From Pseudofabraea citricarpa (Eukaryota; Ascomycota; Leotiomycetes; Helotiales; Dermateaceae), in the NCBI GenBank assembly GCA_029641185.1, contig JAPWGK010000028.1:372001-436000 (forward strand): a DNA stretch of 64,000 nucleotides. Direction: 5' to 3'. A program made the translations under genes and the position numbers. This document shows, piece by piece, positions 1 to 64,000 of the stretch. The notes beneath the pieces were generated by a model, which saw only the letters and a program-made list of their open reading frames with translations, was not told where the DNA came from and made no database searches. How positions within the stretch are numbered: position 1 is the stretch's first letter; each line of letters begins with the position of its first letter.

Positions 1-125
1 AAAAGTCGTTTGAGTTTCACAAACTAAATAAGATCCAAAGATATTCAGTGTCACAAGTTGCTCAAGCATACAAAGACTGTGCGTTCTGTATTGTTTCGAG
101 AAAGAGGGCAGTCTTGCTCGGCTTT

Positions 126-1750
126 CTACTTAAAGACAAACAACCACATAAGCAGACAAACCACAAGCAAAGACAGAACAATAGGTGGCATGACTTGGAC
201 GCCCCTCGCCTCAGCAATGGCACCGACAGCAAAAGGGAAGACGGTAGCACCGACTCCACAAAAGGCGGCGGCAAACCCGATTGCACTGACATGGAGATGT
301 CTCGGAAGTAAGCTCATGGCTTCTACAACAGCAGCCGGAAAGGCAGGGCCAATAAAGAAACCCACCACGGCGACGGAAATAGCCGAGGCCATGAAGCGAG
401 GGACGAGCCAGAAGACCAAGAGCAAACCCGTGGCAAGGGAGAGATAGGCCATCGTGGCTACGCGATGGTTGCGGGATATACTCGCAGATACGAAGCCGAG
501 AATCATACGGCCAGCTGTCAGCCCGGCCCAGAATCTCGTCGACACGACACCGGAATCGAATCGCGTCCCGTGCCGGATGTTGATCATGAAAGTGACTGTC
601 CACCCGCCGAGAGATACTTCAATTCCCATGTAGATCAGAAGAAAAAGACTGCAGATCCATGTTACTCTGACCGCGAGGGCCTCAGCTGTGCTACTTGAGC
701 TTCTCCACTTTTGCATCTTCTTAGTAACTGATGTTGCTATATTCGATTTACCGCTTACACGATCAACTTCTTCTGCGGGCTCCGAAACAGTTTCATCTAA
801 TTTAAGCGTGTCGTTAGTAGCCGATGTCGAATCCCCTCGCTGCTGTGATTCCCTAACCGTGTCAGATTTGTACTGCTTCGAGGTCGATCTCCAAAAAGTC
901 GATGGGAGTATAAGGAGTTCGATAAGAGCGGCCCCGATCATGAGATAGTAGAATTGATACCACACCCAACCCAACCCTTCTTCGTGATGAGTGTTGTTGC
1001 AATAAGTGGACTTAGCATAGCTCCGAGACCGTAGCAACCATGTAGCAGCCCCATTAACTCACTGGCATTGCCAAGGGCACCAATCCAAGTATTCCAAGCT
1101 GCGTCGCCAAGACCGTTCCCGTAGCCGGATAATATGAAGACGGCAACTAAGGCTGGGAATGGTGGATGCAGACAAACAACCACATATCCCACGAGATGAC
1201 ACGCAGCTGAAATGGCAGCCACCCCTCTCTGTCCAAGCTTGACGTGTATTAGATTGTTGGTAGAAGCAGCAGCGAGGTAGCCAAATGCTGGCGATAGAAA
1301 GACCAAGGATACAGTAGTATAACTGACATTGTAATAACTTTCTAACTACTCGGAGATTAGTATGTTAACTACAAGTGGCGGTGCACTGAACTTACTGAGG
1401 GGATGATGGCCTAGTTGAGATAAAAATTATGGTTGTTAGCCTGTTGACATCCAGCATTTGAATAAATTTTATGATGCAAGCACGCACCCGTAGATACCAT
1501 CGTTAGCACCAATAGCAATGAAGCTCCAGAACGTTGCAAGGAGACGGAGAAAATTGATTCGGGGTGTCCGCCACGACGGACCAAACTTTTTAGAATTCTC
1601 GTGATTGCAAGCCTCTAGAGTATCTGTCTTCTCGGGGCTTTGAATCCCTTCTCTCTGAATCCCACTCTCAAGCTGTGACGTAGACAAATTATCGTCATGG
1701 AAACTTGTATTCGTAGCCGTAGTTGTTATAAGTTCGCAGGCTAACTTCAT
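126..1750 (-). pseudogene. MFS transporter (BSC6/fucose-permease-like), frameshifted
   Basis: Plasma-membrane-type major facilitator protein. Translation from ATG 1750 gives a polar N-terminus, then a first membrane segment (FWSFIAIGANDGIYG). I place exon 1 at 1484-1750, a 15-nt microexon at 1396-1410 (A-I-I-P-S) and the rest from 1345 down. The second exon carries SYTTVSLVFLSPAFGY and GYGNGLGDAAWNTWIG, typical of this MFS branch. At about 975-978 the frame changes by one base: TTLITKK in one frame continues as GLGWVWYQFYY in another, with no room for an intron. The second frame runs to a stop at 126 with the remaining membrane segments. The gene is therefore broken, or the assembly has lost one G. 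No other disruption was seen. Substrate cannot be inferred. It is followed by a GPCR gene on the same strand. Confidence 0.75.
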
Positions 1751-2553
1751 CTTGCCGGAGGCGAAAGAATATCCCTTCAGATAATTAAGTGACGTTCTTA
1801 AGTTTCCCAATAGTCGCAGTACCAAGGGCTTTCTTAGATATTCAAGGCGCTGGCACCAAGGTGGGGGGGATGTGCTTCTAGAACCTCACAATCAATTGAA
1901 TTTTTGTTCCCACGACAATTGTCCGTATGAAATTGCAATTTATAGAGAGAGGCAGGAAAGGACAGTACTTACGAATTTCTATTTGATTTGAAAGTCCAAC
2001 CAACCCTGTGAGGTTCTCCAAGAAATACTTCGTCGCGGAATGTCGCCTTTCATCGCTAAGCCAATTAATGAACACGGCCCGTGAACTCCAAGTATTTCCC
2101 CAGTCGTTTACCGCATCAGATTATTAATCTAACCAGAAAGATGGAGGCGGTCCATTGTTAATTACGATGTGACATCAGGTGAAAGTAGCTGCTCCAAAGT
2201 CGATGGAGGATGGGGTTAAATGCTTTCTAGCTAAAAAGTGCTCGGGAATGGAGAAAATATTCCAAAATGGGTTGTTTCCCATGGCAAATTAGATGTAATA
2301 ATATTGCGAAGGGGTATTGTAGAAAAAGAAACATAAAGCACCAAAGGAAAAATTGGAAATCGAGCCAAAGACCATCGAGGTACGCCATCCTGCTTTCATC
2401 GCAATTCCAACCGACTTTGTTCCCAACTGATCCATCGACAAAACCATAAGTGCTAGAAATGTAGACATCCTACTCTATCGAGCCATTGTTTTACATCAGA
2501 AATATATATTACACGAAGGAAGATTGTAAAGAATAGTGTCGTGATAAGTATTG
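1751..2553. other. Intergenic, no supported gene
   Basis: Gap between the MFS and GPCR genes, holding the promoter side of the MFS gene and the 3' side of the receptor. On the minus strand about 1970-2090 a short open stretch reads like protein (RAVFINWLSDERRHSATKYF) but has no ATG, no family match I recognise and no convincing splice partner. It may be an exon relic. Confidence 0.4.
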
Positions 2554-4096
2554 TCATGCGCTGCTCTCACCTTGAGTCCTTTGCATTATCGATAACTCTG
2601 TCATATCATCATCTTCTTCATAGCCCTCTCGACGCCGAGCTTGACGGGATATTCGGTTTCGAGTGCGTGTAAATGGAGCTCGGTCAAAAGTCGAGACATC
2701 TGAAATTGGAGTTGAATGTGATTTTCGTGACATGTGAAATAGTATTTGTTTGTAAAGTTCTCTGGTCTGGACTCTGCTGGTGTAGAAATAGATAAGAGCG
2801 TTCCAAAATCCCTGTAATGGTAATACAGTGGCCGAGATGAACTCAAGACCTATTGAGACTCTGCCTGAGTGAACAATGGAGTACAGTCGGTTCGCGGAAG
2901 AGGGGATCCAAGTAACGAGCATTGCGATAAAAATGAGTGCTGCTACTTTAGCATATCCAACTGAAGCTGAATTTGCATTGATTGTAGCTTGCTGTTTTGG
3001 AGCGGGCCGCATCGATTTTCGCACACTCGTTTGCGACCCAAACGATGATATATCCTGAGGGACATCGTCTTCTGTTTCCGAAGTCTTTGGCCGATATATC
3101 TCGTTCTGTTCTGATGGATCGATTTGACGAGTCATGCGCTGCTGTGTTGAGACCGATACAGTATACGAAGCAGGTGCTCGTGAAGTGTCAGATTTTTCGT
3201 GCTCAATTTGACGATCAGAACTATCTGTTTCGTAGTGAGTGGCGCTTGGAGATAAATTCTGTTCGACTTTCTCAGAAGTGACGTGGACTTCCGTAATTTT
3301 GACGTTGTCCCAAGGATCATAAATGACAATATCTTTTGGCTGTGATTGTAAGCTCTTCAGCTGCTTTTGTTTCTTATAGATCTCTCCTCCGCAACGGCAG
3401 TATATGAAAATATTGCCAAACATCGCAAGCCTATTTGAGTTTAGATACCGTGACCCAGTGAGTAGCATGCTGTGACTTACCACACGGGACCGTAAAAGGT
3501 GATAAATCGAAATATATCCCATTCCGAAGATATCCAGCACCACAAGGTCGCATCACCATAAAATCGACCATTTGCTCTTGTCTTGATGCCAACGAAGATC
3601 AAAGCGGGAATTCCGGGGAGTCCATAACAGAATGTAAAGTACCACTTCTCCATCTTTCGCAGCGTCTCTGATGAACCATTGCGATAAAATGTAAGGTATA
3701 CATTATAGGCCATAGCTAAAGTCCAATACGAATCAGCAGGCATAAACCTATCATTGTTAGACAGTTCAGCGGGATTCGCGAATAAGTCAAGACTCACCAC
3801 TGTATGAGAACTCCTTGAAACTGGCAAGCAAAAGAGTTCGGATTGTTGACTCCTGATCGACCCATCAAGGTTGCAACATTGGTAATGATATTGCCAAAGC
3901 TAGCATAGAAAATGAGCCTGTTGATGTGTTTTCGGAAGGTTGAATCAAATATGAAAGTGAGGATGATTCCTAGACAAGAGACAAGGGATATGGCCGAGGT
4001 TACTCTTTCACAAATAACGATGGAATCTAACTGTTCCAAACTTGATCGCTTCAAGAGTCCCTGCGTAACTCTGGCGAAGACACCAAGATAACCCAT
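2554..4096 (-). CDS. cAMP-receptor-like G-protein-coupled receptor
   Basis: Seven-transmembrane receptor of the fungal cAMP-receptor-like (Dicty_CAR/class E-like) family, expected at the plasma membrane and coupled to a heterotrimeric G protein. Exons 3798-4096, 3481-3747 and 2554-3430 give 480 aa. Both introns split a TGG codon and have good GT-AG borders. The N-terminal helix segment is AISLVSCLGIILTFIFDSTF. The hallmark Trp-rich region after TM3 (LTFYRNGSSETLRKMEKWYF) and GDATLWCWIS between TM4 and TM5 are present. The third cytoplasmic loop is long, polar and Ser/Thr/Lys-rich (about 130 aa), followed by AALIFIAMLVTWIPSSANR and the TM7 segment. The upstream in-frame codon at 4135 is GTG, so I chose ATG 4096. 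The ligand is unknown; fungal members are linked to nutrient sensing. Confidence 0.88.
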
Positions 4097-5580
4097 CCTC
4101 ACGATTCTGTTTCTTGTGAATTGTTTGGAGTCCACGCAAGTCCAAAGGTTGTGTATTAATTGAATTTCGTTCTCGTCAAGTATCGATAATTGCGATCTGC
4201 AGCTTATGCCCTGCTGGGGGACTGGTGAATGCCGGACCTCCGACGAACGTGTCGACGCGATTATCCGATCGAGGGCAAGTCGTCAAGAAGAGCTGCCACT
4301 TCGACCTTTAAAAGGCGTAGGTAGGCTTTGGCTGATCCTCGCAGCACACAGATGGGATGCAGAGAACAGCAAAGTTATAGTTAAGAGCTACAACGGAGAT
4401 CAGTCAAGGCGGACGGGACTTGTCAGTGCTCAGGATGTTTTGCGTGTCATAGACCCATGCACACAAAACATCAATCGGGCCCGTCTGTGGGTTGGAGGTG
4501 GATGAGGCAATCGGTCAGTCTCGCAGGTATTTTGTACGGTACAAGAATGAGCAAAGCACGAGAAGTCGGATTGATCGTGAACATGGACCGGACCTGGAAG
4601 ACGCCCTTACTTACGCTTTATCTTTATGCAATCTCAATCTCTGCGCGTTATCTGCTCCTGTCACCCACACAGGCGGCGGTGCAGGGCTTGCATGGCTGGC
4701 AGGGCTAGAATTTCCCCATTCACATTGGAAGTTTCTGGGGTAGCCAAGAGGTTCAGCTACCAGGATCTGGCTGCCCTGATCAGGGATAACAGACGTTGCA
4801 TCTCCGGCGAATGATCGGGCGAAAGATAGAGGAGGCTTTGTGGTGCCGTAGCGTACTGTAGCTCAAGACCCCTTTTGGTTTGGCATGCAGGTGCTGACGG
4901 GCGTCTCTGCTGTTTGACACGAACAACAGACTTTGCTTGCCTCGAGCTTGCTCCCTCACTCCATCGCTACGACCCTAGCATCCTTCGTCGCGACTGGATG
5001 CTTCCGCTGTCTAGACGACTTGTTGTGATGCTTGTTGCTGTACCTTATGTTTGGGAATGTTGGGATGACTTGGCACGATGACCATGATGACGATAATAGT
5101 CTTCTGTTTCTCTTGCTGCTGCCCTGTGCTACTGTTAGGTAGCCGGCATTGATATTGCAGCGATCGGGCCTTCATGGCGATGGTGTTGTGATGGTGTAGT
5201 ATAGTGTTGGAAAGCTGTGCCGTTTCCTGGTCCTGTACAGTAGTGCATTGAGACTTGAGACGGGGTGTGCGATGGGATGACGTGAAAGGCTCTCGGCTGC
5301 TCATCGCATTGTTCCAATAGTCGCCCTCGTAGCTATTTGGTCCCTTTCTCAACTATCGAAAGTTGGAATAATGGGGAATGGGTTTTCTGATGATTGATTG
5401 TGGAATGAGTTTTCTGCAATCTATTGTTCCTTTGTTATTGGGTCGACATCGAATTAAGGCTTTCCCTCTTGGCGGCTGGTTCAGTGGGTTCAGTGGGCTT
5501 AGTGAGGTGAGGAGTGAGTTCATCAGTGGATTGATCACTGCTGTGCTCACTGAGGGCGGGGAAGTGGGGATTTCGCCAGG

Positions 5581-5610
5581 GACAAGACAAGACAGGACAG
5601 GACAGGACAG
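5581..5610. repeat. Pentanucleotide microsatellite GACA(A/G)
   Basis: Six tandem pentamers, GACAA twice then GACAG four times. Noncoding. Confidence 0.9.
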
Positions 5611-5695
5611 GTAACCGAGCACTCAGCAAGGATGGTGCCTGAAACTCGTCACAAACCCCCTAAACGAAGCCATCTTCTTTTCTCTTGTCTTCCTT

Positions 5696-5725
5696 CCCAC
5701 ACCCACACCCACACCCACACCCACG
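5696..5725. repeat. Hexanucleotide microsatellite CCCACA
   Basis: Four CCCACA units plus a terminal CCCACG, in a pyrimidine-rich noncoding stretch. Confidence 0.9.
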
Positions 5726-7936
5726 AACTGCTGCTTCACCCATCTTACCAACCCAACTACCCTGAGCCATCTCCGGCACTGTCCATTCTGCAGCAAGAGA
5801 CCAACAGCAACTCATTACCGCATTCGAAGTCAAACAAATGAATCCCCAGATGCCATTCGGCTGACCCGGGACCACAACGTGGTTTCCAGGAGGAAAAATG
5901 TCACAATCATCCTCCCAGCAGTACTCCTGTCATTGCACAACCATTGTTGAGCCATTCACGACTGTCCAATACTGCAACCGGATCCCTGTTAGATTCTCCT
6001 TCAAAAGGATAGAGTAAGACGTGTTTGGAGGCACACCCCCGAGACAGCCATCCAAAGAAAAGGGGTCAACCTTCGGGCTCAATGTCAATCTCAACTTGCC
6101 GCTACCACTCCCCGAACTTTTGGCTTTTCCTGGGGGGCGTCCCGGGGTCACCAAGTCCAACGGGCTCCGCAAAGTTATTTACTGTACAAAGTCGCGTGGT
6201 CGAGTTCCCATCCAACAGCACACAAGCCTCAGCTAGGCCGATGACTTCCAGAATCCGAAAGTTGGGCAAGGAGATACCTCGTTGATGGATAAACTCCAAG
6301 AGAAGGGCTACACAATGGAACCGGTATGGGTACACTCAATCTCCAACACGGTTGTTCTGGGCAGTCTTGACTCCAAAGGCACAAAACCCACCCCTCGGGT
6401 TTTTTCGTTACTGGGGCAAGGTACATTTTATGCTCTGAATGAAGTTCTTGGGAAATCTTGATTCCCATCGAGCCATCCTTTTCAAAGGTATCCTCCACTC
6501 TGACGAAAGGCTTAATTGATATGAAGTCCGGGTTCTGAAGTCCATCGCAAGTGGGTAGACGTGAGCTGGCCGATCAAAACACAGCTAACAGGCAATGAGG
6601 CACGCAATTGATTCTTCTGATTTTGTTTCTGGGGCAGTCGATCAATTACCTGAACATCCCCAGCTAGTGCTGTCCTGTGCCACAAAAGGAAAGAGTGTTG
6701 GTGTCGTTGGTTCATCACGATGGATAAATGCCTCTACTACTGTAGGGGAACCTGGGAGGCTCAGGGCGGGAAACGTGGGTGACAAGGGACCCTGCTGCTC
6801 GCAGAAGTCTCGCCCAAAGCCATCCTGGTTCAGGAACCATTTTCTTACCACACCTCGCTTTCGCTTTTCGTTGTCCTTCCCGGAGTACTGTTCTGTGTTT
6901 GTCCCACAATTTATACATTGGGCTGCTAGCATGAACTTTCTCAACCTCCCTTGATTTTGCCCCTGACTTTGGCACCCAGACAATCGCTCGCTTTTTGAGG
7001 ACTGCGTGTCTCTGTATGGAGTTTTATACCGTAGATGCAGATGATCTTATACAGTTTGCAGCACGAAACACTCAGTACTGTATGAGCAGAGTTTCTGTCA
7101 TGACGCATTTTAAAGTCCGCGGAACTGTCACCCGGTGGTCTGGCAGATGCTTTGAAACTGTCAATGTTCTTGATAAGCATTTGACGCTTCCTCACACAAT
7201 CTGAGTCGCCTCATTCTCCACCATTCCATCATTTATGTCCAAAGTTTGGTTCAACGGCATCTTTCGGGCATTCAACATCGTTGGAAGTCCGAACGGCATA
7301 TTCGTTTCGTCACACGGTCAGTTTTGTGTCTTTTCGTTGTTGATGTCCAATCTTTGTCGGATTGATGAGAATTATCATATGGTACAAGTAACTGTCGCTA
7401 ACAAACCACTCTTGAAATACTTCCCACCACAAAGGTATGTGTTTGGGTGCTGGTACCCAAGCTTGGTTGAAACACATAAAGCTGTCGAATACAGAGGGAG
7501 AACTGCACACATTGAAAAACATTAACTCCATTTATTCATGGCGAAAGATTTCACCGCTAGACTTCAAAATCATTATAAACCACTGTGGCAAATACTGGCC
7601 CTCGAGAATACATGAGGCTGTAAATTGTTCGATAACTAACAATTTGCAACATGAGGTATACACCACCTTCTTGGGCTTCGTTGCGCGGGGTGCGTACAGC
7701 TTGATCAGATTACTAATTCAGTGAGCAGGACTTCATTGGCTCGTCTATTTACAACTCACTCGTTGAATGCACCTCCGAATGCATCTCTGAATGCAGTCGT
7801 TGATATGCCGAAATATCGTGATTATGGAGGCTGAGGCCTCAACGTCAGATATAGCCTTACTCTGTACAAAGTTGGTGATCTCTATAGAGCCTTCATGTTT
7901 ATCAAACTTGAGCTCTTAAGACAGGCCATCACGACC

Positions 7937-8751
7937 ATGACCTCATTTGGAAATCTAAATGCCACCGCGACGAGCTTCCGAGCTGAGGCTACGAACATTG
8001 TCAATGTTCAACTTAGAATTGAATCTCTTTACCAAACGTCTTGTTGAGCCGCCACAAGAGTACGCTGGCGTTGGGCAGTATCCAGCACCAAATAGGCGCC
8101 ATAAAACCCAAGAAGGTATTCGCCATACACTTACGAGAAAGTTGGGACTGCTATTCAAGGACAGAAATTTCTTACCAGCAACACCAGAGCTGATCAAAGC
8201 GTATGGTTCGCGAGCTTCTGAAATTGCTCGAAGTTCTGTGGCAAACCCCCGAGGCGATGTGTTACATGGTGCTTTTGCCGGTATGATAAAAGCCGATGCT
8301 ATGACTTTGCGGGCAGCAGCTACATCAGGTCAATCTGCTATACAACGCTATCTGTTGGCTTGCCTTTTAGCGAGGATATGGGAGCCGGCAGAGGCCACAT
8401 CTCTGTGGGATGAGATCGTAACCAAGAGAAAGGCAGAGTTGCAATCTCGACTAGCTGATGAGGGCGAGCTGGATCACAATGTACTACTTACTCGTGGTCG
8501 CTGAAGAGCTCCCTCGATCGGATTTTCCAGACTGGGATGCGAGCGCTAGAGCCTGGATTCGTGTGGCAGACCCATTCGTGGCCAAATAGCTGGCACAAGT
8601 TCGTCTCATCGTTGACAACCTGAGCATACCGGTAAACATGAAGCTCGAAGCATATGAATGCGTCCTCAGCGCATGGTCTTCTGCCATGTCCAGATGGAAA
8701 AAGTTCTTAGTGGGATTCCTCTCCGAATATGTGGCGGTGGCATTTTTTTGA
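7937..8751 (+). pseudogene. Decayed copy of an uncharacterised fungal protein family
   Basis: Coding-like sequence is spread over three frames. From ATG 7937 one frame reads TATSFRAEATNIVNVQLR then ESLYQ. After about 8032 the sequence continues in another frame as RLVEPPQEYAGVGQYPAPN and on through SAIQRYLLACLLARIWEPAE to about 8485. It then shifts again to EELPRSDFPDWDASARAWI, hits TAG at 8587-8589, and reads through to KLEAYECVLSAWSSAM before ending at TGA 8749. The order matches, from memory, a large uncharacterised family common in Pezizomycotina genomes. That match is recollection, not a search. Two frameshifts and an internal stop make a pseudogene. The intact-looking middle frame (7959-8504) is not a gene by itself. 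Confidence 0.65.
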
Positions 8752-8869
8752 ACTGCTATCTTGGCGCGGTGCAACGAGCAGTGCTGCGGCCGATACTCCT
8801 TTTTTATGAACCTGTTTCGTTCGGCTTTTTGTGGCTTGTTGAGGAAACATCTGAAGGTCAAAGTGTTGT

Positions 8870-9135
8870 TCTATTCAAAATGTCTCGGGTACAACAGCTC
8901 TTTATCTCGCAGCAAAACGAGACCAGCCGAATATCTTCAAGTTGTCGGTCAAAAATGGGTTCGATATCAACCTTCGAGGGCAAACAGAACATCATTTCAT
9001 CCTGCCACCCAGCTCAACCAGGACACCATGATATTGTGGACTTCCTTATCTCTGATGTCGCCAATATCGATACACATCTATCAAAGTCACTTCACGAAGC
9101 TATTCTTTATTACGGGTTTGAGACATAAGTGTTTC
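8870..9135 (+). pseudogene. Ankyrin-repeat-like relic
   Basis: One frame at 8880-8985 reads SGTTALYLAAKRDQPNIFKL and then NGFDIN, the shape of an ankyrin repeat. After about 9010 a different frame reads GHHDIVDFLISDVANIDTHL and then LHEAILYYGFE, a second and third ankyrin-like unit, ending at a stop near 9127. No single frame covers both. It lies directly after the 7937-8751 relic and before a minisatellite, so the neighbourhood looks like degraded or rearranged sequence. Confidence 0.5.
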
Positions 9136-9205
9136 TTAGTGACAAAGGGAGTGGGGTTCTACCCGTTTCGCTCTTACGGAGTGACTCTGTCTACAAAGCC
9201 ACATT

Positions 9206-9600
9206 ATTGTCTTGGGTTCTTCTCGTGCTCCTTTTCTCGATACATAACAAACCTTCTTCCTCCTGCGCGAATGGAGTTTCTCCAGTCGAAAAACACATTG
9301 CCTGCATTCATTGTCTTGGATTCTTCTCGTGATCCTTCTCTCGATATTCAACAGACCTTCCTCCCGCACGAAAGGAGTTTCTCCCGTCGAAAAATATACT
9401 GCCTGCATTCATTGTCTTGGATTCTTCTCTTGATCCTTCTCTCGATATTCGACAGACCTTCCTCCCGCACGAAAGGAGTTTCTCCCGTCGAAAAATATAC
9501 TGCCTGCATTCATTGTCTTGGATTCTTCTCTTGATCCTTCTCTCGATATTCAACAGACCTTCCTCCTGCACGAAAGGACTTTCTCCAGTCGAAAACGAAT
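9206..9600. repeat. 101-bp minisatellite, about four copies
   Basis: Units start at 9206 (diverged, 104 bp), 9310, 9411 and 9512 (partial), each beginning ATTGTCTTGG. The two central copies are nearly identical. The unit length is not a multiple of three, so the open frames crossing it are repeat artefacts. The array ends just before the ATG at 9605, so it occupies the promoter or 5' UTR of the next gene. Confidence 0.9.
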
Positions 9601-9604
9601 TACC

Positions 9605-11157
9605 ATGTCACAACCTCGAAGCGTTCCCAAACGCTCTGGCCAAGAGTTCCAAGACGCAACTGAATATGCAACAGTGTCTATGCAGGACAAGATCCCCATA
9701 CTATGTGGAGACCGCACGGCGTGCCTGACACGGATCAATGCTATCATCTGCCGGTCGGAACGTAACCTACAAGACGCGAAGTCTACTTTGGAAAGATATC
9801 ACTTTGGAGGTCTTCCAGATAGGTTGTATGGCTACGTGAAGGACATCCACCTCCTTTGGTTTTACAATCTGAAGATGTTCGTTCAACCTGGTCTCGACAG
9901 CTTATCTGATCCGTCTGATATCCACCACGACCACAGTGTGTCTGATCCATCTGACATTCACCACGACCACAGTGTGTCTGATCCGTCTGACATTCACCAC
10001 GACCACAGTGTGTCTGATCCATCTGACATTCACCACGACCACAGTGTGTCTGATCCGTCTGCTATTCACCACGACCACAGTGTGTCTGATCCGTCTGACA
10101 TTCACCACGACCACAGTGTGTCTGATCCATCTGACATTCACCACGACCACAGTGTGTCTGATCCGTCTGCTATTCACCACGACCACAGTGTGTCTGATCC
10201 GTCTGACATTCACCACGACCACAGTCATGATCCAACGTCTCACGTATCTCTGACCAGAAAAACCAAAGAACTGGTAGCCACCATTGAGACATGGATGCAA
10301 GCTCAAAAAGAAGTTCTGGACGCGGACGTTGAGACACTAAAAATCAGCTGCCTTTCGCCAGAGGAGTTGCTGTTACGCATGAAGATTATCGTCGTAATGA
10401 AGACCATGCCACAAGGTCTGAGTAGTGTTCATGGTAATATCCTGCTGCTTTTCATCCTCAAGAACGCTACTAATAGTTGATCACAGGATGGATTAGGCAG
10501 ATGAAAGATTTTTCGACATTCGGCAAAGTCAATGTCCTTCCCGAGGACGATACTCGACCTGCTACATTTTGCGTTGCCGGAAACCCAAAGCACGGCTACT
10601 ACACGGGCGCGACAGCAGAAGTATACGAGGTGTTTCCTGAACTAACATCCCTAAGGGTTCAACACCGATATATGCGCATGAGTTCTACGCAGCACAGCAC
10701 CTTCCGTGCCCACCTTCATTGTGGCATCCAAATTATAGGCTTGCTTACTTCGTTGCCGCCCTGCTACGAGGAAAACGAGGGACAGAACCAACAAGCTAGG
10801 ATGCGCTCTCGACAAGCCAACATACGCCAAGCTATTACATCGCTTAATGGCTCTGGTCTCTCTGTGAATGATAATTTTCTTACGCTGCCGGCGGTCGCTT
10901 TTGGCTTTCGGCGCCCTAAGAGACAGGAACAATTTGGCCAAAAAGCACGCTGCCACGAGTGTGCTTTTGTCTTCAATTTTCGTTGGCACATACCAGAGCC
11001 TATCGATTGGTATGGGCAGACATTCAGTCATGACAAGACAAAATTCTGGCCAGAAAAAAGTGATGGAACGAAGGTGGAAAAGGAGGATTTGGAGCTGAAG
11101 TGTGCTGAGTACCTTGTAGCTGCTTCTTTTCTTCGTGGAGATGCAGCAATACGCTAA
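9605..11157 (+). CDS. Hypothetical protein with DPSDIHHDHSVS repeats
   Basis: Two exons, 9605-10433 and 10487-11157, give 499 aa. The intron has GTAAT at the donor, a CTACTAAT branch site and CACAG at the acceptor; phase 1 matches on both sides. Residues about 102-207 are nine copies of a 12-aa unit rich in His and Asp (DPSDIHHDHSVS, with DPSAI variants in copies 5 and 8). The flanks are non-repetitive and protein-like: an N-terminal part with MQDKIPILCGDRTACLTR, a helical stretch after the repeats, and a C-terminal part containing ATFCVAGNPKHGYYTGATAE and CHECAFVFNFRWHIP. I recognise no family. The repeat resembles metal-binding His/Asp tracts, but that is inference. It sits beside two relics, so it could be young or unstable. 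Confidence 0.6.
9908..10231 (+). repeat. Coding 36-bp minisatellite, nine units
   Basis: Nine in-frame 36-bp units inside the hypothetical gene. Variant codons (CCA/CCG, GAC/GCT) show that units 4-6 and 7-9 are duplicates of one 108-bp block, so there is higher-order structure. Confidence 0.92.
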
Positions 11158-12590
11158 ACTCGTTATGTAATTTTTGGGTCTTCCATAGCTAGGAGATTGC
11201 ACCACAGGCGGGTTAGTTGAAAGGTCCTGAAATAACATTCCCTTTTATATATGATCCTCTGGTGTTATAATCTGATGAGAAGACATGACTCCGTTAATAT
11301 GTTAAATTATACACATGACAAAAGGATCAAAGCCCAGAGTGAACCGACTGGCAATTTTCCACCATTTACGGAGAAGGTTCCAGACCCAGGGTTGAGATAC
11401 CTCGACCTCCAAGTAGGGGATTATGTAGATGAAGAGGAAATTCTTCCTTCATAAGATTCTTACTTCATGTCGGGTTAATAGCCCACTAACTCTTTCAACA
11501 AGTTGTTGCAAATACTTTTCTACTCAAAGGACCAAAACCTCCTGATATAGAACGCCCGGCAAAGAAATTAATAAGATTCCTTTGAAAGGATTCCGGCAGC
11601 GAAAGACTCAGAACTCAATAACATATGATTTGAATCTGAGGTCCGATATCTTAGAACTCTCCAAACTCAAGCTTAGACTCCACCAATTCCTTTCCTGATA
11701 GGCGGACTAACCCCTTCACATCGAGGCTTTCGTCTGAATTACTGCTTCGAGACTCAAACATTCGTATACAGAACAAGTAATCAGCATCATTTTCATTTAC
11801 TCGATACATTCTCTAAATTGGTTCACAGTCAAAACTGTTTTATTTTTGATACAGTCACCAGCTTTCTTTCACATTGCTCCGCCGAGTTTTGGCGATTCGG
11901 GGGTTGCGCATCCGGTTTCCCCGACTAGGGGAAAGCACAACGACAGATGAAATAAAAGCGATGCCAATGATTATCAGGGCAAGCAAACAGCAATGTGGGA
12001 AGTACAAAAATTGGGTTCTATTCAAGACGATATAAAAACAAGAGAATCCGAAATGCTCAAGGGATCTCAGAAGGTACAGTTAAGCGAGCACAATGTTTAG
12101 ATGTAATGAATAATATATGAGCCAGGAGAGCCATTGTATTATCGAATAATCGGGCATATTCGAGAGATCCGAATGGTGTATATTGCCTAGCATTTATTTT
12201 GATGATAAGGCTAATAAAGGCCCTTGAGATATTCTTGCTAAATCTTCGAGGACTCGGCAGACATTGAATTCTACTATTCACACGACCATATTTTAAGATC
12301 GACACCTCGCTTCTCGGACCGCCTGCCTGAATAAATCTCGACAAAACAACCTGCTGAAAACAACCTTCCAAAGGTACACACGACAAAGCGCAACAAGCGC
12401 AAGAGTGACAAAGAGCACATTTTGGCTTTTCCATCTTTGTTGTCTTTAGCTATATAAGGATGGCAGATCTTGAGGTAATCAGCCCATCTCTAAGCAGCAT
12501 TTGCAGTTCATACTACTCTACATCCCACTTTCATACATTATATAACTACCCTCTGTGAAGAACCGTCTCAAAATTGAGAATCTTTCAGCT
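11158..12590. other. AT-rich intergenic region
   Basis: No supported gene. An open frame at 11251-11454 (GTG/ATG-poor, 67 codons, ending DYVDEEEILPS) has no recognisable family. A TATA-like element lies at 12451-12458, ahead of the next gene. Confidence 0.5.
12451..12458 (+). promoter_or_regulatory. Putative TATA element
   Basis: TATATAAG lies 140 bp upstream of the ATG at 12591, in a sensible position for a core promoter with a roughly 100-nt leader. Sequence match only. Confidence 0.4.
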
Positions 12591-13552
12591 ATGAAGCCTC
12601 GTGGTACTGGTTCGGCGAAGAACGATAAGTTGTCCGGAAACGATCTGTGGGCGAATAAACATGTTTTGAGCGACCTAGATGTCTATGAGCTGATTAAGCA
12701 CACAAATTTTGAGGATAAGGACTCAATCTGGAAGATGCGAATGAATATTTGGAAAGGGGGGGAACGCATTCCATTTGGCGCCCAATTGAATTTGCTAACT
12801 AGATATTGGGGGGAAGTCCAAGATCAGGTTAAAGACGAAAACCCAAGAATGATCCTGCTAGGTTCCATCGAACTCGTCGATGAGCCGTACGGCCTAGGTG
12901 ATTTTATGAGTCTTTCTCGCCAGATCGGTTATTCTCTTTTCGCATCTGCGGAGAAAAACCCATCGTTGTACCTCATCCATACACCAATTTTGTATACTAG
13001 TGAACATGGTCCACGCGACAACCCTCTCCCAAAGAACAACAAGGAGCGATATCGAGTCAAAACCTCCATCGACAGACTATGCAAGTTCTACAGTGGATTT
13101 GTGGACCCATCGGAGTGCAATATAAAAGTGATTCGAGAGGAGGGAAAACCACCGACAAAGAATATTGAGTAAGTCTGGATTCTCTTCTGTTACTCACTAC
13201 CATCAGCAAGCTAATCCAATCCCACAGATTCTTGGAGACTGGAATATCCGAGGATGAAGAATTCAAGGACGAAGAATCCGAGGACGAAGAATCCGAGGGT
13301 GAAGAATCCAAGGCTGAAGAATCTAAGGATGAATTCACGTCGGCCTTGCTACATGCTTCTTTGGGTGACAAACCCAATGTAGAAGTGACAATACATTTTG
13401 ACGGCGAACCCAGCACGAAACTCGAAGGTTCGTTAGAAGATAACGTGTTTATCAACTCCCTCGTCCGTAGACTCAAAGAGCTCCGGGACAGCGCTAGCGT
13501 CGGTGCGAAGGGACGGAAGGCGACAATTCAGTTTGGGGTCATTGATAATTAG
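12591..13552 (+). CDS. Hypothetical protein with acidic Glu/Asp/Ser repeat
   Basis: Two exons, 12591-13168 and 13228-13552, give 300 aa. The donor GTAAGT follows a split GA-A codon, the branch site is GCTAATCC and the acceptor CCCACAG. The longer open frame upstream begins at GTG 12555, so I use ATG 12591. The N-terminal about 190 aa look globular (GGERIPFGAQLNLLTRYWGE; PSLYLIHTPILYTSEH) but I recognise no domain. The start of exon 2 encodes a tandem acidic tract of EDEES/EGEES-like units, made from near-identical GAAGAATCC-type DNA repeats. The C-terminus (KPNVEVTIHFDGEPSTKLEG) is again ordered-looking. No function is assigned. Confidence 0.6.
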
Positions 13553-14962
13553 GATAATTCGGGACTGTATTCGCACTGATAGTTGGTAGTGGCTCTGGTG
13601 CTGGAGTAAATGCAAGGGAATCAGGAACAGCACTTTCTTTGGTTTATTCAGTATGCAATTAGTAGTAGCCTTTCAAAATGAATAAGAAGATTTTATTTGT
13701 CTGCTGTAATCAATCTCCTCGTGTGATTTTGCACCTCGAGTGTGGTCTTACATAGACAAGCCAAATACCCAAGGAGAAAGTCTCTTGAGTCGTTCCAGGG
13801 CGACACTCGAACTTTGTACCATGGAACTCCCCTCCAATTGGCACGGTGAATCAATGGTCCAGGTATGACGGGAAGTGTGACTTGGATGAGGTGAAGATGT
13901 GAGCTCAGTCAACAATTAGAGAAAACAGCTTTCCACCGCTGCTTCTGCTACGGCTTAACACCTAATGATCAATAGAGCACCGAGCTGATTTTCGAAACCC
14001 AAAGCATGCTAGCGCAGTGAAAGTTCATCAAATACGAGCTACATTGGTGTGGTAGCCTTGAGATACTGACTGATAATCAATGTGAAGCTATCGGAATCGT
14101 GGTAGCCCATAGATCAGATGCAACTCTTAAATAGAGGATTGACAGTCAGCCAGTACATCATGTTTTCCCGAGTCAATTAAGTCAAGCGCTGCCACTCACC
14201 TTGCAACCGCCGGCCTCATTTTTGAATCAAAGATGACCACTTTCATAGAAAAGCGTGATTATTGATCAAAACTTTCTTAATATACCCAAGATTAGCGTTT
14301 CATATCTAATAAGTTTGGTAATACAGCATACTCACAACAACTGTGGGTTTCTGTAACTGCAAGCATGAGAACGGGACATAAAATGACGTCAAGTTTCACA
14401 AAATATGCAGCTTCAGTAGTTTTAATTAGCATAGTAGCGAGGAATCACCACTTCCATCTTGTAATGACGTTTGTTCTTAGCTTAATCATTCACTAGCAAG
14501 AAAGTGGGCAAGAAAAAGATAATTGTTCAAGCGAAGGAGAGCGAACAAGATTCTGCAGCTCTTTGGCGATAGCATGGTTGGTTGATCTGGCTATTCTAAC
14601 AGATTCTAATTATGTGCAGTTCAATCTTAGAAATGCTTTGCATGTAGACTTAGTTATCAAAACTTCGACTTAAAGCCCGGAAATCCCAGTGCCGATTTAT
14701 GATAATAACCTTGTGAGAGTAAGAATGGAAACATTCTACAGCATGACACGGTTTGGCAGCTTTGTCTTTCAGAAGTGCAACAGCTCTTTACGATGTAATA
14801 CTTGGAATTATAGGGAAATAAATTTCGGCAAAACCTTGTATATTTCTATTGCCTCTGCACCCTACAAAGCTTTTCCTTTCAACATCGCCGCCTCTCCCCT
14901 TCTATTCTATACGCACCACTTCTTTTCAGTTTATGGTCCATGCACCATCAGAAACCCCACAC
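13553..14962. other. AT-rich intergenic region
   Basis: No open frame with protein character and no RNA gene recognised. It separates the acidic-repeat gene and the convergent small secreted protein gene. Confidence 0.5.
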
Positions 14963-15365
14963 TTAAAAAGCAAGGCAAGAGCCTGAAACTTGGGTCTGAG
15001 GAGGGCCAACATCGACAGTCTGCGCCCCAACCACGACAGTATCACTGCCATCAATACCGTAGAATGAACAAGTCGCGCCACCAAGAGATTGGATCTTGGA
15101 TACACTCAGCGGGTTATCTGGAATATTTCGTGATTAGTGTTGATGTTGGGAAAAGACAGGGAGGGAGAGGTTTACAGATGTAGAAGAGCGTTCCGTCGGC
15201 GGGGACAGAGAGATAATATGAGGCATCGGCGGCGCCGTAGAAGGTGATCTGGGCTTGGAATTGACGGGCTTCGGCTTGTGCTTGTGCTGGTGCTGGGGCC
15301 GGAGCTGCTTGAGTGAGCCCGGCGAGGACGGCGAGGATGGTGGAGGTGATGGCGAAGGTCTTCAT
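14963..15365 (-). CDS. Small secreted protein, 114 aa
   Basis: Exons 15176-15365 and 14963-15117 with a 58-nt intron (GTAAAC at the donor, CACTAATCA branch site, CCAG at the acceptor). The first about 20 aa form a clear signal peptide (MKTFAITSTILAVLAGLTQA), followed by an Ala/Pro/Gln-rich linker. The mature part has AQITFYGAADASYYLSVP, then exon 2 with GGATCSFYGIDGSDTVVVGA and a C-terminal Cys near the end, so a single disulfide is possible. The pattern (FYGAADASY, VDVGPPQTQ) resembles, from memory, a widespread Pezizomycotina secreted family without known function. It could be an effector or a cell-wall-associated protein; nothing in the sequence decides this. Confidence 0.8.
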
Positions 15366-16743
15366 TTTGAGAAGTTGGTTTGTGGGTGGTGTTTATGGTG
15401 TTGGTGGTTCTTTGGATAAGAAGAGGAAATTTGATATGAATAGAAGAATAATGGAAGTGCTGTTGATTGATGGTGATGATAGGGATAGGAAAAAGGAAGA
15501 ATCAAGCTCAACTTATACTTTTTTCTTTCCCTTCTCCTCCTCCTCGTACTTACCTCACACCATATCAGCCATCATAAGACAGGCGACAGAAAAAGAAAAG
15601 ACAAGAAAAGAATCAGCTCATCAAGCCCTCACTCGTATAAGCCCAAACCTTCTAATCAGCGCGCATCGTCAAATAAAAAAGAAGCGAGGAGAAAGAAAAA
15701 GGATATTTGCGTAACGGCACTCGAGACACTGAACTCGCGTGACCGACTACGCACCAGCTGTAAACGTCCATCCGTATCCCACACGGCCAAAATGAGACCG
15801 GATACCTCGCGGGGAACTCACTTGGGCGTATTACTATTACCCCATGTTTTCACCCCATTTGCTGAGTCTGACCTGTGTTTTCCTCCACATTTGGGCTTTT
15901 TCCTTTTTGGTCTCTGGGCTGCGATGCAAGGAGATCGATCATTCATCAGCCTTCGAGTCAGCCTCAGCTCTTTTTCTGTCTGCTCAGCCTTAACCTTAGC
16001 TTGAGTCCGTTTTGGAGTCGTGGAGAGGAGGGGAGAGGAGATCTTAAGCGAGGTGTGGATGACAATTATGACATGCAGAAACAAAGCTTTTGATTTCAGC
16101 ACCAATTCTTAGATCGGCTGCTGAGAGGCTTATTTTTGAATCTCGAGATTTTAACTGGACTTCGAAAAGTCTTTGCTCCCGTCAGCTTGTACGGATCTAT
16201 TCTTTATGTGGCCGGGGCCATCTTGACCATTTGAAACTCCCACTGGCGATTCCCGTTTTTTTTTCTTGTCTAGGTTGTGGCTCTGCTTGGCTGAAAATAA
16301 GCTTAGTATGCTTGGTTGTGGCGTCATTTGGGTGTATATTTATTTGTTCGCCTGATTTCGTGTCTGGCCGAGAGCAAGCTAGCAGCCTGTACCGCGATTA
16401 CATAGATTGTTATTTTTAGAAACAATCAGCGCTGTCATCATTAGCATCGTGAAAGCTTCTCAGACATTCGTGTAACAATACCATGAGATGGATTTCAATT
16501 ATTTCTTTCAAATGCATGGTCTCACAGAGATCTCGTATTGTATTTGATTTCTCTGCATTCGATACACTTGATTTCCAGCCATCGCAAGAAAAAGTAACAA
16601 TAAACAGACTGTAAACAGGCGTGACAGCAAGCAACCGCAAACCTAAGCCTTTGGCTCAAATATGTTCCAGAGTAATGATACAAAAGTAGATACGTACTAG
16701 CAATCGCAAGTTCATAATTCATCCCACCCACAAATCAACGAAT
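15366..16743. other. Intergenic region, no supported gene
   Basis: Promoter side of the secreted-protein gene, including a pyrimidine-rich stretch near 15520-15545, and the 3' side of the purine permease. No coding signal was found. Confidence 0.5.
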
Positions 16744-18794
16744 TCATGCTCTTGGCTCCAACACGCGAACTCTGTCTGGCACGGAAACGGCGACCATCTC
16801 TTTCTCCCTCGGGGGAGGGTTCTCATCAACAGAGCCAACCTCAAATACGTCATCGATCGGATGGTCCCAGAACCTTCCACGGTTTTGCACAATTCGGACA
16901 AACCACGGTGCAGGACCACCGTGTGGTTTGTAAGACCAGTACTCAGCTGCATCAGCATCGGGTGGTTGGATTTTACCTCGAGTAATGATTCGCGTAAGTG
17001 CAATAGCTGAATTAAGCATGAAATAAATCATCAGTCCGGCAATTAATCCGTATGCTGCCGAGTAAGTGAAGGGCATACACACGATGGTGACGAAGGCCGG
17101 TATGGCATCTCCGATATATGCCCAGTTTACCATGACCACTTGTCGCATCATGAGACAACCGACGAGGACTAGTGTACATCCTGTTGCCCAAGGAGGAATG
17201 GAAGCAAAAATCGGAGCGAAAAAGATGGAGATCAGAAAACAAACTCCTGTGGTGATAGCAGTAAGACCTGTCCTTCCACCCTCGGTAATTCCTGCGCCTG
17301 ATTCAATAAAGGCAGTGACTGGAGAACAACCGAAAACCGCACCGACTGAAATGGTGAGCGCATCTACGCAATAAGCAATCGTGGAACGAGGAAAGTCGCC
17401 TGTCTCGGGATCAACAACACCAGAAAATCGAGCCATACTGTACAGCGTGGCAGTACAGTCGATAATATCGATATACAGGAATGTGAACAATGCCAGCGCA
17501 AAGCTTGATCCTGCTTTGGACACATCCCATTCTTGGACGGCGAGGGTATTGGAGATGGGATGAAAGGCGACAACCTTCTTGAAGAATTCAAACCTATTAT
17601 TTCCAGCTTCGTCGCGAGGGAAATAGGTGAAAGTAGTATCCCGACTTTGACAAGTCAGCGTTTATCGTCAAGTCTTCCAATGTTTACTCACGGCCAAGAT
17701 AAAATAGAGACGACAGAAATGCCAATGATTATTGCACACTTGACTCTGTACGCCATAAGATAGGCAGTCAGAACACCGCCACACATAATGCCAATCCACA
17801 TCTATTCGTGTTAGTAGAGATCATAAATGGTTTTGAGGGTACTAACAGTAGGATTTTGCATTCTGTGGCTTGCGCAGTTTCCATTGCTGTCGCGATATTG
17901 TGGGGGACAACCACCGAGATCAGTTGGAGTAACTGCTGAACCTGTGATTGCTCCAATACCTGCAGAGTACGACAGTCCTGTCTCAGTGAGGAACAATCCA
18001 ATGCCAACACCGCTAGCTACTTTAATGGACGCTGGAATAATCTTAACCAGCCATTGCCGCATGCCAATCAGAGAGAGGAACACGAATATGAAGCCTTCAA
18101 CAAAGACAGCCATCAAGGCCATTTGGTATGACACAGGTCCAGTGCCATGGAAGCCGACTACTTGATAGGTGAAGTAGGCATTTAATCCCATACCAGGACT
18201 ACGAAAGGGTCAGGATATCCAATAACAAGGAAGTGGCAGTCTTACGCAAGTGCGACTGGTAAATTTGTGAAGAAGCCAAAGGCCATAGAGCCAACACCAG
18301 CAACAGCAGCAGTTGCTGTGATCAGATCACGATTGATGCCTTTTTATATTAATAGGAATACTTGCAAGTGATTGAGCAAGCCTACCAATCAAGCATTGAT
18401 TATAATCATTATCATTACTACATGTTGGGTCTGTAGTGCTCGTGCATACACAAGTGCCACCACTCTCAGTCAACACTGAAGCCTGTAGATGTTAGCAAAA
18501 CGAAGGTGGATGGGAGTGCAAGTATGGATGAACAAAGGCTTGTGACTGAAGCACATACATTGACAGCTATGATATATGCCATAGTAAAGAACGTGGTGAT
18601 GCCGGCTCTTATCTCGGTCAGGAACTTGGAATTCGGCCTTTCCTTCTCCTAATGCACATGTTAGCAAGGACATGCCAGCCGTCTAATCTTAATAAACTTG
18701 CATGGCCTGAACCTTCAAGTCGAAAAACCCGCCCAAAGGTTGATGTGGAAATGCTCTTGTCGATGCCATTGATGTATTCACGGAGGGAGACCAT
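16744..18794 (-). CDS. AzgA-type purine (adenine/guanine/hypoxanthine) permease
   Basis: NCS2/AzgA-family proton symporter for purine bases in the plasma membrane. Seven exons (18702-18794, 18559-18648, 18386-18482, 18246-18339, 17847-18198, 17692-17801, 16744-17644) give 578 aa, and all phases agree. Family hallmarks are FLTEIRAGITTFFTMAYIIA at the N-terminus, VALAPGMGLNAYFTYQVVGF, the substrate-region segment FGCSPVTAFIESGAGITEGG, and the C-terminal KPHGGPAPWFVRI. About 12-14 membrane segments are visible. The first intron begins GCAAGT, a GC-AG donor; the other introns are GT-AG. HGATAR motifs just upstream fit nitrogen control. Exact substrate specificity cannot be read from sequence. Confidence 0.93.
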
Positions 18795-18846
18795 GGCTGT
18801 GAGAAATAAATTGCAGAAGCAAAGAACGAGTGGCAGAGGGCAATGA

Positions 18847-18880
18847 TGATAACTGAAGGGAGGGACTGCTGAGGAGATAG
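18847..18880 (+). promoter_or_regulatory. Possible AreA-type GATA sites upstream of the purine permease
   Basis: TGATAA at 18847-18852 and AGATAG at 18875-18880 lie within 90 bp of the permease start. Fungal purine permeases are known to be under GATA-factor nitrogen control. Such hexamers are common by chance, so this is suggestive only. Confidence 0.3.
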
Positions 18881-20748
18881 CAGGGAAAACATGGTATTCT
18901 CATGGTCTAGGCCAGATTAAACAACGTGGTCATGACCCAACTGGGCTTGCCAGGGGAAAGGGGAAGACTAGGAGAGTAGTTTCGGGGAGGACTCGGGCCA
19001 ACCTCCAGCTAACCAATCGATCAACGCTCTCAACCCGGTAGAGACTGCCGTGGTAGGAGGAGGGGAGCTCCTCATCTGATGTATGCCAACTGCTTCGGTA
19101 AGACAGTCACATTGGACGATTTCCAGAAGGTAGCGGCTGTGCTCATGTAGCCGTCCGAACTTGGTACGCAGTCCGTGTAACAAGAGGAAAGGTACCGCAT
19201 CGATAGTCCAGGACCAAGAAGATGCTGTGCCATCGTCGTGTGCAGATGCATCTCGCCACCAACAGCAGGTGCAGTGCTTGCGTTTTTCCCTTCGCAACAA
19301 TTCCTCGTTTTCCATCCGCCATCTGTCCACATTCCGGTCATGATGTCGTTGGATTGGTCTATTCCAAATGCGTTGCAGGAATAGGCGAAGATTCAAATTG
19401 CGGTGAGTTGGAATATGATAGATGGTTGATGGTCGAAGCATAAAACAAATGAGCTGCAGGCTGGAGGCGAGTGGCGCCTCTCCCCTCACATGATGGTGCG
19501 ATGGTGAGTGGTCGGCGATCCTCCCGTGGGGTTGGCCTGAGATGGTTGGCAATTTGCAAATGACAGAAATGACAGAAATATGCGTGGTGGGTGCAGGTTT
19601 GTGCGATGTGCTGGGTAAGCGAGCAGATCGACCCGAGTTCAAAGGGTCAAGGCAATTGGGGGGTCGAGGATAGATTGCGGTTTGGAAGACATTTGGGTCC
19701 GTGAGCCGGCGCGGGGTCAGAAGGGGGGCGGGGGCTGTTAGCTGTGATTGTTGGTTGACGGGTCTTTATGGTAGATGTTGGAGATGGAAGAGGATGAGGA
19801 TGAGGATGATGATGATGATGATGATGATGTTGGAAGGAAGGAGGTGTGCTTTTTAGCGAGCACTGTTGCCACACCTTTGCCGTAGAACTAGACCTACCTA
19901 AGGTAGCGACCATCGCCTGCCGTATCCCCGTTCCTGGGGACACTTGGTACCGTCACTAATCTCATTATACTCACTACTGACTGGTGACTACTACTGCTAC
20001 TACTGCTACTACTGCCGTTGAACTGTTGACAACTTCCCACTACCGCCCGGCATGACACGGCCCTGTTCCTGTTGCTGTACCCTGGCCTGGAAATCTCACT
20101 GACACCCAACCCCACTATCTCCAACATCATCGTTTGTGCCCCGACTCCCATACTCCCATCCGCTTCAACATCTGACATCTCGTCTTTTCTGCGCAGATCG
20201 AGCCTTTGCCTGCATGTTGTCTTTCAATAGTCTGTCGCGGCTGGTGTCAGAGCTTTGGGATGGGGACTGTACCGACAAGTGTTCGGTGCAGCACAGCACA
20301 ACACAACACAACACAGCACAATTCAACTGGAGCCCACGGCAAGATGCAGTCGTGTCCCCTTTTTGCCACCATTACACTAGCACAGCAATCTCCTGGCAAA
20401 TAAATGCCCCGGGGCCGGAGGACGAGGTGGACGATGGTGATGATGGTGTTGTTGATGGAAGTGAGCTTGCTTGCCATCAGCCAGCCAGCCATCCAGCCAG
20501 CATCCCTCAGCCATCAGCCGTCTGTCTCCTTCCTTCCCTCCTGCATGTCTCATTTCGAGAAAGCTTATCGAGTTGCTTCTGCGGACAATCCCCTCGCGTT
20601 TTGTTTTCGAGCATAGGCATACTCCTCCATTTCTACTCCTCCATCCCTCCATCTCAACAGACTAGACTTTGCTGTTGATTGTGCGTTGCGTTGCGTTGCG
20701 TCACACGCCTTCACCCCCTTCACCCCCTTCAGCCCTTCACCAAACAAC
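18881..20748. other. Divergent intergenic region
   Basis: Lies between the divergently transcribed purine permease and the methyltransferase-like gene. A 225-codon minus-strand frame (18968-19642) has no family character and I left it out. A GAT-type microsatellite is at 19790-19829, and AACAC/AGCAC-type short repeats lie around 20290-20320. Confidence 0.5.
19790..19829. repeat. GAGGAT/GAT microsatellite
   Basis: GAGGAT units pass into eight consecutive GAT triplets. Noncoding. Confidence 0.9.
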
Positions 20749-22763
20749 ATGTTTGATGTCTCCTGGAGTGATCCGGAGCGGGAGACGGTCGGTCAGCGCA
20801 AGAGTCGAAAGGAGAAGGAACAAGAAGCAAGTGCTCAGTCCAGTTCGTCGTCGATCCGCAGCTCTAAATCATCCAAGTCTAGTGACTCGACCCGCCAGGC
20901 CACACGCGTGTCGCTGTTGACCTTCCTCAACGGCCACAGGAAGGATGCCGCCGTCAAGAGCCCGTCCAACAGAACAGCCTCGAGGGCCGCGAGGGAGGAG
21001 TCGCAGCGATACTCGACCTACAGTGAGAACACCGACATCTCCACGGCCGACGACGCGACTACGCCACACGCGCCCGAGGATGGCTATTACATGACGGCGC
21101 CGGATACTTGCTCACAGCGCTCACATCACCCTGACGGTACGTATGTCGAGCGAGGTCAATGGCTTTCACTGCTGATGCTATTCAGGCTCCATCTTCTCCA
21201 CCAGAACAGGCCACTCAGTCGCAACTAACACGTCATGGGGGTCCATTCTAGAAACGACAAGAAAGCCAAGTCTAGTACAACCGCTGAGTCCAAAATCATT
21301 CGTAACGCAAACGACAGAGGTGACGGTGTCCTCCACCGAGTGCGACCACCCTGCCGAACAGGTTGCGACCGTGGTGCATATATCCTCGAATGGGAATGGG
21401 AACGATCAAGTGGATGTGAACACAACTCCTACCTTGTAAGCAAACTGCAGAAACTCCCGTATCCTTGCTGATTGGCTAGCTCGACCTCACCCACGCCTTT
21501 TAATGGTGGCCTTCTACATGGCTCTTCCGACACTTTGACAGAGACGGCCGAAGAGGATCTTCTCGAGCCGAGCAACTGGCCCAATTGGCAACCGCCAGAA
21601 TCCTGGAAGCATATAGAGGACGAGCCGACATTATCAGTTCCTATGCTATCACCACCTCCACCACGATCTCCGTTACCGATGCTGCCGCGCCATTCCCTCT
21701 CCTCTTCAACAAAAAAATCTCGTCGGAAGGCGAAGAAAGAAGACGTTGTCATACCTTCGGAGATGTCGCATTTGCAGAAGAGTATCCGAGTGAAAGAGGC
21801 GGCGACACCAAAGATTATGCTAGAGCGGTTGAAGGAAGAATGGATGGTCAATGCCGATGCCTCTGTATACCGTGAATTGGAGTTAGAAAAGCAGCTCTGG
21901 GTTCTGACAGCGCTTAGAGCTTTGAACACGGATGAAGGAGAAGACGAAGTGGTCGACTTTGGTAGCCACAAATCTCCACTACCGGCACAGCCAACAAAGA
22001 TTCTCTCGTTGCACGAAAACCAAGGTAAGAAGAATTTCCGTTGTTTGTGGTTCCAGGCACTAACAAATCAGCTTCGGCCTCATTTCTCTCAGCCCTCAAC
22101 GCAGCCATTGAACTGCACCACCTCTCTACCACACCCTTACAACCAGTATCATTTCCCAACGTGCGCCCCTTGCATGCGCATATGCCCAAGCCGCAATTAC
22201 CATACGCAAGCAACATATTCTCAGCAATCCACTCATTTCCTCTCGCCGGCGGCCTCCTCCCATCAGCATCTGTCCCACCAATGCTGAAAGAGATCTACCG
22301 CACGCTCTCGTCAAGCGGCCGCTTGCACCTAACAATCATCGATCCCTCGCCCTTGCCTGCGACTATGGGACCGCGTCTCCGGAATTGGCTCGACACGCAT
22401 TTGATCACAAACCTAGAGAAACAATTCCGCTGCCTTAACCCATCTCGCTTATTTCCGCTCTGGCTTGCTGAGGCCGGTCTGCGTGCTGAAGGGAGCATCA
22501 TCCGGAACTTGAAGTTCAAAGCAATCATCGTCGAGACTGATGATGTCTGGCGTGTGGGTTGTGGAGGTGAGAGCCATAGTCATGGTGATATGAGGGTTGG
22601 TGAAGAATTGGGCAGCGTGGTGGGCAAGATGCTGTGGCGCGAGATGTGGGGTCCGTGGGTCGAGGGCAAGGAGTGGTGGTGGGAGGACAACGATGTGGTC
22701 GAGGAGTGTGCAAGGATGGGTACTATCTGGGAGTACAATGTCATCGAGGCTGTCAAGGAATGA
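20749..22763 (+). CDS. Methyltransferase-like fungal protein with disordered N-terminus
   Basis: Four exons (20749-21136, 21186-21435, 21480-22024, 22072-22763) give 624 aa with consistent phases. The first about 380 aa are Ser/Thr/Pro-rich and look disordered. The C-terminal about 240 aa resemble the second half of class-I SAM-dependent methyltransferases: PYASNIFSAIHSFPL, then VPPMLKEIYRTLSSSGRLHL followed by TIIDPSP, as in the post-motif strands. The C-terminal signature is WWWEDNDVVEECARMGTIWE. I see no clear glycine-rich motif I (the SAM loop), so activity is uncertain. The family is common and uncharacterised in Pezizomycotina. The start ATG follows a run of CACCCCCTT repeats. Confidence 0.75.
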
Positions 22764-23988
22764 GATGATTTGCTTTGTTGGTAGGTGTTTTCTTGTTTCT
22801 TAAAGGGGTTGTGGGTCAATAGGTCTTATGATGGTGGGAAAGGCAAGGCAGGGCAGGCATACACGAGTATTATCTCGACATGTTTTTGGGATATGCGATT
22901 ACCATTCTTGGCTGTTTTCTTTCTTACTCTTTTTCTTCCTCTTCTTTTCTTTCCAACGGCAAACCTTTTAGGACTTTTACTTTATACTACTGTAGAACAA
23001 GGCGAAAGATGCAACCTCTATTTCTCCTCTTGCCTTACTTCCAACGGCCGATCTTAGTTATACAATAATACCATTTTCGAAGTCTCGCTCCGTCAGCTTA
23101 ACTGCCAGGATAAACCCGGTGTTTTTGAGATTCTGTAAGAAAAACCATGAGTTCAATTACGAGTATCGAGATATAACTACTTGTAATGCTTGATTGGATC
23201 CTCATCTAATCCAACCACGTCACGTCATCACATCATCGCGTCATGTGGATGCTTCTCTATATCTCAAAACACATCCCTTCCGCGTCCGACCCTTCAGCCG
23301 CGCGCAATATAAAAAAACACCCAAGCCTAGGTACGGTTTATATACTTCTGAGACACGTATATATCATACTTTGTCAGTGCTATCCTTAAATCGATGATTC
23401 ATTGCCGCCTTACCGTTCTGTCCCGGTCTTGAGCTCGGTCTCGCAAAGACCTCTTTCCTCTCCCTTTCCTTATTCCGATTCTGTTTGTTGCGCACAAGAG
23501 ATTGTCTTTTTATTTTTTTTTTGGTTTGTGGTTTGTTTTGGTCTATCTTGCTCGCTAAACCGAGCTATGTCGGTGGCTGGTAGCTGGATGGTTCATGCGA
23601 GGCGGGAAACCAAACAACGACAACGACGGGAAAGACGGGAGGAAACGGCGTAGCAGTGTAACGAAACGAAAGGGAAGGTGCTCTGTACCCCGAAAGGTAG
23701 AAGGGAAGGTAACGCGCGCGTGTACAGGAGGTGTTACAAAGCTCATGTCTCAATCTAGACAGATGGTTCTTAGGAGCCACGAGTCTTAGGAAATCTCTCT
23801 TGGGTGAGACATCTGCGTCCAAATCCCCAAATGGGTGTTTTCGATTTTCCTTTTGGGGGAGTAGTAATGAGAGCAACGAGAATTATTACTATGGAGTCTA
23901 GCTGACGAATGTGTTGCAAGATGAAATTACCAATTTAGGAGAATAGATGCAAGTCTTGCGTGACGACGAATTATCCTTTCCGACGCTT
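22764..23988. other. Convergent intergenic region
   Basis: 3' flanks of the methyltransferase-like gene and the convergent P450 gene. It contains T-rich tracts (about 22920-22960 and 23505-23525) and no supported gene. Confidence 0.5.
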
Positions 23989-25677
23989 CTACCTTCTCCT
24001 CCTCACTCGAACCTTCAACCCCCGATCCGGCCAGAGACCGCCCTGTTTCCCTTCCGACAAATTAACCTTCGGCATCCCTCTCCTGACCAGATCCTCCCTC
24101 ACAACCTCCATCTCCAACAAGCTCATGAGGACAGCAAAACCCCCAAGGATCTCATTCGAAGCAAAGTGGCGTCCAGGACAGAGATTCTGGCCGCCTCCAA
24201 AATTGCGGAGTGCGAGCAGCCTCTTCTTCTTCTCGGCCTCGCTGCTCAGAAACCGTTGCGAGTCGAAGTCCGGTGCCGAACAGGTCCAGATGTCTGGGTC
24301 CATTTGGAGGCTGCGGCCGTGAATCATGACGATGTTGCCTTTGAGAAGCTTGTACGCGTTGATTTGCGTGTCTTCTTGCACGACGCGCACGCTTGGGGAC
24401 GAGGTCGACCAGCGGTAGGTTTCTAATAGGAGCGAATTCAGATGTGGCTGCTTGAGCAGGGTTGGGAAATTAACATGCGTGCTGTCGTCCATGGATGCGT
24501 CCAATTCTGGAAGGATGCTGGTCAGGAGATTTGGTACCGTGAGGGCTTTAATACAAAGCCATGTCGCGACGGGTACTGCATTCGCATTTTGTCTGAGCGT
24601 TCAGTTAGTTAATAATTGGAGGAGAACAGAAAAGAAGACTTGCCCCCAGAATAAGGAAAGTTGTATAGCAGCTCGTCCCCTTTCGCTCATTCCATACTCC
24701 TCAGCCATTTCTGCTCTTAATTTCAGAAACTTCAATCCCCAGAATTCATCCCAGTCTCCTTTTCCCTCTGCATTAGAATAGTTCCGTTTAGCTTCTCTCT
24801 CCCAGGCCATGAACTTTCTCAAGCCCTTTTCTCGTAATTGATGGGCCTTGGGATAGATCAACTTTGGCAATTTGGTCATCAGAGGCGTGACCTGTGGATC
24901 AAACTTCCATATCCACTCATCAATCTCAGGCCATAGTTTGAAAATATTATTTCCGAACATGGAAACGATCGAGGCAATGGTCCATTGTCTTTTGACAAAG
25001 TCAACTAACTCCATCTCGTGCCACTCGAAACTATGCTTATCGTCTGCTGGAAACATGTCATTGATACCAGAAGTCAGAGACTCGACAAAGATTGCAGTCA
25101 TCCGATGCAGAGAGTTACCCATCAAATGTTCAGCACTCATTCGATGAAATTGAGTCAACAGCCCTGGTCTCTGCTTGCCTGGTTGAGCTTTTAAAGTGCA
25201 GTCAAAGGCACCCTGCTCGAGGATTTTCATGTCGTTTCTATTACAGCCAAATGCAGAAGAGACACGAAGTGCAAGAGGGTCAAATGCAAAAGTTCGAGAT
25301 TGCCGATATATCTGATTCGCAGCATCGCTGTCGGTTACGAGGTAGACCCATTTTCCTGCTACGGGAAGAGCAACGATGCCTTCTGTTGGATATTGGCATC
25401 TACACGTGTTAGTCTCAGCAACATGTTTGATGCCTCAACTCAACTCAACTCACTTAGCCTGGTATACCAAACTCGTATCATCTTTCAACAGGGTGATGGC
25501 GTGTCCTAGCCATGGGGTTCTTGCTCGAATAACTGGTGGATGATTTCGAGGTATGCGTGTCCGTTTGGCCCACGTGAGAACGCATGTCCCCAAGACTGCA
25601 AGCACTACGAGTTGAGTCCAGACCAGGTCCGGAATAACCGTTAGCAATCTATCCAGGATGGCAACGTATTCCAACAT
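23989..25677 (-). CDS. Cytochrome P450, CYP7-like
   Basis: Three exons (25454-25677, 24644-25399, 23989-24592) give 527 aa, a normal P450 length. An N-terminal membrane anchor is visible (VWTQLVVLAVLGTCVLTWA), so an ER monooxygenase is expected. The heme loop is FGGGQNLCPGRHFASNE with the axial Cys, and the K-helix ExxR is ETYR. The I-helix region (LFWGQNANAVPVATW) lacks the usual AGxxT. This, with the CPGRxFA heme loop, places it near the CYP7/CYP8-like fungal P450s often labelled oxysterol 7-alpha-hydroxylase-like. Substrate is unknown. The second intron begins GCAAGT, and no GT donor gives the right phase. No other secondary-metabolism genes adjoin it. Confidence 0.9.
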
Positions 25678-26082
25678 GTTCGGATGTTGTGTCTTGTACC
25701 ACAGATATCAGCACCAAATGTTGTATCCCGAGGTCTGTCGACAGTCCTCTCATCCTAGCCGTTGTCCCTCCCACCATAATGAAATCATAAGACTGTGTTG
25801 GTTCAGCCTAATCCCTGATGGACTAACGCAACAATGCCGTCAATAGCTTCAGCGTGGCGCCGAACGTCACGTGCAATATAAATGGTTGCATTGCTCAGAT
25901 TACTTTTTGGAAAAGTCAACACGGATCCGGTCGTTCAGGAATGATCAAGCTTGCATGTGAAAATTATATCGAATTGAATCACGGCAGCTATGATCCCGGC
26001 ATTTCTACATATCCATCAACGCCAGACCTAATGCATCTCGAAGGTATCATAAATCCTACCCCTGCCTAAAAACTCCCCCTGA
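25678..26082. other. Short intergenic region
   Basis: Contains the P450 promoter and the 3' end of the CDK gene. Nothing else was recognised. Confidence 0.5.
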
Positions 26083-27166
26083 TCAATAACCCCCATAAGC
26101 GCCTTGTGCTACAACATCTGGCTGTGCATATCCTCGCATTGCTTGTTGTTGTGGATGTCGAATTTGTCCGATCACATCGTTGAACCATGGGTGTTGCAAA
26201 GCATCGTGTGCACTGATTCTTAACTCTGGGCGTAGTTGCAGCATTCTCTGCAGTAGATCAATGCCGCTGGGATCTATCTGAGGCAGAATGACACGGAGGT
26301 CTTGCGTAGCATACATCTGAAAGTTTTGTTTATATTCAGTGTACTGCGAGATACCTGGCCACGAGCGCTCAGATGGTGTGCCCATGATTCGGAAAATGCG
26401 CACAAGCTGATCCTCATTGGTGGTACCAGGGAATAAAGGACGACCCGTGTACATCTCGGCCATAATACAGCCTGCAGACCAAATGTCGATGCTGGTATTG
26501 TACGTTCTGCTGCCCAACAAGACATCAGGTGCCCGATACCACAGCGTGACAACCTCGTTTGAGAAAGTATTGACGGGAATACCGAATGCTCGGGCCAGAC
26601 CGAAATCTGCAAGCTTCAACTGACCCTTGTTGTTGATGAGCAAATTCTGTGGCTTCAGATCTCGGTGGAGGACCCTGTTGGTATGACAGAAATCGATACC
26701 GAGTAGGAGTTGATGCATAAATGACTTGATTGTGACTGGATTCAGTGCCCCTCGATCGCCTTGTGTGTCCATGTACTTTTTCAAGTCCTTGTCCATATAC
26801 TCAAAGACGAGCATGAGCTTGTTCTCGGTATGGATGACATCGTGCAGGCTGACAATATTTTCGTGCTTCAGCTCTTTCATCAATGAGATTTCTCGGATGG
26901 CCGTAGAAGGGGTGCCTTCTTCCGAGTCCAAGTGGATTTCCTTGAGAGCGACCAATTCTCCCGTCTGCCGATTCCGCCCTTTGAAAACCTGGTCCAGTCA
27001 GTCATGTTCTCGAGAGATTTAGTCGCTATGCCATCGATCATACAGTAGCATAGGTTCCCTCGCCCAGCTTCTCAAGCTCTAATTCCTAGTCAGCCTTGCC
27101 TTGCCTAGCATGTTCGGGGCTGGACAGCTGCTCACGCTGGAAAGAACTTGGGTGTCGCTTGTCCAT
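26083..27166 (-). CDS. pho85-like: Pho85/PhoA-type cyclin-dependent kinase
   Basis: Serine/threonine protein kinase acting with Pcl-type cyclins in phosphate, nutrient and morphogenetic signalling. Exons 27136-27166, 27044-27078 and 26983-26988 joined through to 26083 (exon 3 is 26083-26988) give 323 aa. It carries [11 protein letters not shown] (Gly-rich loop), VALKE (catalytic Lys), PSTAIRE (the cyclin-binding helix), HRDLKPQN (catalytic loop), DFGLA (Mg-binding) and the Pho85-type activation segment [20 protein letters not shown]. The frame stays open for almost 100 codons upstream of ATG 27166 but contains no ATG, so 27166 is the start. The tail is short and Gln/Gly/Tyr-rich. The gene is head-to-head with the septin-like gene. 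Confidence 0.96.
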
Positions 27167-27840
27167 ATCTGCGATGCTCTCTTCGGTGTCAAGAGTGGCG
27201 ATGCTGATGGTACTGGGGAGCGCAGGGGCGAGCAGGCGTGCTTTGGGCGTCGCAGGGAAAGTTCGAAAAGGTGAGGCTGGATTAGGCGGGTGGAGGGTTG
27301 TGTGCTGCGGATCCCAGAGAATGGAGCTGGGTGAAACGACTTGCTTGAGGATACTCAAGGCGTCGTTGGACGCGTGCGAAGACGTTGTGGGCGTGGAGAA
27401 AGAAAAAGTGCCGTTGGCAGGAAGGTGTAGCAGTGAAGGGGCAGAAAGTTGTGTAGATCTCAAATAGACGCTGGAGTCATAGGCTAGAATCTAGATGCAG
27501 GTGGGGCGAGAGGAGGGGGGGTTATCTCATAAAATAAGGGAGGGGGCTTATCCTGACCACTGGCATCTCGGAGCGGTGCAACGTAGCGCCGGGACTGCTG
27601 GCAGCGGGCGGTGGACGGGCGGTGGGCTTATCGGGCCATCATTGGCGGGGTATCATCGTCTCATCGAACGTCAACGACATCGGCAGCAACATCAACAACA
27701 CAACCCACCAACAAACACATCATACACATACCTGTTCTTCTTGACTCTACACCTTCGGATGAACTGCTAGCCCTCGAGCATGATATCAACTTAGAACCGC
27801 CAGCACTGCACTGTCGTCTCTCATCTCCCATCTCCCCAAC
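27167..27840. promoter_or_regulatory. Bidirectional promoter region (CDK / septin-like)
   Basis: 674 bp between the divergent ATGs at 27166 (-) and 27841 (+). It must carry both promoters. No specific site is claimed. Confidence 0.5.
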
Positions 27841-30123
27841 ATGCGGGATAACGTGCGGACAGGGAGGTCTAGAGGACCGAGCTTCGCAGACAACAGCCTG
27901 GACGATCCGACTCCGCTCGCAGCTCCAGGTCCATTTCACGCACCGCAGATGACCTACTTCCTCGCCGACGAGAAGACCATGGAAGCATCGCAGTCCCATG
28001 CCTCCGCCGCTCTTCCGAAACAGCGTGAGGCTCCAAAGAACTCTTTATCTCCTGAAGCCGCTGCTAGCTCCAAAGATAACGACGAACATGACGATAAGCT
28101 GGGGAATGCAAGGCACAACTGGAAGAAGAACTTAATGCAGCAGATGTCCCGCGGTTCAGATGACAGTCTCGCACGGTCAAGGTCTTCCTCTCCAAGATAT
28201 TCCACAGACATCAGTCGAAATGCTTCCCCTTCACAGCCTCGCCGCCGGCTCTCTCAGACGAACCTCTCGCGACCATTTACCCCTTCGATTTTTGAGTCGC
28301 CAGCTCCAGGGTCCGTTTTAAGTAGTCCGCGATCTCGCCGTGACTCCGATGCAGCATCATATACCGATGATATCGCAAGCCAAGCCATCGCATCGAGTGG
28401 GGAGGACGGTGAAGCAGATCATCCGTCGAACTTGATGGATAGCGGGAGTGCACCACAACTTGTCATGCCGAGCATCAAGATGCCTAGTCGAAGGCCGTTT
28501 ACTGAGCGAGGAAAAAACATGGGCAGGCTGAAGGTTTTGATTGCCGGAGATTCTGGTAGGCAAGCTGTAGACATTTTCTCTTATCTCTCGCTGACATATA
28601 GCAGATATTGGCAAGACATCCTTAATCAAGGCTATTGTACAGACTTGTGAAGATATTGTACACGTCGATCCTATATCCGTGCCACCAACTGCTGCTCTTG
28701 GCCGCCGGAAAAGCTCGAAATCAAGGTCAAAGAGCGCAGACTTAACAACCACGGCTCATATCACAGAGATATATGCTAGCACCCGAGCATATCCAGCATG
28801 GTGGTCAGATCTTGAAGAAAGCAGGATTTTACGGAGGAGAAAGAGTGTGGGAGACTCTGTTTTAGAACGAAACTTGTGCTTCGTTGACACACCGGGCTAT
28901 GGCACGGCTACTTCAGTGAGTTGATCAACTGGCCAGAACTTCTCCGCTAACATATATAGTGCTTGGAATGTATTAATCCTGTCATCGACTATATTGAATC
29001 GCATTTGAAGAAATTCACAACTGCCGAAACTTCTGATTCAGACATAATCAATCTGCTCAGTGGGAGTGGAGGAAGTCAAGTTGATGCTGTTTTCTACGTG
29101 ATATCACAGAGTCAGTTGTTTTCAAAGCCCAAACTTGTTCTTGCTGACAGCATAGATATTAAATCTGTCGATATCGAATTTCTTCGCCGGTTGTCACCGC
29201 TTACCAATATTATCCCGGTTATTGCGCAAGCAGACAAACTTGCCGCGGAACAACTTTCAACTTTGAAGTCAGCTATCTTAAGCGAGCTTCGTGCTGCTGA
29301 CATAAAACCGTTCCTTTTCGGAGCATTCGAAGACGAATCCGGAATCCCATGGGCAGTATCTACTGCCACGGCAAAGGATTACGATACGATGGATGCTAGT
29401 TTACTTATGAGCCCAGATTACGTGCAGCCATTAGTGAACTCGGAACTTTCAGCTTTGGTCGAGCAAGTATTTGACCGCGACAACATCTCGTGGCTTCGAC
29501 ATTCCACTGCAAAGAAGTACATACAATGGCGACACAATTCTTCTCCCGTTGAGCGGCCCCAGAGCCTTTATCGACCGCTCTCGTCTGTCTCTTCCCAGGT
29601 CTTGACGGCACCAGTTGGAGCTACCACGTCATATGCCTTGGCACGAATCACAGATCATACTCAACGTGAAGAGCGACTCGCCCAGATTCGTTTGTCTACC
29701 TGGGCGGCCGAGCTTCAACGCAGCCTTCGTGACGAGAGAAATAGATTTGATCAATTGGCACGTAGTGAAAGAGCTGTGTGGTTGACCGAAAGACTTGGAG
29801 AGTGTGTTCAAGATGGCACGATTATTCCCATCTCGGAAGCACGACAGACATCCTTCTATGGCGACTCTGCAGCTCTTGTCAAGAAGGGGGCCTTTTCCCG
29901 GAGAGCGAAGAACAGTGATTCATTGAACCCCCACGACCCTCTTGGGCTTTTACAATTGAATGCCGACCTAAAGAAGAGGGGCTTACTTGCTCTACAGGTC
30001 GTGAGTAGCTTCGGGATTATCGGTGGATTAGCTGTGTGGATCACGCGAAGTTGGCATGCCGACAATGGGGTTTTTACGTGGAGTCAGGCGTGGTCGGAAT
30101 TAAGTATGGTTGATTGGCGATGA
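27841..30123 (+). CDS. Septin-type G-domain protein with C-terminal membrane segment
   Basis: Three exons (27841-28555, 28605-28915, 28960-30123) give 729 aa. Residues 1-225 are Ser/Arg/Pro-rich and look disordered. The G domain follows: P-loop GDSDIGKTSL at about 236-245, split by intron 1; G3 loop DTPGYG at about 333-338; and a septin-style G4 motif AQAD at about 431-434. The region after the G domain is Arg/Glu-rich and probably helical. Near the C-terminus VVSSFGIIGGLAVWI is a likely membrane segment with a 20-odd-residue tail. Canonical septins are soluble and end in coiled coils, so this is a divergent, probably tail-anchored relative. Similar long proteins exist in other filamentous ascomycetes (from memory). 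Role unknown. Confidence 0.85.
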
Positions 30124-31053
30124 TGTATATGAGGCGTTGGGGCTGTGGCGGTTTTCATCTCATCTCATTTCCTTTTTATTGAGGGGGCCTACGGGCAGAG
30201 CAATTGGCTTTTAGCATAGCTTGGAGTACCTTATTACCTATCTTTCTTTTCAGTCATTTCAGGCATGGTGTAGTTTAGGTAGGGCGAGAGTAGATAGTTC
30301 AATCACCTGTTCAATCGAAGTCTTTGCCTTGAGACGCATGTTTCATCGAATTTCTCTGAGCGGGTAACTCTTCTAGAGCTGAATAGGTCCCTTATCCCGT
30401 AAGCGTAACGTGTAAAGTGAGACTTGATTGAAGCTTTGTAGTATGAAAAAATGGTACAATGAGCGGGGCAACGCTGTGAAAATAAATCGCAAATCCTTAA
30501 AATTAGATGTACACATGGGATAACCAAGTGCGGCGAATTGTTTATTATGTTGTGACTTGATATGACAAATTCCACGACGTCGTAATTTAAGCGAGCATCT
30601 TTCCTCACCTTTTCCGTAGCGGAAGAGAATGAAAAATGATTGTAGGAGGGGGCCTGATTGAAGTGTTTTGTTTTTTCTTTGGATCTCTGGACAGATGTGA
30701 AGAAGAAAGAAGATTTAGATTGAAACAAAAAGAAAATCTTCTCTCCTAGAATAGTGTCAAGACTGGAAGATACTTGCCCTCTTTCTTTTCCTCTCTCCTC
30801 TTCTCCCTTTTCTTTAAATTTATATGTATGGCCAAAGTATTTAATAGTATAATAGTATCCAAAGTAATTCAATATTGTAAGCTTAGATGCATTTTTTGCT
30901 CCTTTTCCTCTTCTTATAAATGCCGTTGAGCGACAAGACCTCAAGCACCTTGAACCGAACACCCCAACGTCACGAAGTGAAACGCACAAGAACATTTCAG
31001 GAAACACTCCCCTTAAATTGAACTAAACATATTATAAAATACTCAAATCCAAT
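30124..31053. other. Convergent intergenic region
   Basis: AT-rich 3' flanks between the septin-like gene and the DUF3433 gene. A 234-codon minus-strand open frame (30303-31007) has skewed Lys/Phe/Ser content and no domain, and was not called. Confidence 0.5.
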
Positions 31054-33776
31054 CTATAACCTAGGTATCCTCTCCTCCTGATCAATCCTCAACTCCGTCT
31101 CACCCACCAGACCCATACCATACGTCCTCCCCATCGCTCTAACGACCTGATCCCTCTCCTTCCCAGTAACCGTCGCCAAGCCCGCAAGACTCTCCAGCAT
31201 ACTTCCCTGAAAAGCGTGCGGCGTCGTGGCGATATACAAGAGGATACTCGCGATCATGACGGGCTGGCGCGGGAGGTGGTGCAGGTCATGGCTGCGCCGG
31301 AAGATGAGCAGCAGGAGACTGAGCATCATGACGATCAGGATGCCCATGGCCACATATGTACAGATGCTGTAGGCTTCGCGTGTCGCGGCGGGGCTGAACG
31401 GGATGTTTGCCAGCGCGATGGGCAGAATTTCCGAGAGCAGCGAAACGAGAGAGATCAGGGAGATTAGGAAGTGCCGTCGGTAGAGGGACGGGATGAGAGC
31501 CGAGAGGGACGACATATATGTGTAGACGAGAACCGAGTCTTCGGGCTTTGCTGAGCCTTGGAGCAGACGTCGGTACGGTTCTGTACGGCGGAGTTCTGCA
31601 TGAAAAGTCAGTGCGTTAATTATCGTCGCTTAATATAGATATATGACTGACCTTCGTCGATGTTCATCCAGAATAACTTGATGACAACACCCACTATGGT
31701 CATAAGAAACCTGACACCAAATCTTTGTGAATCCATAAACCTCTCAAATCCCGTATCGCCACCCGTCCAATGGTAGTAAGTGACCAGAGTGAACAGACCC
31801 GCAATAAGCAGAAATGCCCCAACGTGCGATACTCTCTCGGTCACCCATGCCCAGCGGGTATTTTTCTCCTCATACTCATCTGGAGTAATTTGTTCCGAGT
31901 TTACATAAAGCTGATCCGCGCTGTTGACCACACTGTATTTACCTCTCACGTCGCCACTGAAAGTCGACAGCCTGTTTCCGTCTTCGTTCCCAGATAGGTT
32001 TGAAATCCCGTAGTAGGAACTGTCATCGAAACTTTTCATCATGGAGAGATTATACTTTCTCCCTGTGAGAATCTTCTTTAATGCAGAATTGCTGACCCTG
32101 CTATCAATGGCCGCAAACTCTGTAAGCATGGCAGGGTTTTGGAATAACGTGCCTAATCCGGCAATGTTAAGAGGATTGGCATAAACACCCGACTGCCTCC
32201 GGAAATTGAAAATCATCATGGTACATACCAGCAACACGATGAATGCTAGGATTGCCTCCATAGCTCTGGCTAATTTTGGATATACACCCCAAGCCGCATG
32301 ACAAGGACCGGTCTTATTGATGCCACATTCTCCACTCAGGCTCACAAATAGCGCTTCGGAGGAAAGGGGGGCGATGATGAGAACTGCAATCGAAATCAGA
32401 GCCGAAGAGAAGACGTAATAATGGCCCCGATATATGGATTTGAATGGTGTGGTGATAAAGAAAGACGTCGTGTAGTCAAGAAGAATCGAATGCCCAGCAA
32501 CAGCACCTCCCGGCTTCTGAAGTTGATAGAATGGTTCCATTTCTCGAATCGTTGTATCGAGTATCCTCCATGGAAAGGTGAAAACAACAGCAAGAATGAG
32601 GGGAAGAAATGCCACGATCACATATTGTCGGAGGGTGATCTGGGGTGCTCGCTCAACACTTCCGTCGGACATCAATATGAAAGTTCCAGCTGAGTTCACA
32701 ACTGTTTGTGTCGGTTCTGGTGCGTTTGGCAATCTAGTCGGGAAAACCTCAATGGCTACTGTTTCTGATGTGCTGACAGCAATATAGGACGTTTCTCCAT
32801 TAGCCCCAGTGGTTGTGGAGTATATGATAGACCTGTAGACGAACACATCAGACACGGTTTTCGGACCTTAAGAATAATTTTCACTCACTTCAGGGTCGTC
32901 TCTATACTTATATAAGTCACGGAGCCGGTTTGAAGGTATCCACCTGCAGGGGTAGCTGACACAGTGAAAACGCTGGTTGAAGCTGTATGAATTGGTGTGA
33001 CGGTTGTCTTTTGATCCGTACCTGACTTCGTGCCTTGATCTTGCGAAGTATTAGGCGAAGCATCAGGTGTCTTTGTCGGGGTACCATCGTTGCCGATTGT
33101 AAGGAAGCCATTACTTGCAGACAGCGTAAGAGAAGGGGTAGGGGTTGTAGTTGTTTCCTCGCCGCCAATCGTCAAGAAGCCATTTTGAGCGGATTCAGTC
33201 AACGTCGGTGTATTTCCCAGACTCAAAAAACCATCCGCAGCACTTGATGCTATTTGAGGAGTCGTTGTGGTAGATACTGTACCATCCCCAACAGTCAAAA
33301 ACCCATTCGCAGGTGCTGATGTGCCGCCGCCAGGAGTTGAATCGTCAGTAACAGAGGTATCTGGAATATCTGTAGTAGAAGTGATGGTCACTTCCGCAGT
33401 GGTTGTCTGTCGTAATACCAAATGCGTAAGTATAGCTGATGAATCTGTGTTTCACGAAACTTTAGCTTCTTTTTATTTCACCGAAGGGTCATTCAGAGAG
33501 TGTGGACCTTTCTGAGCTGCATCCCTTCTACCAAAATAGCCTTCCGTATAGTTGACAACATTATCGAAACTTCCCGCGCCCGTATGATTAGGAACTTTCT
33601 GGCATGCGTATTCTATAAGTGCCAATAAACCCAGAGTCGCGATAAGATAGATTGAGAGAATCGGGGTCCGAATAGCTAATGGCTTATAGAAGGGTCGGGG
33701 TACTTTGCTTGTTAGAGGATTTGTTTTCAATGTCGACAGGACTAAGTATCTCACCTATCGTTAGAGGTTCCGCCAT
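31054..33776 (-). CDS. DUF3433 multi-pass membrane protein, copy 1
   Basis: Five exons (33755-33776, 33482-33702, 32889-33406, 31652-32832, 31054-31595) give 827 aa; phases are consistent throughout. Exon 1 encodes only MAEPLTI. The first membrane segment is followed by an extracellular-looking Ser/Thr-rich region with four copies of an NGFLTIG-type motif (NGFLTVG, DGFLSLG, NGFLTIG, NGFLTIG). DUF3433 traits are YVIVAFLPLILAVVFTFPWR, DTTIREMEPFYQLQKPGG, a central membrane block, and a C-terminal half with ELRRTEPYRRLLQGSAKPED and further helices. No enzymatic motif is seen; function is unknown. The gene lies directly downstream of a paralogue on the same strand. Confidence 0.85.
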
Positions 33777-34627
33777 TGCAGCCCCAGGTTATTTCATGAA
33801 CTCAAGGTGATCAACAATGGATGCTTTGGAAAGGAAGCTTCCTATGTTATTAGAGATGGGTATTCCCCACAGTTATCAGCCCTCGCTAGCTTTGGAACAA
33901 GGTCTTCATAAAAGCCCCCACAATCTACATGGTCAGGCTGTCCCAGCGGTCTGTGTCGCCTAAACCATTCCAGGCTGAGGTAAGACTGCGCCATATCAGA
34001 GAACGATACCCAATTCCACCGCTGGTGTGTAGCATAGTTTGACCTAAATCGCGTAGCTGACTGCATGTGGTCGGAAACGTGATGGCTGTGGTGCGGCTGA
34101 GCGACAAGTAGTACTGCCAAGTGTTGCTCGGTTGAGGATCTAGGCCGTGATTAGTCCACCACAAAGGCAAGGGAAAGGAAGAAGCTGGAATATATATATC
34201 TCCTCGAATTTTCTGTCGAAAGCAAAATCCGAGATATATGATAAGGAACCAAAAGTTCCCTTGCTTGAGACAAGTTGGTCAAGAGTTGGAAAGACAGGGC
34301 CATATCAACGAAGTTGGGAATGAGAGAACCAGCTGAACTTGTGGCTTGAGACACCATGCCCAAGTGGGCGGCAGGCTTGGAAGCCACTTTGCAAATCAGG
34401 TTTGTTTCATTCCTCTGTTTGAAATTAGAAAATTGAGTGCGTTCATCCAAGAAGCTTGAAGCGCAGTCCCAAAAAAGAAAAGAGAGAGAAGCCGCACATA
34501 CCTGAGCCAGTCAATAATTTGAAACTTAACCGACCTCGCTATCAGCCATACTCAGGTACCAATACAAAAGTTGTGCTACAGCTAATTTGACGTGGGATAC
34601 ATGCTAGTCGCAAAATAAAAACTCATC
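33777..34627. other. Intergenic region between DUF3433 paralogues
   Basis: Promoter side of copy 1 and 3' side of copy 2. Several frames of under 100 codons have no coherent protein character. Confidence 0.5.
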
Positions 34628-37225
34628 TTATGAATCATCCTCAGGAAACACAATGCTTGGTCTCTTTTTCCCAAACCAGAGATAAGCATTCGGCCACCAG
34701 TAAATAGCCCAACCAGGGTCGATTTTAAGAACCCTTATAACACGGCCATCTACTGTTCTAGCAGCAACGTCGAAGCCCAAATGCCATTGCCGATCCGTCC
34801 CATAGTATAATCCAAACATGTAGTTCCCTTTCGCAAGGTGAATTCTTGACTCGAGATGTACTCTCGTATCTGAAGCGGCTTGTGCTGATAGAATCGGTTT
34901 ATGGTCTGGACCAAGATCCGTGAGAATTCGACTCGCATAGCAGTATGATAAGACGTCACAAATATTCACAACATAACGAGGAAGCCGGTAGCCTTCTGTA
35001 GGTCGAGCCAAGATGAGACAGAATACGTAGAGTAAAAGAAGAGCAAAGGATGCCCAGAAATTTAGGGGTTCGATTGTTATCAAATACCCTGTTTCTGTGT
35101 CGGTGCTCACGAAAACACCCGTCGCAATGATGGGCGGTACTGTGGATCCCAAAGCCAAGATCGAGAATAGAGCAACACGCCAATGACCATTCATTGCAGC
35201 TTTGATACTTACCCAGACTGGTAGGCCAGACGGGTAGTCAAGCAAGATGCTGGAAGTAGCTGGAGCAGGATCATTCATGCTCGCAAAAGGTTGGATGTAT
35301 CGATAGAACCGGTCAATGTTAATCCATAGTGTACTAAACAGAACCATCAACAACACGGGAAGAAATCTGAACACAAATGCCTCGTAATAGGGATCGATGA
35401 TATAGTCTAGGTCTGCAGGATTCGTGCTGGACGTCCAATTCTTAAAACTTGATTGTATTCCCTCCTGGACTCGATGATTGATCAACCCGGTGGCGGTTAA
35501 AGCAAGAATGATAGCAAGAAGAAAGGCAAAGAAGATAAGAACTGAATCGGACACCATAAATGCATAATCTCTGTGTCGGTAGAATGGGAGTTTGCGAACA
35601 GGATATCCTCGAAAGTCTCGTGCAACACCTATCCCGATCGTTAAAAGTGAACATGACCATGAACGAAATATTTTGAAACCAACCATTATCACTTTCAGCT
35701 TCAGTATAATGTTCCATATTTCTTTCTATCTGCGTCCCTTGATTTTCTGCTGGTCGACTGCTTGTAGGTTGAAGGTGCCGGGCATCTCGTGGTGCAGACT
35801 CGCTACGATTAATCCGAGTATCTTCTACTGCCGCGATTTTCAACTCTTCTTCTATAGAATTAATTAGGAAATACTCTTGTAAAACTGATTTGACTTGTTC
35901 TTTAGTAACCGAAAATATACCTAGTAACGGTTTGATGAATGCAATTCCATGCCAGACCTGATTTGTTTCTCGATGTTTCCAGTAACCCAATCGAAGGGTC
36001 CCAAATCCAGGGCTCCGCTCTACAAGTGTTAGAGAACACTGCCGCCTGTTTGCAAATTCAAGGCCTTGGAACATCTCCCCAGCATTTGACCCCTGGACTA
36101 AAGCCAATTGATCGGCAAGGGAGACAGGATCCCACCGCAAGCCTGTTTCTCGATCCCAAAGCCGGACAACCATAGCAATACTGAATACTATAAGTGCAGC
36201 ATATACGGATATCAATGTATGCCCGATCTTAGGATATACTACAACAACCCAACCAGTTTCATCAGGAGTGAGCTGAATGAATGATGCCTTCAGTGGCACA
36301 ATAAGAAGCATCATTAACGCTTGAAGTAAACCGCCAACGAATAGAAGCCAGTGTCCGTTTCTGGCTGCAATCCAGAAATTCCACGAGTCAGCACCAAAAA
36401 CAGCATCAGCATAAGAGTTCTCAAGCGTCCGTGCAACTTTTCGATGGTTTAAGTCCCCTGGCTCAGAGTCCTTTATGGGCGAGGCCATAGATATGAATGG
36501 TGTCAATCTTCCAAGAGCTGTTATAACAGTCCGCCACAGCAATGTTGTCACTGTCCCAACGGCGGCTGGTACGTATCTAAATGCAAGATGGTTTTTTGTG
36601 GTCGTGGTATGAAAGCTACCGTTGTTTTTTCTCGCCAATAGTATCATCGTTACAATGGAGCCGACGCAAGCAAGGAAAAATATGATGGAAGCTATCAAGA
36701 ACCAAGTTCGAATTTGGAGAGGCTTGAAATCGAGTTTGGGGTATCCTTCGGACACTGCCTGAGCAGAGTTGATTGGGTCGTAAGGAAATACTAGACAAAG
36801 ATCTCAGTACCGTTCAGAGAGGTCCAGTGAGACATTTGCTAATTACCGTCTGCAGCCCGTTTAGCATTCTTAACTTCATTAGTCCCAGTTATATCCTCAA
36901 TTAACACCTCACTAGCGATTTCAGAAGGTTCGCCATTGCCTGTGACTGAATTATTTGATAGTTGGTCAAAATCCACATAGTCACCCTCGATATCAGTGTG
37001 GCTCTGTCCGGTCGAGGCTCTTAAGCGGTCGCCTCTTGGCTGCGTTTGAACATCATCAGTTATTCGAGGCATAGCCCCTCTGGACTCTTCAACTACTAGT
37101 AATTCTGAGTCTTGCGTCTGCCTTTTTTGTTGACTACTTTCCAAACTAGTACGGTCGGCTGTTATTCTTCCAGTCTTGTGCGATGGTTTTGACAAGGCTT
37201 GCGCGCCTGGTTGGTATAGATCCAT
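34628..37225 (-). CDS. DUF3433 multi-pass membrane protein, copy 2
   Basis: Three exons (36847-37225, 35684-36790, 34628-35628) give 828 aa, almost the same length as copy 1. The N-terminal about 125 aa are polar and acidic, with no membrane segment. Then come KPLQIRTWFLIASIIFFLAC, the DUF3433-type block RYVPAAVGTVTTLLWRTVI, and a second half repeating the layout with PVRKLPFYRHRDYAFMVSD and FRFLPVLLMVLFSTLWINID. The third-exon junction (GTTGG at the donor, GGATAG at the acceptor) is the weakest, but phase and length fit. It lacks the Ser/Thr-rich NGFLTIG insert of copy 1. Tandem orientation suggests an old duplication. Function is unknown. Confidence 0.82.
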
Positions 37226-39509
37226 CTCCCAATTATCGGTGGCTTGGGTTTTGTGGGATTCGATGTTTTCTGGCTCTTTTGGTTTTATTCAGTGTATTAA
37301 TCAAAGAGCAGACCTTAAATGCGTCAGCTTTGAGTAAATGAATTCTAGAAAGTGATGGAACGAATTGTCACAGAGTGCTAGCCTTGCCTGCTATAACAGG
37401 GCGGGGTTTCGTGGCAGGCAGGAAAACTCGGTCCCCAAACGTGGCATCATGCAACATGCGGCTCAAATGAGAATCAAAAGCCAGCGGTTGTTCTGGCAAA
37501 TCGGGCTGTCCAAGGTGCTTCTTAGCTACTAGGGTAGGAGAAACTGATTGGTAGCTTGAAATCAGCTTGGGCTAAATATATATCGCGGATCGGACTGGTC
37601 ATATCGTACAGGTAGGCATCACATTCAGCCTTGTGAATTTTACATGGGTTGATCGGAAGAGTGCCTGGCTTCAGTATAGTCAATAAAAAGAGAGCATTAA
37701 TTACGTAGATTCTCACCTTTGGTTCTGGTTGGATCGTCACTTATGTATCTTTGCCTCCGTACACTACCCAGAAATCACCCCACTTGGAATTTTGGCATCG
37801 AGTGCTGCTGCTACAGGCTCAGGGAGCCTTCCACGGCTACCTCAGCTGGAAAGAGTAGGTGAACGGGTCGAGGCTCTTGGGAACGAACAGCTACTAGCTA
37901 TTGATCCGAGCCTTTTCTGACTTGCTTGGAGAAATTATCCTCGGCTTGTAATTCATTTTTCGTGGAAGTGCTTATCCTAATGATTAATCATAAAGTACAA
38001 CAATAAATACTTGCTTTGCATCCTTGCTGCAATTACTAAATTGCAAAGGCTTGTTTTTTTGGCAGCCAAAAAGCTTCTTGTATGGATGTCGCTTCACAGA
38101 AAAATGGAAGGTTACCATGTGGTTATTTTCCAAATCCAGTTAGCAACGACACAAGCTCTGTTGCTTCAAGCGTGACCGGTGATGGTGGCGATGGATCGTA
38201 TCCAGGAAGTATATCCGGGCTGCTTGCCAGCCTGAAGGACGTCCCTCCGGCAAAGAGTTGTTGATATGCTCCAAGTACAGGATTTTAACTTAAAAGCCAA
38301 ACCAATATCCTGACATTGGCATATTACCGAATCTCCAGAAACAGTCATTGCGCGAATATCCCGTTTCATTTTTTTATTTTCTTCTTGTATTCTCCGTGGA
38401 TGAGGTGATTTTGAGATCCTATTATTGCAACCTTATTCTCCCCATCATCAGACTATCTGATCAGGCCAAGAAACAGGACGCTCGTTCCCACTCGCCCACA
38501 GATATCATGATGCTCATCGTATTGAGAGTCGGCAAACCGGAGACAAGAGACCATCACAAGCACATGCTGACAGATGTGTCCATCAAGCCATGGTTGCAAG
38601 CCGCGGCGGGATTGTGCAATAATGGGTGGAAAGCGTTGCGAACAAAGTGCCATGGCCCGTGAGGGAGCTAGACATCGGCTGGCGATTGATTGTCTTTGAA
38701 GATGATAGCAGCCGAGCCGAGACGACTCGGTCGTGGCGGTCAACGATGACTCCTGATGGCTTAGAGACCCCGTCGATAGTCAGCTCGTGAGGAATGGGGC
38801 CAACGCCTTATATGGAGCACTTGTATCGTGTCGGATGCCAACTGTACGCATACGTGACAAGCATAGAAGGGCCGAGCCAATGGGAGCGGCGAGGTTATCC
38901 AAGAGCGTCGTTGACACACAGCGCCAGCACAAACCGCCGTCGATGAGGACAACGACGAGGGAAAGACTGCAAACAGTAAAGACGCACCAACTAATAATTT
39001 AGTGAGGCGGCGTACGAGTAGTTCGTGTGTCGAATAGAATCCCCAATACGCAAGGTCCGAGTTAGGCAAGGAACACGAAGGGACGATCGTGGAGATCCAA
39101 ATCCTGCTTGCAGCAACGGCCTAGCAACCACCAGCCGCAGCCGGTAACAACACAACATCCCGGTACGCACTCGCTCGTAGCTGCCATACTCAGCTCAGCG
39201 GTCAACCTTTTTTCCTCTACATCATCACTGCAGCATCTCGAGGGCCATTGAGCAGCTTCAATCCCCGAGTTGACGGACCGCGATACATACATATCTCAGC
39301 CATTCCTCCCTTAGGGAATTCCGGTCGATTGCGCTTATCGCTATTTACATTCTTCGATAAGGACAAGAAGCACTGCAAGCTTGTTCCCCGCTTCCGAAGC
39401 AGCAGCTGCATGACGGTTGCATTTTTCACCACTATCTGTCCGCCGTTTCCACGATAACCTCGAGCTTTACAATTCTTCGTTGCTGCCGACTGGCGGCGGT
39501 TCCGCCAGC
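37226..39509. other. Intergenic region, no supported gene
   Basis: About 2.3 kb between divergent genes. Short open frames on both strands have no domain, consistent splice signals or codon character. Confidence 0.5.
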
Positions 39510-41995
39510 ATGGCGCCTGCAGATGTCTTGAGCCCGGCAGGCAGTGCTACCTACGACTCGAATACCATGTACGTGGGCGACGGAACCTGGGACTCGACGA
39601 GGAATGACTTCCTCCTGCCAAACATTATGGGGTTGAATTTTGACACGATGCGTTATAATGGTAGGTGTTTCTCCTGCCAGAGATGATACGTAGACTGACT
39701 GGCGTAGGCATGGGGAACCGATTCAAAGATATGCCCGGATACTACACACTAGTTCTCGGGCATGGAATTCTCGCAGCGATGACTTTCCTTTTCGTTGTTC
39801 CGGCGGCCATCATTATTGCTCGGTTCTACGGCCGAAATCCAAGATGGGCTTTGCGGCTGCATATTTATTTACAGGTTCTAAATGTTGGGTTGACGACGGT
39901 GTTGTTCGTACTAGGATGGTTTGCTGTCGGTTCACGACGAAGTCTAACGAACCCACATCACGGAATTGGAGTGGCAATCTACGTTCTTGTTCTCGTCCAG
40001 GCGGTGGGTGGTGCATGGATACACCGAAGAGAAAAGGGAAAGATCATTCGAAAGCTACCAGTGAAGCTAGTCCTGCATCAGTGGTTCGGGCGCACAATTG
40101 CTTTGCTTGGAATTGCACAGGTTCCCATCGGTCTTACTTTATACGGCGCACCCAAATACTTATTTATTCTATATGCCCTGTGGATGGCATTTCTCGTCTT
40201 GTTATACTTCATCCTCTCTTATAGAGCAACCGCACCAATCGGTGGCCTCATCCGAGAGGAGAGCCACCATGGGGAGACAGTTCTCACAGAAAGAAGTCGA
40301 AGTAGACTTGGTGGAATTGCAGCACCACTAGCCGCTGGGGCAGGGCTGGCGGCACTGCTCGGGAGAAACCGCAATCGAAGCAGAAGCAGAAGTAGAAGTC
40401 GAGATCGTGTTGAAGAAGTCATACCATCGAGAAGAGGGTCGCGAACGGGATCTAGGGTGGGATCACGCCGAGGATCGTCGAGCTTCATTGAAAAGGAGGA
40501 GTATGATGAGCGAAAGAAGAGCGGCGGCATGATGGACAAATTGCTCAAAGGTGCCGCTGTTCTTGGTGTTGGGGCTCTCGCAAAGAGTTGGTTCGATCGG
40601 AGAAAGATGAGAAAGGAAGAAGATGAATACTCTTCGGTGGAGGGTGACACACCAAGTAGAATCCGCCATCCAAGAAGGCACAACGAGAGCGAGTTTAGCG
40701 AGGATAGTCTTTCAGTCCACAGAATGGAGGAAGCCAGACCATCTCGCTCAAATATCCTTCCTGGTCCAACTCCACTGACTGAAACTGCCATAACCACCGA
40801 CACTCGACCTGTCACTCCGCGACCTCTTGGAGACCGAAGAGATAGCTATGATTCGTTGGACTACTCATCAACAATGAGTCCTTCAAGAAGACCACAATCT
40901 GGACATGGAGCTCGGAACGGGGTCTTGGCTGGTATTGGTCTTGGCTGGTTCGCAAAGATGATGAAGGACAGGAGAGATGCAAAAGAGCAGAGGAGAGCTG
41001 AAAAGGAGGAGCTCCGCATACATCAAGAGAGGTTGGCGAGAAAGGGCACTAAGGGAGCTCGCTATACTGGTGATGGCTTCACTACTGGTCGCCATAACCG
41101 AAGAAGCTCCCGAACTGAATCTTCAGAGCTGTCTACCATCCTCACCAACCCACATCAAGCAAATAGCTCTATTCCGGCAGTTCCCGTGCCTATTGGACCA
41201 GCTGGTTCCACCATTATTCAATCACATTCTCGACACGATGTTACGGAACCTGTGGAAATGCCCCATGCACCACCTGATCCTCATGGCATCTTACACCAAG
41301 ATTCCGAATTAGAAAGTGAAGCATATGTTTCCGGCGGTGGAACTCATCGCCGACGATCAGCTCGACGACGAGCTGAAGGAGAAGCTGCTGCTGCTGCGGC
41401 CGCCGCATCTGGATTGGCTGCGGCTGAGGAGGAGAAAAGAAGAAGAGAACGTTCTCGTTCTCATGGCAAGAGTGCCGTGTCTAGTCCTCCGGTTAGCGTG
41501 AAGGTCAAAGTTCACGGTGACAAGGACAGAAACGTGACCTTGCGACGCTTGACACAAGAAGAGGCGGCAGCAGAACGTGCAGCACGAAGAGGACAACGAC
41601 GCAGAAGAGCAGAGTCTGTGAGCAGTATGAGTGGTACTGACACCGTAGCATCTCGCAGAAAATATCGCCGAGATGCATCCCAAGTCAGAGACGATGAGAT
41701 CAGGGCAGAGAAGGAGGCAGAGGCTTTGACTGAAGCTGGTCCTCCTGTTATGGCTCCACTCTCACCACCAGATCCACCATATGCTGGGGGGAAGAAGCCA
41801 AAGGACTCAGCATACTACTCTGGGGGGCGCCCATTACCATCAACTACGAGTGTTGGTAGTCATGGAACGTGGAGTGAGATGAGTCCTAGTGGCGTTGGTG
41901 CTGGAAGTGGTCAAGAAGATCCAGCGGAGCGGAGGAGGAGGAGACGGATGGAAAGGAACCAGAGGCAGGCTACGGGAACAGTTGACTTTTCTTAG
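39510..41995 (+). CDS. Cytochrome b561-domain protein with long charged, Arg/Ser-rich tail
   Basis: Exons 39510-39661 and 39709-41995 give 812 aa; a phase-1 intron splits a Gly codon. Residues about 60-220 form a b561-type membrane domain with five or six helices and the expected histidines: His69 (LGHGIL), His102 (LRLHIYL), His134/135 (NPHHGIG) and His174 (LHQWFGR), likely ligands of two b hemes. Such domains transfer electrons across membranes. From about residue 240 onward the protein is cytosolic and low-complexity: an SRSRSRSR run near 275-283, many KR/E-rich stretches, an Ala run, and repeated GLGWFAKMM-like hydrophobic patches. The upstream in-frame start is not ATG. This layout (b561 plus a very long disordered tail) recurs in filamentous ascomycetes, from memory; the tail's role is unknown. 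Confidence 0.85.
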
Positions 41996-42376
41996 ATTTC
42001 TGTCATTATCATTTGCATCTTCGGAGCCAGGAGTTGGGAAGGATATGACATATGATGTCGAAGAATTGTGTAACAACACCAGTTGATGAGAATGTTTGTA
42101 TGGGAGTCACCTGAAAATGAATGTACAGGCTATGATTAATGAAAAATTACAATCTATTGACTTTTCTGAACAGTTGAATTCCAATAAAACCTACAATTCG
42201 AGATTGAACCTGCAGGTAATAAACTTGGAAGGTTCGTTTCCATTCGAATATCGTAGCCTTGTCCGCAAGGCTACCATGAAAGGCTGAACATCGCGCGTTG
42301 AAAAAGAATCGCGTAAACATAAACACCCCTCACATCCTCACAACCTCCAACCTCAACACTACAACATAACATCACT
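41996..42376. other. Short intergenic region (promoter of SUMO-Nnf1 gene)
   Basis: 381 bp between tandem genes. It includes the 5' leader with TCACATCCTCACAACC-type CT-rich sequence before ATG 42377. Confidence 0.5.
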
Positions 42377-43517
42377 ATGTCTTCGAACGCAGCTGACGAT
42401 AGCACCACTGCCGCTCCTTCAGCCCCCGAAGGCGACTCCAAACTCGAGCAGTTGAACATCAAGATCTCGGACAACCAAAACGAAGTATGGTTCAAGGTAA
42501 AGCCACACACGAAAGTGAGCAAGATGTGCAAGGCGTGGTGCGATCGCAACGGACAGGCACTGAGCACAGTGCGGTTCCTGTTCGATGGCGTGCGCATTGT
42601 GCTCGATGGAAATGACGACAATGCTACTGCAGCCAGTGTACGGCTCTTCCCTCCCCTCCCATTCCCGTTGGAAGTAATTACTAATTTGATTTGACCATCA
42701 CAGCTGGGCATGGAGGACCAAGACTCTATTGAGGTCTTCCGCGAACAGCAAGGTGGTGCTACGCCTACGCCCACTGAGCCTGAGCCTGAGAATGTTCATG
42801 AAGCTTCTCCTAGTCCTCCCCCAAAAGCTCCCATCGCAATGACGCCTGGTCCCCGCGCGGCTGCTTTCACGACGCTGTACGAGAAGACGCTTTCTCATAC
42901 CATTGATGCGATCACGTACGATAACTTCGCCGACTGCTTTCCCAGCATCGCAGAGAATGCGCCTGAGACTTTGAAGTATATGCACGAGACGATGCAGGGA
43001 GCGTTGAAGCAGAAGAACAAGGTACGTTTCCATTTGAATTGTTGACATATCTGTCGTCTCTAGGAGAGACTAAGTAGAGGAATAAAGGAGCTAATATGTA
43101 TGGCAAATACAGAGTCAATTCGACACCCTCGTACAAGAACGCAACGTCATCGCGAACCTCAACTCGCTGGAGGATCTCATCAACGATGCGAAGCGCCGCA
43201 AGGCTCGCTCAACCGACGATACCATCCCGCCTACAGCACCACACCTGCTCCCCGCGCCCGTCGTAGAATCCGCCCACCTCGCCTCTCTGTACGCATCGCA
43301 ACAATCCCAACTCAACGCGAAGCTCCAAACGGTAGCGAGCCAGAACGCGACTCTGGCCGACAAGATCAGTGCTCAGAAGCAAGAGATCGAGAAATTGGTC
43401 CGGAGCGTCGAGGCTGTGGTTGGCGACCTGGATAAGACGAATGAGGCGTTGGCTGATGTGGATGCTCTGGCTAAGGACGCTCGGAAAGCCGAGGCGGAAT
43501 TGATGGAGATCGCCTGA
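42377..43517 (+). CDS. SUMO-Nnf1 fusion protein
   Basis: Three exons (42377-42637, 42704-43021, 43113-43517), all phase 0, encode 327 aa. Residues about 23-105 are a SUMO/Smt3 domain: LNIKISDNQNEVWFKVK, LSTVRFLFDGVRI, LGMEDQDSIEVFREQQGG. It ends in the diglycine at 104-105 (42752-42757), where SUMO proteases cut. The same exon continues without a stop as ATPTPTEPEPEN, then a Pro-rich linker and the Nnf1 kinetochore domain (AAAFTTLYEKTLSHTIDAIT; ALKQKNKSQFDTLVQERNVI; then NLNSLEDLINDAKRRKAR), with a C-terminal coiled coil. Nnf1 belongs to the MIS12/MIND complex. An internal ATG at 42839 (Met133) could give Nnf1 alone. Cleavage after Gly105 would yield mature SUMO plus Nnf1 with a new N-terminal Ala. 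The fusion is direct sequence evidence; cleavage is inference. Confidence 0.9.
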
Positions 43518-44947
43518 TCTGAGTGAGTGGTGGGACTGAATGGCATCAAAGGACCCAATGGAAGGGCGAGGGAAGCGGTAGAGGGAATGAGAAAATGAAT
43601 GGGAGGTTGCATATCCCCACGGTCATGGGTGAATGGGTTGGTGGTTGGCGTTTAAGGATGGGTTGGGCATGATACCTAGTTGCTTTTCTGCTTTGGCTTC
43701 TTTCTTTCTCTGCACGGGTTCCGGATGAACCGGATGGATGGATGGAGATCGATCGAGTCTTACGATGATGGTCTGATTCTCTCTGCCGTAGATGGATAGA
43801 GAAAAAAGCTATGTATCTTATTCCACTTTACGGCTTCGACCTCGGGCAGTGAATTACTGCTGCGTCAAGAAGCTCGTATGTTCTTGCTTTCTAGCTAGCA
43901 GCTACCGACTACAACTCACAAGCTGATTCACATAGCCTGGCTCGCTGATCAGATCGACCGGTCCTCCTTCTCCTATGCTCATGTGGTTGGAGAAGTGAAA
44001 TGAAACATAATCCCTTATCCCTTCCTTCCTTCCCTCCTTCCCTCCTTCCCTCCCTCTCTCCAATATTTCCTCGTTCTTTTCTCTTCTCCTAGAAGTAAGG
44101 AGACCCCCCATGAACCAAGCAGGCATAGAGAGAGAGAAAATGAGTATAGATGATTTCTTATATATTGAGGATGCTCAACCTAACTGACCCGTGCGGTAAC
44201 ATACGTACGTCCGTGTGCGTACAGTAAGTACCTAAGTAGCTAACCATGCAAATGCCATCCGCTTGCTTCCTGCTGCCTGCTACTTCTTCTCATCCTCCGC
44301 ATCTCTTCATCCCCTGAACATGGCAACATAAAAAACATAAAAACAAAAAAAACAAAAAAACGAGATCTTTCTCTTCTACTCTAAAGGACCAAAAGCAAAA
44401 AAGCATCTAACTTCCATTCCATTCCTTTCCTCGCGTTGGAAATGCAAACCCGCTTTGCTCGCTCGCTCGCATCCTTGCTTGCTTGTTTGCTTGCTTGCTT
44501 GCTCCCAAACCCGAACCCTAGTCCCAGCCCGTATAAACAAAAATAAAGATAAACTCCCGCTCCGGTAGTGCGCTAATGATGATGATGGTAAATGATGACG
44601 ATGGTATGATGATATGCTGATATACAACCAAAAAAAAAAAAAAGATTCCAGTAAATACTCCAGAGATGAGAAGAAAAAAGACGAGAGAAGGGTATTTGCA
44701 TGAAAGGAATGTTTGTTAGTTCGTTCGTCTGTCATGTACTTTTCTTCCTCTCTCCCTGTTCTCTTATTTTTTTTTTCTCCGCATGTGGTTTGTTTGTTCG
44801 TTCGTTGGTCGGTCTTGAGTATCGTGTCGCTTTAATTTTTTTGGTGTGGTTTTTTCTTTTGTCTTTTTCTCTCTTACGATGGGCCGTTTTATACGTCCAT
44901 CATGTTTCTGTTCCTCTTCTCTTTTGGCTCTCTCCTCTTTTCCTAGT
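43518..44947. other. Convergent intergenic region with simple repeats
   Basis: No gene. It contains a CCTT/CCCT tract (about 44020-44060), GCTT-type repeats (about 44455-44505) and T- or A-rich runs near 44340-44360 and 44630-44645. Confidence 0.55.
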
Positions 44948-46467
44948 CTAAGAAGTGCCAACCGGAAGACTATTCACAGGCGTTGCCGTCCCGCTGGAAC
45001 TTGCACTACTCGTGCCAAAGGCTCCCGCACTCGCTCCCGCCGCCTCAACTTCCCCATAATCCGGCGGACCCCACCTCGTCAGGGCGCCCGTGGCCCAATC
45101 CACCACCCACTGCGTGCCCTTCATGATCACCATGTTACTCTTCCTCGGGGAGCGGTGCGTGAGGATGGCCATGCAGCGGCGCGCATACATCATATCGTAC
45201 GTGGGCCCCCATTTGTGAACGGGGCGCCACTTGCCGTCGGTGGGCGACACAGAAGGGTTTGCCGCCGCCGAGGATGAGATGTCTTGCAGGAGGTGCTGCG
45301 AGTTGGTATGCGAGTACGCCGGTCGGATGCGCGTGTGCGTCTGGGTGATGGCATCGTCCGAGAGGTTGTTGGTGCTGGTTGTCGTCGTGGTTAGTTCGAT
45401 GGCTCCTCCAATTGCTGGCGCTTCTTCGTCTGTTGATAAGGCGAGGCTCGTTGCGGAGGACCGCGTCGACGACTCGATGGTTTGACTTTGGCTCGCTGTC
45501 TGCGCTGCCGCTGCCGTTGCTGCTGGACGCCGTCGCACGCGTCCAGATCGAGGGACGCTGTGGTCTTTAGGGATCTCGCGCTCGTCGAGTGGTGGTGCCA
45601 GATCAATGGCTGCACAGAGCGATTGCAGCCACTGCACAAACGTCTCGATCCGTTTACACGATAAGAGAAATTGATCGCCCTCCGCACGAACACGGATGAC
45701 GTACGGACGTCTATTTCCATCGCACCATCAGCATTCCCACTCCTCTCTCGAACATCTCAGAGCAGAATCAATGAACTGCACACAAAAATTACTTACTTTA
45801 GATAATCTGCCGCAATGCCCACGTCGGCATGTTGTAGGTTGTAACTCTTGACCAGCACGCCTCTCTTCGTGCCTGCGGGCAGATCGGGCGTCTTCTGCGC
45901 CAGCTGATGCTTTGCCAGCATGCCGGGACTGGTAAAGGTATAGAAGCTGAGGGCGGTTCCTTGCAGCGTGACATAGATGCGGCCCCAATTGCGATCGTGC
46001 GCCTTGTGGATTGCGCCTTCGAGCTCCATCTTCTTAGAGAAGACAGCCTCGACGCTGATGGAGCTCGAGTAGCCGGGGAGCTGCTCACAGCCCTCGTCCT
46101 CGCGCGGCTGGATTGAGTGCTGGGGTTTCTTGCGCAGCAGGTTCGGGGTGCTGGCACTGGCACTGGCACTGGCGCTGGAGATTGCCATGGCGGTCTCGTA
46201 CGACGGGGGCGATTCGCGCGGCGTGTTGTTGGTCAGAGGCACCGTTACACTGCTCATGTTCACGGCGCTTGTCACCGTCGACAGCAGCGAGCGAGATGTA
46301 ATGGTCAACGAGTGTCGAGTGTAGTAGTCCTCCATGGACAACCTGTTGGCGTGCGATGGCGAGACGGGGGTTATCTGGGCCTCCTCTGTGACTTCTGCTC
46401 CTCCCCCAACTCTCCCATCCATCCTCTCATCGTCCTCCATGGTCGTGGTCGTGGTCGCTATCATCAT
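44948..46467 (-). CDS. PH-domain protein
   Basis: Exons 45797-46467 and 44948-45710 give 477 aa; the donor is GTAAGT and phase 2 agrees. The N-terminal about 140 aa are low-complexity (Thr run, then SASASASAST). The pleckstrin-homology domain spans the intron: EAVFSKKMELEGAIHKAHDR, NWGRIYVTLQGTALSFYTF, then RPYVIRVRAEGDQFLLSCK and the closing helix ETFVQWLQSLCAAIDLAPPL. The C-terminus has a conserved-looking block (KWRPVHKWGPTYDMMYARRC and GTQWVVDWATGALTRWGPP). Fungal proteins of this layout bind membranes or phosphoinositides by inference; function is unknown. ATG 46467 is the first in-frame ATG; ATG 46440, in a better ACCATGG context, is the alternative. Confidence 0.88.
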
Positions 46468-47518
46468 CTTCGGGGTTCGTAGATGGTGGTTGCTGGGGAA
46501 TACATCACTTAACACCGTCTCGCCGGTTTACCCGAGAGCCAGGTCAGGTCTGCGAGAAGAAAGTATACGGGATGGGTAGACGGCCGTCGTTCTTTGCCCC
46601 AAGCAAGCAATGCAACTCTCTCGCAGCGGGGATGGGTAGATGTGGGCGTCCCGAGGGTAGATAGCAGATGACGGTCAAGAAAAAGAAGAAAGTGAGGGTA
46701 TCCAGGAATTCCGGATGGTGTAGGTCAGAGAGGAAGACACAAACAAGGAAGAGGAAGAAGTCGTCGATGTACAGTAGGTATGGTACAGTAGCGGCAATGG
46801 CCTAATGGTGGGGTGTTACGGTAGGACGGGGGGGATCCTGTCAAGCCAGAAGACCAGATGCCAAAATCAAAACCAAGGCACTTGTTACTTGTACAGTAAG
46901 CAACCAAGTAACCAAGCAACGACGAGCAGAGGGCAAGCAACACGAAGAGAAAAAAGTCAAAATAACGACTGGAGATGGTCAGGTTGTTGATCCCTTGCTC
47001 TTCTGGGGCTAGGAATGCGTAGTACGGGACTTGCTTACTTCCGGCAGACGAGGGGGGAACACACAGCCAGGTACATAGAAGAATAACAGCAAGTAGTATA
47101 TGAAGATGAGGTTCCCTTATCCACTTGCGGAAGAAAGAGAGACCAGTAGGGTGGGATGGGTCAATGGGCGATGAGGGGGGCTTATTGGGCGGCTCTGGCT
47201 CATCTTCTTTATCCTTCACGCTGCTCAATAGTCTTCAATTATCAATCTATTAGCTGGGCTTGCATTGTCTGTTCCGTTCTGTTCTGTTTCGTTTCGGCTC
47301 TTCCCTTTCCCTCTCGCTCTCGCCTCTCGTCTCTCGTCTGTCGTAAAAGGCTACTTTGAGGAAAGGCTGATTGATTGATGATGGCTGAAGAAGCCTGAAG
47401 CAGTCTCATACGAGCACCATCCAAGCACACTGCACACACTGGCCGACGATACAAGCACGCACTTGCAGCTCGGGACATCATTGTGACGGGGGGCGCAGCG
47501 GGACATTTTTCCATCACG

Positions 47519-47539
47519 CACACACACACACACACACAC
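47519..47539. repeat. (CA)n microsatellite
   Basis: About ten CA dinucleotides. Noncoding. Confidence 0.9.
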
Positions 47540-49706
47540 TATCTCTGACAGATCAGCCAAAAAGCCCAAACGACACGACGTCGACGTCGCATCGCATGAT
47601 GATGACCAGACTGTATGGACTCTACGGAGTACAGGAGTAGTCAGAGTTGAAGAATCTCACCTTCCCCTTCTCTCCATAAAACAGGCAAAGAGAGAGAAGA
47701 GATGATTTATCTTATCTTGCTCAACACTCTGATCCACTCGACTCGACTCGACAAGACAACTACCGTACTTATCCGTAGATCCCCCACTCCCTCGCTCCCC
47801 CTCGATTCTTCAATCGCCCGAGCAGGAGCCCGAGAGCGGAGACGAAAAACCAAAAGGAAATCTTGGGAGACATCTCCATCTCTCACCTCACTGGCCCCTC
47901 GAGCGTCTTGTTATCTGTTAGCCTCGGGTCGGCATTTGGAAATTGTGTCAACATGTCAGAGTTCACCAACCCAAGGTAGGGAGGAGCAGGGATAAAGGCA
48001 GATGAGCGAGTCAAGCTTAATTGATTGAGTTGATTGAGTTGACTGAAATCTCTTGGGTCTCATTAGTCAAGCTCACAACTGAACTACGGTAATTACCCTT
48101 CTTCTCGGCCTTTCAAAAATCATAACATTGGCACTATTGTCATTGCGGGGAAGAAGATATACTCCTATACTACAGATAGACAGATACCAAAAACAGTAAA
48201 AGACACAACTCCGATGTTTCCGGTCCCCTCCAATCCCCCCAATCCCCTTACCCCGATCCTCAAAGTCAATTCCAGAAACACGGGGAAAGACAATCACACA
48301 ACTTTGCTTCCTTGCTTGCTTGTTTGGTTGCTGCCTTGTCCTTCCTCTTTATGAAGCCCCGATCGATTCGTAATTCAGGCTGAAGAGCCCCATCCACATC
48401 CACATCCGCATCCACCTGTACTATAAAATAATATACAAAATTAAAATAAAAAAAATACCCGACCAACCCGAGCCCAATGATCAAATCACCACTAATCCTC
48501 AACTATTTACCCAACCCAACCCAATCCCAACCTAATCCCCAAGCCTCCACAACCCCTCCACAATCCAACCATCCCTCCACATCACATCGCATCACATCAC
48601 ATCATCCTTATCCGCATCCGCATCCAACAATCCCAAGATCTAGAGTGAGATGGGAACTCCCTTGCTTTCTTCCATGGCCCTTCTAGACGTCGACGTCGAC
48701 GCTTCTACCCTTCGGAAGACACAAGATTCCGAAGTCCATCGGCTCTTACACTCTCACATACACTCACACACACATACACCTTCCGGGAACGGGAACGGGG
48801 TATTTCACAACGATGGTAGCAAAAGCAAAAGCAAAAGCAACGCACGCACGCACGCATTCGCTTCCAAAACTCGATGGTCATTCATTGAATCATTCATCTA
48901 GACTCTCAGCTGTAGCTGTCGGTGAGATGGCATGGCATCATTGGCATGAGACCAGACCAGACCAGACCAGACAGCGCGTCGCGTCCTGTGGAGTCCCTTG
49001 AGGTCTTGGAGAGTTCTTGGATTTTTCTTGGGAGCAACTAGGCGTCGGCGTCGGGGTCTGGTATGGATAAATGAATGAGTGATTGAGTGATTGTCATACT
49101 CGTACGGCGCACGCCATACTTACTTACTTATGGCAACTGTCCAGTGTCCAGTGTTTATTACTGTACACAGCCTGAAGGGAGAATAATACCAGGCTGTGCT
49201 ATGGTACTGTAGAGAAGCTTCAACATCCCAAGCCTTCAACCCCCTTCGACCACTTCAAGGTTCATCCGTGTCTCGTCTCATGCCTAGCCATGTTTCTTTG
49301 CTTTGATCTCAGGTGGTCACGGCGGTCACCATCACTACGGTACTTAGTCACAGACGCAATCACTCACTCACTGCAGAGAAGAAGCTTCGAGACCTGCCTG
49401 ACGTGGGTTTCGGTTTTCGAGTGGGAAACCATAAATTCGACAGGAGACGTGCATGTTACAGTACTGTATGGATTTGCGCAACACTAGCAATAAAACTACG
49501 GTAACACCTAATACTGTACACAGCGAGTCGTGCGGTACTACAGCCATCACAGGTATTCGTCCGCACGTTAAAGACAAACTCCAAAAATTACCGTCCTGTG
49601 GGGTACACGGGACACTGGGCCACGGAACTACAGATAGTACACCTCATCAATTCATTCATGCTCAACATCTCACCTTGCGGCTCGCCGATGTAACTTCAAG
49701 TCATCA

Positions 49707-49728
49707 CCCCCCCCCCCCCCCCCCCCCC
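49707..49728. repeat. Poly-C homopolymer, 22 nt
   Basis: Uninterrupted run of 22 C on the plus strand, just beyond the 3' end of the App1-like gene. The exact length may be assembly-dependent. Confidence 0.9.
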
Positions 49729-49782
49729 GCGTCGGGTAAGCTCCGACCGATTGGTCGCCCGTCATGCCTCATGCCTTATGCC

Positions 49783-51161
49783 TCATGCGTGGATAGTGTC
49801 ATTGAGGATCTGATAACATTCCTCTGGCGTCTCGAAGAGATGCCAGATGTTCTTGGGGACGCCCTTAAAGGCCTTCTCGAAGCGTTCGGGCTCGTTCTTG
49901 GCCTCGATGCCAATAGCCGCTATGTCGGTCACTTTCCGGATCAGAATCAGATGAACCCAGCCTTTATTCTTCCGATATCTGTTCTCGTTAGTCGCGCCGC
50001 CTCGCTCACTATTAGACAGCCACGGCACTCACATATCACCATAAGCTTCGGGATCGGATTGTGTGGAATCGCCAATGCAGATCATCTTGCGCCGGGGAAA
50101 CCAAGTATGGATCTTAGTCATCCTCTCGACCTTGTAGTCCTCCGTTCCCAGCGTCAGGTTTGACAAGAGCCCTGCAAGATTCATCCAGCTGGCATCACGT
50201 AAGATCATCGTACCCTGAGGGAAGAAGCGCTGTCTAAACTCGCTCAGGAAACTATACAGGTTATAAGGCGATGCCGAGAGGTAGAACCATGGTGCCGTAT
50301 CAGTGATGAGGGTATGGAGGTAGGCATATAACTCGGGCATTCCTTGGACGGGCGTTGCTGGAGACACAAAAGTCGATCGCAAAATCCCAATCGGGTCACC
50401 CGTCTGCGTAATCTTAATTGTGTCGTCGATATCTGATCTGGTTAGTCGGGGTGTACGACATGCGTGTACAACATACCTGAGATCACAGCCCATCCTTCCG
50501 GCTCAGCATATACCGTCTTCATTTGCAAGACACCATTTGCGCCCTGAGGAACCTTTGCGACACTGGTAACCACCTCGCCCGGTCTCTTGTCTGGAAGCTT
50601 CTCAAGGTCGCTGCTGATGCCATGTCTACCACCAGGTCCCAACTTCAGTGGTGTGTTGTTGGCAAAATCCACATTTACAACGCGGCCCGGTAAGATGTTC
50701 TGCATAAAAGGCATCAAGCGATGCTGAATGGTAGCTTCTGCGGCATCTCCCTGGCCCAGACCAACCTTCTCAGCGATGTCTGCCACCACCGTGCTCACCT
50801 CTTTCCCCGTGTTCTGATCGAAAACAGCGGCCACGAACTCTGCCTCCCACTGATTGGTTTGTAGGTTGCGGTATGCCGTGTTATCAAGGAGCCATACCGT
50901 GTCGCGCTCTGTAATCTGCTTCGGCAGCGGGTTCAAGGGACCCAGGTACGAGAGAAGGTTGCTTGCTTCTGAGGGGCGGTCATCTGAAGGCTTGGGTCTG
51001 ACCCGGGTGTCGGGAAGTTTCGACTCGGTGTCGTGGAATCCTCGTTCCTTGCGGGTGCGTGTCTCCATCTCGGATTCGCGATAGTTCACGGTTCTAGCCT
51101 GGGCTCCCTCCATGACATCTTCCGCCTTTTGAATGGCGGTATTCATGACTTTGCGGATCAT
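49783..51161 (-). CDS. App1-like phosphatidate phosphatase
   Basis: HAD-type phosphatase of the App1 (DUF2183) family, which dephosphorylates phosphatidate in membrane and actin-linked processes in yeast. Exons 50477-51161, 50033-50432 and 49783-49978 give 426 aa. The catalytic DxDxT motif is DIDDTIK, formed across the first intron. The second acidic motif is ICIGDSTQSDPEAYGD, also spanning an intron. The APP1 helper region (VSPATPVQGMPELYAYLH; FYLSASPYNLYSFLSEF) is present. The N-terminal about 230 aa contain LGPLNPLPKQI and DTVWLLDNTAYRN. I start at ATG 51161. A short extra 5' exon from ATG 51309 (MANDELRVQA) is possible, but I could not place its donor and acceptor with confidence. Confidence 0.86.
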
Positions 51162-51683
51162 TGGAAGACGCTCTGATTGTAAGTTCTGGCGAGGGGTTTC
51201 GTAGGTGAGGGGAGAGAGATGGGGAGAAGTAGAAGAGCTGTAGGGATAGCAGAATAGGCAGCGATAGCACAATATACTCAGCTTGCACTCGTAGCTCGTC
51301 GTTGGCCATCAGCCGCACCTACCTGATGACATGCCATTCTGTCATCATGCGCCGCCCGCCACGGGGAGATCAGGTCGATGGCTATTCTTGCAGTGTTTGC
51401 GACGGCTGATCATGTTTCACGCATGATCCAAGCCGTTGGGTGCAACGCTATGGAGGCACCTGCAGTATTGGCGATGCGAAACTGGTACAGGACAGAGAAT
51501 CTTCTCAGGGGCAGCGGCACGAGGGGGGTTTTGGTGGGTGGAGAGAAGAGGGGGGAGAAATGTCATTATGTCATGGTTGGGTTGGAAGTGTAGAAGTTGT
51601 CGCTTGCTGTGGCTGATTCGCCTGAGAGACAGACCCCCTGGGCGGTACCTGGTCTGGTCTGGCTTCCTGGGCCGTGATATCAA

Positions 51684-51719
51684 CCATAACCATAGCCGTA
51701 ACCGTAACCATAACCTTAA
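51684..51719. repeat. Degenerate (CCRTAA)6 hexamer array
   Basis: Six hexamers in a row: CCATAA, CCATAG, CCGTAA, CCGTAA, CCATAA, CCTTAA. It resembles, but is not, the fungal telomere complement CCCTAA. Confidence 0.85.
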
Positions 51720-52216
51720 GACGACTACCTACAAGAGAGGAAGCCCAGGACTTGCTATCTTTGCATCTCCCGGTCAGCAGAGGTGATGGCCGGAGGGGGG
51801 TGCACATCGATACAGTCAGGACAGTACTGGGCCACGAAGCAAGTGCTTGGCCCGCCACTCGAGCAACCCCCTATCGCTCTCTCTCTTTCTCTCTCTTATG
51901 CTCTGGGCCTTGATCTCCTCGACTGCTACATTCACGTTACTGGATGTGGTATCGGGGACATCAGAGGAGCCTATGGGGTACGGACGAGGTATGCGTCCTG
52001 TCATCTGGAGACCGTGAAGTATCATGGGCCAGACGCGTCGATGTTAGTAGAGCGTGTCGATGGGGGTTGTGGCATCAAATCAGACAGAAGCTATAGCGGT
52101 GTTTCTGGTGTTGACACAGGGAGCATCCTGCGATGCGACTCGCGTGGTATTATACTTCTCAGCGCGGGTGGACGTCTTCTGCGCTGTCATGGCCACACTG
52201 CCACACTGCCACGAAG

Positions 52217-52237
52217 TTTGCAGTTTGCAGTTTGCAG
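52217..52237. repeat. Heptamer repeat (TTTGCAG)3
   Basis: Three exact tandem heptamers. Noncoding. Confidence 0.9.
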
Positions 52238-52759
52238 TGGCCAACTCCAGCCCAATCTTCCATTTCATGTGCATCATATGCAAGTGATTGATTGCCCAAC
52301 GTGCGAATCCTTTGGATTTTTGGGAGCGAGCAGAGAAGCGGTGGCAGTTTATTGGAGAAGGGGGGGCCAACCGAGCCAATGACGGGGTGCATGCAGTGGG
52401 TCATGGCAGAGTGGCTCGATTGGAAACAGCAAAGCTGCTACTGAGGACCGTCGCCTTCATAAGAGCCAAAGGGTTTGTGCAAGTCGAGTCGGTCTGTCTG
52501 TCTGTCTATCAACCCTCACCAGCGCTGCATTTATTTATATCAGACTCCGAGATCCACTCTGGCATCTGTCTTGTCTTCTCTTCTCCTCTTCTCTCCTTGC
52601 GTGATCGAAGAAGCCTGGTGATAACAGCAGCCGAGCTGGCACCAAATAAGCGACACAGAACACACAAACACACGCCAGCCAGCCATCCATCCATCCATCC
52701 ATCATCACCCATCGCCACGTCAAGTGGGACCGACAACCTAACCTCGCGAAGACGACGGC

Positions 52760-53440
52760 ATGTGCACGCACACCACATATCTCTTCACGTCGACTCGGTG
52801 CGAGCAGGCGAAGGATAAACGCCATCGCTACAAAGAGATCCGCTACCAGCTGTGCAAGGACAGCGTCGGCCTGGTGCCCTGCAACAACACGCGGCCCGAA
52901 GAGGGCCAGGCCGATGTGTTTCGCGGCAAGAGGAGCGACCCATGTCCCGTCTGCCGCCAGCTCCACGAAGCGAAGGAGGCATATCAGCTCGCGAAGAAGG
53001 AGTACCAGCACGCCGTCAAGGCCGCCAGCTCCTTCGTCACAGGCCGATGGGTGAGCGCCGTAATGTCCCTCCGAGAATCGTGAAGCGGAAGCTAAGACGC
53101 GTCGCAGCAAAAGAACGGCGAGACCTACCACTCGGACAACTCGGTCCACTACCAGCCGTACATGGCCCTGCCGCCGTCGTCAACCCCCGACGAGCCCTCT
53201 GCGGCTCCGGCTCCGGCTCTCGAGATGTCTGACTCCTACGTCTGCCCCAGCTACTACATCTGTGGCAAGAACAGGAAGCATTCGTGTCTCTGCACCATAG
53301 CCCAGACGGAAGATCCAGATCACCTGTGTGACGAGAGTTGTGAGCGCGTCATCCCCTTCTACACCGAAGCGTGCGGCAGCGACCACACGCACCACTGGCC
53401 CTGCGAGCTGCCCGAGGTGAAGACCTTGACCGCCGCCTAG
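52760..53440 (+). CDS. Cys/His-rich hypothetical protein
   Basis: Exons 52760-53050 and 53108-53440, both phase 0, give 207 aa. The intron has GTGAGC at the donor, GCTAAGAC at the branch site and CGCAG at the acceptor. The protein is soluble with scattered cysteines and histidines, some spaced like zinc ligands: SDPCPVCRQLHEAKEAY (CPxC) in exon 1, and CPSYYICGKNRKHSCLC with later CDESC and DHTHHWPCELP in exon 2. There is no signal peptide. Many filamentous fungi encode small proteins beginning MCT with this Cys pattern, none with known function. Zinc binding is inference. Confidence 0.72.
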
Positions 53441-54844
53441 CCATCTGATCTCTCGACGAGAGTGGCTGTGCATGTATGTTAGGTATGTATTGGGTCCATG
53501 GTGTATCTATAGGGCGAGGCGAAAGGGGGCTTCTCATTAGGTTGCTGCTTCGCGGGAGTTAGTTTCATTAGACCATCAACATTATCCTGGAAGGAGTTTC
53601 GGCGTTCCCTTACGACCTCGATATGATATGTTGTACAATGATTCTACCAGGCTTTTAGGATGGGGTTCGGGCTATGGCATGCTAAGATGAACTCGCAAGA
53701 GTTTCTACGTGGTGAAACGGGGTTTGGATTATCGCATAGTAACGTGGCATCGCAAGAGGGTCCACCTGATGAGACGGAATTTCATGACATACCTATTTAT
53801 CTGATCTTACATCATATTCCTCACCGAATGACATTTTTATATTTTCATGCACTACTCACTGTATCGCCAGAGATTTGGAAAAAGAAAGGTTGACAATCTT
53901 GCTGGGACTCTTTGGCTGAGATGACATGATCGCTCACGTGTCCCTTCTCACCAAGCCCAGCTACATTGACCTAATCCCACGCTGTATACCCTACCCCTCT
54001 ATTATATGCCCACAAGATGCTTGTCTCATCGTCTCCTGAACCTCGCACACACTAAAGAAGCAGACAGCAAGAGCATAGATAGCATGCTCTAGAGCCTATT
54101 TCTTTCCCGCCTTGCGGAGCATCCCCACTTACATCTCATGTGCCCGACCTCTCACAAGCGCCAGTTGCGATTTCCAATTTCATGCAAAGATGAACCTCGT
54201 TGTTCATGTGGGCGGGCAGGGAACCCAAGAGAAGAAGAAGCAGAAGAATAAAAGAGGATGAAGAAAGACAACATCTTCACATCCTTCCTCGGCCATGGCC
54301 CTGTCATCTCTCTTTCTCTCCTCTTTTCTGTTCCACGAGGAAGATGCTAGTAGAAGACAGAAAGAAAAGACAACCCGAGAGATGTTCCATCTTCTTGATC
54401 GCTCAATCAATCGATCGAGCAGTTCGAGAAAATAAATGGTCGCGTAGAGGAATCGGGGTTGGGTGTCGCTTATTTTTCCGTCGGGAGGAAGGGGGGAAAG
54501 GGGGTGCGAGACAGGGTTTAGGGATTTTATCTAGTTGGAATAGAAACGGCGAATATCTTTTATTTCAAGGAATGGTTTTAGCATTTTCGGTCGGGTAAGG
54601 AATTCAGGGTTCTCAATAGGGAAGAGGGCTCGAGAAAGAGATGTACTCTCTTGCGTTTCGTAGCTTTCACATTAAGTCAAGCGAGGCGAAGGAGAGGCAG
54701 AGTTAATCAGATCATCAGTCATTCAAATTCATTCATCTCAGTAGCAGGATATCAGTAAGCCTCCCACTCCCATACTCATATATGCACATCTCAACTCCCA
54801 ACCCCAAGAACCCAAAACCAAAATACCCCCCAAAAACCCCAAAA
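53441..54844. other. Convergent intergenic region
   Basis: 3' flanks of the Cys/His-rich gene and the MFS gene. No coding or RNA signal recognised. Confidence 0.5.
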
Positions 54845-56872
54845 TCAAACTCCCAACTTCCTCTCCCCCGGTGGTTTCGCTTCTCCCCCAACCTTGCCCT
54901 GCAACCTCTTCGCGACATTATTGCCCAAGAACTTCTCCATATTCGGCACAAAACACGCCGCGACAATCAGGAGGACGGAGAAGGGGATGGTAGCATAGAA
55001 GACAGTACGGAAGCTCATAACGTAGGCCCTCGTAACAGCAGCACCGACCTTGGCGATGATGGAGGGCGTGATGTCAGGAACGGCATTGAAACTGCCCGTG
55101 GTGAGACCGGTATAGAGAGCCGTGAGAGAAGAAGCAGGGAGGCCGGCGTCCAGCGCAGCGGGCGTCACGAGCGCAGGGAGGTAGGTAGAGACTTTGTTCG
55201 TGAGGATCGTCACGTAGAGAGCTTGTGCGACGGCGCCGCCGAGGGCGCGGATACTCCCCAGCACGCCCGTCGCGAGCCCGATGTCCTGCGGCTCAATGAC
55301 CAGCGTCACGCCTGGGAAGGTGATATTGTCGACGTAGCCGATTGCCCAGCAGCCGAGCACGCCGAGCGCGATGAAGGTCGAGTGGTTGTCGGGCGAGAGC
55401 GAGATCAGGCCGGCCGTGAAGGCGAAGGCCAGACAGCTCATGATGATGGTCTGCCACTTCACTTTAGGGATGTACGAGATGCCGATTCCGCCGCATACTT
55501 GACCGAGGAGAATGCCACCGCCGACTACAGAGGACTGCCAGCCGATCGCTTTCACGTCCGTCGTGTACACGGTCCCGATTATCGTCGGCCACAGGATCGT
55601 CATGCTATAATATACCATGGCGCCGATGCACGCGCACGCTACGATTGCGCAGTAGCCGACGTTGCGGAAGAGACGTGGTGGGATCAGTGCTCCGTGGCCT
55701 TTGTTGCTGATGTATGATTCTGTTGCTGTTTAGCTGGGCTTGGTAGGGAGGTATATCAGACAGATAACTTACCATAAACCCCGAGAACAATCATCAATAC
55801 ACCCCCCACGACAATGGTGCTCACCACTTCTGCGCTCTTCCATGCGTATGCCTGACCTCCCCAAGAAAGACCGATGAGGAAAAGCACCGTGCCTGAACAG
55901 AAGAGAAACATGCCGATAAAGTCAAGTTCCTTAAACTGCTGCCATTTGGTTTTCCCCTGTACGTGTAGTTGACTGTAGGTTGGTGGATGGTAGAGGAACT
56001 GATAGAGGACAAGAGAAACAACCGAGAGAATAATTCCCAGATAGTATGACCACCTCCAGCCAGCTGAGGTGTATAGAATAAACGAGCGAGCAATGATGGG
56101 GCCGAAGACTACTGAGGTCAGAGAGGAAAGTATACAGTTTACAAGGATGACTTGCCTGCAAATGGCATAGAAGATAAAAAGACAAGTGTGACGATTGGAC
56201 CTCTCTGCTTATTTGGTACCAGTTCACCAAGGATAATTCCGAAACTCACTGCCATGTATTAGCATCATATCTAGACTTTCAAGAAGTCAAACACTTACAT
56301 TGACCAGCCGCTGCAATTCCGTTACAGAGATTGGCACCGATTAAGGTATTGATGGTCTGAGCCGTGCAACCAATGACACAGCCAATAAGACCCAAGAAAG
56401 AAGTCCCCATAACCATCCATTTCCGACCGAAGATATCTGACAGACGTCCCACGAGCAGGAAGCCCACGGCAGTTCCCAACGTCCAAACGGTGGCGACCCA
56501 ATTGAGATTTGCCGACGGGCCAATATCCTCGTTGATCAGCAAGAGCGTATTGGCGGGTAAGACCCAGCCCAAGTAAGCACAGATACTCGCACAGCATACC
56601 GCCTATTTTGGACTTAGTGAGTGAAGTTTCTTTTCTTCATTTTTTGAATTGAGAGGAGCACTTACAACGACTGTGCCGATGAACTGTACACTGTAGAAAT
56701 ATCCCGGTGGCATCTCATCGAGATCACCACCAAACGCCTTGGCATCAACATAATCGACTGTCCCATCCGTATGTGTCTGCTGAACGGCATTCTTCTCTGT
56801 CGTCGTGGTCCGATTCATCTCATCGACATGTTCAGTAGTAGCGCCCATCTCGAAATCCTTCTCTACTGACAT
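54845..56872 (-). CDS. TRI12-type MFS transporter (DHA14 family)
   Basis: Drug/metabolite efflux-type MFS transporter of the fungal TRI12 family, plasma membrane, 14 helices. Exons 56666-56872, 56299-56602, 56156-56248, 55773-56108 and 54845-55719 give 604 aa with matching phases. Motifs include GRLSDIFGRKWMVMGTSFLG (MFS motif A), LGELVPNKQRGPIVTLVFL and GWRWSYYLGIILSVVSLVL. The late helices include NITFPGVTLVIEPQDIGLAT, as expected. The acidic N-terminus (MSVEKDFEMGATTE) is cytosolic. The third intron begins GCAAGT (56155 on the plus strand) and no GT gives the right phase; its acceptor could be CAG or the TAG three bases later. The latter yields the family's FAVFGP. The substrate is not deducible; no biosynthetic cluster is adjacent. 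Confidence 0.9.
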
Positions 56873-58933
56873 GATAAACCTTCCTGGCTGAGACTTGTCG
56901 ACAAGGAAAATGCCAATGCAACAACAATGAGGACGACATATCACTAGATATATAGCAGAAGGATGGGATTTACCCGTTGCCCATCACTACTACAGAATCA
57001 GAATCAGTCTGCGCGCTTCGATCTAGACCCTTCGCCGCACGTGGAAAAGCGCATCCAGAAGCATGCGGGGTATGTGGGGAGGAGGAGAAGCTAGAGCACA
57101 ATAGAGAAGCAAGAAAGGAGAGGGAGTGAGAGCTAGAACAGAGACCTGGTGGTGTTGACCCCGGCGTATCTGCGGTCCAGAAATGCTGGGGCAGAGCAGT
57201 ACAAGTCGACCTCGAACATGCTGATGGGGCTCAAACATTGGTCAGAGGATGCAGGGTCAGTCGGGAGATAGACCTGCGTGCTTTAGATCATGCGGCAGAC
57301 ACGCCGGACCAGGAAATCAGTCGCGCGAATGGCTTCGGAAAACATTAGCCTGGCCAGAGCTACTCACAGTGGCTGAACGCCTGCGCAAGCCACTCGGCAT
57401 CCACGAGAACCCAGTTGAATGGATATGCACCACTTGTGGCATATCAAAGAGTCAAGCTTCCGTCATCTTGCAAGGAATTCCCAAGGGGAGAATATGTCAG
57501 ACTGGATTTGAACCTAACTTCGAGTCAGATTGTGGCATTGTATGGAGGTTGAACCTGGATGGTTTCTCGGAGACTGCCATGATTCGAGGCTAACCTTGTT
57601 TCCCTTGAGTGGAACGCTATCCCACAAGACCGTACTGGACAACTTGCTATGAAAATCTTTTGTATCGACTTGGGATTTTAGTACGAATTGATGTTAAGGA
57701 TCTACATATCTAGTATAGAATGGTCGGACGAGCGCTGGGAACTGTCCAGAGCCATTTGGAGTAGAGCTAAGCGACCAATGTCCCCAAGTCCCCGTGGCCA
57801 ATGTAGTTTCTTGGGTTTAGAAAAAAATAAAGGAAAATAAGCGGAACTGGCTACTAGGAATAAGATCTTTTAGGTGAGTAGGTATTCTTGTAAGATAGGG
57901 GAATAATACCTGCACTTGTAATACATCCGATTCTATACATTAAACGACACACATGCTACTAAACCATCCGCCCAAGGATCTCTTGCAAACAATGCCGCAA
58001 GAATGCTGCTACCTCTGACAAAGTGACAATTAAAAACCTACAATACCCCGGATCAAGACAACCGAGCTACAGTCCCCGAGTACTAAGGAAACACCCCAGA
58101 CGCGGCTCTGATGGCTCTGGAGAGGCACCTACCCGTCACTGAGGCCCAGACTGTCTCGGGTCGCAGATCCTCTCCTTTGGGCTGACAAGGACGAGATTTG
58201 TCAATGGAATTTCCCCAGATCTCCAGATTTGCGACGCCTGGGACGTAGGATCATCCAATCCAGGCTATGGTCTGGAAGGGATCAGCAGTGGCTGAAAACA
58301 CCTCTCGGTGTTATGCAACACAGACCACATGGACTTGTCTACGTTAACCCTTGCACTTGCGGGCACAGATTTCAAGAGGGACAAGCAAATACAATTGTCC
58401 TTCATGCATTGGCTGGTCACTTAACAATCACTGGTACGTCTGAAGACTTTAATTGTACTTTCTGTTATTATTATCATAGGAATGATTACAGAGTGGGTTT
58501 GGTTAAGGGTCAATCTCGATTCTCCTCCCCTCCAGCATTATCATCCCCTTCGGATCATTCGTCAAAAGCCATGATGCTATGCATTATAAGAAAAAGGGAA
58601 ATATCGAACACTTAACGCAATGCGAACCAACGCATAGATGTCGTCAGATGAGCAGCCCAACCGAACCCATCCATCCCTTGAAAATGCAAAAGAGTATCGC
58701 ATCCGCATGAGACCCGCTTGAAAAAAAGTGCTGAACTTTTTGATACCACAAGACATACGAAAAGGCTGATGAGAATAGGAGGCGAGATAGAGTACAAGGT
58801 CTTGGGGCCACAAGAACCAGAAGGTAGTCAGTGGTGACTAAATATGGTACACCGTCGAAGCTTCTTTGTTCGGGAGTTGGAGAGTGCTCGAGTCGACGTT
58901 TTGCGAAAATAGGAAATGAGAGTCAAGAGGTTT
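56873..58933. other. Intergenic region, no supported gene
   Basis: About 2 kb between tandem minus-strand genes. Open frames near 57249-57593 and 58229-58615 lack domains and splice support. Confidence 0.5.
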
Positions 58934-60611
58934 TCAAGCATTGGCGGCTTGACTGGCACCTCGACCACCGCGTGGAGCTCCACCACGGCCACGGTTTTGT
59001 CCAAAGTTACCACGGCCTTGGCTAGGTGGGCCACGACCTTGCTCAAAACCACCACGTCCGCGTCCGGCGATTCCTCCACGTCCACCGTTATAACCGTTAC
59101 CACCGTAAGCACCAGCCTTGGGTCTGCGGGGCTCAACATAGATGTCTTCGCCTGAGACTTTGTGGGGGTTGGCGGCGGCAGCGGCTTGGTAACCAGCAGG
59201 TTCCTTGTACTCAACAAAGGCGCAGTTCTATCGAATTAGTTAGCTGGAGTATACAGAAGAGTAGAAAAAGGAATGCATACCTTTGAACGGTTGATATCAA
59301 AGTAGATCAACTCGCCGAAAGCGCTCAAAGCAGTTCGCAACTCATTGTCTCCAACCTTCTCGGTGACAAACTTGACATAGCCCATGGTGCCCTCCTTCTC
59401 GGGTGGAGCAGAGATAGATTGAGGTCGGTTTTGTCTCTTAGCGTCATTTCCAACTGATTGCCATCCTGCGTTCTCCTTCTCCTTTTCTTCCTTGGAAGGG
59501 GTGGTCTCAGCAGGAGCAGCTTGAGCAGGCTTGGTCTGGGTTGCTGGGGCGGCACGAGGAGCGGCAGTATTGGCAGCAACTGGGGCCTTTGCGGCAGCTG
59601 GAACGGCAGGTTTTGGAGTAGCGACAACTGCAGCTGCAGCACGGCTGGCCCATGACATTGGCTTAGCAGGAGCAGAAGGCTTCTCGGGAGCTGGTGCGGC
59701 GGCCTTGGTGGATGGTAGACGGGACAAGGCTGGAGTAACAACTGGCTCCTTGGGAATTTCCACTTCCTTGATAGTCTCCTCCTCAATCTCCTTCTCGACG
59801 GCCTCTGGGGTAACAGATTCTTCCTTGGCAGCTGGAACGGGGACGTCCTCGACCTCGGGCTCTGGAGCAGCAGTGCCGTTTGTGGATGGAGCGGCAGCAG
59901 TCTCGGACTCAATCGTCTCCTCAAGCTTTTGATCAACGACACCAGCATCCAAACCAGAGACCTCGTCAGTAGTGGCCTGGGCCTTTGGCATCTCTACGTC
60001 CTCAACCAATGGTCCAGCCTCCTCCTGAGCAGCCTCAACTTCCTCCTCGCCTTCCTCGTTGATGTATCGGAAGATGTCATTGAGAACAAAGTATCCGGTG
60101 GGTTGCTGAGCAAGGACGAAGGTTTGAACGAACTTCTTGAGCTCTGCAGACTTGTTTGATGTCTCGCCAATAACTTGGATGACGATGTTATCGAAGGAAG
60201 CTTGTGAATCGACGTTGGAGACACGAACTTTGCAGTCTTGGAAGTCCAGTTCACGAATGCGATCTTGAATGGCCTATAATTGTTAGCTGGGATTATGACA
60301 CTGGATACTTCTGCACTTACACTTCGTCCAACTGAGACTGGGACAGACTCAGCTTCGGGACCGGAGACGAATTGAGAGCGCTTGCCATAGAAGAGCTGGG
60401 GACTATTAGCATGGCACAATGATTAGTGGCTGGGTGGACTTACATGTAGCTTCTCTGGGGACTTGCTCAAAGTGGTGTAGTATTGTTCGACGAAGTACCA
60501 TCCAACCTCATCCTTGGAGAGGTCATTGCCAGTGGCGCTTGAGGTAGTTGCGTCTGCGGTGGCCGTGTACTGTTCCTGGTTGGGAAATGATCCGTTGGTG
60601 TTGGTTGCCAT
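58934..60611 (-). CDS. G3BP/Nxt3-like RNA-binding protein (NTF2 + RRM + RGG)
   Basis: Four exons (60444-60611, 60321-60395, 59281-60273, 58934-59227), all phase 0, give 509 aa. An N-terminal NTF2-like domain (about 35-155) shows VGWYFVEQYYTTLSKSPEKL, LFYGKRSQFVSG and YFVLNDIFRYINEE. A long Ala/Pro/Glu-rich linker follows, with SWASRAAAA. The RRM near 375-450 has RNP2 GYVKFV and RNP1 NCAFVEYK, with the last intron just ahead of RNP1. The C-terminus is RGG-rich (GGRGGIAGRGRGG). This is the G3BP (Nxt3/Bre5) layout: ubiquitin-protease cofactor and stress-granule protein in the cytoplasm. It is longer in the linker than animal G3BP. Codon use is strongly biased, as in well-expressed genes. Confidence 0.93.
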
Positions 60612-61430
60612 CTTGTCTGATCTGATTGAGGTGAAGGTGACTTTTGTTTGTCGCCCTCACAGGTAAGATAGGTTAGAGGAGACTTCGCAGATATGTTACT
60701 TGCGCAAAAGTTGGAAGATCGAAGATCGACGGCGAAGGATGTAGATGCTCAGGTGGTGTAGAAGTTCCGAGTCCGGTTAGGGATATCGCGAGCTTTCAGT
60801 CGAGATGCTGAGCTGAGCTGGTGCAGGAAGGGAAGAATGCACAAGATCGATGACGAAGGCGGCCGGTGCAGGAAGAAGAGGAGAGGATGGGTATCTTAGA
60901 AGACAGCAGAAAGAGATTGGATGTAGAGAGTCTGGAAGAAGGTCTGGAGCGGGAGGGTGAGAGAGGAGAGCAGTCAATGGATGATGGTGGTGGTGGATGG
61001 TTTTTTGTTGGAGGTGACGGGACCGCGAAGAGTGCAAAAATGGTTCGTGAACTAAATTTCACGCTTGCACGCACCCACACACGCAGGACCTCCGGATCAC
61101 GTGCACGTCCCACCTGCCACTGCCTATCTTCCCGGAAGTGGGTCTCGGGCTTTCGATGTGTTTCCGTCGTCTTGCGAATGTGCGAATAACCTCATCTTCT
61201 GCCACTTCAGTCCGCTTTATCGTCTTGCCGACCGAATTTCATCATTGGACCCTGCTCCGACTGCCGACTGGACCTCTGGTCATAATGCGTATGTTCAAGT
61301 CATTCCCTGAGCATAATACGAACCATCCATCCCTCGTCTTTTGTGCAAGTCTCTTGGGTGATTATCCGCGCCATCAGTTTCAGTTGTCATGACGCATGGT
61401 TCGTGGATATCTCAGCATGCCCTTGATGGA
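60612..61430. other. Intergenic region between minus-strand genes
   Basis: Promoter of the G3BP-like gene and the 3' end of the Zn2Cys6 gene. No supported gene. Confidence 0.5.
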
Positions 61431-63006
61431 TTATGGACCAATGAAACCTGGCCTGAACATGTTCATCGGCGTGTAGGGCTCCCCTTGTCCCATGAAGTTA
61501 ACATCTGGTTGATTATCTCCAGACCAGGATTGTGCTGACATGTCATTGTAAGGGTAAGGACGCCTAGCTGGTTCACAGCGACAGACCAACAAATCCAGGA
61601 CATCCCGCCGGCCAAGTTGTTCTGCCGTTTGCATTGGTGTCAATGCCAACCCAACTTGGTCCGGCGCCACATCACATCCCTCTTGCACCAGCCTCTCAAT
61701 GTGATGGAAGGATCTGTATGATGCGATCGCTGCTGCGAGCAATGTTTGGCCCGTGGATACTCTGACATTCAAGTCAAATCCAGTATTAGGAGATGTGAGA
61801 TCGGAGAGTCTCTGAAGCATTGCCCTGGCGGTTTCCTCGTTGCACGTCCTTGTTTCTGCCATGAACATGGGCGTCTCGCCTCTCCGATTTCTTCTGCGAA
61901 ACCACTGTAAGAACGACCACCACAGGATTTCCCTTAGAAGTTGTATCCCAAGTTTGCTCTGCAGCGCGTGGTGCAGAAGATAATCTCCTACCAAATTCAT
62001 CGAGTCGGTCTCTGGGAGCAGTTCTCCCAGTTGCCCTTGTACTGCCAGTTCCCCCAGAGTCTCAAGCGCGAAAGGCCTCGAGATGAGGCTATGAGATGCT
62101 GGGAGCAGGTCGTCGTGACCCTGTTCCTCTCTCCCCAGTGCCAGGCGCAAGAACTTTCCATTTTCGCTTGTACTGCCGTGGATCAAAGCGAGCAAGTTGG
62201 GACACGGGTGTGCCATTGGGAGCAGCGGGTTACTCGGGCACAATGCCAGAGCTTGTTGGCGGAACTGCAGGGCTTCGCTCGTCCGGCCGCAGTTCTCGAG
62301 TAGGGATGCCAGACTGCTGGCTGCTTGTGCAGCTATAGGCAGCTGGTTTTCTTCTGTTGCCGTATGTACTGCTTTGTATAAGGTCTCGGCCATCAAGCGT
62401 TGGCCTCCATCTCGAGCTTCCTGTCCAGCTGCCATGATTTGATTTGCCTTTGTTGTGAGCTGCTCGGTGAGTTGCCCAGATGCCCTTTCCAACTCTGCTG
62501 CAGAGTCCGGCGCCATCTGAGAACTCTCAAGCAGTTTACGGGCTTCTCGAAGTGTTTCCCTGAGGCTTTCCAGCTCGTCGAGCCTAATTTGCGTTAGCAG
62601 CAGCTTATATGTTCTTATGTCTCAGCTATGGCCCCTTACATTTTATGTATCTGAAAGTCGTCTCTTATCGATGATATGCCTGCCCCCCTGTGCGGTAGGT
62701 GACTTGAGTGTAACGCTGGTGAACATGGTCCAGGCTCCGGTTCCGGGCCTAGGGGTTGTTGCCGGTGGGCTTGCTTGCTATTGATGCTGGGACCACAAGC
62801 AAACCGTTTCTCTGTGCACCTTTGGCATTTTGGTCCTTGTGTATTGCTATCCCAAACTCTCTGAGAAGGCTCGCACTGAATGACGTCGAGCTCGTTAGAC
62901 TTATTGTGACGTGCATAAACTTTGCATAACTGCATGGTCTGAAAACGCGACTTACCTTTTTCTTGGAATGTCTGCAGTATTCACATTTATCGACCGTCTC
63001 CCCCAT
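61431..63006 (-). CDS. Zn(II)2Cys6 protein with ankyrin/TPR-like C-terminal part
   Basis: Exons 62956-63006, 62640-62875 and 61431-62583 give 479 aa. The zinc cluster is split by the first intron: spliced, it reads Cys8-x2-Cys11-x6-Cys18-x15-Cys34-x2-Cys37-x6-Cys44, a proper fungal binuclear cluster with basic HSKKK after the first pair. Linker and coiled coil (LDELESLRETLREARKLLES) follow. The C-terminal half has TPR-like helices (AETLYKAVHTATEENQLPIA and SEALQFRQQALALCPSN) and ankyrin-like units (STGQTLLAAAIASYRSFHHI; ALTPMQTAEQLGRRDVLDLL). It is a nuclear transcription factor by family; targets are unknown. The usual fungal-specific TF middle-homology domain is not seen. Its promoter abuts a convergent or divergent gene at the window edge. 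Confidence 0.85.
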
Positions 63007-63559
63007 CTCCGCTGCCGAAAGTAAACTCCTGCTGGCCTCAGAATCATAAACCTCTCGTCTGGTAAACGAGAAGAAGAGTGAACGATCATGTTGAGAGTCA
63101 GTCCGAGGGGGCTTGGTGGGATTTTGCTGGTCTGGGACAAAGTGAGTTTCCTGGAGAAGTACCTTTTCGCCTTGCGGGTAGCCTCATCTCTTGTTCTTTG
63201 AATCCTTCCAGCTGCACGTGTGAACGCAAGCCTTGGGGCTGTGATGAAGCGCCCGGCTTTGTGATCGCAACCACATTGCGATCCTGGTACAGCACATATG
63301 CACGACAGGGGCCTAGGCACCATCAGCTGCATGTACTTGTCAGCCCACTGGCCTTTCTTGATCAGATATTCCTAAATTGGGCGTCCGGGTACGCACTTTT
63401 TATTAGCACTTTTCGTAGCAGTGTTTGCCCCATACGCAATCTGGATGAGAGATATCAGAAGATGACAGCCCTCTAACATTCTATCAACCCACTTTCACCT
63501 TTTGCCACCCCAGAATTCACAAGTGTTGTAGTAATTGAATTGCCTCTTCTGCAAAGGCA
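63007..63559. other. Divergent promoter region
   Basis: About 550 bp between ATG 63006 (-) and ATG 63560 (+). A plus-strand open frame at 63078-63476 has no ATG-linked coding character and was not called. Confidence 0.45.
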
Positions 63560-64000
63560 ATGCTTGGATTTAGAAAAAGAACATTGTAAGTCGGTTGTAT
63601 TGTATTATTATGTCTTTGCTGAGAAGCTATCCATCACAGATCTGGCGATGTGGACGCAGATGAGCAGAAAACATCGAGCAATCCCACCAGCGATATTTCA
63701 GATGAATACCAGGGAAGCAGCCAATTCAGTATTTTGGAGAACATCAAAGATATGCCTAGCGATTGGGTATGGCTACAACCCGGATACAAGGAGCGAGTTT
63801 CAACCAATCACTCTAGCCTTGCACGAAAGTCCCTTCGAAAGGAGCTTGGTCTATACCCAATAGAAGTCCCTACCTCTCCTAGTAGTATTCCAATATATTT
63901 CTCTTTCCCAGACAACCACTACAAAGCAACATACTACACACCCCGAGATTATGGGGAACAGAAAATGCGTCCTAAGGTAAGCATATCATGCCAAGCCGAT
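63560..64000 (+). CDS. Hypothetical protein, 5' part only (runs off the window)
   Basis: Exon 1 63560-63585 encodes MLGFRKRT plus two bases (donor GTAAGT). Exon 2 is 63640-63976 (acceptor CACAG, phase 2) and ends at a GTAAGC donor with the frame at phase 0. Residues shown: SGDVDADEQKTSSNPTSDIS, then SQFSILENIKDMPSDWVWLQ, PGYKERVSTNHSSLARKSLR, and finally SIPIYFSFPDNHYKATYYTP. The joint works in frame for over 120 codons and has protein character. No family was recognised. The rest lies beyond the window. Confidence 0.55.

What the first reader, a model, noticed from the sequence alone, without database searches (positions are those of the whole stretch)
42377..43517. SUMO fused in frame to the kinetochore protein Nnf1
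Exon 2 (42704-43021) runs without a stop from the last third of a SUMO domain, through the diglycine at 42752-42757, into Nnf1. SUMO is normally made with a very short tail removed by a Ulp-type protease at this Gly-Gly. Here the tail is a MIS12/MIND kinetochore subunit, the layout of ubiquitin-ribosomal protein fusions. If cut, one transcript supplies SUMO and Nnf1 at 1:1; if not cut, SUMO is tethered to the kinetochore. I do not know whether this fusion has been described; it could be lineage-wide or a lone case.
Basis: partly seen in the sequence, partly recalled or inferred. Interest (0 to 1): 0.9.

Follow-up and report, generated by a model that had tools for sequence, protein, structure and literature searches.

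The report
Diverged SUMO fused to kinetochore Nnf1
In a group of fungi the gene for an essential chromosome-segregation protein begins with a built-in, fast-evolving copy of the protein tag SUMO that still carries SUMO's cutting site, a SUMO counterpart of the ubiquitin-ribosomal protein fusions.

Summary
Exons 42377-42637, 42704-43021 and 43113-43517 read as one 327-residue protein: a SUMO fold ending EQQGG, a linker, then Nnf1. It is the only Nnf1 match in the 44-Mb fungal assembly. It is neither a lone case nor an assembly error: Phlyctema vagabunda and Coleophoma crateriformis (both Dermateaceae) encode the same architecture; the other 159 listed Nnf1 relatives lack SUMO. The three fused Nnf1s form one clade, 100/99.

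The "supplies SUMO" reading is weakened. A separate canonical SUMO gene exists. The fused copy is 51% identical to it, whereas 119 fungal SUMOs are 83-99% identical to it. The ubiquitin of this genome's Ub-eS31 fusion is unchanged (72 of 72). Yet the fused SUMO keeps EQxGG and the arginine that yeast Ulp1 grips, in 3 of 3.

Best reading (0.58): a SUMO counterpart of FUBI-eS30, a dedicated, diverged, probably Ulp1-removed N-terminal SUMO that helps make Nnf1 or times its assembly. Main rival (0.27): a permanent SUMO on Nnf1. Splicing, expression and cutting are inferred, not shown.

The parts
42377..42637 (+). Exon 1: start codon, N-terminal tail and first two thirds of the SUMO domain (residues 1-87)
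   Evidence: Translation and splice model; Pfam Rad60-SLD begins at residue 26 = 42452
42638..42703 (+). Intron 1, 66 b, GT-AG, phase 0; same position and phase as the first intron of the canonical SUMO gene in L005
   Evidence: inferred, no RNA
42704..43021 (+). Exon 2: end of SUMO, diglycine, linker and first part of Nnf1 (residues 88-193) in one open frame
42752..42757 (+). Gly104-Gly105, the SUMO-type diglycine; predicted cut after 42757, next residue Ala
   Evidence: EQxGG kept in 3 of 3 fusions; cutting is inferred
42758..42841 (+). Linker of about 28 residues (ATPTPTEPEPENVHEASPSPPPKAPIAM); from HEASPSPPP on it resembles the natural N-terminus of unfused Nnf1s
   Evidence: in the Phlyctema model a low-confidence stretch 97-115 starts at the GG
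43022..43112 (+). Intron 2, 91 b, GT-AG, phase 0
   Evidence: the metagenome protein P0037 looks read through an intron at about the same Nnf1 place
43113..43517 (+). Exon 3: rest of Nnf1 (residues 194-327) and stop codon
   Evidence: only Nnf1 match in the assembly

Best explanation
A duplicated SUMO gene was joined in frame to the start of the single-copy Nnf1 gene, probably once, before Phlyctema and Coleophoma split (inferred from one Nnf1 clade, the shared SUMO intron position and the separate canonical SUMO). One mRNA makes a SUMO-linker-Nnf1 precursor (inferred). The SUMO part is no longer interchangeable in sequence with the cell's SUMO but keeps the fold, the EQxGG tail and the arginine that Ulp1 grips (shown by sequence). 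Most likely Ulp1 cuts after the diglycine, leaving Nnf1 with an N-terminal Ala or Ser (inferred). Before the cut the SUMO acts in cis as a folding aid and/or as a bulky cap at the head-1 end of the MIND complex that delays docking to Mif2/CENP-C and Ame1 (inferred). It works like FUBI-eS30, with SUMO in place of FUBI, Ulp1 in place of USP36 and a kinetochore subunit in place of a ribosomal protein.
For: One open frame in three species; single Nnf1 match in the assembly; one Nnf1 clade 100/99. The fused SUMOs are 32-51% identical to the own canonical SUMO and 37-47% to each other, against 82.7-98.7% for 119 canonical SUMOs, so the fused copy does not behave like the pool. The EQxGG positions are kept 4 of 4 in all three fusions, against 13 of 39 other invariant positions (p 0.019). 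R41 (Smt3 Arg64, numbering recalled) is kept in 3 of 3; Ulp1 Asp451 makes an essential salt bridge with it (passages of PMC3216068). A Ulp1 with the W-L-N-D motif and the H, D and C of the active site in register is in the genome (L012). The Phlyctema model has a SUMO fold and a low-confidence stretch from the GG onward. Internal contrast: the Rad60-type SUMO-like domain of this genome ends without GG. Precedents: Smt3 fused before eL40 in yeast is mostly cut and raises eL40 (PMC6721733); FUBI, 36% identical to ubiquitin, is cut from eS30 (PMC8354635).
Against: Only three sequences, and the grouping of the tail positions was chosen after seeing the data; with H69 counted as tail, p is 0.07. 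26 of 43 canonical invariants are not kept in all three, and the Phlyctema SUMO is so diverged (32%) that Ulp1 may not recognise it. The SUMO-domain tree did not join the three fused SUMOs. Smt3-eL40 was cut less efficiently than ubiquitin-eL40 in yeast. No RNA, protein or cutting data.
Confidence: 0.58

Rival explanations
1. Permanent SUMO: the fusion is not cut, or only in part. Nnf1 is a constitutively SUMO-bearing MIND subunit that recruits SUMO-binding partners (for example SUMO-targeted ubiquitin ligases or passenger proteins) at the inner face of the kinetochore.
For: Two residues of the SUMO-peptide binding groove (F14, K15; groove assignment recalled) are kept in 3 of 3. About 17% (10 of 64) of tested yeast kinetochore and spindle proteins are sumoylated, including the MIND subunit Dsn1 (passages of PMC3527468). 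The SUMO has diverged as an integral domain might.
Against: The EQxGG tail is kept in 3 of 3, while the integral Rad60-type domain of this genome lacks GG. Yeast Nnf1 itself was among the non-sumoylated proteins in that study.
Confidence: 0.27
2. Second SUMO isoform: the fusion is cut and the released SUMO is itself conjugated to targets, so that the gene supplies a special SUMO and Nnf1 at 1:1.
For: Fold and GG are kept.
Against: Strong divergence between species and from the canonical SUMO; a canonical SUMO gene exists; the ubiquitin in this genome's Ub-eS31 is unchanged (72 of 72).
Confidence: 0.09
3. Two transcripts: a separate promoter or alternative start makes Nnf1 without SUMO (for example from the ATG at 42839-42841 region), and the fused form is minor.
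For: An in-frame Met lies just before the TPGPRA motif; no RNA evidence is held to exclude it.
Against: That Met would drop the SPSPPP stretch kept in the fused proteins and in the unfused Nnf1s read out. The SUMO frame is open and aligned over its length in three species. Reading through intron 1 ends the SUMO before its last strand and without GG, so no intact SUMO is made alone.
Confidence: 0.04
4. Artefact of assembly or of gene prediction that joins two genes.
For: No RNA evidence is held.
Against: Exon 2 runs uninterrupted from SUMO into Nnf1; the same joint occurs in proteins of two other species.
Confidence: 0.02

Closest known systems
FUBI-eS30 (FAU) precursor of animals
   Same: Diverged ubiquitin-family domain with kept diglycine in front of an essential protein made only as a fusion; FUBI is 36% identical to ubiquitin and is cut off by USP36 (PMC8354635)
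   Different: Here the domain is of the SUMO family, the partner is a kinetochore subunit, and cutting is not shown
Ubiquitin-eS31 and ubiquitin-eL40 precursors
   Same: Same layout; the Ub-eS31 gene of this genome also has Ala after GG
   Different: Their ubiquitin stays identical to the pool (72 of 72 for Ub-eS31 here); the fused SUMO does not (51%)
Engineered Smt3-S-eL40 in yeast
   Same: SUMO as N-terminal partner, mostly cut in vivo, raises yield (PMC6721733)
   Different: Man-made, with the ordinary Smt3; here natural and diverged
Integral SUMO-like domain proteins (Rad60, Esc2, NIP45; names recalled)
   Same: A SUMO-like domain is part of a larger protein; one is present in this genome
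   Different: That domain ends the protein, without GG; here it is N-terminal with GG
Unfused Nnf1 of other Helotiales
   Same: Nnf1 part alike, for example P0003 60% identical; similar SPSPPP and TPGPRA start region
   Different: No SUMO in any of the 159 other listed Nnf1 proteins (one chance-level match at E 0.39)

Membership tests
SUMO family | SUMO-like beta-grasp domain | tested here: met
   Pfam Rad60-SLD 52 bits, cut-off 23.8; model of the Phlyctema relative matches SUMO1 and Smt3 in the PDB
SUMO family | C-terminal diglycine of the domain | tested here: met
   Present in 3 of 3 fusions
SUMO family | Processing and conjugation to other proteins | not testable with these tools
   Needs biochemistry
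Nnf1 family | Nnf1 domain of Pfam PF03980 | tested here: met
   87.7 bits, cut-off 23.7; only match in the assembly
Ubiquitin-family carboxyl-extension precursors | N-terminal ubiquitin-like domain, diglycine, then an unrelated complete protein in one frame | tested here: met
Ubiquitin-family carboxyl-extension precursors | Cut after the diglycine | not testable with these tools
   Inferred from kept EQxGG and a Ulp1 gene
Ubiquitin-family carboxyl-extension precursors that feed a common pool (Ub-eS31, Ub-eL40) | The domain is identical to the free modifier | tested here: not met
   38 of 75 core positions identical to the own canonical SUMO
Integral SUMO-like domain proteins (Rad60 type) | No diglycine after the last strand | tested here: not met
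   GG present; absent in the Rad60-type protein of this genome

The most novel reading that the evidence does not exclude
A family of fungi has put assembly of its kinetochore under SUMO-protease control: every Nnf1 molecule is born capped by a dedicated, no longer interchangeable SUMO that Ulp1 must remove before the head-1 end of MIND can dock to Mif2 and Ame1, so that Ulp1 licenses kinetochore assembly. This would be a SUMO-based FUBI-eS30 system outside the ribosome.
Probability: 0.25. Interest if true: 0.85.

Novelty: new variant of a known kind. Interest (0 to 1): 0.68.

Why it matters
It is a natural SUMO-headed fusion with an essential non-ribosomal partner, shared by a fungal lineage although no unfused Nnf1 was found in this assembly. 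It makes testable whether an N-terminal ubiquitin-like domain is a general in-cis chaperone or assembly timer, or one only for ribosomal proteins. It is also a natural experiment on what a SUMO needs for protease recognition (tail and Arg64 kept) as opposed to its other duties (much of the rest changed), and a possible direct link between SUMO proteases and kinetochore assembly.

Tried and rejected
Rejected: assembly or gene-model artefact (same joint in proteins of two other species); lone case; this locus as the only SUMO gene (canonical gene on contig 43); a second Nnf1 in the assembly (one match; the search works exon by exon, so a copy in very short exons could be missed).

Led nowhere: the SUMO-domain tree (29 rows, 28 different, 75 columns, very long branches) put Coleophoma apart from the other two and cannot date the SUMO part; this speaks against, or at least does not support, a single origin of the SUMO half. 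The search for the SUMO E1 subunit Uba2 by PF16195 found nothing here or in any of 14 controls, so it says nothing. A paper search for Smt3-Ulp1 contact residues gave none. Poly-SUMO proteins P0007, P0104 and P0105 came up but are not Nnf1 fusions. Of the 7 Peptidase_C48 matches in the genome I read out 3 (L010, L011, L012).

In print: six of my ten full-text searches of the open PMC library were aimed at a natural SUMO or SUMO-Nnf1 fusion (20 of 56, 15 of 19, 15 of 20, 7 of 7, 1 of 1 and 3 of 3 papers listed); none of the listed titles or abstract beginnings reports one. One search asked for the two named species (10 of 80 listed). Most subscription journals are not held, and papers beyond the lists were not seen.

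Limits: the protein searches listed 103 of 103 hits, 120 of 238 and 120 of 1694, and scored only candidates within a length range, so a rarer fusion or a free relative of the fused SUMO may have been missed. One of the 120 proteins dropped out of the 119-row comparison by that script's conditions (GG present, length at most 136). No DNA of the two relatives was at hand, so their introns, dN/dS and unfused copies could not be checked.

Full report
Observation. The window lies in a 44-Mb assembly of 43 contigs (window = C21:372001-436000), fungal by its genes. The + strand gene at 42377-43517 has three exons (42377-42637, 42704-43021, 43113-43517), GT-AG introns of 66 and 91 bases, both phase 0, and encodes 327 residues. 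Pfam finds a SUMO-like domain (Rad60-SLD, residues 26-98, E 6.4e-14) and Nnf1 (175-282, E 8e-25) in one chain. Gly104-Gly105 are encoded at 42752-42757 and followed by ATPTPTEPEPENVHEASPSPPPKAPIAMTPGPRAAAF.

Gene content of the genome. Nnf1 has one match, this gene. The Rad60-SLD search gave 12 matches: four in polyubiquitin, one in Ub-eS31 (GG followed by AKKRKKK), one further ubiquitin exon, the window gene, a Rad60-type protein whose SUMO-like domain ends the protein without GG, three weaker ubiquitin-like frames without an EQxGG tail in the frames shown, and one canonical SUMO gene on contig 43. The canonical gene encodes 99 residues ending IGGA, with introns after residue 80 (phase 0) and one base after the GG codons. 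Its first intron and that of the window gene fall at the same alignment position and phase, which supports origin of the fused SUMO from a SUMO gene copy.

Distribution. A search with the fusion against about 5.8 billion clustered proteins gave 103 hits. Two carry both domains: Phlyctema vagabunda P0001 (59% identity over 95%) and Coleophoma crateriformis P0002 (52% over 94%). One (P0007) is a SUMO repeat protein and 100 have Nnf1 without SUMO. A profile search of the three gave 238, of which 120 were listed; the only rows with both domains were again these two. A SUMO profile run over all 164 distinct listed proteins hit P0001, P0002 and the three poly-SUMO proteins strongly, and one Nnf1 protein (P0046) at chance level, E 0.39; the other 158 Nnf1 proteins gave nothing at E up to 1. 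Both species are Dermateaceae. In a 39-row Nnf1 tree the three fused rows are one clade at 100/99, the window sister to Phlyctema at 100/96, apart from Mollisia, Acephala, Cadophora, Oculimacula, Drepanopeziza, Sclerotinia, Hyaloscypha, Chlorociboria and others. The fusion is thus probably at least as old as the Phlyctema-Coleophoma split. Unfused Nnf1s P0008, P0106 and P0107 (organisms unnamed) have HEASPSPPP close to their natural start, so the end of the linker looks like the old Nnf1 N-terminus.

The fused SUMO is not ordinary SUMO. Over 75 core positions, 119 fungal-type SUMOs (119 of the 120 listed) are 82.7-98.7% identical to the canonical SUMO of this genome, median 90.7. The fused copies are 50.7% (window), 48.0% (Coleophoma) and 32.0% (Phlyctema) identical to it and 37.3-46.7% to each other. 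As an internal control, the ubiquitin of Ub-eS31 here is identical to polyubiquitin over 72 of 72 residues. A modifier that joins a common pool stays uniform; this one has not.

What is kept. Of 43 positions that are at least 99% invariant in the canonical SUMOs, 17 are kept in all three fused copies. E71, Q72, G74 and G75 (the EQxGG tail) are kept 4 of 4, the others 13 of 39 (Fisher one-sided p 0.019; p 0.07 when H69 is counted with the tail; the grouping was chosen after seeing the data). R41, which corresponds to Smt3 Arg64 (numbering recalled), is kept in 3 of 3; Ulp1 Asp451 forms an essential salt bridge with it (passages of PMC3216068). Locus L012 encodes a Ulp1 that matches 6dg4 (E 2.7e-45) and yeast Ulp1 1euv (E 9.9e-23), with W-L-N-D and the H, D and C motifs of the active site in register. 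I16V, R18P and L66I are shared by all three fused SUMOs against the canonical ones, in line with common descent; but Pro at the place of R18 also occurs in a repeat of the poly-SUMO proteins, and a SUMO tree did not group the three and warned of long branches.

Structure. AlphaFold2 on the Phlyctema protein (32-row alignment) gives mean pLDDT 84 and pTM 0.35 (the placing of the two halves is not predicted): a beta-grasp domain (strands 23-28, 33-38, 62-66, 69-71, 88-93; helix 44-55), a low-confidence stretch at 97-115 that begins with the GG (97-98), then long Nnf1 helices. Foldseek against the PDB returns SUMO1 and Smt3 structures at the top, among them SENP- and Ulp1-bound forms (50 best shown). 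By sequence, fission yeast Nnf1 (5wwl) matches residues 139-300. The diglycine is thus predicted to be reachable.

Mechanism. Shown by sequence: one open frame, a SUMO fold, GG, and no other Nnf1 match in the assembly. Inferred: splicing, translation as a precursor, cutting by Ulp1, in-cis help for Nnf1. Two precedents make this reasonable. In yeast, replacing ubiquitin by Smt3 in front of eL40 gave mostly cut protein, near-normal eL40 levels and less aggregation, and partly restored growth, though cutting was less efficient than with ubiquitin (abstract and passages of PMC6721733). FUBI, 36% identical to ubiquitin with GG kept, is cut from eS30 by USP36, and uncut FUBI disturbs 40S maturation (abstract and passages of PMC8354635). 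In budding yeast, Nnf1 1-114 with Mtw1 1-115 forms head 1, where Mif2 and Ame1 dock and where Dsn1 auto-inhibits (passages of PMC13065467). An uncut N-terminal SUMO would sit at that end, so its removal could license assembly; this is the boldest form of the idea.

The rival is a permanent SUMO on Nnf1. Two residues of the SUMO-peptide groove (F14, K15; assignment recalled) are kept, and kinetochore and spindle proteins are enriched among yeast SUMO targets, Dsn1 among them but not Nnf1 (passages of PMC3527468). The kept GG speaks against it, as the uncut Rad60-type domain here lacks GG. With three sequences the choice cannot be settled; I put 0.58 on the cut precursor and 0.27 on permanent SUMO.

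Novelty. Ubiquitin-like precursor fusions are a known kind, and ubiquitin fusions to further partners are described in algae (abstract of PMC6332867). A natural SUMO-headed fusion with a kinetochore subunit was not among the papers listed by six searches aimed at it. I call it a new variant of a known kind.

Noticed in passing
P0104, P0105, P0007 (metagenome proteins): Tandem poly-SUMO proteins with four strong SUMO domains each, most ending EQxGG or like it, separated by short linkers: SUMO polyproteins laid out like polyubiquitin, organisms unnamed.
   Followed up: partly
L010 (C39) and L011 (C9): Two long genes with a split Peptidase_C48 domain that look like two Ulp2-type SUMO proteases (name recalled), besides the Ulp1-like gene in L012.
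   Followed up: no
P0189 and P0206: Two different SUMO proteins are both named as from Phialocephala subalpina, so SUMO duplication occurs elsewhere in Helotiales.
   Followed up: no
P0006: A Chlorociboria protein of 474 residues joins an unrelated, secreted-looking part to Nnf1; probably a merged gene model.
   Followed up: no
window 39665-41995, + strand: Open frame of 776 residues upstream of the fusion, with a cytochrome b561-like N-terminal part (E 1.5e-4, just under Pfam's cut-off) and a long basic, serine-rich tail.
   Followed up: partly
L005 1783-1892: The canonical SUMO gene has an intron one base after the diglycine codons, so that its last codon is split off from the mature part.
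   Followed up: no
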